Of a stretch of DNA of 64,000 nucleotides, positions 1 through 64,000 are shown piece by piece. Both the position numbers and the translations under genes were made by a program. Source of the DNA: Tetradesmus obliquus (lineage: Eukaryota; Chlorophyta; Chlorophyceae; Sphaeropleales; Scenedesmaceae); contig CP126202.1 in assembly GCA_030272155.1 (NCBI GenBank), positions 3,059,501 to 3,123,500 of the forward strand, written 5' to 3'. The notes below the pieces were generated by a model, which saw nothing but the letters and a program-made list of their open reading frames with translations, made no database searches and had not been told where the DNA came from. Every line of letters begins with the position of its first letter. The stretch's first letter is position 1.

Positions 1-55
1 GGCAGCAGCAACTGCAACCACAGCAGCCACAGCCAGTGCAGCAGCAGCCAACGTG

Positions 56-98
<43 letters not shown>

Positions 99-453
99 TG
101 GCAGGTACAGCAGGTGCCCCAGCAGCAGCAGCAGCAGCAGCAGCAGGCGCATCTGCCACAACCACAACAGCAACGGGCAACCAGCAACCCAGCAGCAAAC
201 GCTCCTCCTGCTGCCGCCGTCAACGCACCCAATGCTGCCAGCAGTAGCAGCAACCTGCCAAGCAGCAACCTGAACAGCTACAGCAGCAGCCCTACACCAC
301 AGCCAGCAGAAGGTGCTGCGTTTGTGGCTCCTGCTGCTGCCCCTGCTCCTGCTGCCCCTACTGCAGTTGCTAACACTAACTCTTCTGATCCAACTTCCAC
401 AGCCACCGGTGGCGCTGCAACAAACACCAACACCACCAGCAGCAGCAGCATGG

Positions 454-487
<34 letters not shown>

Positions 488-1458
488 GGACGCAGCAGCG
501 CGGCTGCAGGCAGCCAAGGCAGCCATGCAGGCAGCCATGCGCAGGGACTACAGCAGCAGCCTGTACGAGCCGCTGCAGCTGCAGGAGCTGCAGGCGATGC
601 CGGCCGCGGAGCTGGCTGTTTTGGGCGGCGTTGAAGCAGTTGCAGGAGAGAAGACTCAAGATGAGGCAGCGACAATGGAGCCGCTGCAGCTGCAGGAGCT
701 GCAGCCGATGCCGGCTGCAGAGCTGGCTGTTCTCAGTGGCGCTGAAGCAGCTGCGGGAGAGACAGCGCAAGATGGGGAAGATGAGGCAGCAGCGAAAGTG
801 GGGCCCCTGCAGCTGCAGGAGCTGCAAGACAATGGAGATCTGGCTGTCAGCGGTGCTGGTGCTGGTGGTGGTGCAGCAGTTGCAGCCGACAAGGGACAAG
901 ATGAGGCAGCTCAGGCAGCAGCAGCAGCAGCAGCAGCGGCCGCACAACTGCAGGACACACAAGATGCCGGCAGTGCTGGTGCTGTCGCTTCAGGGGAGAC
1001 AAGGCAAGGTGAAGCAGCGCAGGCAGCAACAGCAGAGACCTCGCCACAGCTGCACGGCACTCGCGATGCAGGCTCGACTGCTGTTCACAGCAGTGATGCA
1101 GGTGAAGTAGTGTCAGGGCAGAACAGTCAAGATGATGCGGCAGCGCAGGCACCGACAACAGAACAATCAGCAACGCCACAGGGCAGCACTGCAGCCACAG
1201 AGGAAGTTAGTGGGGACCAGGCGCATGAAGAGTATGCAGAGCAGAGGGCAGCGCTGGAGGCGGAGAGTGAAGGTGGAGAGGCTGCACAAAGTGTGATGCA
1301 GGGACAGAGCAACGCAAGTGCTGCGGGACGTGGCACCAGCAGCAGCAGCAGTGGCAGTGACATCGCTGCTGCACCTGCTTCTAGTAGCAGCAGCAGTATT
1401 AGCAATGGAAATGTGACAGAGAAGAGCAGCGGCATTAGCAGCAGCAGCAGCAGGAGAC

Positions 1459-1502
<44 letters not shown>

Positions 1503-2216
1503 CGGAGAAGCAGGAGCCGCACCACCAGGAGCAGCGAAGCATCAACTGCAGCCGCAGCACCTGCACCTGCAGCCGTACCACCTGCAGCAGCAGCCTCAGA
1601 ACCTGCAGTAGCAGCTGCAGAAGCTGCAGCTACAGAACGTGCAGCCACAGAACTTGCACCTGCACATGCAGCCACAGAACTTGCACCTGCACCTGCAGCC
1701 GCAGCACCTGCACCTGCAGCACCTGCAGCACCTGCATCTGCAGCCGTAGCCGCAGAACCGGCAGCCACAGAGCCTGCACCTGCTGCAGATGCAGTGTTTG
1801 CAACTGCAGCAAGTGCTGCCGCTGCTACAGCCGCAGCACCTGCAGCCGCAGAACCTGCACCTGCAGCCGCAGCACCTGCAGCCACAGCACCTGCTGCTGC
1901 AGCTGCTGCTGCGAAGCAGGTGGTAGCAGATGCAACGGCCCAGAGCTCAAACAGTTTGAGCACAAACACTACCAGCAGCAGCAGCAACAGCAGCAGTACA
2001 GGCGGCGCACGCCGCCGCATCAAGGCCGGCGGCGACAGCAGCAGCAGCGGCACCAGCCTTTCTGCTGTGCAGCAGCTGCTGGCAGGGCAGCGAGAGCTGG
2101 CTGCTGCTCAGCGCAGATCTGCTGCAGCCGGCAGCAGCAGCAGCAGCAGCACTCAGGCAGAGATCCGCAAGGCGCGCCGGGCTGCTGCTACAAGCTCTGG
2201 CAGCAGCAGCAGTAGC

Positions 2217-2247
<31 letters not shown>

Positions 2248-2322
2248 ACAGTGAGAAGCCAGGTGATGTGGTGCAGGTGATGGGCAAGTGGGTGCTGACT
2301 GGCTTCGAGCAGGATAAGAAAG
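1..2322 (+). repeat. Low-complexity coding exon (poly-Q/poly-S/poly-A)
   Basis: The first visible helicase exon is almost entirely compositionally biased: CAG runs read as poly-Gln near 59-150, then Ser runs at about 450-485 and 1440-1500, then a long Ala-Pro-Glu stretch (about 1550-1910) made of degenerate 6- and 9-base repeats of the form ACCTGCAGC. A roughly 120-base unit encoding EPLQLQELQ with a following LAVL segment repeats three times between 567 and 850. The frame is open from position 3, so the true start lies before the window. The last part ([19 protein letters not shown]) is the only ordinary-looking sequence. Confidence 0.7.
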
Positions 2323-3166
2323 GTAGGCGGGGGCGGCCAGCTTTTCAGTATGAATCGCAGACGTAATACAGTGCAGGCATGATGCAACGGTATGTCCAAA
2401 ACGCATGCCACAGCATGACAGCTCTGGACGCATGCCATGCCAAGACGTCATGATGACAAGATATCGCATAAAAACTTGCAACTTGACGTGCTGTGTGCAG
2501 CTCTGGAGGCGCGCGTGCCGCCGCTGAAGGCGTGGCTACCGCCAGAAAGGAGTTGCACTTGCTATGCACCTAACAACGTTCTTTGCTGTCCCGCTGCCTC
2601 AATGCGTGCCGTGTGCAGAGCTGGAGGCGCGCGTGCCGCCGCTGCAGGCCACGCTGCACTGATCAAGGCATCACATACCCTAAACCAACCTCTGCTGTCC
2701 TGCTTGCTGCAATGCGTGTTGTGCGCAGAGCTGGAGGCGCGCGTGCCGCCGCTGCAAGCCAGGCTGAAGTCTGCTGTTGAGGCGGAGCAGCAGCACGAGG
2801 CGGCGCTGCTCAAGGCGCTGTACGCCAGCGGCAGCTTGAGGCGGCTGCAGAAGGACGGCCTGGCGCTGCTGCGGCTGCAGGTGGGTTGTGTCACAAGTTT
2901 TGTAGTCAATAGCACCAACAGATGTGGCGAGTATCAGCCAGTCATCATGCCATGCATCACTGCAGCTTCAAGGCAGAATGTGATTTTTACACTTGAGCAT
3001 GATGCAAAATTCGTGCGCATAACATGCAGGACACTGCAGATCAACTGTTCAGCACATTCTGATTGTCACCGTCATATCTGCTGTTGCTCTTTTATGCAGG
3101 CGATGCCGCATAGTGTGCTGTACAGCAGCATGGTGTGGAAGTTCAGTGTGGGCAGCGCAGCAGGCC

Positions 3167-3227
<61 letters not shown>

Positions 3228-5667
3228 TGGCAAGGAGCTGCCCTACCATCGCTTCAGGCAGGGCGACAGCGTGCTCATCTCACGCTTCAGCGAGGGCCAG
3301 GCCCAGGTGGGTGTTATATAACATGAAAGTAACACAACAGTGACACAAAAGTAACGTAGCCACAAGGGGTGTCCAGCAACGAAGGCTGACAGCCCTGCGA
3401 CTTGCAAAGGTGGATGGCAGCAGTATAGATTGATCTCTGCGTGTGTAAGGCATTTGCCTTGATTTTGTTGAGTGCATTGGCAGGGACCCTCTGTGTAACA
3501 TGTGGGTTCGAGCGCCTAACAGGACAGCCACCCATGCGCAAAGGTGCCCGTGCGTAACCTGGTGGCGTGTATGCACTGCAGGCTATGGAGCATGACCGCA
3601 GAGGTGGCAGCAGGGACCGCACAAGCAGCAACGGCAGCAGCAGGAGCGGCAGCAACGGCAATGGCAGCAGCAGTGACGGCAGCAGCAGCAGCGCTGGCGT
3701 ATGGCCTGGTGGCGAAGCTGATGGCATGCGGCCACTGGATGCCACAGTGCTTGAGGTGGGCTAAATAACATGTTACAGTTTTCAATATGACATGTCACCT
3801 GTAGCTGTTTGCATCATGGATGTGCCCAGAACAACTGCAGTTTTAAGTGTGCCATCATCCATTTGTGCGCGGGGGGCAAATGCGTTTCCGCTCCTTTTGC
3901 AAACAACCTGCTGCTTGGTGCGCAAGGATCACATGCTGCTGACCACGGACAAGGAAAGCAACAGCCGCATGCTTTTATAATGCAAACGTGTGTTGACGCA
4001 AACACATGTGCTTGTTTTCATTCTGCTTCCAGGTGCGCAAGGACCATCTGCTGCTGACAGTAGACAAGGCAGACAGTGACCTCATGCAGCGCACACTTGC
4101 GCACGCATCCCTGTACACCCAGCCTAACGTTCTTCTCTGCTGCTTTCTGTTTCTGTTGCCAGGTGCGCAAGGACCACCTGCTGCTGACAGTAGACAAGGC
4201 AGACAGTGACCTCATGCAGCGCGCGCTGGCCCAGGCGCCTGCAGCAGTGCTGGCCAGCTGGCGGCTGGACCAATCAGTGCGCGACACCACTGCACGGTAA
4301 GGACGTTGAGCGCGTGGGGATGGCGTTGCAGCCGTAGGCTAAGCACCTGCAGGGTTTGTAACAGAACAGTGCTGCATTGTGTCTGACATCTATCGAGAAA
4401 TGCAGTTGGCGGTATAGGGGCAGGCGCTATGTCAGCGACTCTGGAGAATACAGATGCAGGTTCCACGCATGGCCAAGCCTGCAGGTACATGTTGGAGAGG
4501 GAGAGTTTCCTTTTTACAACATGAAAGGAGGGCTGAAGCTGTCTCTGGCGCTGTACCTGTGCAGGAGGTAGCTGCAGGCAGTCGCGTGGCTGGCGCACCT
4601 GCGCGGTGACGGCAACCCCTGTGCTTTGCTTGCCTACACCCGTTGGGGTCTGCTGCTTTTCCATCAAACACTGCATTTTGTTTTCTTCCTGTACTCCTTC
4701 AGGCGGCAGCTGGAGGCAATTGCACGGCTGGCGCACCTGCGTGTTCAAGGCAGCCCTTTCCAGCCGCTTCGGTACACCCATTGTGGTCTTGTACAATCTG
4801 CTGCTCTGCCGTCTAACCCATGGTTCATTTCTTTACCTCTGCAGGCGCCAGCTGGAGGCACTTGCACGGCTGGCGCACTTGCGCGTGCAAGGCAGCCCTT
4901 TTGAGCTGCTGCTGCGGGCCTGCCTGGTGGGCATGCCCTCTGGTCACCAAACCAAATCACAACACCTTCCAAAAAGCAATCATCCTCACGACTGTGGCTT
5001 ACTTTTATTATGTGTGTGGTACCTGCAGGCGGCAGCTGGAGGCCATTGCGCGGCTGGCGCACTTGCGCGTTCAAAGCAGCCCTTTCGAGCTGCTGCTGCG
5101 GGCCTGCCTGGTGGGCACCCCGGCAGGGCACTACATTGCCAGCCTGCCTCCGCTGTGGGTGCGGGATTCAGCGTGGCGCGCTGACGTGCGGGCGCTGCTG
5201 GGACAGCTGCAGAACCTCAACAACAGCCAGAAGCAGTGAGTGGGTTGGGTTTTGGTTTTGGGGGCGTTTGAGCATGGCTGCGTTGTTCTAGGTTGTTTTT
5301 TGTACGGTGTGGATGCCCGAATTGAGCTGGAGCATGTGTCAAAGCTGTCAGCGTGGCTGTTGAAATTTTGTAGAGTTGTGCCCTGGGGGCACTGTATACT
5401 GCCAGCCTGCCTCCGCTGTGGGTGCGGGATGCGGCGTGGCGCGCTGACGTGCGGGCGCTGCTGGGACAGCTGCAGAACCTCAACAACAGCCAGAAGAAGT
5501 GAGCTAGTTTATGTTTTTGGGGCGTGTGAGCATGGTTGGGTTGTGTTAGATCCACGTGTATGCGCTGCGGTTGCCAGGTGTTCACTTCTGAGGCCTTAGC
5601 ACAGGCCGTAGTGTGCAGCCTGACGTAGTGGCAGCAGTCCACATCCCTGTGTTCTCCTCTGACCATA

Positions 5668-5716
<49 letters not shown>

Positions 5717-6910
5717 CCTGTCACAGGGCCATCGCGCAGGCTGTGGTGCGCAGCCTGACGCTGTGGCAGGGCCCGCCAGGCACAGGCAAGACGCGCACGC
5801 TGCTGGCCCTGGTGGAGGTGCTGGTCAAGACGGCACTGGCAGAGGTGCGCGCCGTGACATGTGACAATTTGTTACAAGGTTTCTTATATGACAAGGTGAC
5901 ACAGCTGTCTGGGATGTCGGTCTGGCATTGCTGGCCTTGGTGGAGGTGCTGGTCAAGACGGCACTGGCAGAGGTGGCACCGTGACGTTTGGCAGCTACAT
6001 CACAATCACACTCTTACTGCGGCATACGTGTTTCAGGTACCTCTCTCTGTTCGTCTACTTTTTGGTTGCGCTTGTATGCGCTGCTGGAGCTGGAGACGTG
6101 GCGAAGGCAATGTGCCCATTGCTGGCCTGCGCTGACACCTTTGTGACACCCCTGTTAGGGACACCCCTGTCCATGGCAGCTTGGTCCATGGGCTAATGGC
6201 TTGGCCAGGGTGCACGGGATGCCATGGGATGCAGCAGGATGCTATGGCTTGGCTCATGGACACCCCTGTGTTGGCTCATGGACACCCCTGTGTTGGCTCA
6301 TGGACACCACTGTGAGGGACACGCCCCCCGGGACACACCTCGTACTGACGCATGTCCCTGCATGTGCTGCTTGCAGCCGGAAACGCGCTGGAAGGCGATG
6401 GGCCCGCTGCTGGCCTGCGCTGACACCAACGCTGCAGTGGACAACTTGGTGGAGGGGCTGGCTGATAAGGGGCTCAAGGTGGTGCGCCTGGGACAACCTG
6501 CCAAGGTAAGACTTATGTAGGCATTGCTGAGTTGTTGCCGGGTCACTTGTTGTTGGGTTTGGGTGACATGTGACAACCTTGTTGAGGGGCTGGCTGACAA
6601 GGGGCTGAAAGTTGTGCGCCTGGGGCAGCCGGCAAAGGTGAGGGTTGTTTGGCCACTGCTGAGTCACTGCTGAGTTAGCAGAGAATCAGAAGGCTGGCTG
6701 GCAACCTTGTGGAGGGCTGAAAGTGGTGCGCCTGGGCCAGCCAGCAAAGGTAAGGATCCTTCTTGTGAAACAGTGCACGGCATCTCTGTTTGTACACGTT
6801 TGCTTTGAGGGTTGGTGGTTCATTTGGTAGTCGGGCTTGTAGTGAGAGAACCGTATAATAAACTGTCAGCAGCTTGCTGCCACTCAGTGGCTGTGGCTGA
6901 GGCATCACTG

Positions 6911-6980
<70 letters not shown>

Positions 6981-8124
6981 AGGTGCGGTCAGGGCTGCGG
7001 CACCTCACGCTTGAGGCGCTGGCTGAGGCCACGCCTCTGGGGCAGCGCGCAGCAGCACTGCGGGAGTCGTCAAAGGTGGGTGGCCAGCGCAGCATGTAAG
7101 CCTGGTTTAGGCATCGTTGTGTTGGGTTGAGGAATGTTTGAGGCATTTGTCGCAGATGATCTCAGGGCTTTGTCTTTTGCCACCTGGAGGCGCTGGCTGA
7201 GGCCACACCCCTGGGGCAGCGAGCAGCAGCACTGCGGGAGCCGTCCGAGGTAGGCTGAATACAGCTGATATGGATGACCCTCAGGTGTAGGAAGGATGCG
7301 TAATGCTCAGCATGCTGCACAATCGAGGCTGGCGCGGCGTTGTTGGCAGTGCGGGTGATGTTGCAGATGCTTGGGCGGTTTATGCATGCGCGCAGGTGAC
7401 CTTGCTGTTCTGACTGCTCTGACGTTGCCCCCACACTGCTGTTGCTGAACAATTGGTTCCTCCTGCGCTGTGTGTTAGGCCCTGTTTGAGCGCGCTAAGC
7501 AAGCAGCAGAAGGCTCCCTGCTCGCCTGGGGCAGCAGCAGCAGCAGCAGCGCCATCACCCCTAGCAGCAGGTCAACCCGCAGCAGCAGTGCAGCATCCAG
7601 ATCTGCTGGCAGCAGCAGCAGCAGTGTGGCGGTTGGATTGCTGGATTCAGAGAGCTTGGAGGCTGATGCGAGGCGCAAATGGGGCCAGGCGGAGGCTCTG
7701 AGCAGCGAGGCGTGCCAGCAGGTGCTGAGTGGCGCGCATGTGGTGTGCGCCACGTGCGCTGGCGCCGGCGATCGCATGCTCAGCGACCTGTGAGTGCTGA
7801 TTGTGTTTTTTTTGTGGCTACCTTTGCCTGCTGGCTCTGAACAGGCTGGCACCAGCGACTGTTTGCTTTGTGACCTGTGAATGCTGTGGTACGCTGTGTT
7901 TTTGGCTCTGCTGTTGTGCATGAGGGCATGGGATTCATGCTGTTCATGACCTGTGGATTTTGATGGTGTTCTTTGTTGTTGCTATAGCGTATGCTGGCGC
8001 TGCGAGCGGATGCTGGCTAACCTGCTGCCGTTTGTATGATTGTGCAGGCACTTGAATGTTGCGGTCAACGGCAAAGCAAGGCAAGCTGCGGAGCCAGCCA
8101 CCCTCGTGCTTCACACCATGCTGC

Positions 8125-8158
<34 letters not shown>

Positions 8159-10930
8159 TCTGCTGCTGCAGCCACTTTAACGTTGTCGTCATTGACGAAG
8201 CAACACAAGCCACAGAGCCAGCCACGCTTGTCCCACTCACCCAAGGCGCTCAGTGTGCAGTAATGGCGGGAGATCCAGCGCAGCTGCCGCCCACCATCAT
8301 CAGCAGGGAGGCCTACAAGTTTGACCTGGATGTAACGTTATTTGACCGGCTTCAAAAAGGCGTGGGGCTGTCGCCGCTGCTGCTGGACACGCAGTACAGG
8401 ATGAATCCGGCCATCTCCTGCTTCCCGAGGTGCGTACGTTTGGCTGCATTAGCGTTATTGTTCATAGCATCATGTGATTGTGGCTGCAGCTACACCTTAT
8501 TGCAGAGGTTTATGGTTAGTCTGGCTTCAACATCACAGTTGACGATGTCACCGTACAACAAGCGATCAGGGGGAAAAGCGCTGACACAGCATGTTGCTGT
8601 GTGCATGCCTGTCTGCTGCTTGCAGCTGCTGCTTCTATGTTGGCCGGCTGCATGACGGCGTGGCTGCCTGCCTGCTTGTGTGAACAGAGCAATACGCTGA
8701 TAAACACCGTCTCTTTCTGCCTGCCTGCCTGCCTGCCTGCCTGGCTGCCTGCAGCCGCTGGTTCTACGGGGGGCGGCTGCGTGACGGCGTCGCTGCCTGC
8801 CCGTTTGAACAGAGCAATAAGCTGACAAACACTTGCCTTCTGCCTGCCTGCCTGCCTGCCTGCAGCCGCTGGTTCTACGGGGGCCGGCTGCGTGACGGCG
8901 TAGCTGCTGCCGACAAGCCGCCTGCTGCTGGCGTGGAGTGGCCTGTGCCTGGCTGCCCGGTGATGCTGCTAGCGATACAGGGGCTGGAGGAAAAGGCGGA
9001 GAAGAGCGGGCAGAAGGTGAGCGATGTTGTGCGGTTTGGTACAGTTGGGGGTGATGCTGCTGGCGATAAAAGGGCTGGAAGAGAAGGCGGAGAAGAGCGG
9101 GCCCAAGGTAAGCGAGCTCAGGTGTCAGTTGGCGGGGTGAGGGCAGGCAAAAGGTTACGTCTGCTGCCGGCTGAAGACGAGGACTGCAGCACTGGCCATG
9201 CCGCTCTTGTTGCAGCTAGTGCTTGCGTTTCATATGCGCTTCACACCACCATATAACCCGTCTAGAGCTAGCTCCAACGCAGCTGCTTCACAACTCAAGG
9301 CTTGATGTGAACAGACTGCACAGCACACTGCTGGATCGCACAGAATGCTGCTATGTACTGTCCTGTGTAAGCGCCTGGCTGGTCGGCATGCAATGCTATG
9401 ATGCTGCATCCCCCTCCGCTCCACATGTTTGCCCCATTTGCAGGCGCCTGGCAAGTCACCATCACCAGGCGGCGCTGAGCTGTCCCGCTCCACTGAGGCA
9501 GGCCTGGAGGATGCCAGCTACAGGAACCTGCCCAACTAACCAACCATTTCAATGCATGTCTGTCCTGCAGGCGCCCGGCAAGCCGGCAGGTGGCGGCGCG
9601 GCTGAGCTGTCCCGCTCCACCGAGGCAGGCTTAGAAGATGCCAGCTACAGGAACCTGCCTGAGGCAAGGCTGGCGCTGCAGGCGCTGCACGCACTCATGG
9701 CCGCAGGTGCGAACAGCAACAGCAGCAGCATCAGCAGCAGCAGTTCTGTCTGTGCACATCATGTAACAGGTATTCCAATTGATTGCCAGCTCAGTCTGCA
9801 GCATGCTTGCCAGCAGCAACCGCCGCCCCGCCGCTGCCACAACCTTAATCAAGCAAGCTGCCATGGCTGTAATGATTGTTGCCTCAGGCGATGCCGCAAC
9901 ATGGGTGATCCTGACCAGATGCAACTGCCCCCCCTTCACTGCCTGTCTCTTTTGTGCTTCATTTGCCGCCGCAGGTGACGCTGCAAGTGGCGCCATCCTG
10001 ACGCCTTACAAGGGCCAGGTGCGGGCGCTGGAGTATGGCCTGCGCGTGCTGGCGCCTTGGTTTGCTGGCTTAGGCAGTGTGAGCGTGAGCAGCGTGGACG
10101 CTTACCAGGGGCGGGAGGCGGACGTCATCGTGTTCAGCGCTGTCAGGTGCGTGTTACCAAGGCGTGTTATTCGCTTGTTATGACATGTTTGACATGTTGT
10201 TGCATCACGCCTTGGGGTGTCAGAGCGTGAGCAGCGTGGACACCAGGGGCGCCAGGTGGACGTCATCGTGTTCAGCGCTGTCGGGTGCATGCTATGCGGG
10301 AGTGTTGGTGAGATGCTACAACGTGTGTACAACGTGTATTGTGAGGGATGGTCTGGCAAATGGGTGGTTTGAAAATTAGTGGCGGCAGGTGGATCTCAGG
10401 GGACTTGTGCATCAACGCTGTATACGCTTGTGTTTCTGCTGGCCCTGCTGCTGACCAGACCCCTGCCCGTGCCGCAGTTCTCAACTTGAAGTACTGTTGT
10501 GTTTGCTTGCCCCTGCAGGTGCAACAGCGCTGGCAAGATTGGCTTTGTCTCCGACCCTCGCCGCCTCAACGTAGCGATCACGCGCCCTCGCCGCGGCCTG
10601 ATCGTTGTCGCCTCGCCAGACACACTCAGCAGGGGATCCTCCGATTGGGCTGCATTTGTAAATTGCTGCGAGGAGAAGGGTTGGGTGGCGGGGCCTCAGC
10701 AGCTGCCCAATGCTCCGTGGCAGGATGAGGGCGTGGATCCTTTCGCGGCACGGCCGGCTGACAGCAGCAGCAACAGCAGCAGAAATGCGGCTGGTTCTGG
10801 GAGTGATGGTGATGATGTGGTGGCTAGCAGCAGTAGGGCGGGTGGTGTGCGTGGTGGTGGGAGGGCTGGGGTTGAGTGGTGGCAGGGTGCAGCAGGTGGG
10901 CCAGTGGCGGGGTCGCTGGGGTCCGTGTGA
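1..10930 (+). CDS. UPF1/IGHMBP2-like SF1 helicase, 5'-truncated by window edge
   Basis: Superfamily 1B RNA/DNA helicase. Exons (frame-checked): <1-2322, 2729-2880, 3100-3306, 3582-3755, 4163-4296, 5029-5235, 5727-5844, 6377-6505, 6983-7075, 7479-7789, 8172-8429, 8866-9016, 9571-9706, 9975-10146, 10519-10930; at least 1657 residues. Visible motifs in order: Q-motif NNSQKQAIAQAV, Walker A GPPGTGKT (exon 7), motif Ia-like [13 protein letters not shown], motif [10 protein letters not shown], motif [24 protein letters not shown] followed by FYGGRLRDG, motif [16 protein letters not shown], motif [18 protein letters not shown]. The FYGG and motif VI context resembles UPF1; a role in RNA decay or transcript processing is only family inference. 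The first exon (about 770 residues of poly-Q, poly-S and poly-A) is joined here because its donor at 2323 (phase 1) fits the acceptor before 2729; alternatively it is a separate gene ending at 2366. A TGTAA motif lies at 11126-11130. Confidence 0.85.
2491..2658 (+). repeat. Exon-2 echoes in helicase intron 1
   Basis: Two degenerate copies (about 2491-2537 and 2582-2658) of the 5' edge of exon 2, each keeping a TGTGCAG-type acceptor followed by CTGGAGGCGCGCGTGCCGCC. The genuine copy starts at 2729 and is the only one that continues into the full exon and its donor at 2881. Confidence 0.85.
3169..3225 (+). repeat. (CAG)19 poly-Gln tract in helicase exon 3
   Basis: Uninterrupted CAG x19, read as 19 glutamines inside exon 3 between VGSAAGR and [10 protein letters not shown]. 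Confidence 0.95.
3913..4108 (+). repeat. Exon-5 echoes in helicase intron 4
   Basis: Two truncated copies (about 3913-3961 and 4016-4108) of the 5' part of exon 5 ([20 protein letters not shown]). The second keeps the CAG acceptor and differs from the genuine exon (4163-4296) by only a few bases over about 75. The first has lost the acceptor and is more diverged. Confidence 0.9.
4550..4942 (+). repeat. Three exon-6 echoes in helicase intron 5
   Basis: Copies at about 4550-4612, 4690-4777 and 4836-4942 of the 5' part of exon 6 ([16 protein letters not shown]). They grow longer and more similar towards the genuine exon at 5029-5235; the last two keep a CAG acceptor in the right phase. None has the following LNNSQK end and donor, so they are pseudo-exons or possible alternative acceptors. 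Confidence 0.9.
5378..5634 (+). repeat. Exon-6 3' echo and exon-7 5' echo in intron 6
   Basis: 5378-5552 copies the 3' half of exon 6, its donor and about 45 bases of following intron; 5596-5634 copies the 5' end of exon 7 ([12 protein letters not shown] region) in degraded form. Intron 6 therefore holds a donor-side copy followed by an acceptor-side copy. Confidence 0.88.
5670..5714 (+). repeat. (CTG)15 before the Walker A exon
   Basis: Pure CTG tract ending 12 bases before the acceptor of exon 7 (5727). It appears to serve as the pyrimidine-rich part of the 3' splice site. Confidence 0.9.
5916..6140 (+). repeat. Exon-7 and exon-8 echoes in intron 7
   Basis: 5916-5981 copies the 3' end of the Walker A exon ([13 protein letters not shown] plus donor), without the P-loop itself. 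6078-6140 is a degraded copy of the 5' end of exon 8 (the LLACADT region). The genuine exons are 5727-5844 and 6377-6505. Confidence 0.88.
6251..6312 (+). repeat. 22-base minisatellite in intron 7
   Basis: About three head-to-tail copies of a 22-base unit beginning GCTCATGGACACCCCTGTG; the third copy is diverged. Confidence 0.85.
6568..6760 (+). repeat. Two exon-8 3' echoes in intron 8
   Basis: Copies at about 6568-6655 and 6694-6760 of the 3' end of exon 8 ([21 protein letters not shown]) each retaining a GTGAG or GTAAG donor. The second has an internal deletion. Both follow the genuine exon (6377-6505). Confidence 0.9.
6914..6979 (+). repeat. (CTG)22 abutting an acceptor
   Basis: CTG x22 followed at once by CAG, which is the acceptor of exon 9 (exon starts 6983). 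The microsatellite takes the place of the polypyrimidine tract. Confidence 0.92.
7180..7256 (+). repeat. Exon-9 echo in intron 9
   Basis: Copy of the 3' part of exon 9 ([18 protein letters not shown]) with a GTAGG donor; the genuine exon is 6983-7075. Confidence 0.88.
7856..8116 (+). repeat. Donor and exon-11 echoes in intron 10
   Basis: Around 7856-7892 and near 7949 are short copies of the exon-10 donor region (GACCTGTGAATGCTG-like). About 8040-8116 is a diverged copy of the 5' part of exon 11, the motif II exon, in which the DEAT codons are destroyed. The genuine exon is 8172-8429. Confidence 0.75.
8633..8836 (+). repeat. Two exon-12 echoes in intron 11
   Basis: Copies at about 8633-8700 and 8740-8836 of the exon-12 acceptor and the [12 protein letters not shown] segment, separated by CTGC-rich filler. 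The genuine exon is 8866-9016. The second copy keeps the sequence encoding [11 protein letters not shown] intact but runs into a stop-rich region. Confidence 0.9.
9043..9536 (+). repeat. Exon-12 3' and exon-13 5' echoes in intron 12
   Basis: 9043-9116 copies the exon-12 3' end ([15 protein letters not shown] and donor) and 9438-9536 copies exon 13 from its acceptor to ASYRNLP. Both lie between the genuine exons 8866-9016 and 9571-9706. Confidence 0.9.
9886..9920 (+). repeat. Exon-14 5' echo in intron 13
   Basis: Short degraded copy of the exon-14 acceptor and the [10 protein letters not shown] segment; the genuine exon starts at 9975. Confidence 0.7.
10208..10295 (+). repeat. Exon-14 3' echo in intron 14
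   Basis: Copy of the motif V end of exon 14 (SVSSVD...DVIVFSAV) with deletions and a degenerate donor; follows the genuine exon ending at 10146. Confidence 0.88.
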
Positions 10931-11422
10931 ACTGCTCTGGAGGCCAAGTGTGAACTGCTTTGGAGGTGAGTGTGCGCAGCCCAGCTTGCCAATTTTGATT
11001 CAGCAGCATGGCAGCTCATTGCAATTGTTACCGCAGCTGCCATTGGCGCTGCTGAGCTGCTGAGTTGACTCAGCTGCCAAAGTCCCGCCTGCTGCTCTAC
11101 AGCTGACCTCCCTGACACTGGTAATTGTAACAGTAATCAGCTTTGAATTACGAATCAGCTGGAACTGCGGTCCCTGTGATACCTTCTGCAAGGGGCTGAG
11201 CTGGCAGGGCTTAGCAGGTCACACCCTGCTGACAGTGTAACAAGTTGGCATTGCCACCTTCAAGGTGCCAATGGCACAACATCCCACTCGCAGTGAGCTG
11301 CCATGTTTATCAGCGCGTTACGTATAAGTTGGCAGACACTTATGGTTGTCATGAACTGATTCACGAAAGCAAACAGCTGATCGACACTGCTTGATCTGAA
11401 GCACACTGCGTACTGCTGAGCA
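10931..11422. other. Intergenic: helicase 3' UTR and QTRT2 upstream region
   Basis: No gene seen. Contains TGTAA at 11126-11130, 196 bases after the helicase stop, a likely polyadenylation signal, and short stretches related to the end of the helicase gene (two near-copies of GTGTGAACTGCT... around 10925-10960). Confidence 0.5.
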
Positions 11423-11995
11423 ATGTTCAAAGCTACAGCTCAAGATGGGCTGGCTCGTTGTGGCCTTTTCGTGATGAAAAATACAAGCAGCGTCACAACT
11501 CCGACACCTATGCTGTACACACGGCGAGGGGGCTGCCTGTTCTTGTCTCCCGACAACATGGATAAGCTGCGGCCAGATGCACAGATGGTGCAAATCAACG
11601 CGATGCAGTTGTAAGTAACACGTTCAAGGTTGTATATCGCTACATTCACAAGCGACGGATGGCTCCAGTAGTGCGGAACAGTCACAGTATGCTACTGCTA
11701 CTGCTGCTGCTGCTGTTGCTGCTGTTCATCCTGGAGTCTGAGCTAAAACACAGAATTGCATCACGCCTGTCTGCTGCTGCAGCATTCACCTGCCCAGCCC
11801 AGACATCATCAAGTCCTTTGGGCGCAGCGTGCATCACTACCTAGGCATTCCCTCATGGCCAGTGTTTGCAAGCAACCGCGACCCAACAATGGCTGAGTAC
11901 TTTTCAGCCAAGTCATCCAACAACACAGCAGTGTACGCAACGCTGTACACTGGAGGGACACAGGTATGCCACTCGTGGCGTCCTTGACGCTGTGT

Positions 11996-12041
<46 letters not shown>

Positions 12042-15010
12042 GAGTTGGCCGCTGTGGTGCATGTACCACGCTGTGTGTGACGCGTATGTCATGGTCTTCC
12101 AGCTGCACATACGCAAAGCAATGCTAGCACTCTAGCCATCGTCTATTCTGCAGGGCAAGAAAGTCAGCATACATAAATGTCTCCCTGCGCAGCTGCCCTC
12201 GCTTTGTGTTCAGATGCCTGGCTTTGCTTCATTGCTCAGGCTATGTGTCGCATTTTTTTATGCACACCACAGGTAACGCCGGAGCGCTACATGCAGGCCA
12301 TTGCAGCACTGCAGCCAGACATGTACGTGGCTCTGGCTGATGAGGTAAGGAGGCTTTGCCGCAAGAAGATGCGAAGGAGTTCTTTTGTTCAGGATGAATT
12401 TCAAGTGCACTGCCTCTTACTGCAGAATGTTATCAGCACTGCCTGCAGCAACCCTACTGTGGATCCAGTGGGTGATGTTCACCGGGCCTTCACGGCATAT
12501 TGGTGAGAGCTGCCACTCCAGCAATGGGTTGACAAACATGATGTTACATAACCAGTCACCTTGCCAGGCCTGAGAAGCAAATGCAGTGCTGCTGGCTGCC
12601 CCTGTACTTGCTGCCGCCGTTGCTGCTGCTGCTGCTGCTGTTGTGTGCGAGCAGGTGCCTGGTGACGCCAGGCCAAAGCGTGTTGGGCAGTCGGTTGACA
12701 GGACCATCAAGGTGTGTGGATACCTTGAATACATCGCAAGCATTGCAATTATGTTGTCACACACCGTCTGATGCCTGCTGTTGGTGCTGCCCTGTGTGCG
12801 CACGGCGGTTGCCACGGCTGACAAAACCTGCAGTGTGCCAGCCACCTACATGCATCACCGATTAATTTCCCAGCTCTCTTGTGCGCTGCCTGCCGTATGT
12901 TTTGTGTTCCACAGTGGCTGGATGAATGCCTGCAGCACCACCAGGCAATGCAGCAGCAGCTGCAGCAGCAGCAGCAGGGCGAGGCAGCAGCGCCGCTGCC
13001 AGACCCGCAGCTGTTTGCTGCTGTTGTGGGTGCTGGCTCGGAGCAGGAGCGGCAGCGCTCAGCCAAGGCAGCTGCTGAGAGGGACGTTGCAGGTGTGTTA
13101 CTATGCTGCAAGCAGCAGCAGTCGACGGCTGGCGTGCACAGACGACGCAGTCTGGCGCATATGTGCGTATTGCCGCAAGCTGCGCTGCTTGTGTGCTGGT
13201 TGCTTGCAGCGCAGGATGTAGCGCAACGCATAAATCTTCATGTTTTTCTTCTTGCAGGATTCGCGCTGTGTGGCTTTGGCATGGGTGAGCCAGCAGCAGC
13301 ACGCCCGGCGCTAATGGCGGCTGCGCTGCAGCACCTGCCAGCAGAAAAGCCCCGCGTGGTGGTGGGCCTGGTGAGCAGCGTCAGCAGCAGCAGCAGCAGT
13401 TGTTGACAGTTGACAGTGGGACTGCAGTTTGCATGTAACGCAGTTGTCTTGCAACGCGTAAGATGCCAGCTTTGTGCTCGCAGCCAAGCGAATGATGGCT
13501 GCTGCCGCTCTTGGTGACTCTTCTGGTGGCAATGTGGGCAGGCTTATGCGACTCACCTAGAAGCAGCAGCAGCAGCAGCAGCAGCAGGGCAGCCATGGTA
13601 TATCAGCAGTTCTTGCTGAGCTACGCATGTCTAGCTTGAGCTGATGATGTTGTACAATGGAATCCAAGTTGCTGAGCTGCTGTCCCTCCTGCTAAGATCT
13701 CAATGGTGCAGCAATCTGTGCTGGTCAAACTGTGCCGGTCAACTGTGCTGGTCAAACTGTGTTGCTCAAACTGTGCTGGTCAAGCTGTGCTGGCTGACCT
13801 GTGCTGGCTGACCTGTGCTGGTCAAACTGTGCTGGTCAAACTGTGCCGGTCAAACTGTGCTGGTCAAACATCGCTGGTCAAACTGTGGTGCCCTGCAGGC
13901 CAGCCCTGAGGAGGTGCTGGCGGTAGTGCAACGATATGCTGCATAGCATATGCACTGAGCTGTCATGCATTTTGCTTGAGAATTCAAAAGCTTGTTATAA
14001 CACATCGTGATGGCATGTTACTGCTGTGTTGCAGGCCACCCCATAAGAAGTGCCGAAGGCAGTGGCGCAGGGCATCAACCTATTTAATTGCATTGCATGA
14101 CATTATCAAGGTTTTTGCCATTTTGCAATGTGCTGTCCTGCAGGCCAGCCCGGAAGAAGTGCTGGAGGCAGTTGCTCAGGGCGTTGACCTGTTTGACTGC
14201 AGCTACCCCACACACGCCACTGCTCAAGGCTACGCGCTCTGCTTCCCGCTGCGGCAGCAGCGAGAGCAGCAGCAGCAGCAGCAGCAGGATTGTGCTGATG
14301 CAGACTGTGGGGCAGATGACAGCAAGCTCAACCTGTGGTCGCTGCAGTACAGGTGAGAGGGGCTGGCAGTTGGGTGGGTGTACACAGCACTGGACAGCTG
14401 CGTGGCTAAACACAGCATGTGCTGCAGTACACAGTCACTGTACATATAGACCAATCTGCATAGTTGACACAAAGCTGCGCACCTTTAAGCAAACACTGTG
14501 CATGTCCAGCTTGTGTAAGGCTTGTGTAAAAGCAATTCACCAGCCGTACTGTGCTGCATGCTGCGCATCCAACCCCCTTCCTGCAGGACCGACAAGGGCC
14601 CCCTGGTGCAGGGCTGCAGCTGCTTCGCCTGCAGGAACTGTAGCAAGATGTATAGCAAAAAGGTCTCACCAACTGTGCTGTGCTGCATGCTGCGTATGAT
14701 AACCCTTTCCTGCAGGACCGACAAGGGCCCCCTGGTGCAGGGCTGCAGCTGCTTCGCTTGCAGGAACCACAGCAGAGCCTACCTGCACCACCTGCTGCAC
14801 ACCCATGAGATGCTAGCGAGTGTACTGCTGGAGCTGCACAACACGCACTGGTGGTTAGGGTTCTTTGGGGCAATACAGGAGGCAATACAGGCGGGGCAGC
14901 TGCAGCAGTACATTGGCTGGTTCAAGCAGCGGCGGCAGGGGCAGCAGCAGCTGCCTGAGGGGCTGATTGAGGCAGGAACGGGCAAGGGGCAGTTGTGGCA
15001 CAAGCTGTAG
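11423..15010 (+). CDS. QTRT2: Queuine tRNA-ribosyltransferase accessory subunit 2
   Basis: Exons: 11423-11610, 11783-11963, 12273-12344, 12655-12711, 12915-13092, 13258-13370, 14144-14352, 14716-15010; all phases agree and give 430 residues (human QTRT2 is about 415). In animals QTRT2 pairs with QTRT1 to exchange guanine-34 of certain tRNAs for queuine; it lacks catalytic activity but is needed for the complex, and a mitochondrial association is known for the animal protein. Family marks seen: LYTRRGGC near the N-terminus, KPRVVVGL...SPEEVLEAVAQGVDLFDC, and the zinc-binding GCSCFACRNHSRAYLHHLL near the C-terminus (Cys-x-Cys-x2-Cys and a downstream His), then LGFFGAIQEAI. A poly-Gln insertion sits in exon 7. 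TGTAA at 15327-15331 is a candidate polyadenylation signal. Introns 6 and 7 contain exon echoes. Confidence 0.9.
11997..12038 (+). repeat. (CAG)14 in QTRT2 intron 2
   Basis: Pure CAG x14, intronic. Confidence 0.93.
13716..13887 (+). repeat. 14-base minisatellite in QTRT2 intron 6
   Basis: About twelve tandem copies of CTGTGCTGGTCAAA with substitutions (for example CTGGCTGAC variants), directly upstream of the first exon-7 echo. Confidence 0.9.
13895..14090 (+). repeat. Two exon-7 echoes in QTRT2 intron 6
   Basis: 13895-13935 and 14025-14090 are copies of the exon-7 5' edge (CAG acceptor plus ASPEEVLEAVAQGVDLF). The genuine exon begins at 14144. The second copy has several substitutions that remove the conserved Ser-Pro-Glu. 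Confidence 0.88.
14570..14652 (+). repeat. Exon-8 echo in QTRT2 intron 7
   Basis: Copy of the terminal-exon acceptor and TDKGPLVQGCSCFACRN, almost identical to the genuine sequence from 14716 but followed by stop-containing intron sequence. Confidence 0.92.
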
Positions 15011-15872
15011 CGTTGCCTGCTGCCTGTGCTGAGGGTTGGTACATGGTACATCCTTTTTTTGGTGATACATCCTTGACTAACATTCAAACGAATTGTGGTT
15101 TCGGGGGCAAAGCGGTTCTTTGCCGCTAGGCAGGCGTGTAAAGTGTTGCAGTACGGCGTAAATGGCGCGCATTACCAGAGCCTGGGGCTGCCAGGGATGC
15201 TTTGGTGCAGCAGCCGTGGCACTTTGCTTTGGTGCAGCAGTGCAGCACTCCAGGCAGGTTTATAAATGCTACGTAGCAATCCTCTTCAGAAATTCCCAGC
15301 GCAAACGTGTTAACCGCCATCGCGCATGTAATGTGCCAGTGACTGGGGCAAGCACTTAAACTGAAAGTTTAACCTACACCTGACCAGGAGTATGTGCTCA
15401 CCCAGTCATCATCATCATCATGTTACCATTTAGGCCATAGCAACGTGTCGCCATCGGCCCCGCGCCCCACAGGAGCGGCTGAAAGAACAGGCGAAGGGGG
15501 AAGGGGAGGGAGCACTATTACATGTGCTGCTAGTGCTCACTCAGAGTAGCGCTCAAGACCGACAATCCACCTTGCTGCATACCAACGCCCTGCAGACACG
15601 GCACATACTGCCTGCAAGGAGTCATCGGCGCTGCCTCTGCTTGGTGCACTTGTGGTAAACCAAAAGCAGACAAGCAGCTGCACTCATATACGTCTGCGTT
15701 CACCAGTGCGTCTTGGACTCGACTCTGGCCAGGCCACGGACATAGAAGGCTTGCAAGAAAACAACAGCGACCCACGGCTGTACCTCCGTGTTCAGCACTG
15801 CAGTCCGACTACAGTGCAGCATGCTGACTGTATTCAGTGGATTGTGCAACCTTACTGCCTAACTTGCACATA
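15011..15872. other. Intergenic, no gene seen
   Basis: QTRT2 3' UTR (TGTAA at 15327-15331) and unremarkable AT/GC-mixed sequence. A short ATC repeat is at about 15408-15422. No coding segment could be supported on either strand. Confidence 0.5.
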
Positions 15873-15880
15873 ACCAAAAA

Positions 15881-16652
15881 CAGGGTTGCTCAATACGCCC
15901 TTTCAGGCAGCGTATCACGTATCTGAAACGTATAATACGTCGTACGAGGCAAAATACGCCAAAAATACGCCGTTTTCAGTGGGAGGTTGACGTATTGGTC
16001 ACAGCCCCGTACTAAAGCGACAACTGACGGCTCACAGCATCGCGCACACCACGTATTAGCAACCAAGTATGAATTAATACCCATTTATAAAACGTCATTG
16101 TATCTCGGAAGCGATGTTGTGGCTTCCAAGCGCCCCTTGGCTGATCAGCAGCAGCTGCCCAAAGTCGTACAGTAGTGTACTCGATCACGTCAACATATCT
16201 TCGTTCAGCACAGCAACTACAACAATAAAGCCAAACCGTTTCGGTCAAGCTTTTAACGGGGCACGTGCTGCTACGTGCACTTGCTGCAGGGGATGTTCAT
16301 CTGTCAGTCACCAGCAGCGCCGTCACCAGCAGGGCCGTCACGTGGTTGCGTGCGCGCGTGAGCCATGTTGTAGCTGTATCACTGTGACAGTCTGCCTCAA
16401 CCAAGTGCAAGGTGTGGCTGATTTTGAGCGGTGTAACATCATGAGCATCCTAGCCTAGGGACATGCAGGCTGACGGCGGCGCTGCCGCGATGGCTGCAAT
16501 ACTGCAATGCAGTGTCAACCGTGTCATGGGCTAACCACAGCACAGCACGTACTGGCGCGTATTTGGGCACGTATCAATACTCTCCAGGCAGCGTATTGCG
16601 TATTGCGTACCGCGTATCCAATACCATACGTATTGCGTATTGAGCAACCCTG
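15881..16652. mobile_element. Non-autonomous hAT transposon (772 bp)
   Basis: Perfect 18-base terminal inverted repeats: CAGGGTTGCTCAATACGC at 15881-15898 and its reverse complement at 16635-16652. The element is flanked by a perfect 8-base direct repeat ACCAAAAA (15873-15880 and 16653-16660). An 8-bp target duplication and ends starting CAGGG are diagnostic of the hAT superfamily. Both subterminal regions are packed with ATACG/CGTAT motifs (about 15900-16000 and 16555-16635), as expected of transposase-binding subterminal repeats. There is no transposase reading frame, so it must have been moved by a transposase encoded elsewhere. Intact termini and target duplication suggest a relatively recent insertion. 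Confidence 0.93.
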
Positions 16653-17346
16653 ACCAAAAACCCACACACAACATGCAGATGCTGGCAGTTCACGTGGCCA
16701 TGCTGCCATATATGCCGTGCTGTCATGTACAGCATGCGGCTGGGTAACAGATCTGCCCATCGAACGTAGCTGCAACACAAAGCAGCCGGCATTTTCATGC
16801 AAAAGACTGCCCTACTACTACAGGCACAGACGCCGCACGTCAGTTGCCATAAAAGCAAATGCACAGTCAGCAACCACCCCATGCGTGCGACTGCTGCAGC
16901 CACGCTGCCTCACGCACTTATGGCCGCAACATAAGCCAACACCTGAAAGCGAGAATATTCATGCTGCGGCTAATTCAAGCCACAGTGGCCTCGTAATGCA
17001 CAATCGCAACCACAGTCCTGAGACGTTATTCTGCAGCCACTGATGCGTGCAACTGCAAGTCCTGCAATCCACCCCATACCTAACCTGGCATTGACCAACC
17101 ACCACAACACTGTTGGCAATTGCACTGCAAACACCTGAGCAGACTCAACAGAGGTCAACACTCCCAAGCAGCAAGCAAGCCTGCTGTGTCTGGCAACGCA
17201 TACCTCTGCAGACAACAACCGTCCAACAAGTTTTGGCGTCGCCACAGAGACGTGAATGCACGCTAGAAACCTAGTCCTGAAACTGAGGAACTCTGCAATT
17301 CAAAAACAATAATGGTGGCTGCCATATAAATATAGGCAAAGTAATC
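16653..17346. other. Intergenic, 3' side of the expansin-like gene
   Basis: Sequence downstream of the expansin-like stop and up to the hAT element; no gene recognised. Confidence 0.4.
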
Positions 17347-20300
17347 TTAAACGAGAGCAATGTTGTCCAAGCACACATCAGCATCCCGCTCGTTGATGTT
17401 TTGAAAGTCCACCCGGTCAACGTTGGTCAAACTTCCAACAGAGCCCCGGTCACACTGCCATGAGCTGAGCGGGATTTGAACCCTGTACCAGTCGCCCTCG
17501 GCCCTTGTGGCGTACTGAGTGGAGTTGGTGGTAGCATTGCCGAGCACCACTTCCGCTCCACAGTAAGTTTGAGCCTCATCCTGCAGTAGCAAGAAAGCCA
17601 AGGAAGCACCGCAAAAGTAGCAGCAGCAGTAAGCAAGTTGCACGCTACATATCACCATCATTCATAACAAGACATGCGCTGCGTACTGTTGCTGCAGCTC
17701 CCAGATACACGCCATTTGTTCACAAATACCGCAGCTGCTGTATCGGCTTCGAACATGCGGCCATCACTGCAGACAGGCATTGTATACAGACGGCTCCACA
17801 GCAAGGCAGCTCAATCCCATCTGACATTGTACAGAAAAACAACCCACATTCATCATGAACAGCTTCAGAGGTGGCAGCGCTCCACGCGGTGTTGAGGATG
17901 CGAAAGGGTCATCGCTGCGCGTGTTGCTGCGGATGTCAAAGCTGAGCGTCCTGGCCTTGGCAAAAGGCTGGTAGCCTGTCGTGTTGCATTGCCTGGGGGC
18001 ACACACACACGAGAATAAACAGGAGGAAGGTGTAAAGGTGGAAAAGAGAACAAACAGTAGGATGGCTTAGAACATGAGGTGTGTGTTTGCTGCTCCGATA
18101 GGCATGCACTACACAAAGGTACTGAACTTCTCTCTTGACAGCTACAGTGCTACGACGTAATGCAGCAGCCGCAGGCGACGCAACTGTCAGAGCTACTGAG
18201 AACGACGCAAAAGCAAAGGCTTCAGATGCAGCATAACGGCTTCAGATGCTTCAGATGCAGCCGATTTTAAAGCAAAGGCTTCAGATGCTTCAGATGCTTC
18301 AGATGCTTCGGATGCAGCCGAATTCAAAGCAAAGGCTTCAGATGCAGCTGATTTCTTCAAGTGCCACCACATGCACACGTAACCCCTTTACCTGCAAGCA
18401 AACACGAATGCACCGCCCTGTGATAGGCTAGCGCACGTGGCCACGCTGCCATCCACGCCTTGGCCTTGCTCCAGCAGCTGGGCATTCTTGGCGCTGTAGG
18501 GCCGCCACTTCCAGCCTGGCTCAATGGTGTCACCAAAGATAGTCTGGTTGACAAAGCCTGGAATGGACCTGTGGTGCAGGGTTTAGGGGCAGACGAGTTA
18601 GTGCAAGATGGCAGCAGGTGTACAGGTTTGCGATATAAGGCCGCCACTTCCACCCCGGCTCAATGGTGTCACCAAATATTGTCTGGTTGGCAAACCCTGG
18701 AATGGACCTGCGGTGCAGGGTTCAGGGGCAGACAAATTATTGCAATATGGCAGCAGGTGTTCAGATTTGCGGTATAAGGCCGCCACTTCCACCCTGACTC
18801 TATAGGTTCACCAAAGATGGTCTGGTTGACCAACCCTGGGATGGACCTGCGGTTCAGCGTATGTGCGGTTCTGGTGCAGGCAGATAAGTGGAGGAATGGC
18901 AGCAGAAAGCAGGCAAGTTGATAGGTTTATGTGGTCTCTGTGCTTTGAATTTGGAAGAAACAAGACAAGGTGATACACGTGGCAATGCAATGATGCATGT
19001 GGTGTGCTGCTCAGCGACTGACTGCTAAGCAGGAGTTTACGAGCCAGGCAAGCGTTGGGTTGGCATGCATGTCAAGCCGGTGCCTACCTCAGAGGGGCGT
19101 TGGTTTCGCAGTCCACAGGCCTGTACTGCATGTTCATCACACCATAGCTGGGGTGAGCAAGCTTCTCAAACGCCCTGCAGCAGCGGCGGCAGCAGCGGTC
19201 GCAGCAACGCATGTGATCGACACAGTACATGACAGCAGCAGCACTCATTGCAGCACCACGGCCTGTCATGCGGAAATGGGGTACACTGCCGAGACAGGGA
19301 CACAGCAGGTGCTGCACCGGACCCAGGCATTGCCACTCGTATGCATAACATGACGTCATCAATCCTCGCTGCACATGCACAGCACAGTTGCAGCAGAATG
19401 CACTACCGGCAGCTAGCCACATGCTGTGTGCACACAGCGCAGCTCCTCCCACCAGAAGCTGATGTCAAAGTGGTTGGCGAGATGACCTCATCATGTAAAA
19501 GCGCACACCAGCAGCCAACACGTCCATGTGAAGCATCATACAAGCGGGGGACAGAGAGTTGTCATACACACTCCACGCGCAACGCACTCACGCACCAGAA
19601 GCTGATGTCCAAGTGGTTGGCGCCGCCGCAATACCACGGCTGGTGCCCCACCTCGTCACCCAAAACATCACTGCAAGTGACTCCAGTGGCTACACACAGA
19701 TACAACACACATATAAACCCAAACGCTTTACCAGGAGCTGATGTTGAAGTAGTTGCCAAGGCGCAGCACCACGGCTGGTGCCCCACCTCGTCACCTGAAA
19801 TGTCACTGCAAGTGACTCCAGTGGCTACACACACATACAACACGCGTTAAACCCAAACACTTTACCAGAAGCTGATGTCGAAGTGGTTGGCGCCGCCGCA
19901 GCACCACGGCTGGTGGCGGATCTCCCCTGTCTCCGCAATGAGGTACTGGCAGGGGCACGCATCCGCAACTTTCACGGTGATGGTGCGCTCCTCATCCCAG
20001 CACTGCGTCCATGTGATGTCACGGTTGGCAAAGGGGGAGCCTGCAGCAGGGTATTGCTCATTTGTTAGTGTGATGTTTCACCAGAGTGATGTTGGTCAAA
20101 TGCTGTGCGTTTTGCAGGTTGTTGATATGGTGATGATATCCCCAGTTTAATATAGTGATGATATCCCCAGTTTAATGTCATTGTTGACCCAGGGCAAGCC
20201 TGCAGGGCAGCATTCACACGACTCAGTCAGTCAAGCACGGTGAGCATGTTTATGGTGATGGTGCGCTCCTCATCCATGCACTGCGTCCACGTGATGTCAC

Positions 20301-21249
20301 AGTTGGCAGAAGGGGAGCCTGCAGGGCAACATGGTTGCGCAAGTAATTGCATGTTCTTGGAACAATCTGTGCTGCTGAGATGGTCCTTCTTTCTTCCCAG
20401 TAATGCGTCGACGTGATGTCACGGTTGGCAAAAGGGGAGCCTGCAGGGCAACATGGTTGTGCAAGTAATTGCATGTTCTTGGAACAATCTGTGCTGCTGA
20501 GATGGTCCTTCTTTCCTCCCAGTAATGCGTCGACGTGATGTCACGGTTGGCGAAAGGGGAGCCTGCAGGGCAACACGGCTTTGAATTTATTTGAATGTTC
20601 TGGGGATGATCTGTACTGCAGTGATGGTGCGCTCCTCATCCCAGCACTGCGTCCATGTGATGTCACTGTTGGCAAAGGGGGAGCCTGCAGGGCACAGCAT
20701 TGTGCTGTCTTTGCACTGTTGTGGTGGGCAGAAGTCTGGGTGTGCAGGGAAGAGATGCGTGACAGCAGATGCATTGAACGAGATCCCTGAAAATGCAGTT
20801 TACCACAAGTGCAGGCCGCCTCACCTGGCCAGGGCCGCCCCTCATTGTCGTCCTGCAATCCACTGTAACAGGGGTACATGTTCAAAGGGGTGTGCTGCAA
20901 CAGAGGCTGTTGCATGTACTCCCGTTGCAGTGGACTGCAGGGGTGTCCTGCAAAGGGGTGTGCTGCAACAGAGGCTGTTGCAGCACACCTCGGGGGTTAG
21001 CAAAGTTGCAGGCTGCCTCACGTGGCCAGGGCCGCGTCGTCCTGCAACCCACTGCGATAGGAGATGTTTCTAGAACAGCTCTATACAATACAACAGTGTT
21101 CATTAAGCTGCCTCACCTGGCCAGGGCCGCCCCTCATTATCCTCCTGCACATACACGCCTCGATTGAAAGGAAGGTCGGAGCTGCGCATCTGGCGACCGT
21201 TGTTCTCAAACGGACCAGTCCTGCAGCGGATCTGGGGGGGGGGGGGGGG

Positions 21250-21287
<38 letters not shown>

Positions 21288-24200
21288 GGAGCTGCGTGGG
21301 TTTGCTGAATGCAGCAGTGCAACAATCGACGCCCTGCAGGGGGCTGGTGAACTGACCCCACACGTGATGACTGCTTGCACATATCACATGTTCTTACTGC
21401 TTGTGCACGGCAACAAAACGTACTGCATGCATCCAAACACACACTGCAGGCTCACCTGGTAGCAGCGCCCGCAGCTGCCTGGGTAGTCCGCATTTGCATC
21501 GGCCGCAGCAGCATACATCTCCCTGGGGAAAGGCAGGCTGCCATCACTGTTGGTGTAGCCGCAGGCTCCCTGAGCCAGTATGCCGTACTGCCCTGGCGGC
21601 TCGCCACACGCCAGCCGGCTGGCCTCCAAGCGGTCATCTGCATGTGTAGTGTACATGCAGCAAGTGCAGCAAGGTATGCAGATGAGTTGCAGCGTCTAGT
21701 GGCAACCCGCCGCCTGGCGTCTGGACATTCAATTGCAGTCGGGCGGTTGCAGCAGGCTGTGAGGATCAATGGTTAGTGACAGGCAGGATGGTGTTGCAAT
21801 CACACATTGGTTTGGCCGCAGGCTCCTTGACCCAGTATGCCATACTGCCCTGGCGGCTCACCACACGCCAGCCGGATGGCCTCCAGGCGGTCATCTGTCA
21901 TAGAGGCGGTTGCAGCAAGGTGTTGTGAACGCAGTACAGCAGGGATTGGCGGGTGGTTTGATGTGGGCTTGACACCACACAGCTAGCCTCCAGACAATTG
22001 CCTGCAACTGAAGCGGCTGTAGGCTGCAGCATCAAGCGTGCATTGCAATTTCCACAACTTGCATGCCGTTTGATGATGGCAGAGCACACAGCAGCGACGC
22101 ACATGCTTGTACACATCAAGTACAGCACCATACCCGGAACAGTCCAGCTTGTCTCACATGGCGGGTGACAGGCGATTCTTCCAGGGATCTGCTTGCCAAG
22201 CAGGCGAGCTGCTGTGCGCCGCACCAAACTGGCCTATGCAGACATACATTCAACAGCAGCACCACAGTATGCGCCTCACCTACACCATAAAAAGTTACTC
22301 TGCCGGGGATTCTCTCCCCTACAGGCACACCCACCCTGGGCCGTCTCAAACTCACAGCCAGCATGCTGTTAAGTAATCTGTGAAGTCCCCTCAACTGCAC
22401 CATAAGAAGTAGCCCTGCCGGAACTGGGCTATACAGACATACACTCAACAGCAGCACCACAGTTGGCGCCTCACCTGCACTGTAAAAGGCGGCTGTCAAC
22501 TTGACTGTGCAGACACACGTAATTGCAGCACAACACCACCCGCAGCAGCCCACCTCACCTGCCCCGTAGAAGGTGACCCTGCCAGGAATCCACTGCCCAA
22601 CAGGCACATCCGGGCTAGGCCGCTTCGGGCTCACAATTACCCACGAAACTGTAGATGAACAGGCAACAGAAGCACCACACTTGCAACAGCCCGCCTCACC
22701 TGCCCCGTAGAAGGTAACCCTGCCTGGAATCCACTCCCCAACAGGCACATCCGGGCTCAGCCGCTTCGGGCTCACAGACAGCGTGCTGTTCAAGTCATCT
22801 GTGAAGTCCCCATCCACAGGAGGGCTTGGGGTTATCACTCTGCCGCCTCAGACTGAAATGAACCTAGGACTAAACTGTACATAACCAAGTAACAAAAAGC
22901 ATCACACTTGCAACAGCCTGCCTCACCTGCCCCGTAGAAAGTGACCCTGCCTGGAATCCACTCCCCAACAGGCACATCCGGGCTCGGCCGCTTCGGGCTC
23001 ACAGACAGCGTGCTGCTCAAGTCATCTGTGAAGTCCCCATCCACAGGAGGGCTTGGGGTTATCACTCTGCCGCCTCAGACTGAAATGAACCTAGGACTTA
23101 ACTGTACATAACCAAGTAACAAAAAGCATCACACTTGCAACAGCCTGCCTCACCTGCCCCGTAGAAAGTGACCCTGCCTGGAATCCACTCCCCAACAGGC
23201 ACATCCGGGCTCGGCCGCTTCGGGCTCATAAGACAGCGTGCTGTTCAAGTCATCTGTGAAGTCCCCATCCACAGGAGGGCTTGGGGTTATCACTCTGCCG
23301 CCTCAGACTGAAATGAACCTAGGACTAAACTGTACATAACCAAGTAACAAAAAGCACCACACTTGCAACAGCCTGCCTCACCTGCCCCGTAGAAAGTGAC
23401 CCTGCCTGGAATCCACTCCCCAACAGGCACATCCGGGCTCGGCCGCTTCGGGCTCACAGACAGCGTGCTGCTCAAGTCATCTGTGAAGTCCCCATCCACA
23501 GGAGGGCTTGGGGTTATCACTCTGCCGCCTCAGACTGAAATGAACCTAGGACTTAACTGTACATAACCAAGTAACAAAAAGCATCACACTTGCAACAGCC
23601 TGCCTCACCTGCCCCGTAGAAAGTGACCCTGCCTGGAATCCACTCCCCAACAGGCACATCCGGGCTCGGCCGCTTCGGGCTCACAGCCAGCGTGCTGTTC
23701 AAGTCATCCGTGAAGTCGCCTTCCACTGGAGGGTTTGGAAATATCACTCTGTTACAACCTGGAGGCCCTCTGATGGTGCCTGGCAGGTCAGGCAGAGGGT
23801 AGTTAGTGGCAAAGCGGCTGTTGGGGCCGGCTGAAAAGGGCACGAACGCGCGGCTGGGGGTGCGATTAGTCAGTGGTGCTGCTGCTGCTGCTGGTGTGGA
23901 GGTGGTGAGGTTGGTTGCTGGGGCGGGGGTGGTGCGGTTGGATGGGGTGGGGGCAGCAGTGGTGCCTTGAAATGCTTCTCCCTCTGTTGCAGGTTCCGGC
24001 ACTGGAGATGGCAATGCTGCTGTTGCTGCTGCTGCTGGTGAAGTAGGACGAGCAGTTGAGCTAGCGTTGCTGGGGCTGGGTAACTCTGGTGCCACTGCAG
24101 TGATGGGTTCTGGACCGGGGCTGGGCCTGGGGCTGGGGCTTAGGTTGATGAGTTCTGGGCTAGATGTGGTTGACTCTGGCGCTGATTCTCTGGGCGCCTC

Positions 24201-24608
24201 TGTTGTCGCTGCAGGGCTGGGTGATGGGCTGAGGCTTGCGCTTGTGGTGGCATTGGCGGGTGTAGGGCTGCTTGCTGCAGCTGCAGCTGCTGCTGGCGAT
24301 GGTGATGCTGAGGGCGTGGGTGAGGAAGGTGCAGGAGAGACAGCAGGGCTGGAATTTGGTGCTGTTGAAGCTGGTGCTGCTCCTTCAGGAACGATTGCTC
24401 CTAGGGATGGTGCTCCAATAGCTGCTGCTAGCTCAGGGGTCAGGCCGCTGCTTGCTGCTGCTGCTGCTGCTGGTGAGGCCTGAGCTGGAGCAGGGCTGCT
24501 GTCAACTGATATGTCTGCTGATGTGGACTGTGCCAGGCTGCTGGCTGGTAGGCAGCTGCACAGCAGCGCAAGCAGCAGCGCTGCTGCGGTTGCACTGCGT
24601 CCGTGCAT
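17347..24608 (-). CDS. Secreted modular expansin-like protein (DPBB domain) with C-terminal beta-sandwich-like module
   Basis: Exons in transcript order: 24608-23609, 21637-21456, 21231-21117, 20040-19866, 19174-19088, 18568-18392, 17992-17848, 17580-17347; phases agree, 704 residues. MHGRSATAAALLLALLCSCL is a signal peptide, followed by about 230 residues of Pro/Ser/Ala/Thr linker. Exons 2-5 form a double-psi beta-barrel of expansin type: QGACGYTNSDG, SCGRCYQIRC, ITVKVADACPC, GGANHFDISFW (the HFD signature), then AFEKLAHPSYGVMNMQYRPV as in plant expansins. The rest (IPGFVNQTIFG...TLSFDIRSNT...WYRVQIPLSSW...VDFQNINERDADVCLDNIAL) resembles a carbohydrate-binding-like jelly roll rather than the plant expansin C-domain. 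Likely acts on the cell wall; non-hydrolytic loosening is family inference. Nearly every intron contains exon echoes. Confidence 0.85.
18205..18352 (-). repeat. Minisatellite in expansin intron 6
   Basis: Tandem units of the type TTCAGATGC and AAAGCAAAGGCTTCAGATGC on the + strand; about 9-30 base hierarchical repeat. Confidence 0.85.
18640..18860 (-). repeat. Two exon-6 echoes in expansin intron 5
   Basis: Copies at about 18640-18725 and 18778-18860 of the exon-6 5' edge (SIPGFVNQTIFGDTIEPGWKWRPY) with acceptors. The genuine exon begins at 18568. Both copies diverge after the WRPY codons. Confidence 0.9.
19450..19810 (-). repeat. Exon-4 3' echoes in expansin intron 4
   Basis: Copies of the 3' end of exon 4 (the GGANHFDISFW end and donor) at about 19603-19690 and 19732-19810, plus a shorter trace near 19450-19490. 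The genuine end is at 19866. Confidence 0.85.
20255..20700 (-). repeat. Four exon-4 5' echoes in expansin intron 3
   Basis: Copies at about 20255-20330, 20385-20455, 20520-20580 and 20620-20700 of the exon-4 5' edge (GSPFANRDITWTQC with acceptor). The genuine exon starts at 20040. The middle two are nearly identical over more than 100 bases including intron sequence, indicating a recent tandem step. Confidence 0.9.
20815..21060 (-). repeat. Two exon-3 3' echoes in expansin intron 3
   Basis: Copies at about 20815-20885 and 21008-21060 of the exon-3 3' edge (NEGRPWPG and the GTGAGG donor). The genuine end is 21117. Related AGAGGCTGTTGCA-containing units between them (20885-20995) form a further short duplication. 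Confidence 0.88.
21234..21251 (+). repeat. G18 homopolymer forming an acceptor tract
   Basis: Eighteen G on the + strand, read as C18 on the coding strand directly before the CAG of expansin exon 3 (exon starts 21231). A CAG repeat follows on the + side (about 21252-21284). Confidence 0.9.
21821..21900 (-). repeat. Exon-2 echo in expansin intron 1
   Basis: Diverged copy of the exon-2 5' edge (DDRLEA..LACGEPPGQYGILAQGACG) with its acceptor region; the genuine exon starts at 21637. Confidence 0.85.
22270..23520 (-). repeat. Tandem array of exon-1 3' end echoes, about 227-base period
   Basis: Copies of the exon-1 3' edge (NRVI...GDFTDDLNSTL..VSPKRPSPDVPVGEWIPGRVTFYGAG plus GTGAGG donor) with donors at about 23381, 23153, 22926, 22699 and 22558, and eroded ones near 22474 and 22280. 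Spacing from the genuine donor (23608) is 227, 228, 227, 227 and then 141 bases. The copy ending near 23153 carries a one-base insertion. Joining any copy through the visible CAG acceptor would shift frame relative to exon 1 (phase 1), so they look like pseudo-exons with decoy donors. Confidence 0.93.
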
Positions 24609-25524
24609 GGTGCCGTCTCCTGCCCGGGTGTGGTGTTTCAAGCGCAGGCGTGTTCGGCGTTCCTGCACGGTGGCAAAGAGCAGCACTGACTTCAGGATAC
24701 ATACAGCTTGAGCTTTGAAGCAGTTGATAAGCTGAACAGCGCTGCATGCAGCTAGGCAGCAGTGTGATTGTGCATGCCGCATGCAGTGGGTGGCTGAGAA
24801 TGGGCTTGACAGACATCAAGCATGCCACCACAGGTTTTGATCTCAGCTGGTGTCTTTTGAAAGACCGTAGCATGATATCTAATGGCAAAAGCTGTGCTGC
24901 CAAGCTGCAGAAGACTGCAGCAGAGTGAGATTGTACATACCAGTTGTGCAGTGCACTTTGACTCGACCATAGACCGACTTGTGTGTGTCCGACCGTTTAA
25001 CACGAGTAAAAGGCGCACTTACACCAAGCTGGTTTGTGCACATCAGCCCGAAGGGCTTGACTTGATCTACTGCTGGCAGCTGCCGATGACATCCTCTTGC
25101 GGTTCTACGCCATTGTCCAATGTAGTTTGCCGTCGACCCTTCCCTGTACACAGTGACCTTAAACATCTTTTGAAGGTACTATATTATCCTGTTGATAGCC
25201 GAGGAGCAACGGGCCTCGTCGGCGAGAGCAGCTGCAGAGGCACCCACAGTGCCGTCCTGTCTGCCACAACTGCCGGTGTCGAGCTCGTGCCGCAGCGCCA
25301 TGGAAGCTTCTGCAACGGCTTCACTTCCCTCACGTTACAATCAGGCGAACATCAAGCCAATCAATGGCTGCCTCATAAGTGGGTCCAGCTGAGGCCCAGG
25401 TGCCCCACCAGAAAAGACTTGCACCAGGAGCTCCACCAGGTCACTCTTTTCCAACAGCACTAGCCGCGCCAGCCACACTCTATATACATTCATCAAGCAA
25501 CTGAAGCGCTGCTTCACGCTGTGA
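24609..25524. other. Expansin promoter region and MYND 3' flank
   Basis: Contains the upstream region of the expansin-like gene and the 3' flank of the MYND gene, with a TGTAA (reverse strand) at 25335-25339. A truncated copy of the MYND terminal exon lies at about 25385-25470. No further gene supported. Confidence 0.5.
25385..25470 (-). repeat. Terminal-exon echo downstream of the MYND gene
   Basis: Degenerate copy of the last about 80 bases of the MYND gene coding end and stop region (25527-25605), located 3' of the stop codon, so unrelated to splicing. Confidence 0.8.
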
Positions 25525-28500
25525 TCAGCTGAGGCCCAGGTGAGCCACCAGCAAGGCCACTAGGTCACTCTTCTCAACAGCACCAGCCACACCTGGCACA
25601 CCCAGGCCAGCCAGCAGCGCCTTCAGCTGGCGAACAGGCAGCGCAGCAGCAGCAGCGGCACTGCCAGGCAGCTCCAGGCCAGCTGCTGCAGCAACACCTG
25701 CGGCGCTGCTGCTGCTGCTGCTGCGTCCAGCACCGCTACCAGTAGAAGCAGCGCTGCCGCTGCTGGCTGCAGTGCTGCGACCTTCTGCTGCTGCTGCTGC
25801 TGCTGCAAGCTTCTTGCAGACCAGCTTGTGCCCCGCCTTCCAGTGCTGCTTCTGGCACTCCGCGCTGCACATGCGCACCTGCCTGCAGCCGCTGCACAGC
25901 TTGGCCCTGCCATACACCAGCTGCAGCTCGCTCAGCTTGCCCAGGTTGGTGCAAGCCGCGTTGTTGCAGGCCCAGCCAACAGGCAGCGCAGCCGCACCAA
26001 ACGCCCTCAGCCGGCCTGGCAGTGCATCACCCCACACACGCTGCAGCAGCAGGGATGCTGCTGTGCTGCACACATCATGCTGTGCAGCTGATGGTGGCCC
26101 TGCAGCAGCAGCGCGCTGCACTGCCTGATACAGGCCCGCCTGTAGCTGGGCATGCTGCTGCAGCAGCTGAGTCAGCAACGGCATGCGTGCGGCACCCTCC
26201 TCAGGACTTCTGCTGCTGCTGCTGCTGCTGCTGCCCAGCTGAGGTGTCGGCACCTCATCGCCTGGCAGCTGCATGTGGCACAGCTGAGAGCCCAGCATGT
26301 GGCACAGCATGTGGCACAGCATGTGGCACAGCATGTGGCACAGCATGTGGCACAGCATGTGGTACAGCATGTGGCACAGCTGAGAGCCCAGCATGTGGTA
26401 CAGCATGTGGCACAGCTGAGAGCCCAGCATGTGGTACAGCATGTGGCACAGCTGAGAGCCCAGCATGTGGTACAGCATGTGGCACAGCTGAGAGCCCAGC
26501 ATGTGGTACAGCATGTGGCACAGCATGTGGCACAGCTGAGAGCCCAGCCACTCAGCACACACGTATGCCCTCTCAAGCAGCCGGATGAAGTAACCCTCAG
26601 CAACCGCGTTGAGGTGATTTAGGGGGGCGGCTGTCGCATTGCTGTGCTGCTGCCTGGGCACTGCTGCGCTGCTGCTGCTGGCAGGCAGCAGCTCACACAG
26701 CAGCTGCCCCATCAGCCACATGCTACGCGCCGCAACAATCAGCCAGGGTGTCAAACTGGCAACCACTTCCTCACTGTACCACGCAGCAGTGCTGCAGCTA
26801 CTGCTGCTGGGGTCTACTCCTCCTGGCCGGAACAGCACCAGTGGCCCTGCTGCAATGGCAGCTGCCGCTGCCCAGCGCCCGGTGTGCCTGCCGCTTGACA
26901 TCAGCGCATCATCTGCAGCTGCGGCCTCCGCCAGTGGCCACGTCAGCAGCATCTGCAGAGTGCTGGGGTTCAGGCCCTCCAGGGTCTCCCGCAGTTCGCT
27001 GTCACTATCACTCAGCAAGGCAGTCCCCACAAAGCCGTCCAGCATCCGAGCAACCTCGCTGCTGGACTTGGCTGCCGATGTCAGGGCGCTCTTAAGCAGC
27101 GCACGCAGATCGTCCCCGCTTGTCTCCGACAGCAGCCGGCGCAGCTGCGCTGGCGGCAGCGCGGCGGCCTGCTGCTGCAGCCACTGCAGGCGCGCAGCGC
27201 TAGCGCAGCATGCCACGCGGTTGCGGCTGACTGTCGCGGCAACATCCAGCGCGATCTTTGGGCATGCTGATCGCATCGCAGAGGCGCACTTCTGCGCCGT
27301 CAGCATCAGCGAAATCAGGAACGGCACGTGCTGCTGGTCTGAGAGCTGCAGTGCGTGTGCATTGCTGCTGCTAGTGCTGCTGCTGCCGGCAACGCCGGAC
27401 ATCTGGTTTGCCATAGGCAGGTTTGACGACTGCAGGGCTGATATGGCTGCATTCGTCACTTGGTCAACTTGCAGCAGCAGTGCCTCTGGTGGCAGTGCTG
27501 TGGTCAGCTGCAGCGGCAGCAGCGACAGCATTGAAGCAGCGCCGTCTGCAGCAGCAGCAGCAGCAGCACCAGCGCTGCGTGTGCTGCCTCCTGCAGCTGC
27601 TGCTGCTGATGCATGGCTGCAGGTCACCTCACAAAGCACGCGCATCGCGGCACACAGTGAGACTGCAAAGGCCTCAGGCGACTGCTTCATTGCTGCTGCA
27701 AGGTGCTCAGGGTTGCCTGCAAGACAGGAGAGGTGCCGGCAGAGCAGGCAGCGACATGGGCGGCAAGAGCGATGTTCGGCTCAGGTGACGAAAATCTGCC
27801 AAGTTCGCCAACAGATTCAGGCGAAACAAGCCCCGCATCTACAGCAGCAATGGTGGGCTCAGGCCATTATAGTGCCACAAGATTGCCAGTCAGTGCAGCG
27901 ACGTTGTTGAGCATGCAGCCATGGACTTGCACCTGCAGTGAGAGGTGCATGCTGATGATGCAACAGACTCATCTGCATGTGAATACGCCTCCTCCACGGC
28001 AGCAGATCATTGACATGCGCGGCTATGCTGCACTGCCTGCGCATCAGATGCCCTCCATTGATCAAGCACGTGCTGCCAGCTGGCGATCAACAAGTCAATC
28101 ACGGCACGCCCAAAGGCTGCTGCACGCAACACCTGCTGCATCAACTGCAGCAGCAGCCCACCTGCACCAGCGGCATTTGTGACTGCCAGCGCCCAGTGCC
28201 ACCGCGCATACTGGCAGTGTACTACACATTGTATGGCATCCTCTTGCTGCTGCTGCTGCACTGCATGCAGCACAGCAGGCCCGAGCGTCACCACTAGCTC
28301 AGCCACTGCAGCAGCGCCCGCAGGCCGCTGCCACAGCCCTATGTCCTGCCGGGTTGTAGGCATGAGTGCTGCCATGGCTGCTGCATGCGTGCTGGAGCCC
28401 GGCCCCAGCCGCGCCACCTGCACCAGCATACACATCAGCGCTGGCAGCACCTGCAGCCAGCTGCTACCGCTGCTGTTGCTGCTGCTGCTTCTGTCTGATT

Positions 28501-29383
28501 TGTAGCAGTACCATGACAATTCCTTCTGGCTGCTGCTGCCGGCAGCAGCAGGCGCCAGCCCGTTCACCAAAGGCGTGGCATCAGCGCTGACCTCCAGGCA
28601 CATGGCTGCAGCCTGCAGCACTGCAGCCAGAGCATTTGACGCCAGCATGCGCTGCGCCAATCTGGGAACGTCTGCGGCCTGCTTGCTGCTTGCAGCACGG
28701 CTGGGCGGGCAAGGGTCAACAGCAGGCATGCCCAGCAGCTGCAGGACACTTGAGTGGTGGGGCAGCACCGCTGCTGCCGTTGCTGCTGCTGCTGTCCAGT
28801 GCATACGTTGCTGATGCACTGGTGTTGCTCAGTGCGCGCACCACTGCCGCAGCATTCACAGCAGCTCTGCCCTGCTGCTGTTGGTGCAGCAGCCCTGTCA
28901 GCCAGGCTGCTGCCGCAAGCAGCAGCTGGTGCAGCTCGGGTGCTGTCAGCAGCTGCAGCACAGCCGGCTTGCTGCGCATCGCACCGTGTGTGCATGGCCC
29001 TGCAGCAAGCGCCTTGGCCATGTTCACTGCTGCAACCAGGGCAGTCTGGGCCTGGCGCCATGGCTCTGTGTCGCCTCCAGCACTGCTGCTGCTGCTGCTG
29101 CTGCTGCTGCCGTTGCTGCGCTGTGCCCTCAGCATGACCAGCGAGAGCTTTATGACTGGCAAGAAGCTTGCAAGCAGCGCTGTATCCTCAAACAGAGCAA
29201 CCACAGTTGATGTGGTGAGCTCCCTGAGTGCCAGCTGCGGCCACAGCATCAGCAGCACCCTGGCAACGCCAAAGCCTTCCGCCAGCTGCTCTGGAGCAGG
29301 CTGCTGCTGCTGCTGCACAGGTTGCTGCTGCTGCTGCTGGCGCGGGCTGCTGCCGAGAAAGCCGCTTTGCATGCCCTTCGATG

Positions 29384-29415
<32 letters not shown>

Positions 29416-30062
29416 TGCTGCCGCGGCGGCAGCGGCTGCTGCTGCTGCTTCAAGGCCTGCTGCAGTTCATGTGCTAGGGCTTGGCAGGCCTTGCCCAGGG
29501 GGCGCAACATTACTGCAGCAGCAGGCAGCACGGTTGCATGGTGAGCTAGCATGCCAGGCTTTGCTAAGGACACAGCATTCTGTCGAGCTGCTACACGGGC
29601 AGCATAACAGCCAATCGCAGCCCTTTGTTGCTGTCCTTAATCGCTGCCCCTCTGGAGGAGCCGGCGTTGCGTTGTGTTGCAGAGGCTGCTACAACCATCC
29701 GAATAGGTGTGATGATCGCGAGATGACCATCCAATGCAGGGTGATTATGCAGGGGTTGATGATGGTGATGTTGAAGTTCAGATGGTACAGTGCAGCAAAC
29801 ACCTGTGCAAGTGCAGTTTTTGCAGCACGAGCCAGGGCAGCACCAGTCTGCAAGGCTCACCTGGCGCAGCATCACGCAGCCATTGCTTGACTTCTGCCAT
29901 CCCGGCAGATGTGCTGTTTGCCAGCTCGACTGCGGCACCTAGATCTCCGCAGATCATGTTGATGGCTGTCAGGTCAGCAGCTGGGGATTGCAGGATGCAC
30001 TGCTGCTGTTGCTGAAGGTGCAGCAAAGCTGTGCGGGCAATGTCAAGGTACATCGGCGCCAT
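25525..30062 (-). CDS. MYND zinc-finger protein with C-terminal SAP-like segment
   Basis: Exons in transcript order: 30062-29861, 29590-28807, 28700-28162, 27716-25525; 1238 residues from this ATG. The 106-base intron 28701-28806 (GTATGC donor, CCCAG acceptor) is inferred because it alone restores frame. Most of the protein is Ala/Leu-rich and helical. The MYND finger is near the C-terminus: WACNNAACTN...KLCSGCRQVRMCSAEC...HWKAGHKLVC, giving the Cys/His set that binds two zinc ions and usually mediates protein contacts. The last 40 residues (LPVRQLKALLAGLG...EKSDLVALLVAHL) resemble a SAP-type helix pair. A coding minisatellite at 26268-26552 inserts LCHM repeats. The N-terminus is uncertain: upstream in-frame sequence from an ATG at 30269 looks coding but is interrupted by TAA at 30081-30083. 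Function unknown. Confidence 0.75.
26268..26552 (-). repeat. Coding minisatellite (LCHM repeats)
   Basis: About 19 units of a 15-base family (CAGCATGTGGCACAG on the + strand, with interspersed CTGAGAGCC). In the MYND frame it reads as runs of LCHM and GSQLCHMLYHM, giving a Cys/His-rich segment. All unit-length changes are multiples of three. Confidence 0.9.
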
Positions 30063-30080
30063 GGCATCGTAAACTGCAGC

Positions 30081-30269
30081 TTACTGAAGATTGATCGCGG
30101 ATTTGCTGGTTGTAGACAGCGTACTGACTTCCTGGATCAAGAAAACGTGCAGCTGGTTCAAGGCTGCTCCGGACTGGGCCAACTCGCGGAAGCTTGCATC
30201 GCGGAGGCCTTTCAGGACCTTTATTGAGTCCAGTATATCTTTGATCGGTGGTTCACCCGTGGCAGACAT
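30081..30269 (-). other. Coding-like leader of the MYND gene ending in an in-frame TAA
   Basis: From an ATG at 30269 the frame MSATGEPPIKDILDSIKVLK... continues for 62 codons, meets TAA at 30081-30083, and is then open and in the same frame as the MYND start at 30062 (AAVYDAMAPMYLDIAR). Options: a nonsense mutation, a sequencing error, an unrecognised short intron, or a leader reading frame. No splice pair that removes the stop and keeps frame is convincing. Confidence 0.45.
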
Positions 30270-31114
30270 GCTGTGCTGGTGAAGAGGAAGTTTCCTTGCA
30301 CACAGGACTGCTGCCTGTGAATCTTCACCGTACAGGTTTGAACAGTATGAATATTGGATTGAGATGCCTCGTTTACATGATGATGGTGACCTAATCCTGC
30401 TGAAACGCACGGTGCCAGACAGGCTTGTCACTGCCAGGTTCAAAACGTGTCATAACAGCAGCTGACAGCCTGCAACATGCTGCAGGAACTCATTCACACC
30501 AGTGCCTGCATAGCGTGGATGCTCATCAAGCAGCTCGTCCTCTTCTGTGATACACACAACGCATGACACTGGTTTTACTGGGAGGTTGTAACATATCAGC
30601 AGAAGCCTTGTTGTGGGCTTCCTCTGGAGAACACAGTAGGTTGGGCAGGGTAGAGTTAGGGGACCAGAAGACAATGTGCCTGCCAGCAGGTGCCAGGCCA
30701 AGTTTTTGCGCAGTGCTTGAGACCGTCCTGAGCCCTTGGGCTGGCATGCTTCAGGCATCAATGCACAAATATCTGTGCAGATTGAACTGGCAGGTTGTGG
30801 CATACGCTGTAGATGAAACGCTCTTCCACAACATCACCACCAGCCAACATGCACAGCACGGCTGCGACCTGCAGCGGCAAGCTGATGCTACTATGCTGCC
30901 ATAACGAGCAAGGGTTTGGGTCACAGGATGTATGGCACACTGGTAGCACGAGGAACAGAGGCTGCTTAACGGGCATCAACTGCTTCAAATGCTCTATGCT
31001 AGTATTGGTATTCTTGGTTGATTGGACAGCACGAGCTGGAGGCTACTTGCTGCGCCAGTTTCACGTGCCTGCATTCTGCTGCTGTTGTGCTGCCTGGTCA
31101 CCGTATGGCTCATC
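30270..31114. other. Divergent intergenic region, possible minus-strand exon remnants
   Basis: Lies between the MYND and SMIM20-like starts. On the minus strand, segments near 30890-30825 (VAAVLCMLAGGDVVEERFIYS after a CTGCAG acceptor) and 30545-30450 (EEDELLDEHPRYAGTGVNEF then stop) look coding, and the sequence after the first (ATGCCACAACCTGCCAGT) has a degenerate copy near 30590. I could not join them in frame, so no gene is called. Confidence 0.25.
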
Positions 31115-31358
31115 ATGGCAGCGGCTGGTAACTGGAAAAGCAAGCTTGCGGTATGTTTACGAATCTAGCCACGCTTGGTGTTGGATCCCATCACTTGCTG
31201 CGCAAGTGCTTGCGAAGTGACGTTTGAACTCGGAATGCGTGCAGGTTGCCTCTGTGGTTGGGCTGATCTGTGCCGGCATCTATCCCGTCGTAGTGGTACC
31301 GCTTCAAATAGCTTACGGAGGAGCCGAGCGCCCAGTGAGTGTGTCAGGAGTAGCGCAG

Positions 31359-31395
<37 letters not shown>

Positions 31396-31876
31396 GGCAG
31401 AGGCAGCATGCTCGATGAGCAGCGTGCTTTGCTCTGCTGATAGGCGCGGCCGGCAGCTACATTGTCAGTGGGAAAATCAGGCTAAATCAGGCTAACTTGT
31501 TCTGCTTGAACTGCTGCAGGCACGTGATCCCGGCCTCCCATCAGCTGGCTTCAAAAAGGGAGGTAGGTGCAGAAACACTTCTTCTGCCACTGGAGTATGC
31601 ACCGCCAAACAACAGGCTTGGCACATACAGCTGACTGTGTTTGCTTGCAGGAAGATGCTGTGTTTGCTGTGTATGTTTGATGTCTGCAAATGCAACTTTC
31701 TTGTGATGAGGTCAGCATGCAAACAAGCACGCCCCTGCTGCGCTTATGCTGTTGCCACATGTTCGTTGCCAACAGTGTCCTGCCACATCTGTTTAATGCT
31801 GCATGCAGGCATGTGGGGGCACATAGATTCCGCCAGCAAACAAGCAAAGCCTGAAGACCAGCAGCAGGAGAGCTGA
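31115..31876 (+). CDS. SMIM20/MITRAC7-like small membrane protein
   Basis: Exons 31115-31150, 31245-31334, 31520-31562, 31809-31876; phases agree, 78 residues. The N-terminal NWKSKLAVASVVGLICAGIY followed by PVVVVPL matches in layout the animal SMIM20 pattern (one TM helix ending in a Tyr-Pro and a Pro-Leu, then a short soluble tail). The tail here is RPARDPGLPSAGFKKGGMWG and an acidic end. SMIM20/MITRAC7 is a mitochondrial inner-membrane chaperone for the COX1 subunit of cytochrome c oxidase; that function is inferred from resemblance only. Intron 2 holds a CAG repeat (about 31361-31395). It is transcribed divergently from the MYND gene and lies 212 bases before the TauE-like gene. Confidence 0.6.
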
Positions 31877-32088
31877 TATTGGCTGGCATTGCAGCTAACA
31901 GCTCCCCTGTCAAAGAGCACGGGCAGCAAGACAGCAGGAGGTCAAAGGCAGCAACACTTGCAGGACAGTCGCTGTCGTACATAAAACTGCATCTAAAAGG
32001 TGCAGCACACTCATAGGCAGCAGCAGTTCAGGCAGCATCAGCAGACACGTCAGCAGCGCCTTGCGCAACCACTCAAAGCAGCAGCAGG

Positions 32089-33818
32089 ATGTTTCCAAGG
32101 GCACTGGTGGGCCTCATGCGGTCAGCAGTGCAGGGCAGCAAGACAAAGCTGAAGAGTGAGTGGCGCTGTGCTGCCCTGCTATGTCCATCTTATGTTTGTT
32201 TCTGCATGATGTGATGGTGTTGCGGGAGTAGTAGCTGCATGACAGGCAGCAGCTGATGCGAGTGCGAGCAATCGCCTGTTTGCAGGAGGACTCTGCAACA
32301 GACTGTTATTTCTGAGCAAGCAACCACGGTATGGCTGAAGGGCCGCCAACCCCAGCACATGCACACGCATCTTGACGTCCATCTTTTTGTTGCTGCAGGT
32401 GTCTCGGAGCTGGACCCATCATTGCTGGCCAAGGCGCGGCAGCTGGCGCTAGGCGTGGGCACGGCTGCGGGCGCCTTTGGCAGCCTGGTGGGGGTGGGCG
32501 GCGGCGTGCTCATTGGGCCGGTCATCCTGAATGCTTGCCCGTGAGTTGCACGGGTGCTGCTACAGCAACGAACTCGTTGATACATACAGATCTAGCTTCC
32601 GCGGTGGTTGTTTACAGAGGATTCACTATTGATCGCATGCTCAGCAGAAATCTATGGTTTGTTGACTGGGTAGCTTGTTGTGGCAGGCACTGCGTTTCAG
32701 GGATGTGCCTTTAGCAGCCTTGTGGGGGTGAACGGCGGCGTGCTGATTGAGCCTGTCATCCTGAATGCCTGCCCGTGAGTGTTTCGATACACATTTCAAG
32801 TTGTGCGGGCGCTGCAGCTTTGATGTATTGTGATGTGCACTTTGGGTAGCCGCACTGAACCGTACAGTGTGCTGCTGGCAAATGTTATATTTGCGCCGTA
32901 TGTGATGTCATTTTTGAGACTTGCCATGCGGCTTGCTGCAGCACGCCGGCGCAGCAGCTGCACTGCAATACATCACCCTGCAACTGCTATTTCAGCAGGC
33001 TCAATTTCTTTGAGCTTATGCTGTCTGGCTGGTTCCGGGTACCCTTGCCGGAAGCATCTTGGCCGTGCCGCAGCGCACCATTTCAGGCACCAGAGCTGTT
33101 GTTCCATCAGGCTGTTTTGCTTATGTTGGCAGAGGGACAACATCCAGAAGCATGCAAGCAGGATAACAATACAGTCTTGATGCAAGTATGTGTGCTTGTG
33201 TTTGCTGCAGGGCCGTGCCGCAACGCATTATCTCAGGCACCTCGCTCGCAGCAGTAGCCACAACAGGAGCCACAGCAGGCGCCGTCTACTGGTCCAGTGA
33301 CTGTGTGGACGCACGCTCAGCAGCAGTGCTGGCAGCGACTGCCGTGCTGACGGCACCGTTTGGGGCGAAGATGACTCATCGTGTTGACTGCCAGGTGAGC
33401 GTTGCTATTGGTACTGTTGTCTTGTGGTATTGCTGAGATGTCGTTGCTGCTGCAGCGATGCTTGACAAGCTAAAAGCAGCAGGCGTAAGCAGGCCCCTGC
33501 AGTTGTGCAAGCGTGTTCAAGACAAGAAGTGCACACTTGTCGTTCAGGGGTAGCAGCACACAATGAAATGACGCGTCACGTGACGTTGTTCCTCTGCTGC
33601 TGATGATGATGTGTTCCCTGCCCTGTCTGCTTGCATAACCCCTGCAGCGCCTGCGCACCATGCTCGGCTACTGGCTGTACTTTGTTGCGCCACTGGTGCC
33701 CCTCAAGGCCTTCCTCTTCTCAAACCAGCAGGAGCAGCAGCAGCAGCCGCCGCCGCCGCAGCAGCAGCAACCAGCTCAAGGAGTGGCAGCCGCAGCAGAC
33801 ACTGCAGGCCCCAGCAGT

Positions 33819-33851
<33 letters not shown>

Positions 33852-34277
33852 TGGGGAGCACGCATCCTGCAGGAGCTGCAGCAGCCGCCAAGCGCCAGAG
33901 ATGCAGCCCTAGCAGCCACAGGCAGCCTAGCCGGCTTTGCAAGTGGCATGCTTGGCATCGGTGGAGGTACAGTAGTTACACCGCTGCTAGCACTAGCCAC
34001 AGGCGCCCCGCAGCAGGTTGTGTTGGGCACTAGCTTGGTAGCGATGGTGCTGCCATCTGTTGTAGGCTTAGCGCAGCACCAGCGTCTCGGCAATGTAGAT
34101 TGGCGCATGGCTGCTGCGCTTGCGGTGGGAACTTCAGTGGGAAGTTTTGCCGGCAGCAACTTCGCAGTGGGAGCTCCCGCGGGAGTTCTCGAGGCGCTGT
34201 TTGCTGCTGGCATGCTGCTTCTGGGGCGGCGCACGCTGGCTGCCGCAGGCAAAGCAGTGCCTAAGGCTGCGCAGTGA
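32089..34277 (+). CDS. TauE/SafE family membrane transporter
   Basis: Exons 32089-32155, 32399-32540, 33211-33394, 33648-34277; phases agree, 340 residues. Two homologous halves typical of TauE/SafE (sulfite/organosulfonate exporter, DUF81) proteins each carry the glycine signature: GSLVGVGGGVLIGPVI in exon 2 and GFASGMLGIGGGTVVTPLL in exon 4, each followed by the partner segment AVPQRIISGTSLAAVATTGA or QQVVLGTSLVAMVLPSVVG. The halves are joined by a poly-Gln/Ser linker (about 33725-33852). Family members export sulfite, sulfonates or sulfur-containing anions; the substrate here is unknown. The start MFPRALVGLMRSAVQ is Arg-containing and could be a targeting leader. TGTAA at 34365-34369. Confidence 0.85.
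32680..32785 (+). repeat. Exon-2 echo in TauE intron 2
   Basis: Copy of the exon-2 3' half (SLVGVNGGVLIEPVILNACP) with its GTGAGT donor. Compared with the genuine exon (32399-32540) the conserved GGG motif has become NGG and GPV has become EPV. Confidence 0.92.
33055..33115 (+). repeat. Exon-3 echo in TauE intron 2
   Basis: Short copy of the exon-3 5' edge (AVPQRTISGT region); the genuine exon starts at 33211. Confidence 0.85.
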
Positions 34278-34867
34278 GGCACACATGCTGATGCCCGGAA
34301 GCTGCTGCTGTGGCATAGATGGGCGGTTGCATCCGTAGTTGCAGCGTTGTACTGGTGTTCCCATTGTAAGAGGACTAGTTGGTGGTGCTGCAGGAGACAG
34401 TGCTGCTTGCAAGGCTGGTTGGCTGGGTGCACGTGTTTTCTATACATGTAAGTGACGCAATATGCTGCATTGTGCTACTGCAATGTGTGTTTCCTGCAAT
34501 GCTATATACTGCACGTATTTTGGGTGGCTGAGGCGGCCCAGTGAGGCAGCGGCATGCCACTGCTGTGACATTGCTGGTATTCTGCTTAGGCTGCTGGCCC
34601 TTCCTCTTTCCTTGTTATGTAATCTTTCCAAGTATCTGTCAATAGCGCTGCCAGGCGATGTGAACCTTGTGAAACTGATACGTGGATTTCATACAGAGTA
34701 CATAGAGGCATGGCTGTGGCAAGGGGTTTTGCTTTCAACGGCGGCGGCGGAGCTAGTCCGTCACGGTGTACATCTGTCTGTTGATTCAAATCTACAAGAG
34801 CAATTGGCTCATTGTACAAAGATCACATCGGTCTTGGGATAGCACGTATGTTGTTTCAATGACTACC
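34278..34867. other. Intergenic, TauE 3' flank
   Basis: TGTAA at 34365-34369; otherwise nothing recognised. Confidence 0.4.
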
Positions 34868-35607
34868 ATGCATGTGCTAGCTTGCTGTCTCTGACAGCAA
34901 GAGGGAAAGCCCAGGCAAGAGGCGGGGACGCTGCTCATCACATTCAGGAGCGTTACACAACGGGTGCAATGCTCGCTCCAAGCCACAACAGGCTTATTTT
35001 TTTGGCAACATGTACTCAACAGTACAGTAGATCAACTCCAACTATCCACGACACATGGCCAAAAACCCTATCGTGCTGTTGAGGTGTATAATGGCACTAC
35101 AAAAGACATTCTTATCCTGACTACACCCGCAGTATATATTTTCTACTTACAAACCGACTAGGGCCTTGCTCCTGCTTGACGCCATCTCAGCCCCTCACAC
35201 CACACACTAATGCTTGTGTGTCGGGACGGGGGTGGGGGTGCGGCCATGGGGTTGTCCGGTACATGCAATCAACAAGAAGGCAGCATGAGCGGAGTGAGCA
35301 GGGAACACGATTTGTGGGCTGGTGACAGTAACCTGGTAATGTTTTTTTGTGTGTGCTGAAGGCAGCATGGAAGCATGCACAAGTCAAGGTACTACCTTGT
35401 ATGATACGCAGCACATGCGCATACAAGGTGCCAAATTACACACACCTTTTTTGTGTTGTGTTGGTGGTGTTGTCTTGGTGGCTGCTGCTGTTGATGTTGC
35501 GGCTGCTGCTGCTGCTGGTGGTGGTTGTACTGCTGATGCTGGTGGTGCCGGTGCTGTTGCTGATCACTGCTGCTGCCACTACTGTTGGCTGTTCCTGCAC
35601 CACCTGT

Positions 35608-37061
35608 TTAGCACTTTAAAGCTGCCTGCTGCCTGCAAGCGTTGAACTGGGCACTGATTGCCTTGACCCTGCCCGCGCTAATCATGCTGAGCTGCTCCTG
35701 CAGGGTGTCGACCTGTGAGGTGAGGCTGGTAACCTTCCAGGTGAGGGCTGCAATGGCTGCTGCCTGGCTGGCATCTGTGGAGGTGCTGCCGTTGTCTTGC
35801 AGCTGTATGTTGAGCTGCACCGGCTGCTGCAGCTGTATGATGAGCTGCAGCGGCTGCTCGCAGAACAGGGATGACACGCCGCTGCTATTACAAGACAATG
35901 GGCGGCAGGCGGCAGAAAGCAGGTGAGTCACACAAGCAACGTGCCACATTGCAGCGCCTTGCTGTGACTTGCAAATTCGTGTTGTAGGGGTGTTGGCAGG
36001 CCCAATGGCAACATGACGCACAGTCCATACCACGCAGCCACAAGAGAAGGCCCCTCACCTGCTTGCTGCTGCCCCGTTGATGCTGTCAGAGGAGCTGTCA
36101 CTTGGTGCTGCTGCTGTTGGTGGTGGTGTTGTGTCTGTGCTGGCCTCAACGTCTGTGGTGCTGTCAGTGTTGGGCTGCTGCTTCATCATGTCGGGGCAGG
36201 TGGGGGCCTCAATGGTGATGTACACGGTGCCGTCTGCTGGCTCACTGCAATGCAGAAGGATGGTTGCAGGAACCAGTCAGCAGGAACAGAAAGCGCATGA
36301 GCACTGGCAGACAACAGCAGCAGTATCTAGAGCTGGCGGTTGGTGCAGTTTGCAGCTGCACTTGTGCCAGGTGGATGAATACGTTGTGTTGTTGATGATG
36401 GCTGTATTACTGCTGCTGATTGTTGTATTGCTGCTGCCCACTGGGCCAATTCACTGCAATCACTGCCTTATCCGTGAGTGATGCAGTACTGCGCACAACA
36501 CAATCTAGTGAAAGAAATTCAAGCAGTTTACCGCCCATCTCAACTACTGCTGCTTTGCTGCCACTACTGATTTCGAATCATTCCGAATAATTGAGCACAG
36601 GCTGTGCACTGCTGCAGCTGCTGGCCTGGTCCGCACCTGCTGCTGCTTTGCTTGATTCCAGAGCTGGAGACGGTGCTGTTGGTATCCAGACGCCGGTATG
36701 CGAAGCTGGTGCCGTTCTTGGGCTGGCACGTTGTCGGCAAGCAGCTGCTGCTCCACTTTGCGTGGGCTGCCCTGCGAGCAAGGAAAAGCGACATAAGCTT
36801 TGCCAAAGCAATGCAACACACTGCAATGACAACTGTGAGCGCCCAGGTGCTGCTCAGGAAGCCTGAGACGGGCCCAGGGATCCAGCTGGCATGGGCGGGA
36901 CCCGGCACTGAGTTGGCGGGAGCAATGGCTGCTGCGCCCAGGCACAAGGCAAGGATGCAGCAGATGAATGTGATGAAGCGTGTCCAAGATGTTGTGGCCA
37001 CAGCGCCCCTGCGGCGGAAAAACAAGCGCTTCTTCTCCGCAGAAGAGAGTGGGCCACACAT
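35608..37061 (-). CDS. Two-TM coiled-coil protein, copy A
   Basis: Exons in transcript order: 37061-36637, 36244-36059, 35881-35608; phases agree, 294 residues. MCGPLSSAEKKRLFFRRRG is a basic N-terminus, then a hydrophobic helix (FITFICCILALCLGAAAIA), a Pro/Gly loop, a second helix (WALTVVIAVCCIALAKLMSL) and a soluble part. The C-terminus (LQLIIQLQQPVQLNIQLQD, then LTWKVTSLTSQVDTLQEQL) is a short heptad coiled coil. A TGTAA on the coding strand lies at 35436-35440. No family recognised; probably lineage-specific. It is about 90 percent or more identical to copy B. A TATTTAAA box lies at 37153-37160, about 95 bases before the ATG. Confidence 0.75.
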
Positions 37062-37152
37062 TGTTGTTTTCTTGTTTGTAGAGAGCTTTTGTTTGCGCAA
37101 GGTTGTCTTTAGTCTGTCGAGAAGCGGGAATGAGTCACGAGTCGGCAGGAGC

Positions 37153-37160
37153 TTTAAATA
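37153..37160 (-). promoter_or_regulatory. TATA-like box of copy A
   Basis: TATTTAAA on the minus strand within CACTATTTAAAGC, in the same place as the box of copy B relative to the ATG. Confidence 0.6.
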
Positions 37161-37388
37161 GTGCAGCTCGGTGCGGTCGAATGTGTCACTTTGTCACCTG
37201 ACAAGCTGTAGCTGCGCCCAGCGCAACACGACGATAACTTGCCATTAGTAACCATTGCTAAACTATTAAAACTTCGAGTACTTAACGACTTAAGACGGCT
37301 GCTTGTTCTGCTGTGATGGTACTTGCACTGCAGTACGTGTACTGCTGCACATGCATGCTGCACCAGGCATGCCAGGTCACATCAACCT

Positions 37389-38061
37389 TCCCACGACACC
37401 CAGCTGTGAGCAGCCCTGCCTGTCATTCCGCCTTTCAAAACTCAACATGCCTGTATGAAAAAGCACCATAGCCGGTTGCAGCGAATGTATCGGAAGCACG
37501 GCAACGTTCTGCATGCGTGCCGGGCTGCTGCTTGTCATGCATGCTGAGCCGGCGTGTGGTAGTGCGCGCTCCTGACACCCAGCTGTGTGCAACCCCGCAT
37601 GTCATTCCCTCTTCTAAAACACATCATGCTTTTAGAGAAAAGAACCATAGCTGGTTGCAGCGAATGAATCGGAAGCACGACAACGTTTTGCATGCGTGCC
37701 GGGCTGCTGCTTGTCATGCATGCTGTGCACCCAGCCAATCAATCCTGCAAGCACCGCTGTCTTCTGCAGCACCTGTTGCACAACCCTCTTACAAATATCA
37801 TGCGCAAAGCAGTAAGAACCTGCAACTACGGGGACAGTCGCCCAATTTTTCACATCAGCAGGTTCTGGGCGTCAGCATCTGCGCTGCTCGGGAAAGGCGT
37901 GCACGTCCGCTGTATGTCTGCTTAGAGGCCTCTTGACAGCGTGCATTGAAGCTGCATGCCTCTACTTGTGCTGAAAACAAGTAAAAATCATCGAAATCGT
38001 TAACATCATGTCGAAATCGTTAACATCAAGTCGAGTCGAATCACATGGGAACCAGAAATGT
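37389..38061. repeat. Spacer of inverted duplication with tandem 185-base repeat
   Basis: Two tandem units (about 37390-37550 and 37575-37735) sharing CACCCAGCTGTG..., TTGCAGCGAATG and GCGTGCCGGGCTGCTGCTTG. Further on are a copy of a dispersed repeat (37790-37900) and a short tandem of TCGAAATCGTTAACATCA (about 37990-38035). No gene. Confidence 0.8.
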
Positions 38062-38292
38062 TGGAACGTTGATGTGACCTGGCATGCCTGGTGCAGCATG
38101 CATATGCAGCAGTACATGTACTTCAGTGCAAGTACCATCACAGCAGTACAAGCAGCCGTCTTAGGTCAGTGAATGTTCGATGTTCCAATAATTTAGCATG
38201 GTTACAAATGGCAAGTCATCGTTTTGTTGCGCTGGGCGCAGCTACAGCTTGTCAGGTGACAAAGTGACACATTCGACCGCACCGAGCTGCAC

Positions 38293-38299
38293 TATTTAA
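38293..38299 (+). promoter_or_regulatory. TATA-like box of copy B
   Basis: TATTTAA about 91 bases before the ATG at 38390, conserved in the inverse copy. Confidence 0.6.
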
Positions 38300-38389
38300 G
38301 CTCCTGCCGACTCGTGACTCATTCCAGCTTCACGAAAAGCAACAAGCAACCTTGCGCAAACAAAATCTCTCTACAAACAACAAACAACA

Positions 38390-39805
38390 ATGTGTGGCCC
38401 TCTCTCTTCTGCGGAGAAGAAGCGCTTGTTTTTCCGCCGCAGGGGCGCTGTGGCCACAACATCTTGGACACGCTTCATCACATCCATCTGCTGCATCCTT
38501 GTCTTGTGCCTGGGCGCAGCAGCCATTGCTCCCGCCAACTCAGTGCCCGGTCCCGCCCATGCCAGCTGGATCCCTGGGCCCGTCTCAGGCTTCCTGAGCA
38601 GCACCTGGGCGGTCACAGTTGTCATTGCAGCGTGTTGCATTGCTTTGGCAAAGCTCATGTCGGTCTTCCTTGCTCGCAGGGCGGCCCACGCAAAATGGAG
38701 CAGCAACTGCTTGCCGACAACATGGCGTCTCAAGAACGGCACCAGCTTCGCATACCAGCGTCTGGATACCAACAGCATCGTCTCCAGCTCTGGAATCAAG
38801 CAAAGCAGCAGCAGGTGCGGACCAGGCCATGGCCAAGCCAGCAGCTGCAGCAGTGCCTGTGCTTATTCGGAATAACCCAATCATCAGTAGTGGCAGCAAA
38901 GCAGCAGTAGTTGAGATGGACAGTAAACTGCTTATCTTTCTTTTAACAGAGCGCAATACAGCGTATTCACGTATAAGGCAGCGATTGCAGTGAATTGGCC
39001 CAGTGAGCAGCAGTAAAACAACAATCATCAACAACACAAAGTATTCACCCACCTGGTGCATGTGCAGCTGCACACAGCACCAACTGCCAGCTCTAGGATA
39101 CTGCTGCTTTTCCTTGCCAGTACTTGTGCAGTTTCTGCTCCTGCTGACTGGTTCCTGCAACCATGCTTCTGCATTGCAGTGAGCCAGCAGATGGCACTGT
39201 GTACATCACCATTGAGGCCCCCACTTGCCCCGACATGATGAAGCAGCAGCCCAACACTGACAGCACCACAGACACTGAGGCCAGCACCGACAACACACCA
39301 ACACCAGCAGCAGCAGCAGCAGCAGCACCAAGTGGCAACTTCTCTGACAGCATCAACGGGGCAGCATCGATCAGGTGAGGGGCCTTCTCTTGTGTGATGT
39401 TGCCATTGGGCCTGCCAACACCCTACAACTTGAATTTGCAAGCCACATCAAGGCGCTGCAAAGCGGCACGTTGCTTGTGCGGCTCACCTGCTTTTTGCCG
39501 CCTGCCGCCCATTGTCTTGTACCCGCAGCGGCCTGTCATCCCTGAGCCCTCAGCCCCAGCCGCTGCAGCTCATCATACAGCTGCAGCAGCCGGTGCAGCT
39601 CAACATACAGCTGCAGGACAGCAACAGCGCCCCCGCATATGCCAGCCAGGCAGCAACCATTGCAGCCCTCACCTGGAAGGTCACCAGCCTCACCTCACAG
39701 GTCGACACCCTGCAAGAGCAGCTCAGCATGATCCGCACGGGCAGGGTCAAGGCGATCAGCGCCCAGTTCAACGCTTGCAGGCAGCAGGCAGCTTTGGAGT
39801 GCTAA
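38390..39805 (+). CDS. Two-TM coiled-coil protein, copy B
   Basis: Exons 38390-38814, 39180-39374, 39529-39805; phases agree, 298 residues. Same architecture as copy A: MCGPLSSAEKKRLFFRRRG, two hydrophobic helices, a Ser-rich linker, an acidic/Thr-rich stretch (TDSTTDTEASTDN) with poly-Ala, and a C-terminal coiled coil with LTWKVTSLTSQVDTLQEQLS. Exon 1 is exactly the same length as in copy A; exon 2 differs by 9 bases and exon 3 by 3, all in frame. A conserved TGTAA lies at 39990-39994. Both copies keep open frames and splice sites, so both are probably expressed or the duplication is recent or gene-converted. Function unknown. Confidence 0.75.
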
Positions 39806-40964
39806 ACAGGGGCAGACAGACCCAGGCAAAGGAACATCCAGCAGTAGTGGCAGCAGCAGTGATCAGCAACAGCACCGGCACCACCAGCATCAGCAGTACA
39901 ACCACCACCACCAGCAGCAGCAGCAGCCGCAGCATCAACAGCAGCAGCCACCAAGACAACACCACCAACACAACACAAAAGAAGGTGTGTGTAATTTGGC
40001 ACCTTGTATGCGCATGTGCTGTGTATCATACAAGGTAGTACCTTGACTTGTGCATGCTTCCATGCTGCCTTCAGCACAAAGAAAACACCATTACCAGGTT
40101 ACTGGTGCCAGCCCACAAATCATGTTCCCTGCTCACTCCGCTCATGCTGCCTCATGTGGATTGCATGTACCGTTCAACCCAATGATCGCATCACCACCTC
40201 CACCCCGACACACAAGCATGAGTGTGGTGTGAAGGGCTGAGGTGGCGTCAAGCAGGAGCAAGGCCCTAGTTGTCATGGTGTGTAAGGTGAAAAGATCGGC
40301 TGTGGGTGTAGTCGTGATAGGATTGTCTGTTGTAGTGCCATTATAGCTTGACAGCACGCTAGGGTTGGTGGCCATGTGTGGTGGATAGTAAGAGGTTTAT
40401 CTATTGTACTGTTGAGTAGATGTTGCCAAATAAGCCTGTTGTGGCTTGGAAGCGGGCAGTGTCCCCGTTGTGTAACACCCCTGAATGTGATGAGCAGCGT
40501 CCCCGCCTCTGTGCTGGGTACTCCTCCTTGCTGTCAGAGACAGAAAGCTAGCGCACGCACGGTGGCCCTGGAGGCATCGTATATATCGCCCCAACAGCCA
40601 TCGTTGGTCAGTGAACTGATTGCTTGATTTGATCCAAAATCAGTCATCAAGCAGGCAGACCAGCTGCGCCACCGCCTTTAAAATGTAAAGTCCTCCGCCT
40701 CAGCCCCGATCCCAGGTATTCTGTACAGAATCAACACATAGATTACACAAGCCGGGCTCGCCTCAAGTAAATCAGCTGCTGACATATCCAGTGGGCAGAT
40801 TGAACACCTTGACAGCAAGGACCAGCACCCTAAGCTGACCTTTTCAATACCCCAAGCAGAAAACCAGCAACTTCACCGTGACATGCAGCTGCCTCATTGC
40901 TCAGCGTCAGGCATCCGACGCCCTAGACCATAGTAATCCTGCTCACAGAAGCAGTGCAGACACC

Positions 40965-41420
40965 AGTACAACCCCATATTCACAAATGCAGCCGCTCACT
41001 GTTCTACAGCATCAGGTTCTGGGCGTCAGCAGTTGCGCTGCTCCTCAGGCCACCATATGTGCATGCAGCCCGCATCAGTCCTGCCAGCACCACCTTGTTC
41101 TGCAGCACCGACAACTGATCCATTTAATGTATGCCATGCACACACCAGTATAACCATGTAAGTGCGGCTGCAGCTGCCCACTATTCTACAGCAGCGGGCT
41201 CTGGGCGTCCGTCATCTGCGCTGCTGCTCAGGCGACTGCCCGTGCATGCAGTCGACATCAACCTTGCAAACAACAATGCCTTCTGCAGCATCAACAGCAG
41301 ATCCCTCTTCTCAAGTTCAATGCACATATCAGTACGACCCTGTAACTGTGGTTGCAGCCGCCCACTGTGTGACAGCAGCGGGTTCTATGTGTCAGCATCT
41401 GCGCTGCTGTTGGTACACCT
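40965..41420 (+). repeat. Tandem 180-base repeat, also present at 37790-37900
   Basis: Three units, each containing GCAGCCGCCCACT...CAGCAGCGGGTTCTGGGCGTCAGCATCTGCGCTGCTG-like sequence (motif quoted in parts, with variants) at about 41015, 41195 and 41380; a fourth lies in the inverted-repeat spacer at 37861. Confidence 0.8.
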
Positions 41421-41569
41421 CACTAACTTGCGCAGTCTTCCAGCGCAGCAGGAAGTGTCTTCCTTGTTCGAATGAGCTATAAACGTAATCAGCAGGCTAT
41501 CACAGCTGCTTGCTACCAGCCCTTACTGACCAGCGCTGATGATTGATGTCCGACATCATTGATCAGCAG

Positions 41570-41660
41570 CTCAGCCTGCCAAAGTAGGGTGGCAGCGGCA
41601 GCCGGAAAGCCTGCAGCAGGTCAACCGCCCAGCAGGGCACGTAGCATCCCGGTATGCAAT
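41570..41660 (-). repeat. Terminal-exon echo downstream of the SDR gene
   Basis: Copy of the last exon 3' part (the DLVQGFRLRLPPYFG segment) located about 130-220 bases beyond the stop at 41791, with frame-breaking differences. Confidence 0.9.
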
Positions 41661-41790
41661 GACTGCCTAACATAGTAGCTGATGACAACAACTAGCTTCC
41701 TGCTGCTGCTACTGCTGAACTAAGCTGCGCAACAAAGCATATAGCAAGCTGCCAGCTAATAGTCAACAGCGACCAGTGCCAACCCTTGTC

Positions 41791-43025
41791 CTAGCTGTTG
41801 ATGCGGCCAAAGTAGGGTGGCAGCCGCAGCCGGAAGCCCTGCACCAGGTCGACCACCCAGCAGGGCATGTAGCAGCCCAGGCAGTACAGCACGCCACTCA
41901 GCCAGCCAGCCACGTAGTGCCGCGGCGGGCGGCGGCTGAGGGCCAGCTTCGCTACCTTGTCTGCGATGTGCTGAGGGTCTGTGGGGAACAGGGAGCCCCA
42001 GCCCTGCTCTGCGTCGTTGTGGTACAGTGCTTGTGTGGCCTGCGGGTTCAGATGAGCAAGGCAGGACAAGATTGCCAGCAGCAGGGTGCAAATATCAAAT
42101 CTAACCATTGAGTTCGGCAGCAAGGGGGAGTATGTGGGTGACACAGCTGGTGCGCCGCTGACCGCAGTGACGCCCGGTGCATGCATGCATTGAAATAGGA
42201 AAACAAGCAGCCTGGTAAAGTCCCTGTGCTGTAAGCTGAGTTGCTGGCAGGGTAGCATGGCAGGGTAGCAAGGCAGACGGACATGCGTGTCATGGCCAGT
42301 TGTGATATACAGCCGCCAGGCAATCCGCACGTGCAGGCGCACTAGCAGCTGCAGATGCGCTGGCCTGCTTTGGCTTGAATATGTTTGATAAGCAGCAGCA
42401 CTGGCCAGTACTACCATACACCATGGTAGTTCCAAGAACTTGCTACTCACAAACTGCAGTTGGTTGAAAAGGCTGCCTTGCTGGGGCTTCACACTGCATG
42501 GCTTGTGGAACAGCCGTGTGTTCATGAAGCCTGCAGGTGGCAGCAGCACAAATATAGACAATTACAATGCTACAATGACATCACATCTCAGAGCCGCAAT
42601 CGCTGCAGTCATGCTAATCCATTGGTATTGCACCTAGGTGACTTTCGGACAATGCAGACCTCTTGCCAATAACAGCCTGAGTAATCATGCTGATACTAAT
42701 ATAAAATCCAGAAGTCAATGTCACAACGACGACTGTGACTGCGTCCCCACCTGGTGCCACGTGCATCACTTTGACACCAAACGGCGCCATCTCAATGCGC
42801 AGGCTGTCGCTGTATGCTCTCACAGCAAACCTGTGCAGCAGCACGGCAGCAGCAGCAGCAGCAGCACAAGTTAACAGTGGGGGCAACGTAAATCAATCAT
42901 GTGCGTAGCCCACACAAGGTGTGCGACATGAGCAGCATGCGCGCAGTTGCTGGGCGTGTCATTGGTGCTGTTCATCATCAGTTGAAGCACTGCAAAAGCT
43001 GGTGACGTGCAGTGTTGCTGGTATA

Positions 43026-43057
<32 letters not shown>

Positions 43058-44063
43058 GGCTGCTATTGCAGCTTGAATCACGCCAGGCGTGCCACTCACT
43101 TGCTAGCGCTGTAGGCTGCCGCCTGCGCCACCGCACAATAGCTGGTGGCGCTTCCAATGTTCACAATCACGCCGGTGCCTTGCTGCAGCATCGCCGGTGC
43201 GACTGCGTTGTTCATCTCCCACTGCGCAAAGAAGTTCACCTGCAGGAGTTGCAGTCAAGCGGTAGGCAGGTAAGCAAGTTTGCATGCATGACTGCGTGAG
43301 CTGGATAAGTGAGCCTTCTATGCTTGCCGTACATATCCATACGTATGGCCAGAATGGCCAGCAGCCCTTGAGCGGCCGTGTGTGCTGGCTACAGCAGCAC
43401 GCGGGCACAGCAGCTTGTTCTTGTTTCAAGCTGCTGCAATGCAGGCACTGGCTATTCTAGCCTTGAAGGGAGCAAGTGTAGCTTGGCCGAGTATCATACG
43501 CATGATGCGTACTGCATGGCGGGTTACTCACCTCCATTAGCTGGCGTGCTTCTGCTACAGGGCATTCAGTTGTCCAGGCTTTCAGTAGTGCACCTGCATT
43601 GTTCACAACTGCAGCAGGCAAGCAGCAACAGGTTGTAGAACAGCCCATGGTGCGTTGCATACGCGGTGGCACTTGCAGCAGCAGCAGCAGCAAGGGTGCT
43701 TGCGACGGTTGCCGTCAGAGTGTGTCTGTCACGTAACAGCAGCTTGCATGCTACTGCTGCATAGCATTGGTATACATCTGTGTACTACAACTGCTTTCCA
43801 ATGCGGCACATCAGCCCCGGTCTCTTACCAACATCGATTCTCCCACACTCTTGCAGGACTTGCAGTACTACCCTTCTGGTTGCAGCTGCGTCCGTCACAT
43901 CCAGCTCTAGCTCCACGCAGCCGTAGCTTTCCAGCTTAATAGCGTCCTTGCAACGTCCTGTGGCGTAAACCTTACAGCCATAGCGGGCGAACGCCTTGCA
44001 CAAGCAGTGCCCAAGCCCGCCCTCTGTGCACCCAGTGACCAGCACCACTCGTTGCTGCACCAT
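41791..44063 (-). CDS. Short-chain dehydrogenase/reductase (AYR1-like)
   Basis: Exons in transcript order: 44063-43829, 43608-43532, 43239-43100, 42830-42751, 42530-42451, 42039-41791; phases agree, 286 residues. Classical SDR marks: VLVTGCTEGGLGHCLCKAF (nucleotide-binding TGxxxGxG), LELDVTD, VVNNAGA, INIGSAT-like VNIGSATS, and the catalytic YSASK; the N-terminal Arg after the second strand (YATGR) favours NADPH. The TGCTEGGLG variant is common in 1-acyldihydroxyacetone-phosphate reductase (AYR1) and related lipid reductases, so ether-lipid or acyl-lipid metabolism is plausible but not proven. The C-terminus (VLYCLGCYMPCWVVDLVQGF) is hydrophobic and may anchor it to a membrane. It lies 346 bases downstream of the PF6 stop, on the same strand. 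Confidence 0.85.
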
Positions 44064-44409
44064 CCCAGGTATATTTAATTACGTTCCAGGTAGGTTGCAG
44101 TTTGCGATTGCGACAGCTGATGAGTGACGTGCGAGCAATAATCACTGTGCCTCAGGTGGAGTGCCTGCCCAAATGTCTGTCCCTTGGTATTCGACTGCGA
44201 GCACTGGACTGACGGCAACCAGCCGCAGCCTGAATTATCAAGAGGTTATCGTCCAGTAACCAGTGCTGATCAGGATTTACGGTCATCCCTGATGGGACGC
44301 AAAGACCTGAGCCCTGGCAGTTTGAAATGTGCCACGGATAAAGATGACAGCAGTTACAAACAACCGCCTCCAACGCTGTTCAAGCGCACGAGAACATCCC
44401 CTCAGCACT
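44064..44409. other. Gap between PF6 stop and SDR start
   Basis: Short intergenic region; a reverse-strand TGTAA at 44354-44358 could serve PF6. Nothing else recognised. Confidence 0.4.
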
Positions 44410-47400
44410 CTAAGCATCTGCAGCGCCCGGCACTGGGCTCGCTGCCAAGCTTTCACACCCCGCTGCTGCCGTCCCCCCTTCCCCGTCCTCGTCATCTGCT
44501 GCACCCGCAGCAGCCGCGGCTGCCTCCGGCTGTGCAGCTGGCAGCACCTTGGCTGACACTGTCAGTGTGAGCACGTTGACCTCACTCTTCAACACCACCT
44601 CGCCCACAAAGTCGCCCGGCTGCTCTGCCACCAGCTCCAGAGTGAAAGTGGCCTCCATGCCTGCTGGCAGCGGGCCAGGCTTGTACAGCACCCTAAAACA
44701 GCGGCAGCAAAAGCAGCATTTTGTGCCAGAAATCAGCCTAAAGGACAGGGCGCAAGGCACTTGAACACTAGTAGACTGCAAACAGGGACACATGCTGACA
44801 ACATGGACTCCTCCTCAGGTCTGACCTGAAGCACGGTTGCATGCCAGCTGCAGACACAGCACCTGCTAGTTCACACATCGCGTGGCAGACACTTGGTTCA
44901 CTGACTTGCATAAACTAAACACAAGCTATATGGCTGGCTGCCCACCTCAGCGGCAGCTCCGGCCGGCTGATGCTGAAGCGCGCCACGCCTGTGGACACGT
45001 TGAGCACGCGCGCGGTGCGGTGCACCACGCTGCCCTGCGCCACGCTGCCAAAGTGGATGTGGCCGGGGCTCAGCGCCAGCTGCTTGCCTTCAGGGGAAGG
45101 TTTAATAAGAGCCAGCAGAGAACACACAAGTTGGCACCCCACAGGCATACGTAACACACCAGGCAATGCAGCATCAGCGCAAGCTACTGCGGGGGGTCAG
45201 CTGTGCAATGGTGCCTTGCTGGGCCCAGATCTTTCCTGCATGCTGCTTCCCAAATGCGGCTACAAACAATTAGCACGAGCCAGATGCTGCATGCATGCAT
45301 GCACATGTACCTGCTTTGCCGCTGTGCTGGATGAGGCAGGCGCTGCTGGTCTTGGTGCTGCGCATGGCTGGCAGCTCCTTGGCCAGGTAGGCGGAGTTGA
45401 GCGCAGCGGGCGCCTGGCTCTGCAGCAGCAGCGAGGTGTGCACATTGTACGAGGGTGATACAGCAGCAGCAGCAGCGGCAGTACATGATGATGGCGAGGT
45501 TTTCCAGATGCATGCTCTTGGGCATTACTGTTACCAGCTGGCGCACTGCCAATACAACTGCCACCAAACTGCCGAAGCTCCGCATCCACGCACCTTGAGG
45601 TGTGAGGCTGGCAGCGACACCTGTGCCGCCCTTGGCTGCCCATACACATCATACGCGTGGCTCCTCAGGCTGCTGCCAAGCCCTCCACTGGACCTCATCA
45701 CTGCCTCACCGCCTTCCAGCAAGCCCTCACACTGGCTGCTGCTGCAGCTGCTGCCCATAATGATCTGCCTCACAGCAGCATCTGCGGCCTCCTCTTGCAG
45801 TCGCTGCAGCTGCTGCAGCTGCTGGGGGCTGTAAGCCGTCGCGGCATTGGCGGCAGCGGCACCGTGAAGCGTTGCTGGCTTGCCAGAGTACATCAGCGGT
45901 GTGACACCCGTGCTGAGAGGTGACCCCAGCTTGGAACTGCCACCCGCTGCTACTGCTCCTGCTGTTGCACCTAATCCAGCTGCTGATGATCTGCTCCCTG
46001 GTGACTTGCTGCTGCCGCCTCGGCTTGCAGCAGCAGCGGCAGCTGCTGCTGCCCTGGGCGACAGTGCTGCCATGGCAGCTGCATAGCCCTGGGCATCACC
46101 AGCTGCATCTGCTAGTGTGGTGCTGCCTGCGAGGTACACTCCAGGCTTGTGCTGTGTGCCTGCAGCAACCGGCAACCACAGCAAATAAGAGACCAAGCAG
46201 ACACAATGTGCAGCATTGCAAAGCAGGCATGAATCGCTTGCCAGCGCTGGTATGGCAGCTGGCTGGCATGTGATGCACAAGCATGCGGGCGCACATGCAA
46301 GCCAGCCTTGCAGCCTTCCTCAATCACAGCATACAGCTGATGGCACAGCATTTCCTGTTTATTCTGTTGTTTATCTGATGCAGAGCACACCTGCAGAGGC
46401 TGGTGCCACAGGCTTGGCTGGTGGCAAGTCATGGCGGGTGAGCTTGGTGCCCTGCAGCAGCGGGTCTGCAGCAGCAGCCAGCTGGCCCTCCTGTGCTTCA
46501 AAGTACCTGAGCGTCTTGCCTGGCTCGGGGCGCTGCGGGCAGTGGTCGAAGGGGCCGGCTGGCTTCACCCAGGGCCTGCAGGTGGCGGCAGCAGCAGCAG
46601 CAAGTGCATCAGCAGGTGCGTCAGCAGCAGCAGTACCAGGTGCGTCAGCAGGTGCTTCAGCACTGCAAACCTTAGGTGTGTCAGTGATCATGCCCAGGGC
46701 GCATGATCTGCAACAGGATACACACGTGGCGTGAAGGAATGCCACAAGCAAAGATGTTTGTTCTTGAATGCGTGTCCTGTCACAGCGCTCTTCACGTCCA
46801 CCATTATGCACCAGCGCCTGGCGCTCACTTGTACGGCTTCCTCTTTGCAGCAGCCTCTGCAGCAGCCTTCGCCTCAGCCTCAGCGGCAGCCCTGGCAGCA
46901 GCAGCAGCTGCTGCCGCCTGCTCTGCCACCACCTGTCCCCTCACCGCCTCCAGCCTGCTGCCCCCGCTGCTGCTGCCGCTGCCGTGCATTGTTGCAGCTG
47001 GCCATGGCTGCACTGGCACCACCTGTGCCACCCCTCCCTGCTGCTGAGCTGCTGTCATCAGCGCTGCCACCTCTGCAGCTTCATGTTGCAGAGCCTCACT
47101 TCTAGGGTCCTCTGGAGGCAGCCGGTTGACCAGCTCTGCCTCTTGGGCTGCCATCCAGCTGCTGCAAGCCTGTAGGATTGCCTCTGCTTGGGATTGCAGC
47201 TCTGGTGTCAGTTGTGGAAGCTCCAGCACCTCCCTGACAACAAGAACCTCACTTGCCACGCTGCTGCTGCCAAAAGGCCCGCTAGCGCGCTTGTTTGTCG
47301 CCTGTGATGCATGCAGCCTAGTTGCCAGCAAGCTGCTGCCGCTGCCAATGGTATGCTGAACAGTGCCGACAGCAGGCTCCACAGCTGCAGCCTGGCCAAT

Positions 47401-50400
47401 GCTCAAAACATAGCCAGGGTTCAGTGCAGCAACCCTAGGCAGCCTCAACCCTTGAGCTGGACAGAGCTGCTGCTGCTGCTGCCGCTGCTGAGCCGGCACA
47501 AACACATCAGTCCTGCGGAGGCTGACCAAGCTGCTGGCTGGGTCCACTTGCACCGGCACTGCTACAGCCGGATCCGCAAGCTCCAGAGGCTGCAGCAGCG
47601 GGCTGACGGGGCTGTAGCTGCACAGGAAGGAGTGACAGATCGTGCCTGGCTCTGCTGCACCAACTGCCTGCTGCTGCTCATGCCTCATGCGGCAGCCTAT
47701 TGGCAGGGCATGCGCAGGGACGGATGTCTCTCTTGCTGCTTCACCATCTGCACTGGCTGTTGCTGCAGCTGCTGCATAATCAGCATAGCTTGTGTACTGC
47801 TCCACAGCTGCAGCGCTTAACACCTCATACCCAGATCCAGTCGTGCGGTCGATCACAAACAGGCGAGGCTTGACACCACGGGCCACAGCTGGTGGTGGCC
47901 GCCTGGCAGCAGCTGCAGCAGCAGCCGCTGCCTCTGCTGCCGCTGCTTCTGCAGCCGCCACCGCAGCTGCAGCGGCAGCTGCTGCTTCCGCCGCCTGTCT
48001 GGCTGCCCTTTCTTCATCCAGCTCATCATCAAAAAAGTCGATGCTGCTTGTTGGTGCAGCTGCTGCGGCTGCCGCTGCTACTGCACCCGCAGTCGTTACA
48101 GCCCTGTCAACAGGCGCCTTGCCGTCCCCGGCTGCAGACACTACAGTACTGCTGGCAGCAGCTGCTGAGATTCTGGGTGCTGGGTCAGCACCTGCCATAC
48201 TTGGGGCACTGAGCAGCAGGCTGTGCTCTTCTTCTTCCTGCGCTGCTGCTGCCGCTGCAGTCGCTGCTGCTTCCTCTTCGTGAGCGTTCACCCACACTAG
48301 AACAGAGCCACCTGCAGGCAGTCCGCAGCACAGCATCCTGTTGTCCAATACGCTGATGTCATGGCAGCACAGCGGCTCACAATGATGTACACCAAACACA
48401 ATCAATAATACAACTGCATGATATATGCTAGCTTGCCTGGTGTGACCGGCAATCAGCCACTGCAAAAGACAGTTTTTACCCAGCCCACCTGGTCCTTGGT
48501 GCAGCCGACATCCGCCAGCCTCGCAGATCACCGCCTCTCCACAGCACAGGTCCAACCCTAGCAGGCCCCACGTCTGCTGCTGCCCACACACATCAAGCAG
48601 CGGCAGCACGCCAGCTGTAGGACCGCTAGCAGCTGCTGCTGATGCTGCTGTCCCTTCTGGTGTGATGTTGTCACCATCAGCTGCTGCTGCAAGGTCTGCT
48701 GCTGCAGCAGCTAGTGGTGCAAGCTGGGGCTGTGGTGTTGCCAGGTCAGCAAAGAGCTCAAGGTCGCCGTGCTGCTGGCTGCTGAAGGCCATGCGGCCAC
48801 AGGGAGTGGCCACAAGAGATGCACCGGAGGGCTGGTGGTGCAGAGTGACAGACCTGCTCACCGCATTCCAGCTGAGAGTTACCCCTGCGCACGATTAAAA
48901 CGTTGGCAGGGGCCTGTGGTGAGTGTGCGAATGCACTTAAACCAGTCACAGAGCGCTACAACCCTCCCCATGCTCCCCAAAAGTGGCAACCAGGTACATC
49001 ACATGAGTGTGTGAGCCTCAGTGCATTCTCTACCTAGCTGTATGCGCGGTGCCTAGGTTTCCCACAGCGCACCTGGGCAAGGCTGCAGTGTCACTCCAGT
49101 TGCATCGCCCTTGACCAGAGGCAGAGCTGAGGCCTCAAAGGTCCAGCAGCCACCCACAGTGCTGATGCGGCAGCCCTCGGCATCCTGCAGGCAGCAGCGG
49201 CATTGTTGCCAAAGGCTAATTGAGCTAACGGCGTGATCATGAGAATGACAAGAGCTGACCCATGACTTGAGCACACACAAGCATTACAGCGCCACATTGA
49301 ATGGCTCAAGAATGTGCTGGCCAGCAAGTTGCTATGAAGTTCAGGTGAGGTTTGTGCTCATGGCTAGCCACTGTGCCTTGCTTTGTGCCTCCCTCACCTG
49401 CAACAATTTGCTGCCATCTGCGTACTGCACTGTCATGATGTGGTCCTCACGCGTAGCCACAACAGCAGCAGTGTCGGGATCAGTCAGGCAAGCCGTGCGA
49501 ATGCTGCCTCTCGCAACAGGTGCCAGCTGCTGCAACTGCTGTAGCACATGCTGCAGCTCCGCCTCTCCAGCAGCGGGTGCTGCTGCTGCGCAGCCACCGC
49601 TGCCTGCAGCTGCAGCATCAGCAGATGATGGTGTTGCTGGTGCATCTGTCTTCTTGGCACCACTCTTCTGCTTATCCAATGGCCGCCCCTTGCCTTTCTT
49701 GTTCGCTACCTCTGCAGCTGCTGCTGCCTCAGCGGCTGCCGCTGCTGCTGCAGCCGCCTCCGCGGCAGCTGCCGCTTGAGCTGCAGCCTCGTCAGCAGCA
49801 TCCTTCAGGCGGTCCAATGCACCCTGATCAAGCACCCAGGTTTGCTCGCCAGTGGTAGAGCTCCGTAGCCATCCAGCAGCAGGTACCGAGCTGCCATCTG
49901 CCAAATCCACTGGTGCCTGCTGTAGCTTGCTGGTACTGCCGTCTGGATGCAGGATAGACAGGCCCGCCGTCATGGCGCCACCTGTCAGGATGCCTGCTAC
50001 TCCTGTATCTGCTGCTTGCAAGGCTGCTGCTGTTGTGTCACTGTTGCCTGCTGCTGCATCTGCCTTGATGAGCGTGCCATCAGGTAGCAGAGCATGCCAT
50101 GCAAAGGGGCCCACTGGCAGCTGCCCATCCAGCAAGCCAGGCAGCAACGAGGCCCCAAGCACATTGACACCAGTTGAATGCAGCACCTGCAGATCAACAC
50201 ACTTGTTAGCAGGGCAGCATGAGGGGCGAGTCACAGCATGCGCTTCACATGCACGCACAAACACTACACATACTTGCATTTGTGACGCACAGCAGTTGTA
50301 TTGGGCTCTACCCCAGCCAGCGGATTGGCTGCATAAGCATACATGGTTCTTACCTTGGCTTCAGTTGGCTGGACTGGCGCCAGCATCACTCTGCCATCTG

Positions 50401-53400
50401 TGTTGACTTCAACCAACAGGCCTTGTGGGGTGCAGATCTTCAGCGCCGCAACAGTCGCTGATGCAGCAGTACACGCATTGCTGCTGTCCGCCTGCTTCTG
50501 CTTGCCTCCAGAGCTCTGTTCAGCTGCAGCAGCTGCAGCAGCGGCTGCTGCTGCTGCAGCTGCTGCCTCTGCTGATGCCTGCTGTTCTTGAACCTTGGCC
50601 TGTGCTGCACCTGAGGACTGAGGGCGCTTGCCACTGCTAGGTGTCGTTTTGCCTGAAACAGGCCTGGCAGCTGCTGCCGCTGCTGCCTCTGGTGGTGGTT
50701 CCTGCAAGCTTGCTTCCACTGCCTCAGGCTTAGGCAATTCAACATCTGCATCACTTGCTGCTGTATCCTGCTTGCTTGCACCAGAGCAGCTGGCTGACAC
50801 CACCACCCCTCCATCCAGCGTAGCAATCAACTCATAACAGCCATCAGCATCAGGCTGCAACCTGACAGTACTGCCGGCCTGGCGCAATGCCAGCATACCT
50901 GCACTGCCACGCTCCACAATGCCACCTGCTTCTGTGTACAGCAGCCGCTGCTGCCATGCTTGCTGGGCTGCATCAGGAGACATTTCGTAGACCTGCCGCA
51001 CAGAGAGAAATGACAGGCAGGGTGTGAAATGCACTTCTCTCCACTTCGCCCAACTGCTGGTGCTGCCGGCCAAGCATCTGCATCAAAAGCGGCTCTGGTG
51101 TGGCAAGAAACAGCATGTGTTTGACAGTATTTATGCAAACAGGCGCTTGCAACCGCCACTGAACAAGGCCATTCTTTACCCCTACCTTTTGTGCAAGCTG
51201 CGGTGGGGCGCAACCATGCTCCAGCAGCGGCTGCCAGTACTGCTGGAAAGTCTGTATGTACGGCATGCTGCGGGCAGAGGCCCTGTCTGTCTCAGCCCCA
51301 GCAAACAAGGCCAGCAGCTGCACATCAGCGGGCTCAAAGTGAGCTGCGGCCATGTCTGGGTATTGCTGCATGGCCTTGAGCAGCACCTGCGCCAATGAAG
51401 CAGGTTTGATGTTTCAGGCATCGCTTTGTGTAGCGATATCACGGTGAGCAGGATAGGGGCACAAGCAAGCATGAGCATCTGTTCATGCAGAACTGGAGGG
51501 TTTTACTAGAAGTGCGCTTATAATGTAGCTGCTGCGGCCACTGCTATTGCAGCAAGGGCGAAACACTGCTAAATATCACCTGCCGCATGACCTGTGGCTC
51601 CAAGTGCTCATGGTGGTGCCTCAGCAGAAGCTCCTCTGCATGTGCTGATTGCACCCCACCAGGAAGCATGGCTACGGCTGCCTGCAGCAGCTGGTAGCGC
51701 TCCACTGTTGCCACAGGAAGGCTATCACAGTGAGCCTGCAGCAGGCGCACAACAATGGTTGAACTATTGTTGCAGTCAACTTGTAGTTGCTTGACGTATA
51801 TAAGACAGCCATACAGCTCATGGCATAAAGCTGCAGCTGGCACACCATCGGACATTAAAGATCACAAACAGCTGCAAGTGCCTCACCTGAAGCTCCGAGT
51901 GCTGCAGCTGCCTCTGCAGGCTTGCACTGCACAGCTGGCCTGTCTGCTGTTGCTGCTGCTGCAGCTGGTGGTGCCCAGTATGGCTGCTGCTGTTTGCCTC
52001 GAGGCCTGGCAGCTGCAGCAGCTGCAGCAAGTGATGTTCCACAGAATCAACATCCCATGCAGACATGCCCGCAGTGCCAAAGCTTGGCAAGCTGATGTCA
52101 TCGTGATTGCTGCTTCTACTGCTGCCACTGTTGCTGCTTGCTTTGTGGCTGTTGCTTGCACTGCTGCTTGCACTGCCGCTGCCACTGCTGCTGCTGCTGG
52201 AGTCAGAAAAGCAAGCAGCCAGGAGGGCATTGTCCAGCAAAGATGTTGGGCTGCTGCAAGCTGGAAGCCCAGCTGATGCTGGATTGTGCACGTAACCTGT
52301 TGTGAGGCCACATGCAGCCGCCGCAAGCTCATCCCCCTGCAACCACCAAACACACAAAGCGCGCGTCATGCTGCTGTGTGCTGTTTTCACTGGTTCCCCG
52401 CCGTCCACTTGCTGCTACATGCCACATTGCAGCATGATTCAGCGCAGCGTCATTGCAGCAGACAGTGCACAGCCAGCTGCTGCTTGTACACCTTGTAGCG
52501 CGCACCTCATACAGCACTGTCAGGCCTGCAGGCTCTGCTGGCGCCTCCTGCAGCAGCTTGCTGTCATCACACAGCAGGCCAGCAAAGGCAACTGCCAGCG
52601 CCTGTTCTGCGCTGGCTGCTGCAGCAGCCTGCTGCGCCTGCTGCTCCATGTCCCCCAACGCTTCTGGATCAGCCATGCAGTTGAGGCACACCTGCAGTCA
52701 GCCACAAGATGTCAGTTGCCTAGCTTCACTCTGCCAGACTGCTCAGAGTGCACATTGGCTGGTGAGCTACAGAGGCTGTGGCTGTTGCAGCACTGCTGCT
52801 GTGACGGTGGTGTTCAACGGATGCCGCTTGGCTTTGCTGCTAAATGCAAGCCAGTGTGCATGATGCAATGAGCTGCACCGCTGGAAGTGCATAGCAGCAG
52901 TTGCTTTACTCCCTCACCTGCTCCAGCATCGCATGCAGCACCACGGGTACGCTCTGCCGCTCATGTGGAACGCTGCTCAGCAGCTGCTTGTAGCGATTCA
53001 TGCTGCCGGCGCTGCTGCTGCTGCCGCCGCCTGGTGCAGGCATCCTGTACACTCTGACAGATGTCCTCCACTGGTCATACACCTTTGCGTGGTCCCGCAC
53101 ACTCAGCAGCGCCCGGGCCAGCTCCTTGCAGCCTGGCACTTCCTCTGGAGCTGCAGCAGCAGCGCCACCAGCTGCGCCACCTGCTGCACCACCCGCAGCA
53201 GCAGCTGCTGGAGCCTTGCCACCTGCGGCACCGTTGCCAGTGCCACCGCTGCTGCTCTGGCCAGGCTTAGCAGACCCGGGCTTGCCACCAGAGGCTGATG
53301 CTAGCCGTGACTCACCAGTAGCGGCTGCAAGAGCAGCACGCATTGCTGCAGCTGCGCTTGATGCTGCTGCCCAGGGAGGGTTTGCGATGGTGCCTGTCTG

Positions 53401-55185
53401 TGGCACTGCAGTGAAAGGGCTGCTTGCATCCCCCAACGCCACAGGCAGCAGCAGCAGGCCAGAAAGCGCAGAGTCCCATGGCGCTGCTGCTATGGCTGCC
53501 TGCAACTTTGACAGCTCCTCTGGCAAAGCAGGCTTGCTGTGCTGCTGTGCAGCACCTGTTGAGCCGTCCTGGGCTGGTGTCACAGCTGAACCGGGTGCCG
53601 ATGCCACAGCTGCTGGCACTGCTGGTGCTGTCTGGCTGGTATTGTTGGTGTGCGGGTGCAGCCACACAACAGCGCGTAGGGGGATGTCTGCAGCTGTTAC
53701 GGCAGCTGTCAGCCCGGCTGCTGTAGTGGGCAGCCCCTCCACCCAGTAAGGCTCGTAGTGGTTGTACGGGCTGTTCATTGCCTCTGTTGCAGCACCAACA
53801 CCACTTCCTGCAGGCCCATCACACAGTTCACCACTCCTTGTCATAGCCAGCACCAACTATTGGCGAAGCCTAGGATCATGCAAGCTGCAATAACCGGGCA
53901 AGACAGTCACAAGTAGCTCTGTTGACCCATGCCAGTACCAGTCGGGAGATTGCTGCTGCTGCTCACCTGCTGTTGATGCTGCTGCCTCTGCTGCAGCCAG
54001 CTTTGCATGTGCCGCAGCAAGGCCAGACTCGGCATCTGCCAGCATGCGCTTCTGTTCAGGTGACAGGTCAGGCTGCTCCCGCTGCTGCTCTGCAGATGCC
54101 TCTGCGCCTGCTGCACTGTCTGCTGCGCCATCTGCTGCATCTGACGCCTGCAGCTCTCTTTGCTGCTGGACAGGATCTGCCGGCTCTGGCTGGGGCAGGC
54201 GAGCCTTGACTGCTGCTAGCTTGCTGGCTGCCTCGGACTGCGCAAGCGTGGCGGCTGCAACACCCTCTTGGGCTGCCTGCAGTGTTGAGACACATCATGT
54301 AGCGAATTTAGGCAACAGTTGCCCTGTTGAACGGTGCGTACATGTAGAACATTGTGCTGCACCTGCTTTCCCATCACAACAATGCACCTTGCATCATATA
54401 GCTGCAGCTGCTTCCATCCTCAGCAACTTTGCTGCGTGTTGCAGCAGCTCTTACCTTGGCATCAGCTTCTGCCCTTGCCAGTGCCTCCCGCCTCCTCACA
54501 AGCTCAAACTTCCAGGCCAGGCCCTGGTCCCGCTTGAAGCGCAGCTGCAGCAGCTTGGCAGCCAGCTGAGGTGGCAGGCTGCAGGAAACAATTGTGACAC
54601 TGTTGCGATCATGACAGGCACACTGGCTAACATGTGCTGTGCGCTCCAGCTGGTAAGTGGGGAACGTCAAGTGAGAGGCAGGAGGTGCCTGCTGAGTGGC
54701 ATAAGACCAGTAGCTCAACATTCCGACAGCGGAGCTGGCTCACAGCTTTCACGCACCTTACGGCTTCCCCAGAAGCGGCGGTTGCAGCATTGGCAGCTTC
54801 TGCTGCTGCAACCTCAGCCACCAATGGATCGCTAGGCTCCAGGCGGGCAGCTAGGTCTGCCAGTGAAAGCTGCTGCAGCACTTTCAGCTGCTTGAATGCC
54901 TCCTTGATTGCAGCCAAGTTGAGACCCTCAGCTGCTTGTACAGTGCATACTGCTGCATGCCACTCTGCTTGAAATGGACACTCCGTTGGAAGGTCAGGTG
55001 GCAGCTGCACGGCAGTACAAAGTTTGCAGGACAGACGTGGGATAAGAAGGATGCTCAACTACCCAGGCGGTTCTGTGCAACCAAACTAAGGGCAACAGTG
55101 CAGACATGAATACCTGTGCAGCAGGGTCTGGCTCTACTGGGGGAGCAGGCCCTTTGGCTGCCTTGGCAGAAGCTTTGGGCGGCAT
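44410..55185 (-). CDS. SPAG17: SPAG17/PF6 flagellar central-pair (C1a projection) protein
   Basis: Exons in transcript order: 55185-55114, 55004-54757, 54578-54455, 54276-53967, 53807-52918, 52691-52506, 52336-51887, 51735-51580, 51386-51186, 50992-50354, 50186-49398, 49184-49073, 48884-48489, 48311-46829, 46707-46391, 46159-45594, 45419-45311, 45087-44946, 44692-44410. All 18 junctions keep frame; 2490 residues, near the length of Chlamydomonas PF6 (about 2300). The start MPPKASAKAAKGPAPPVEP is the usual basic start of such axonemal proteins. Family-like blocks: YNHYEPYWVEGLP, repeats of the form HPDGSTSKL / ADGSKLLQV / NTDGRVML, PRLFVIDRTTGSGYEVLSA, KTLRYFEA, and C-terminal ASH/MSP-like strands (LSPGHIHFGSVAQGSVVHRT, VLYKPGPLPAGMEATFTLEL). 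Low-complexity Ala/Gln linkers separate them. PF6 is needed for normal flagellar beating. The exon-18 acceptor is AAG rather than CAG. I noticed no exon echoes in its introns. Confidence 0.85.
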
Positions 55186-55677
55186 GCTGCGTAGTTGTCA
55201 CTGCTGGTATATCAGGCTGATGATTATCAGCCAGCCCTCAAGCCAGGAGGAGCGGCACCATACACGACGCCGTCAAACATAGTAACGCTGTGATAACTGA
55301 GACGATAGCGTCTTAAATGTGTTGAAAAGAAGTAAAGAAGAACAGCAGATGATGGTCAACTCAGGAACCTCACGCTTGAGGGTCGACCTTAATTACAGAT
55401 CATCGTTTAAACCAACATCAGTAATATTGGCTAAGCGACGCAGAGCGACACTCACTGCTGAGCTGTGTCAGCCGAAAACCCTACAAGCACATGCCGCGTT
55501 CAGCGGAGCTCATCTGCGCTTGGGGCTGCTCTTTCCTGGTATTAGTGTTGGTGTCAGATTTTGGAAAAGTTTTGAACCTGTGTCGTGCAACAGAGCGGCA
55601 TTGAAGAATTCAAATTCATTTTGGCACAAAGTGCACGATCTTGCTACCAACAGGCAGTAATAGACTGTAGCTGCACA
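55186..55677. promoter_or_regulatory. Putative bidirectional promoter
   Basis: 492 bases separate the PF6 start (minus strand) from the start of the plus-strand helical-protein gene at 55678; nothing coding is seen, so it probably drives both. Confidence 0.45.
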
Positions 55678-58600
55678 ATGAAGAGGAGGGCAGACACACA
55701 ACCAGGGGTGAGTAGGTTCTTCACCAGGCATCAGGCAAAGCTGCACAGCACGCAAGGCGTTTGCTTGTGTGTAGGCTACAATGCTCGCATTGATGCATTC
55801 ATGCCGTTTCTAATGAATCATAGGCCTGGGAAGCACGCCTTCGTTCTGCAGCAGGGCTGTGTTGGGCAGCATGCACCCTGCATGTTGAGGTTGCTGCTGT
55901 TCCAGCCTAGTCCTAGCATGGTTAGCCATCGCAGCGTCGCGTACTGAATGCACCAACTTCGCCACCCCTACCATCCACTGCAAACAGATCAAAGCTGGTT
56001 TTGCCAAGGCAAAGCAGATCTCCAACAAGCAGGCCAAGGGGGTGCAGCTGCCAGATCTCGAGGCTGATGTGCACAGCAGCCCAGAAGTGCCACGCGTGTA
56101 CATTGATGGAGAGGTATCACAGAAGTACGAGCAGTATAGACAGGAGTATCGAAGCTTGAAAGAGAAGCTGCTGCGTGCCGCCGAGCAGCGCAGGCGCGCG
56201 CGCACCAGCGGCAGCGGCAGCAGCGGCGGCGCAGCTCCCTCAGCAGGCACTCCTGCAAGCAGCGCAGCAGCAGGCACAGCCGATGCAGCAGCAGAAGCCT
56301 CCCCTACAACAGCTGCAGCAGCTGAAGCAGAGGCAGACGCAGCAGCAACAGCAGCAGCAGACCTGCAGGTGCTGGCAGGGCGCTGGCAGAGCCGCGCAGC
56401 ATTCGTGGTGCACCATTTGGAAGCCTGGGCAGGCAGCCGCGTGGCACTGCAGCAGCAGCTGCAGGAGATGCTGATGCACATCGTAATCAACTACGACCTG
56501 CACCCTGACCCACGCATCTCAGTGCAGGCCTACAACCTGCTGTCCCAGAACCTGGCTGCACACCCGCCAGTCAAACCCGCAGCTGTCCTGCAGGAGGGCC
56601 AGCCTCGGCAGCTGCTGCGCTCACCGCTGTCTTGGAACCCGCTTGCCAGGTCAGCGCTGGATGACACAAAAGAAACAGCAGATGCCAAGGAGCGCGCGCC
56701 AATGGGATTTAGGGAAATCTTTGGTGGTGCGCGGTTCAGCCAGCTGCAGAGCCTCGTGCGCAACGCAGTGCAGCTGGTAACAGGCAACAGCAACAGCTCC
56801 TGCTATAACGTGCGGCCACCAGGCCTGCCGCAGGCCAGCACTGGCAAGGCGCTGCTGCTGCTGTGGCTGGTGCAGCTGCTGCAGGCGGATGCGCATGTGC
56901 GACTGGCAGTGTTTGAGGAGCACATGGCTTCCTGCAAGGACCGAGATGCAGATGAAGTGAGGCGGGTGAAGGGCAGGGCAGCCAGCGTGCTGAGCGAGAG
57001 CCTGCTGCACAAGCTCATGCGGGTGAGCGCAGACTGTATGTTGCTTGCAGGAAGTACAGTACCCCTTCTTTGTCGAGCTTGTCATGGTGTTTGTCGTGCA
57101 GTATGGCTCTTTGTGTGTTTGTGGATGTGCCTCATGTGAGCAGTACTTCAAGGACGATGAGGCGAGGGCGCCACATCAAGCGATGCATGCGTGCTGCGCC
57201 TGCTTGTGTCTGTTGCCTCACTCTGACTCTGGTCTGTCACATCCGGTTGCGTTGCTGCACCCCTGGCTGTCAACAGGATGACAGCTTTGGGTGGCGCGAG
57301 GAGGATTCTGACAGTGAGACAGGCAGGCACCGGCTGGTGCGCGACCTGCTGGTGATGGTGGCAACCAGCCCAGACGATGCAGCAGCAGCAGTAGCAGCAG
57401 CAGCAGCTGGCGCTACCAGCCTAGGTGCAGCAGCAGCGGCAGCAGCAGCAGGCCTGGCACCTGTGACTCCAGCAACACCAGCAGCAGCAGCAGCAGCAGA
57501 CTCTAGCAGTGATGCTAAGCTGGCGGCTGCAGCAGTGGTGGCAGCAGCTGCAGCAGTGCAGCCTGTGTCAGCCAGTGACGTGATCGGCGCATCGCGCCGC
57601 CTGCTGCTGCTGCTGTTCCAGATCTTCACAGGCATGGAGGCAGCAGGCGCGTATGCATCAGGTAGTGGCGCACACCATGCTGCGCGCGGCGTGGCAAGCC
57701 AGAACGACCGCTGGTGGCTGGACAATGTGCTGCTGATGGCGCTGACCGGCACGCGCATAATGCAGCCGCTGCGCGAAAGCGCGGGTCCAGTGCGCGCTGC
57801 TGCTGCGCTGCAGCGCGTACTGCAGGCGCTGCCAGCAGTGCATGGGCTGCGGCTCATCTCTGTAGGCGTAGCTGAAGCGATCGGGAAGCGGCCGTATGAT
57901 GCTCGAGATGCAGCCGCCAGCCCCCACGTGGAGTCGCTGTACGAGTATCATAAGGATCAGGGCAAAGGCTTTGCACAGTTCAGGCGCGGAGACGCGCTGG
58001 AGACCATGAAGTGAGTATTATTATGGTGCTTCAGCCAGATTGTGGGCGTCAACTGCTTTGTCAGGGATGGTGTATGCCGCATGGCGGGGCTGTGTGGTGC
58101 GCTTGCCACGTTGTGCTGATGAGTATCCAATGGCTGCATAGTGTGAGCGCACTGCCTTCACTTGCGTGATTACGTAAACTTGGGCAGTGGATGCTGCTGG
58201 CATGCATGCAGCTGTGAGAGCCGCTGGCGGCCAGTATGTGCCAGGCGAAACCTTTGTCTGGTGCAGCAGGATGTTACTTGTGCTGGATAGCTCGCCTCAT
58301 GATGTTGCTACCTTTTCTGCAGCTGATGGCTTTGGTTCTTGCAATGCCCTTGCAGCATGTCCACCATGTACTGCTGCTGCTCCTGCTGCTGCGTGGCGCT
58401 CGCTGCCCGGCTCAAGCCAGCCGCCACAGTGCTGGCGGCAAGGACGCCTTCGCACTCACAATGTGCCGCTGCTGCTCCTGCTGCCACCGTCACTGTGGCT
58501 GCTGTTCTGCAGGGCGCTGGCTGAGCGCCTAAAGTGGGCCTTTTCAGACGTGCTGGGCGGCAAGGAGGCCTTCACGCTCATGCTGTGCAGCCTGGTCAGC

Positions 58601-58813
58601 GTAGCACTGCCAGGCAAGCAGCTGCGAAGCGAGGAGAGAGCAGACTTTGTGCGGGTGGCACAGAAAGTTCTGGATGGGGTGCACCCCCTGGTGGTGCAGC
58701 ACGTGCTGCAGCTGAAGGACAGCCTGCTGCCGGAGTCGTGTGCAGCGCAGGAGCAGATCGGCGCGCAGGTGCTGCTGTCGCTGGGTGCGGCGCTGCAGCT
58801 GCTACAGGTGTGA
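55678..58813 (+). CDS. Large helical protein of unknown function
   Basis: Proposed exons: 55678-55707 (MKRRADTQPG), 55988-57022, 57051 to about 57086, 57277-58010, 58513-58813. The first two join in phase 0 and exons 57277-58010 and 58513 on in phase 2; the small middle exon is uncertain (the frame stays open to about 57190). Exon 2 begins IKAGFAKAKQISNKQAKGVQ, has a predicted coiled coil (VSQKYEQYRQEYRSLKEKLL), an Ala/Ser linker, and then alternating helices (HHLEAWAGSRVALQQQLQEM, ISVQAYNLLSQNLAAH). Exon 4 holds DDSFGWREEDSDSE, a poly-Ala region and NDRWWLDNVLLMALTG. The style suggests an alpha-solenoid, but I do not recognise the family. The end is uncertain: stop at 58811-58813, or splicing after 58807 to a short exon ending at 59144 (AALSGRHLPGFEHIQS). 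Confidence 0.6.
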
Positions 58814-60476
58814 GGAATTCAATCCTGTTCTAGCGAGGATGTGAACTCTTGTGCCGGCTGGCGTGCAGTTGTGCCGGGGAGCCGGCTCGCGGCAGCAGCA
58901 ATCGAGTGCTTGTGTGTGCTGCAGGTGTGTAGTGGAATGCAGCAGGGGTGTTGCAGGTGCATCCGCATGCACACTGTGTTGGATAGCTGGGGATGATTGC
59001 GGTTGGGCCATGCTTGATGTTGCGTTGTTGCTTGGAGTTGTGTGTCAGTGGTGCCATGCAGCTGTTGTGGGTGCGCATGTGGCGCTGATGCAGGCAGCAC
59101 TCTCAGGCAGGCATTTGCCTGGCTTTGAGCATATCCAAAGTTGACGAGGGCTTCATGGGATGCCCTGCGCGGTTCGCTGCCGCAGATGGGGCGCTCGTAC
59201 ATGCTCGTTTAGGCAGCTCAGGAGCAGCATGTTGCGCAGATCTTTCTGCTGCTGGATGCGGTACCTCTGGTGGCGCTGGTGGTGTTTGGTCAGTTGCATG
59301 TGCTACCATCTAACATCAAGAAGGCAGCAATTTTGTTTGTGTCCCAGCTCACGTGCTTATCGTGCTGAGTGTACTGGGGTAACAACAGCTTTCTCCAGGT
59401 CAGATTGCGTGAATATTTTGTTGCACTGGCACAACCTTTTGGCTGAGCCCACTCCAGGGCACCATAGATTGTGGGGCTGTTTAGTCCACGTCTTGAGGCA
59501 GGTTAAACTCAACTAAACCCGACAAAACATTGATTGGGTCGACCTCCAAGCACAACGATGCCTGTCAAGGCAGCATCAGCAGGCAATAGCGCCTCAATGC
59601 GAGTAAAGTTGCATATAGAAGCTGACAGTCAGGATCTGTATTAGTATGTTACATTGGCATGGCCAGCCTGCACCAGCCTGCTGCCAGCTTATACCAACTA
59701 GTACAGCACAGCACGTGGCACACCCACGAGTAAGCATGCGCGCTGGTGGCTAACAGTGCAGCCGTGATGGCGCAAGGCGCCTGCCACTCACATCTGCCAG
59801 CAACTCTGGTCAAAGGGAACTTGAATCAGTCAAACAAAAGAGAGGATGCTTTCATGGGCCCATCACCCGTCACATATATGCGGTTGATGCTGTGATGCAG
59901 CAGCACAGCCACTGCAAGTGTTTGAACAACACGCGCTGTGTCCGGCTGAGCAACCTGTTGTGTTCATGGCCGCCGCGGCTACTTGGCAAGCCTTGCTGAG
60001 TAACATGCATTTGCTTCCGCATGGGCTGCTGCAATGCATAAATGACAGCTGTTGAACAACTGCAATGTTATGCCAGCAGCATGGTGATGTGAGCCCCCAG
60101 CAGTTCAGCGACATACCAAAATAGCGTTCATGTTCTGATGCATCCCCTGTTATACACGTGTCGGCTGACATGTGACAGGTCACCACCAGGTGATTGAGTT
60201 GTGTAGTAAAACCACAAGCACGTGCACATATCTGCTGCTGCAGACGCCGTCATGTGACATAAGCTGCCGTGTCCCTCGGCCATGACAATCAGGGTTTGCA
60301 CATGCTTTCACTGCCACCAACACGAAGACAGACACTCAAAGGTATAGCTGTGCAATCGCTTCATTAGGCGATGCCTTGCGACAATGTTCCAGAGATTGCT
60401 GCGTTCCTCGGTCACAGACAGGGGTAGCAAATGTATCAATCCCTGCAGTAGCACACTGTCAACTGCAATGCACTGC
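58814..60476. other. Intergenic, no gene supported
   Basis: May include a last exon of the preceding gene (about 59097-59144). Otherwise no coding segment or repeat of note was recognised on either strand. Confidence 0.4.
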
Positions 60477-60659
60477 TCAAGGGCCGGCAGCAGGGACAGC
60501 AGCCACTGCTGGGTCAGCAGCCACCACCTCAGCTGGCTGGGTGACAGCAGCTGCAGCAGCAGCGGGCTGCTCAGGACCAGCGGGGGCAGCAGCAGCAGCC
60601 GTCACGGTGCCCTCAGGCACACTCTGCAGCTGGCTCCAGCCGCCCCACCTGCAGGACAA

Positions 60660-60700
<41 letters not shown>

Positions 60701-61787
60701 TGCATGCAGTGTAAGCCCTGTACATTCTTTGAACATGCTGTCCTGCATGGGTATCTGATGCTTGTTGCTGAGTGCGCTGTCCTTGCCACTGCCTCCCTGC
60801 ATCATTGCTGCTGCTTGCCTCGCCCCAAGGGGCCCTCCACACCGCTGCTACATGCTGCAGCAGTCTAGGCCTCATCTTGTCATGCCAGCATGCTTTTGCA
60901 AGCTCCCAACTGCACAACCACTGGACAAGTTACATACATACCCCTGCCATCCTCCTGCAGGCTACTGTCCCAACCCACCTGTCCCAGCGGTCCCAATTCC
61001 TGTTACAACTGTACAACTGCAGAGCCGCTGGTAACACCATGCCCCGGCTATGCTGTTGTAGGCTAGCCTACCAGCATCTACTGTCCCATCGTACCTGTCC
61101 CAGCGGTCCCAGTTCCTGTTACAACTGTACAATTGCAGAGCCGCTGGTAACACCATGCCCCGGCTAGCCTACAGCATCTACTGTCCCACCGCACCTGTCC
61201 CAGCGGTCCCAGTTCCTGTCCCTCCAGCTGCCGCCCCAGCCGCCGTTGCTCCAGCCGCCGGCGTGCCAGCCGCCGTTCTGCCAGGAGTCAGGGCCTGAGT
61301 CAGCAGGCTTGGCGGCAGACGGGTCAGCAGCGGCAGCAGCGGCGGCAGGGTCGGCTGCTGCGGGCTGGGCATCTGCATGGCAGGCAGCAGTTCACAGAAT
61401 GGCAGGAATGGGCAGTTGATTGGGGCTGGGTGCGAGGGCAGCAGTGTGAGGCAAAGCGAGGGTTTGGCATCTAGCTAGCTGCGGCAGGGACAGCTGTAGC
61501 AAGTCACTGGTAACAGTGTCTGTGCGTGTGGAGGGAAGGTACATGCATGACAGATGCCCACAGCAGCTGCTTCCTTTGCAACTGCAGCAGGTCACCAGGA
61601 CATATATGCATGGACACAGCCGCTGCTGGCTGTGTGCATCGTTGTGCTACCTAGCATGTAGGCGTGCAGTTCGCATGGTGCAGGGGCTGTGAATTCAGCT
61701 TGCTGCCGGCTGTACAGCATACGGTGACTGGTGTCGTACCTAGCATGCGCCTGTTGGAGTAGGCATCAGCACTGACAACTGCAAGCA

Positions 61788-61824
<37 letters not shown>

Positions 61825-62097
61825 TGTGAGATGACAGGTGGGCGTGATGAAAAGATTGGATCTTGGTGAAGTATCAATCAGCTGGCAAGGGTGTGTTGGC
61901 AACCCAGCACATGCATCGCAGCTGCTGTCAACCAAACATCAGGTTGCAGATCTCACCATGCAGGCTACACCACAAGCACCAGTCAAACACAGTCACTCAG
62001 AGATCTAAGGAATGAGAAAACAATAAACAAGCGTAATGTATCAGATGCAGAACGCACCTGCGACAGCCAGCGCAAGCGCGAGCATCGCCTTCCTCAT
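60477..62097 (-). CDS. Small secreted Gly/Trp/Ala-rich protein
   Basis: Exons in transcript order: 62097-62058, 61778-61740, 61372-61195, 60648-60477; phases agree, 142 residues. MRKAMLALALAVAVVSADA is a signal peptide, split by intron 1. The mature protein has an Ala/Pro/Asp stretch, then a repeat of aromatic turns (WQNGGWHAGGWSNGGWGGSW) and a charged-Trp block (RDRNWDRWDRWGGW), ending in an Ala/Pro/Glu tail. Nine tryptophans in about 40 residues is extreme. No family recognised; cell-wall or extracellular-matrix association is only a guess. Intron 3 contains two echoes of the exon-3 donor. Confidence 0.65.
60660..60699 (+). repeat. CAG repeat in intron 3 of the Gly/Trp gene
   Basis: About 13 CAG units on the + strand (CTG on the coding strand), just before the exon-4 acceptor at 60648. 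Confidence 0.9.
60965..61150 (-). repeat. Two exon-3 donor echoes in the Gly/Trp gene
   Basis: Two tandem units (about 60965-61075 and 61085-61165) each containing the exon-3 3' edge (NWDRWDR) with its donor and about 75 bases of shared intron sequence; the genuine exon ends at 61195. Confidence 0.9.
61793..61822 (+). repeat. (CAG)10 in intron 1 of the Gly/Trp gene
   Basis: CAG run ending close to the acceptor of exon 2 on the opposite strand (CTG tract before TTGCAG). Confidence 0.88.
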
Positions 62098-63471
62098 GGT
62101 TCCTCTGCACAGGGAACACAGCCGAGACAACGACGGTGCATGAAAAAGGGGAGATACGCGGATTGTTAGGCTGTTCTAGATATACAGTAGTGACTTAACA
62201 GTGTAGAATTCGCGTTGAACGAGGCTGCAGTCTGTGGCACGCACGCAAGCTGGCATGTCGCGCATGCTCAGAGAACAGTGGCTCAACCAGCAAAATATCG
62301 CGACACCACATTAACATAGCTATATATGTGGTTTGGTTACCTTGGTCAAAATCTCGGTGTCAGGACGGTCGATCACCACGCAGAGTAAAGAACAAAAGTG
62401 GCGCGAGCTGTTGAGAGATAGAGAAGATCAAGATGATGGGGTAAGAAGATGATGGTAACTGTTCAACACTCTGCTCATTCGAGTATATAAGGGCAGCAAA
62501 GAGTGTCCACATGCCGGCCTAGTCAGTGTTTGGGTTCTGGCGAATTCTCCAACGTGATACGGCAGCATCCCCTGGGTGATTCAGCACACCAGTACCTAGC
62601 GAAGATAATGTAGCACAACATCAACATTCTTTTCGTCGTTGCAGCTGGAGCGGCACGACCCTGAGCTGCTGCCGAACCACGGTGTTGTCACGAACTTCAC
62701 ACCAGAAAGTCGCCAATATCACCTGCAACGTTATCAAACCGTCCGTGTCACAACAGAGCGTCATTATGTTCAAGCCGTTGCGTCTGCGCAACATTGCGAC
62801 CTGCACCGACCATGCTTTGATGTACTGCTCAGCAGGTGCCAAGTGCATACTGTAGTACCACAACACTTGAAAAAGCATATCATCCACCAGCACAAAACTG
62901 GGACAACAACGCGGGTGTGTGACTGCAGCACAAGCTTCATGCTTAGACCAAACACCTGTGCGACAATGCACCTAAGAGCTTGGCTGCCTTCTGCGCTGAC
63001 ATCGCGCCAGCAGCACTGCAGTTGTCCTGCCTGCAACTGAAACTTTGAGCTGCTAGGCAAACCACCCCTGTCCATCAACAGCACCGGTAACAGCGCTGCT
63101 TACGTCCCACATACCAAACAAAGCGCTGCACATGCAAAATAAACCACCTGTCAGCCAGTAGTCGGCACTGTTTAAAACACCACTGGCATGATACATCGAC
63201 ATATACATGTTGGTTGTATGTACATATCACGGAACACACTCGTTCTTGAGGCAGCTGCAGCACATGCAGCACAGGGTTGAGCGTCCACCGGCACACAGCC
63301 GCACTTGCATAGGCACCAGCGGACAGCTTGTGCCTACTGCCAGCTACACACACGCTACAAACCAACTCTGACATGCCCATGTTGCCTACCACAATCTCTG
63401 TCCCCCTCCAAAACTGCACAATGAACCCTCAACACACCCTTATACCCAACCTTCTTCAACCCCAAACTGCA
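62098..63471. other. Intergenic; isolated TATATAA box
   Basis: Contains TATATAA at 62484-62490 on the + strand and TATATAT near 62322. A plus-strand open stretch from about 62644 to 63040 follows a GTTGCAG, but its composition is not convincing, so no gene is called. Confidence 0.35.
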
Positions 63472-63912
63472 TCACTCCCTCTCCAGCAGCACGCCTTCAT
63501 CCGACGATGACGAATGCGGCGACACCCGCTCCGCTGCTGCAGCAGCCTCCCATCCACCGCTGCCAGCAGCAGCAGCAGCAGCAGCAGGGCCTTCCCCTTG
63601 CGCATCAAAGCAGCCCGGCCGCTCCACCCACTCCCCTTGCCCTTCAGAGTCAGTGGACGCCTGCCGGCCAGCAGCAGCACCACCTGCTGCTTCTGCTGCT
63701 GCTGTGTCAGTGGCAGGGCCGACAGACCCTGCTGCTGCTGCTGCTGTTGAGCTGGAGTGTAGGTGTGCGCGCTGCTCCTGCTGCATCACCACGCCACCCC
63801 AGCCAGACATGATCATACTGGGCAGCATCGGCACAGCAAAGGCAGAGCGCAGCGGCTGCCGCTGCTCAAAGCTGCTCCTGGTACTGCTGCTTGCCGAGAG
63901 GCCTGGCTCCTC

Positions 63913-63958
<46 letters not shown>

Positions 63959-64000
63959 ACATGCGGATGCTGCTGCTGCTGCTGCGGTGGGTGTGTAGCT
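63472..64000 (-). CDS. 3' end of a gene cut by the window edge (low complexity)
   Basis: The minus-strand frame is open from the window edge to a stop at 63472: poly-Gln (CAG repeat 63914-63958), then EEPGLSASSSTRSSFEQRQP, a segment MLPSMIMSGWGGVVMQQ, Ala/Ser-rich sequence, and a tail GEWVERPGCFDAQGEGP ... SPHSSSSDEGVLLERE. The tail reads like a real acidic C-terminus. No family recognised; the start is outside the window. Confidence 0.5.

Follow-up and report, generated by a model that had tools for sequence, protein, structure and literature searches.

The introns of a UPF1-like SF1 helicase gene of Tetradesmus obliquus contain degenerate copies of the edges of their neighbouring exons (hereafter referred to as echoes), and local direct repeats with the same periods recur elsewhere in the sampled genome. 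In our judgement these copies are probably best explained by recurrent tandem duplication with a preferred unit, junction-straddling copies being left to decay in the introns.

Echoes in the helicase introns

The gene spans positions 3..10930 of the plus strand of the window (the whole 64,000-nt stretch analysed), its 5' end lying outside, and comprises 15 exons that form one continuous frame down to a stop codon and are separated by GT..AG introns (Table 1). The encoded protein contains the Pfam domains AAA_11 and AAA_12, and its top PDB match is to UPF1 helicases. Its closest listed relative is P0001, a hypothetical protein from another T. obliquus record (96% identity over the searched part), which differs from our model at 31 positions along 896 aligned residues and is not encoded letter for letter here, the helicase locus matching it at 75–97% per piece and other loci at no more than 63%. 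When read against the helicase model, P0001 is devoid of any echo-derived insertion; its annotation thus makes the same splice choices as our model.

Each helicase intron was aligned with adjacent and non-adjacent exon edges, the 364 other pairings serving as controls. The adjacent-edge score reached at least 174 in 11 of the 14 introns (1, 4–12 and 14), in agreement with the earlier note, which had counted degenerate exon-edge copies in at least 11. The best adjacent-edge scores of introns 2, 3 and 13 (64, 89 and 83) lie below the 95th percentile of the controls, which is 117; the edges of short exons overlap, so that the control set is not free of true echoes. Under more stringent masking, and with other genes as the source of controls, 10 of the 14 introns display z > 5 and intron 1 a z of 4. 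The 19 best of 31 alignment rows (score of at least 149), one of which holds both copies of intron 1, define 20 echoes; the 12 weaker rows (scores 110–147), including one in intron 3, were dropped.

All echoes adjoin their source exon in direct orientation, as expected for tandem duplication. Thirteen are on the acceptor side and seven on the donor side, consistent with the rule stated earlier that copies preceding an exon carry its 5' edge and copies following it carry its 3' edge; as a correction to it, the copy in intron 9 reproduces exon 9 entirely. The AG or GT dinucleotide is intact in 18 of the 20 echoes, so that decoy splice sites do persist, as had been proposed. The nearest copy is the least diverged in all five introns with several copies, albeit weakly in intron 8 (0.218 and 0.200), which bears out the claim that similarity rises toward the exon. 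More specifically, the series first placed at 4550, 4690 and 4836, ahead of the exon at 5029, corresponds to echo junctions at 4565, 4703 and 4845, with divergences of 0.27, 0.18 and 0.14. The step from copy to copy is 80–160 nt for 16 of the 20 echoes (median 129.5), and the duplicated units total 2887 of the 5954 helicase intron bases (48%). Once these units are subtracted, the helicase introns average 210 nt, close both to the three introns that lack echoes (219, 275 and 268 nt) and to the median (223 nt) of the 217 introns at z ≤ 3 in predicted genes outside the helicase. Steps, intron share and gradient all argue for the proposal that introns grow by regular local copying beside their junctions.

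Whether the intron half of the unit was copied as well was assessed by a strict test that compared only the intronic portion of each unit, with control introns as the reference. In four of the 20 adjacent pairs (I1b, I6d, I8d1 and I11b) the similarity exceeds that of every control intron, while the other 16 are not distinguishable from control introns at the 5% level. Copying of a whole unit across the junction, as put forward in the earlier note, is therefore observed directly for four pairs; spacing and order suggest it for the remainder. This result lowered our confidence in tandem duplication and raised that in a process targeted to junctions. An apparent intron homology in 10 of the 20 pairs, obtained by outward extension over up to 140 nt, was discarded as overstated, such extension running into neighbouring exon-like copies.

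Several simple repeats are also present in the gene. A pure CAG run in exon 3 (3168–3226) codes for polyglutamine, where P0001 has only QQHQQ. CTG runs at 5669–5714, 6908–6980 and 8119–8169 (100%, 97% and 91% matches) lie directly 5' of the acceptors of introns 6, 8 and 10, i.e. at the position expected for the pyrimidine tract. Intron 7 contains three copies of a 22-bp unit (6249–6314, 97% matches), a period below the main class.

Table 1. Exons of the helicase gene, echoes in its introns and exon-internal duplication (window coordinates).
Feature	Coordinates	Strand	Description
Exon 1	3–2322	+
Exon 2	2729–2880	+
Exon 3	3100–3306	+
Exon 4	3582–3755	+
Exon 5	4163–4296	+
Exon 6	5029–5235	+
Exon 7	5727–5844	+
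Exon 8	6377–6505	+
Exon 9	6983–7075	+
Exon 10	7479–7789	+
Exon 11	8172–8429	+
Exon 12	8866–9016	+
Exon 13	9571–9706	+
Exon 14	9975–10146	+
Exon 15	10519–10930	+
Exon 1 duplication	558..821	+	tandem duplication within exon 1, period 111 (37 codons); exon-internal form of such an event
I1a	2501..2555	+	far echo, exon 2 5' edge; AG kept
I1b	2619..2660	+	near echo, exon 2 5' edge; AG kept; intron flank alike
I4a	3918..3972	+	far echo, exon 5 5' edge; AG lost
I4b	4033..4115	+	near echo, exon 5 5' edge; 59/60 identical beside junction; intron flank not alike
I5a	4565..4647	+	farthest echo, exon 6 5' edge
I5b	4703..4788	+	middle echo, exon 6 5' edge
I5c	4845..4951	+	near echo, exon 6 5' edge
I6d	5381..5498	+	echo, exon 6 3' edge; GT kept; p 0.052; intron flank alike
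I6a	5592..5651	+	echo, exon 7 5' edge; AG lost
I7d	5909..5972	+	echo, exon 7 3' edge; GT kept
I7a	6090..6159	+	echo, exon 8 5' edge; AG kept
I8d1	6562..6637	+	near echo, exon 8 3' edge; GT kept; intron flank alike
I8d2	6695..6749	+	far echo, exon 8 3' edge; GT kept
I9d	7156..7249	+	copy of entire exon 9; AG before, GT after
I10a	8048..8109	+	echo, exon 11 5' edge; step 124
I11a	8626..8680	+	far echo, exon 12 5' edge
I11b	8755..8809	+	near echo, exon 12 5' edge; p 0.042; intron flank alike
I12d	9050..9107	+	echo, exon 12 3' edge; GT kept
I12a	9444..9532	+	echo, exon 13 5' edge; AG kept
I14d	10223..10284	+	echo, exon 14 3' edge; GT kept

Local direct repeats across the sampled genome

Twenty stretches of 10 kb, placed every 1 Mb along three contigs (C1, C4 and C8), make up, together with the window, a sample of 264 kb, 16.5% of which consists of local direct repeats. 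Direct pairs number 179 within 1.5 kb versus 27 at 3–4.5 kb (19 of them in one stretch, L013), and inverted pairs number 16. A shift scan detected 149 local direct-repeat events, 83 of which have periods of 80–160 nt, a count that includes stacks repeatedly (15, 14 and 11 of the 83 in the helicase and in stretches L024 and L028, respectively). Per 10 nt of period, there are 2.0 events at 40–60, 1.0 at 60–80, 15.0 at 100–120 and 14.0 at 120–140 nt; few events have periods of 40–80 or 160–200 nt. This peak holds in five threshold settings and upon removal of the loci richest in events (the helicase, L013, L024 and L028), and 200 kb of an order-2 Markov null yielded zero events with periods of 80–160 nt. 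BLAST self-comparison returned no periods below 100, which we ascribe to its handling of near-diagonal matches, hence our use of the shift scan. The earlier note had read the pattern as a gene-wide property of the helicase; the same mark being found in other sampled stretches, this helicase-specific explanation was dropped.

Duplicated units are found between genes as well as in introns and exons. The five exon–exon events of 80–160 nt all have periods that are multiples of three, and half of the 18 intron–intron events fall within the 80–160 peak, three of these nine being echo–echo pairs of the helicase. Using a home-made ab initio gene finder, we obtained 43 multi-exon genes, all models outside the helicase being predictions; predicted genes with fewer than three exons or less than 400 coding nt, introns shorter than 60 nt and edges with less than 35 unmasked nt were excluded. 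Echoes with z > 5 are present in 40 of the 265 predicted introns of the 42 other genes. Counted per edge, 69 of 476 display z > 3 (0.6% in controls) and 64 display z > 4 (0.03% in controls). Their distribution is uneven, many genes having none and a few having several. Echo-bearing introns of these genes have a median length of 264 nt versus 223 nt for those without echoes (P 0.06), a difference that is only suggestive. A 25-nt flank test, limited to introns of at least 90 nt and to echoes that come within 4 nt of the junction, was positive for 13 of 32 echoes outside the helicase and L028, 11 of 15 in L028 and 2 of 13 in the helicase.

Taken together with the helicase data, these observations suggest the following scheme. 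Tandem duplication of short stretches would recur genome-wide with a preferred unit of about 100–140 bp, near 120 bp, and the units would land in exons and introns as well as between genes. For a unit straddling a junction, the protein would survive only if splicing used the copy still attached to the remainder of the exon, namely the downstream acceptor or the upstream donor; the annotation of P0001 supports this choice for the present strain. Such selection would account for the placement of 5' edges before and 3' edges after the exons. The other copy would stay intronic, add one unit of length and decay, its exon-like part probably remaining recognisable longer than the flank because the partner of that part is conserved. 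Repeats at the same junction would build a stack with the oldest copy outermost. The tolerance of so many intact decoys (18 of 20) suggests that most echoes fail because the opposite splice site is absent. As to the molecular cause, we can only guess at a product of DNA repair or replication, for example fill-in joining of staggered breaks.

Other arrays were encountered in the sample. In L028 (7147–8720), a young array with a period of 106 and an identity of 0.94 repeats predicted exons and introns together, and is a whole-exon version of such duplication. L013 (1–10000) contains arrays mainly of 312–367 bp units, local direct repeats occupying 67% of the stretch. In the window, a young tandem array (22670–23751; 227-bp unit, 4.8 copies, 96% matches) sits in a predicted minus-strand gene, the predicted exons and introns of which recur in the array, and a minisatellite occupies positions 13712–13887 (14 bp, 12.6 copies). 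The window also carries, on the minus strand, a long open frame with a MYND finger (25525–27777; Pfam PF01753).

Decay of the copies and alternative explanations

The far echoes have decayed in the manner of non-coding DNA: changes found in them alone are distributed 21:27:22 over the three codon positions and those unique to near echoes 2:2:10, counts that include columns outside the copied part; within the copied part, the figures are 9:10:11 and 1:1:6 (P 0.02 versus even) for far and near echoes, respectively, and 2:0:7 for changes unique to the exon. Twenty-two of the 24 echo indels break the frame (length not a multiple of three), and the echoes contain three stop codons. There are 104 cases in which an echo residue differs from that of the exon. 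P0001 has the exon residue in 97 of them and the echo residue in four, namely at residue 1012 (three echoes) and residue 1043 (one echo). At both residues the echo state occurs in other records while the exon of the present genome differs; thus, I6d carries Ala1043, as do P0001, P0002 and P0003, and exon 6 itself has Ser.

Plain decay does not explain everything. The nearest echoes display 64 nonsynonymous and 72 synonymous differences, i.e. a rate ratio of about 0.33 where about 0.55 is expected, versus 54 and 35 in far echoes (ratio 0.59), both ratios being summed by hand; this low bias is not seen in I6d and I7d. For the untrimmed helicase set overall, the ratio is 0.41 and the nonsynonymous share 0.52 versus 0.60 expected (P 0.03). 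In the same untrimmed set, 6 of the 14 nearest echoes have an intron flank whose divergence exceeds that expected from plain decay; identity often stops at the junction, and several echoes have sharp limits. Among the 83 events, 48 are one-sided and 15 two-sided junction events (23 and 5 of 43 without the helicase, L024 and L028), when a neutral placement-and-decay simulation, with two-sided units left out, gives a junction share of 0.28–0.31. Detection bias alone does not close this gap at the observed divergence; faster intron divergence would shrink it. Allele-like birth, exon conversion or copying limited to exon edges could account for these misfits in flanks, junction excess and third-position lean, none of them being proven; the numbers are small and our verdict on the echoes does not rest on them. 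Score-trimmed echoes gave still stronger deviations (excess flank divergence at P ≤ 0.05 in 15 of 29 with few indels and in 13 of 29 with more indels; nonsynonymous/synonymous ratios of 0.21 and 0.30 in young classes), which we rejected as exaggerated because trimming lowers exon divergence. Note that L028 was excluded from the trimmed-flank, junction-limit, spacer-family and trimmed nonsynonymous/synonymous analyses.

The most serious alternative, possible although we do not favour it, is a refinement of tandem duplication in which the copies arise by unequal exchange between diverged homologous chromosomes and hence differ like alleles at birth, with a conserved exon part and a divergent intron part. 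It would fit the third-position changes and low nonsynonymous share of near echoes, the overly diverged flanks, the fact that only one of 15 non-coding events of 80–160 nt exceeds an identity of 0.85, and the presence in echoes of residues found in other records where the exon differs. In addition, published assemblies of two strains differ almost twofold in size (208 and 109 Mb; PMC5552973), as would be seen if haplotypes had been separated in the larger one. The numbers are small, however, I6d and I7d lack the bias, the score-selected set is more extreme than the full one, and intron flanks that look unrelated would be hard to obtain from divergence between alleles alone. The stronger statement that introns grow by duplications of about 120 bp joining two alleles at birth, so that echoes are allele fossils and a stack is a dated allele record, is in our view doubtful. 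The mismatch between exon and flank divergence, together with identity that ends at the junction, would also be produced by gene conversion limited to the exon, whereby the conserved exon refreshes the echo while the flanks diverge past the reach of recombination. We consider this unlikely, since conversion does not itself predict the third-position bias and since at residues 1012 and 1043 the echoes failed to follow the change in the exon. Merging of two haplotypes by the assembler would likewise yield allele-like near copies; neutrally decayed far copies, stacks of two or three copies and a period peak of 100–140 in many loci make such an artefact the least credible of all these readings.

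The junction excess, the sharp limits and the undetectable intron half of 16 pairs are what would be left by a process that is RNA-mediated or targeted to junctions, or by introners (a mobile intron family). Such an origin is improbable, given that the periods of the echoes recur in intronic, intergenic and exonic sequence and that some copies include the intron flank. Moreover, a search for an introner-like family among 44 spacers (L028 excluded) found none, the only sequence shared across genes being one 18-nt match, and a mobile intron family was rejected on that basis. Cross-gene comparison of introns gave 439 hits; among the 40 listed, 39 are within the L013 array. Finally, echoes might be functional alternative exons or regulated decoy sites, as could be surmised from the retention of splice dinucleotides and some coding-like constraint in near echoes. 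By a hand estimate, that retention is about the level expected under neutral decay; frame-breaking indels, stop codons, the partial nature of most copies and the lack of any of them in P0001 render such a function very improbable. Recurrent tandem duplication followed by decay thus remains our preferred reading.

Related systems and significance

Tandem exon duplication can give rise to mutually exclusive exons, with exon copies in neighbouring introns. The echoes share this location but, unlike such exons, most of those in the helicase cover part of an exon, have lost the frame and are in decay. None of the helicase echoes is a full exon copy with an intact frame and a splice site at each end; the copy of exon 9 has both sites but is 94 nt long instead of 93.

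Precedent exists for tandem duplication across a splice junction: in a potato RdRp gene, such an event at an intron–exon boundary made a new intron and exon (PMC4974935). As proposed for the alga, the potato duplicate crosses the acceptor junction, and it comprises the branch site, the pyrimidine tract and the 3' splice site. In contrast to the event described there, the extra copy in the alga lies silent in a longer intron, many junctions are affected and the step has a preferred length. An intron-creation model cited in the same text (PMC4974935) likewise rests on local tandem duplicates that contain splice sites; as outlined there, it makes an intron from exon sequence, whereas in the alga existing introns would grow, the echoes lying within introns of one continuous frame. 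Introners, reported mainly from fast-evolving lineages such as green algae, also bring splice sites into genes (PMC9860276), but no family is shared among the 44 spacers. A homology-independent route to small tandem duplications, similar in outcome, is fill-in by Pol alpha-primase followed by end joining at breaks (PMC8355091). It was demonstrated in cells of mouse and human, at overhangs of close to 50 bp, and is not known to be linked to the alga or to a 120-bp unit.

Among the top-ranked results of our literature search, which left most subscription papers uncovered, we found no report of such a pattern in T. obliquus. Its scale, the predominance of steps near 120 bp and the stacking of graded copies seem new. 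In our judgement, it is poorly understood how introns gain length other than by transposons. In the alga, a single mutational process whose step can be measured has deposited copies that can be dated, next to a conserved exon that serves as reference; one genome therefore suffices to follow intron growth, decay and which of several competing splice sites is chosen. The echoes are also a warning to gene finders: our simple one recovers most of the helicase gene, yet calls three of its echoes as exons.
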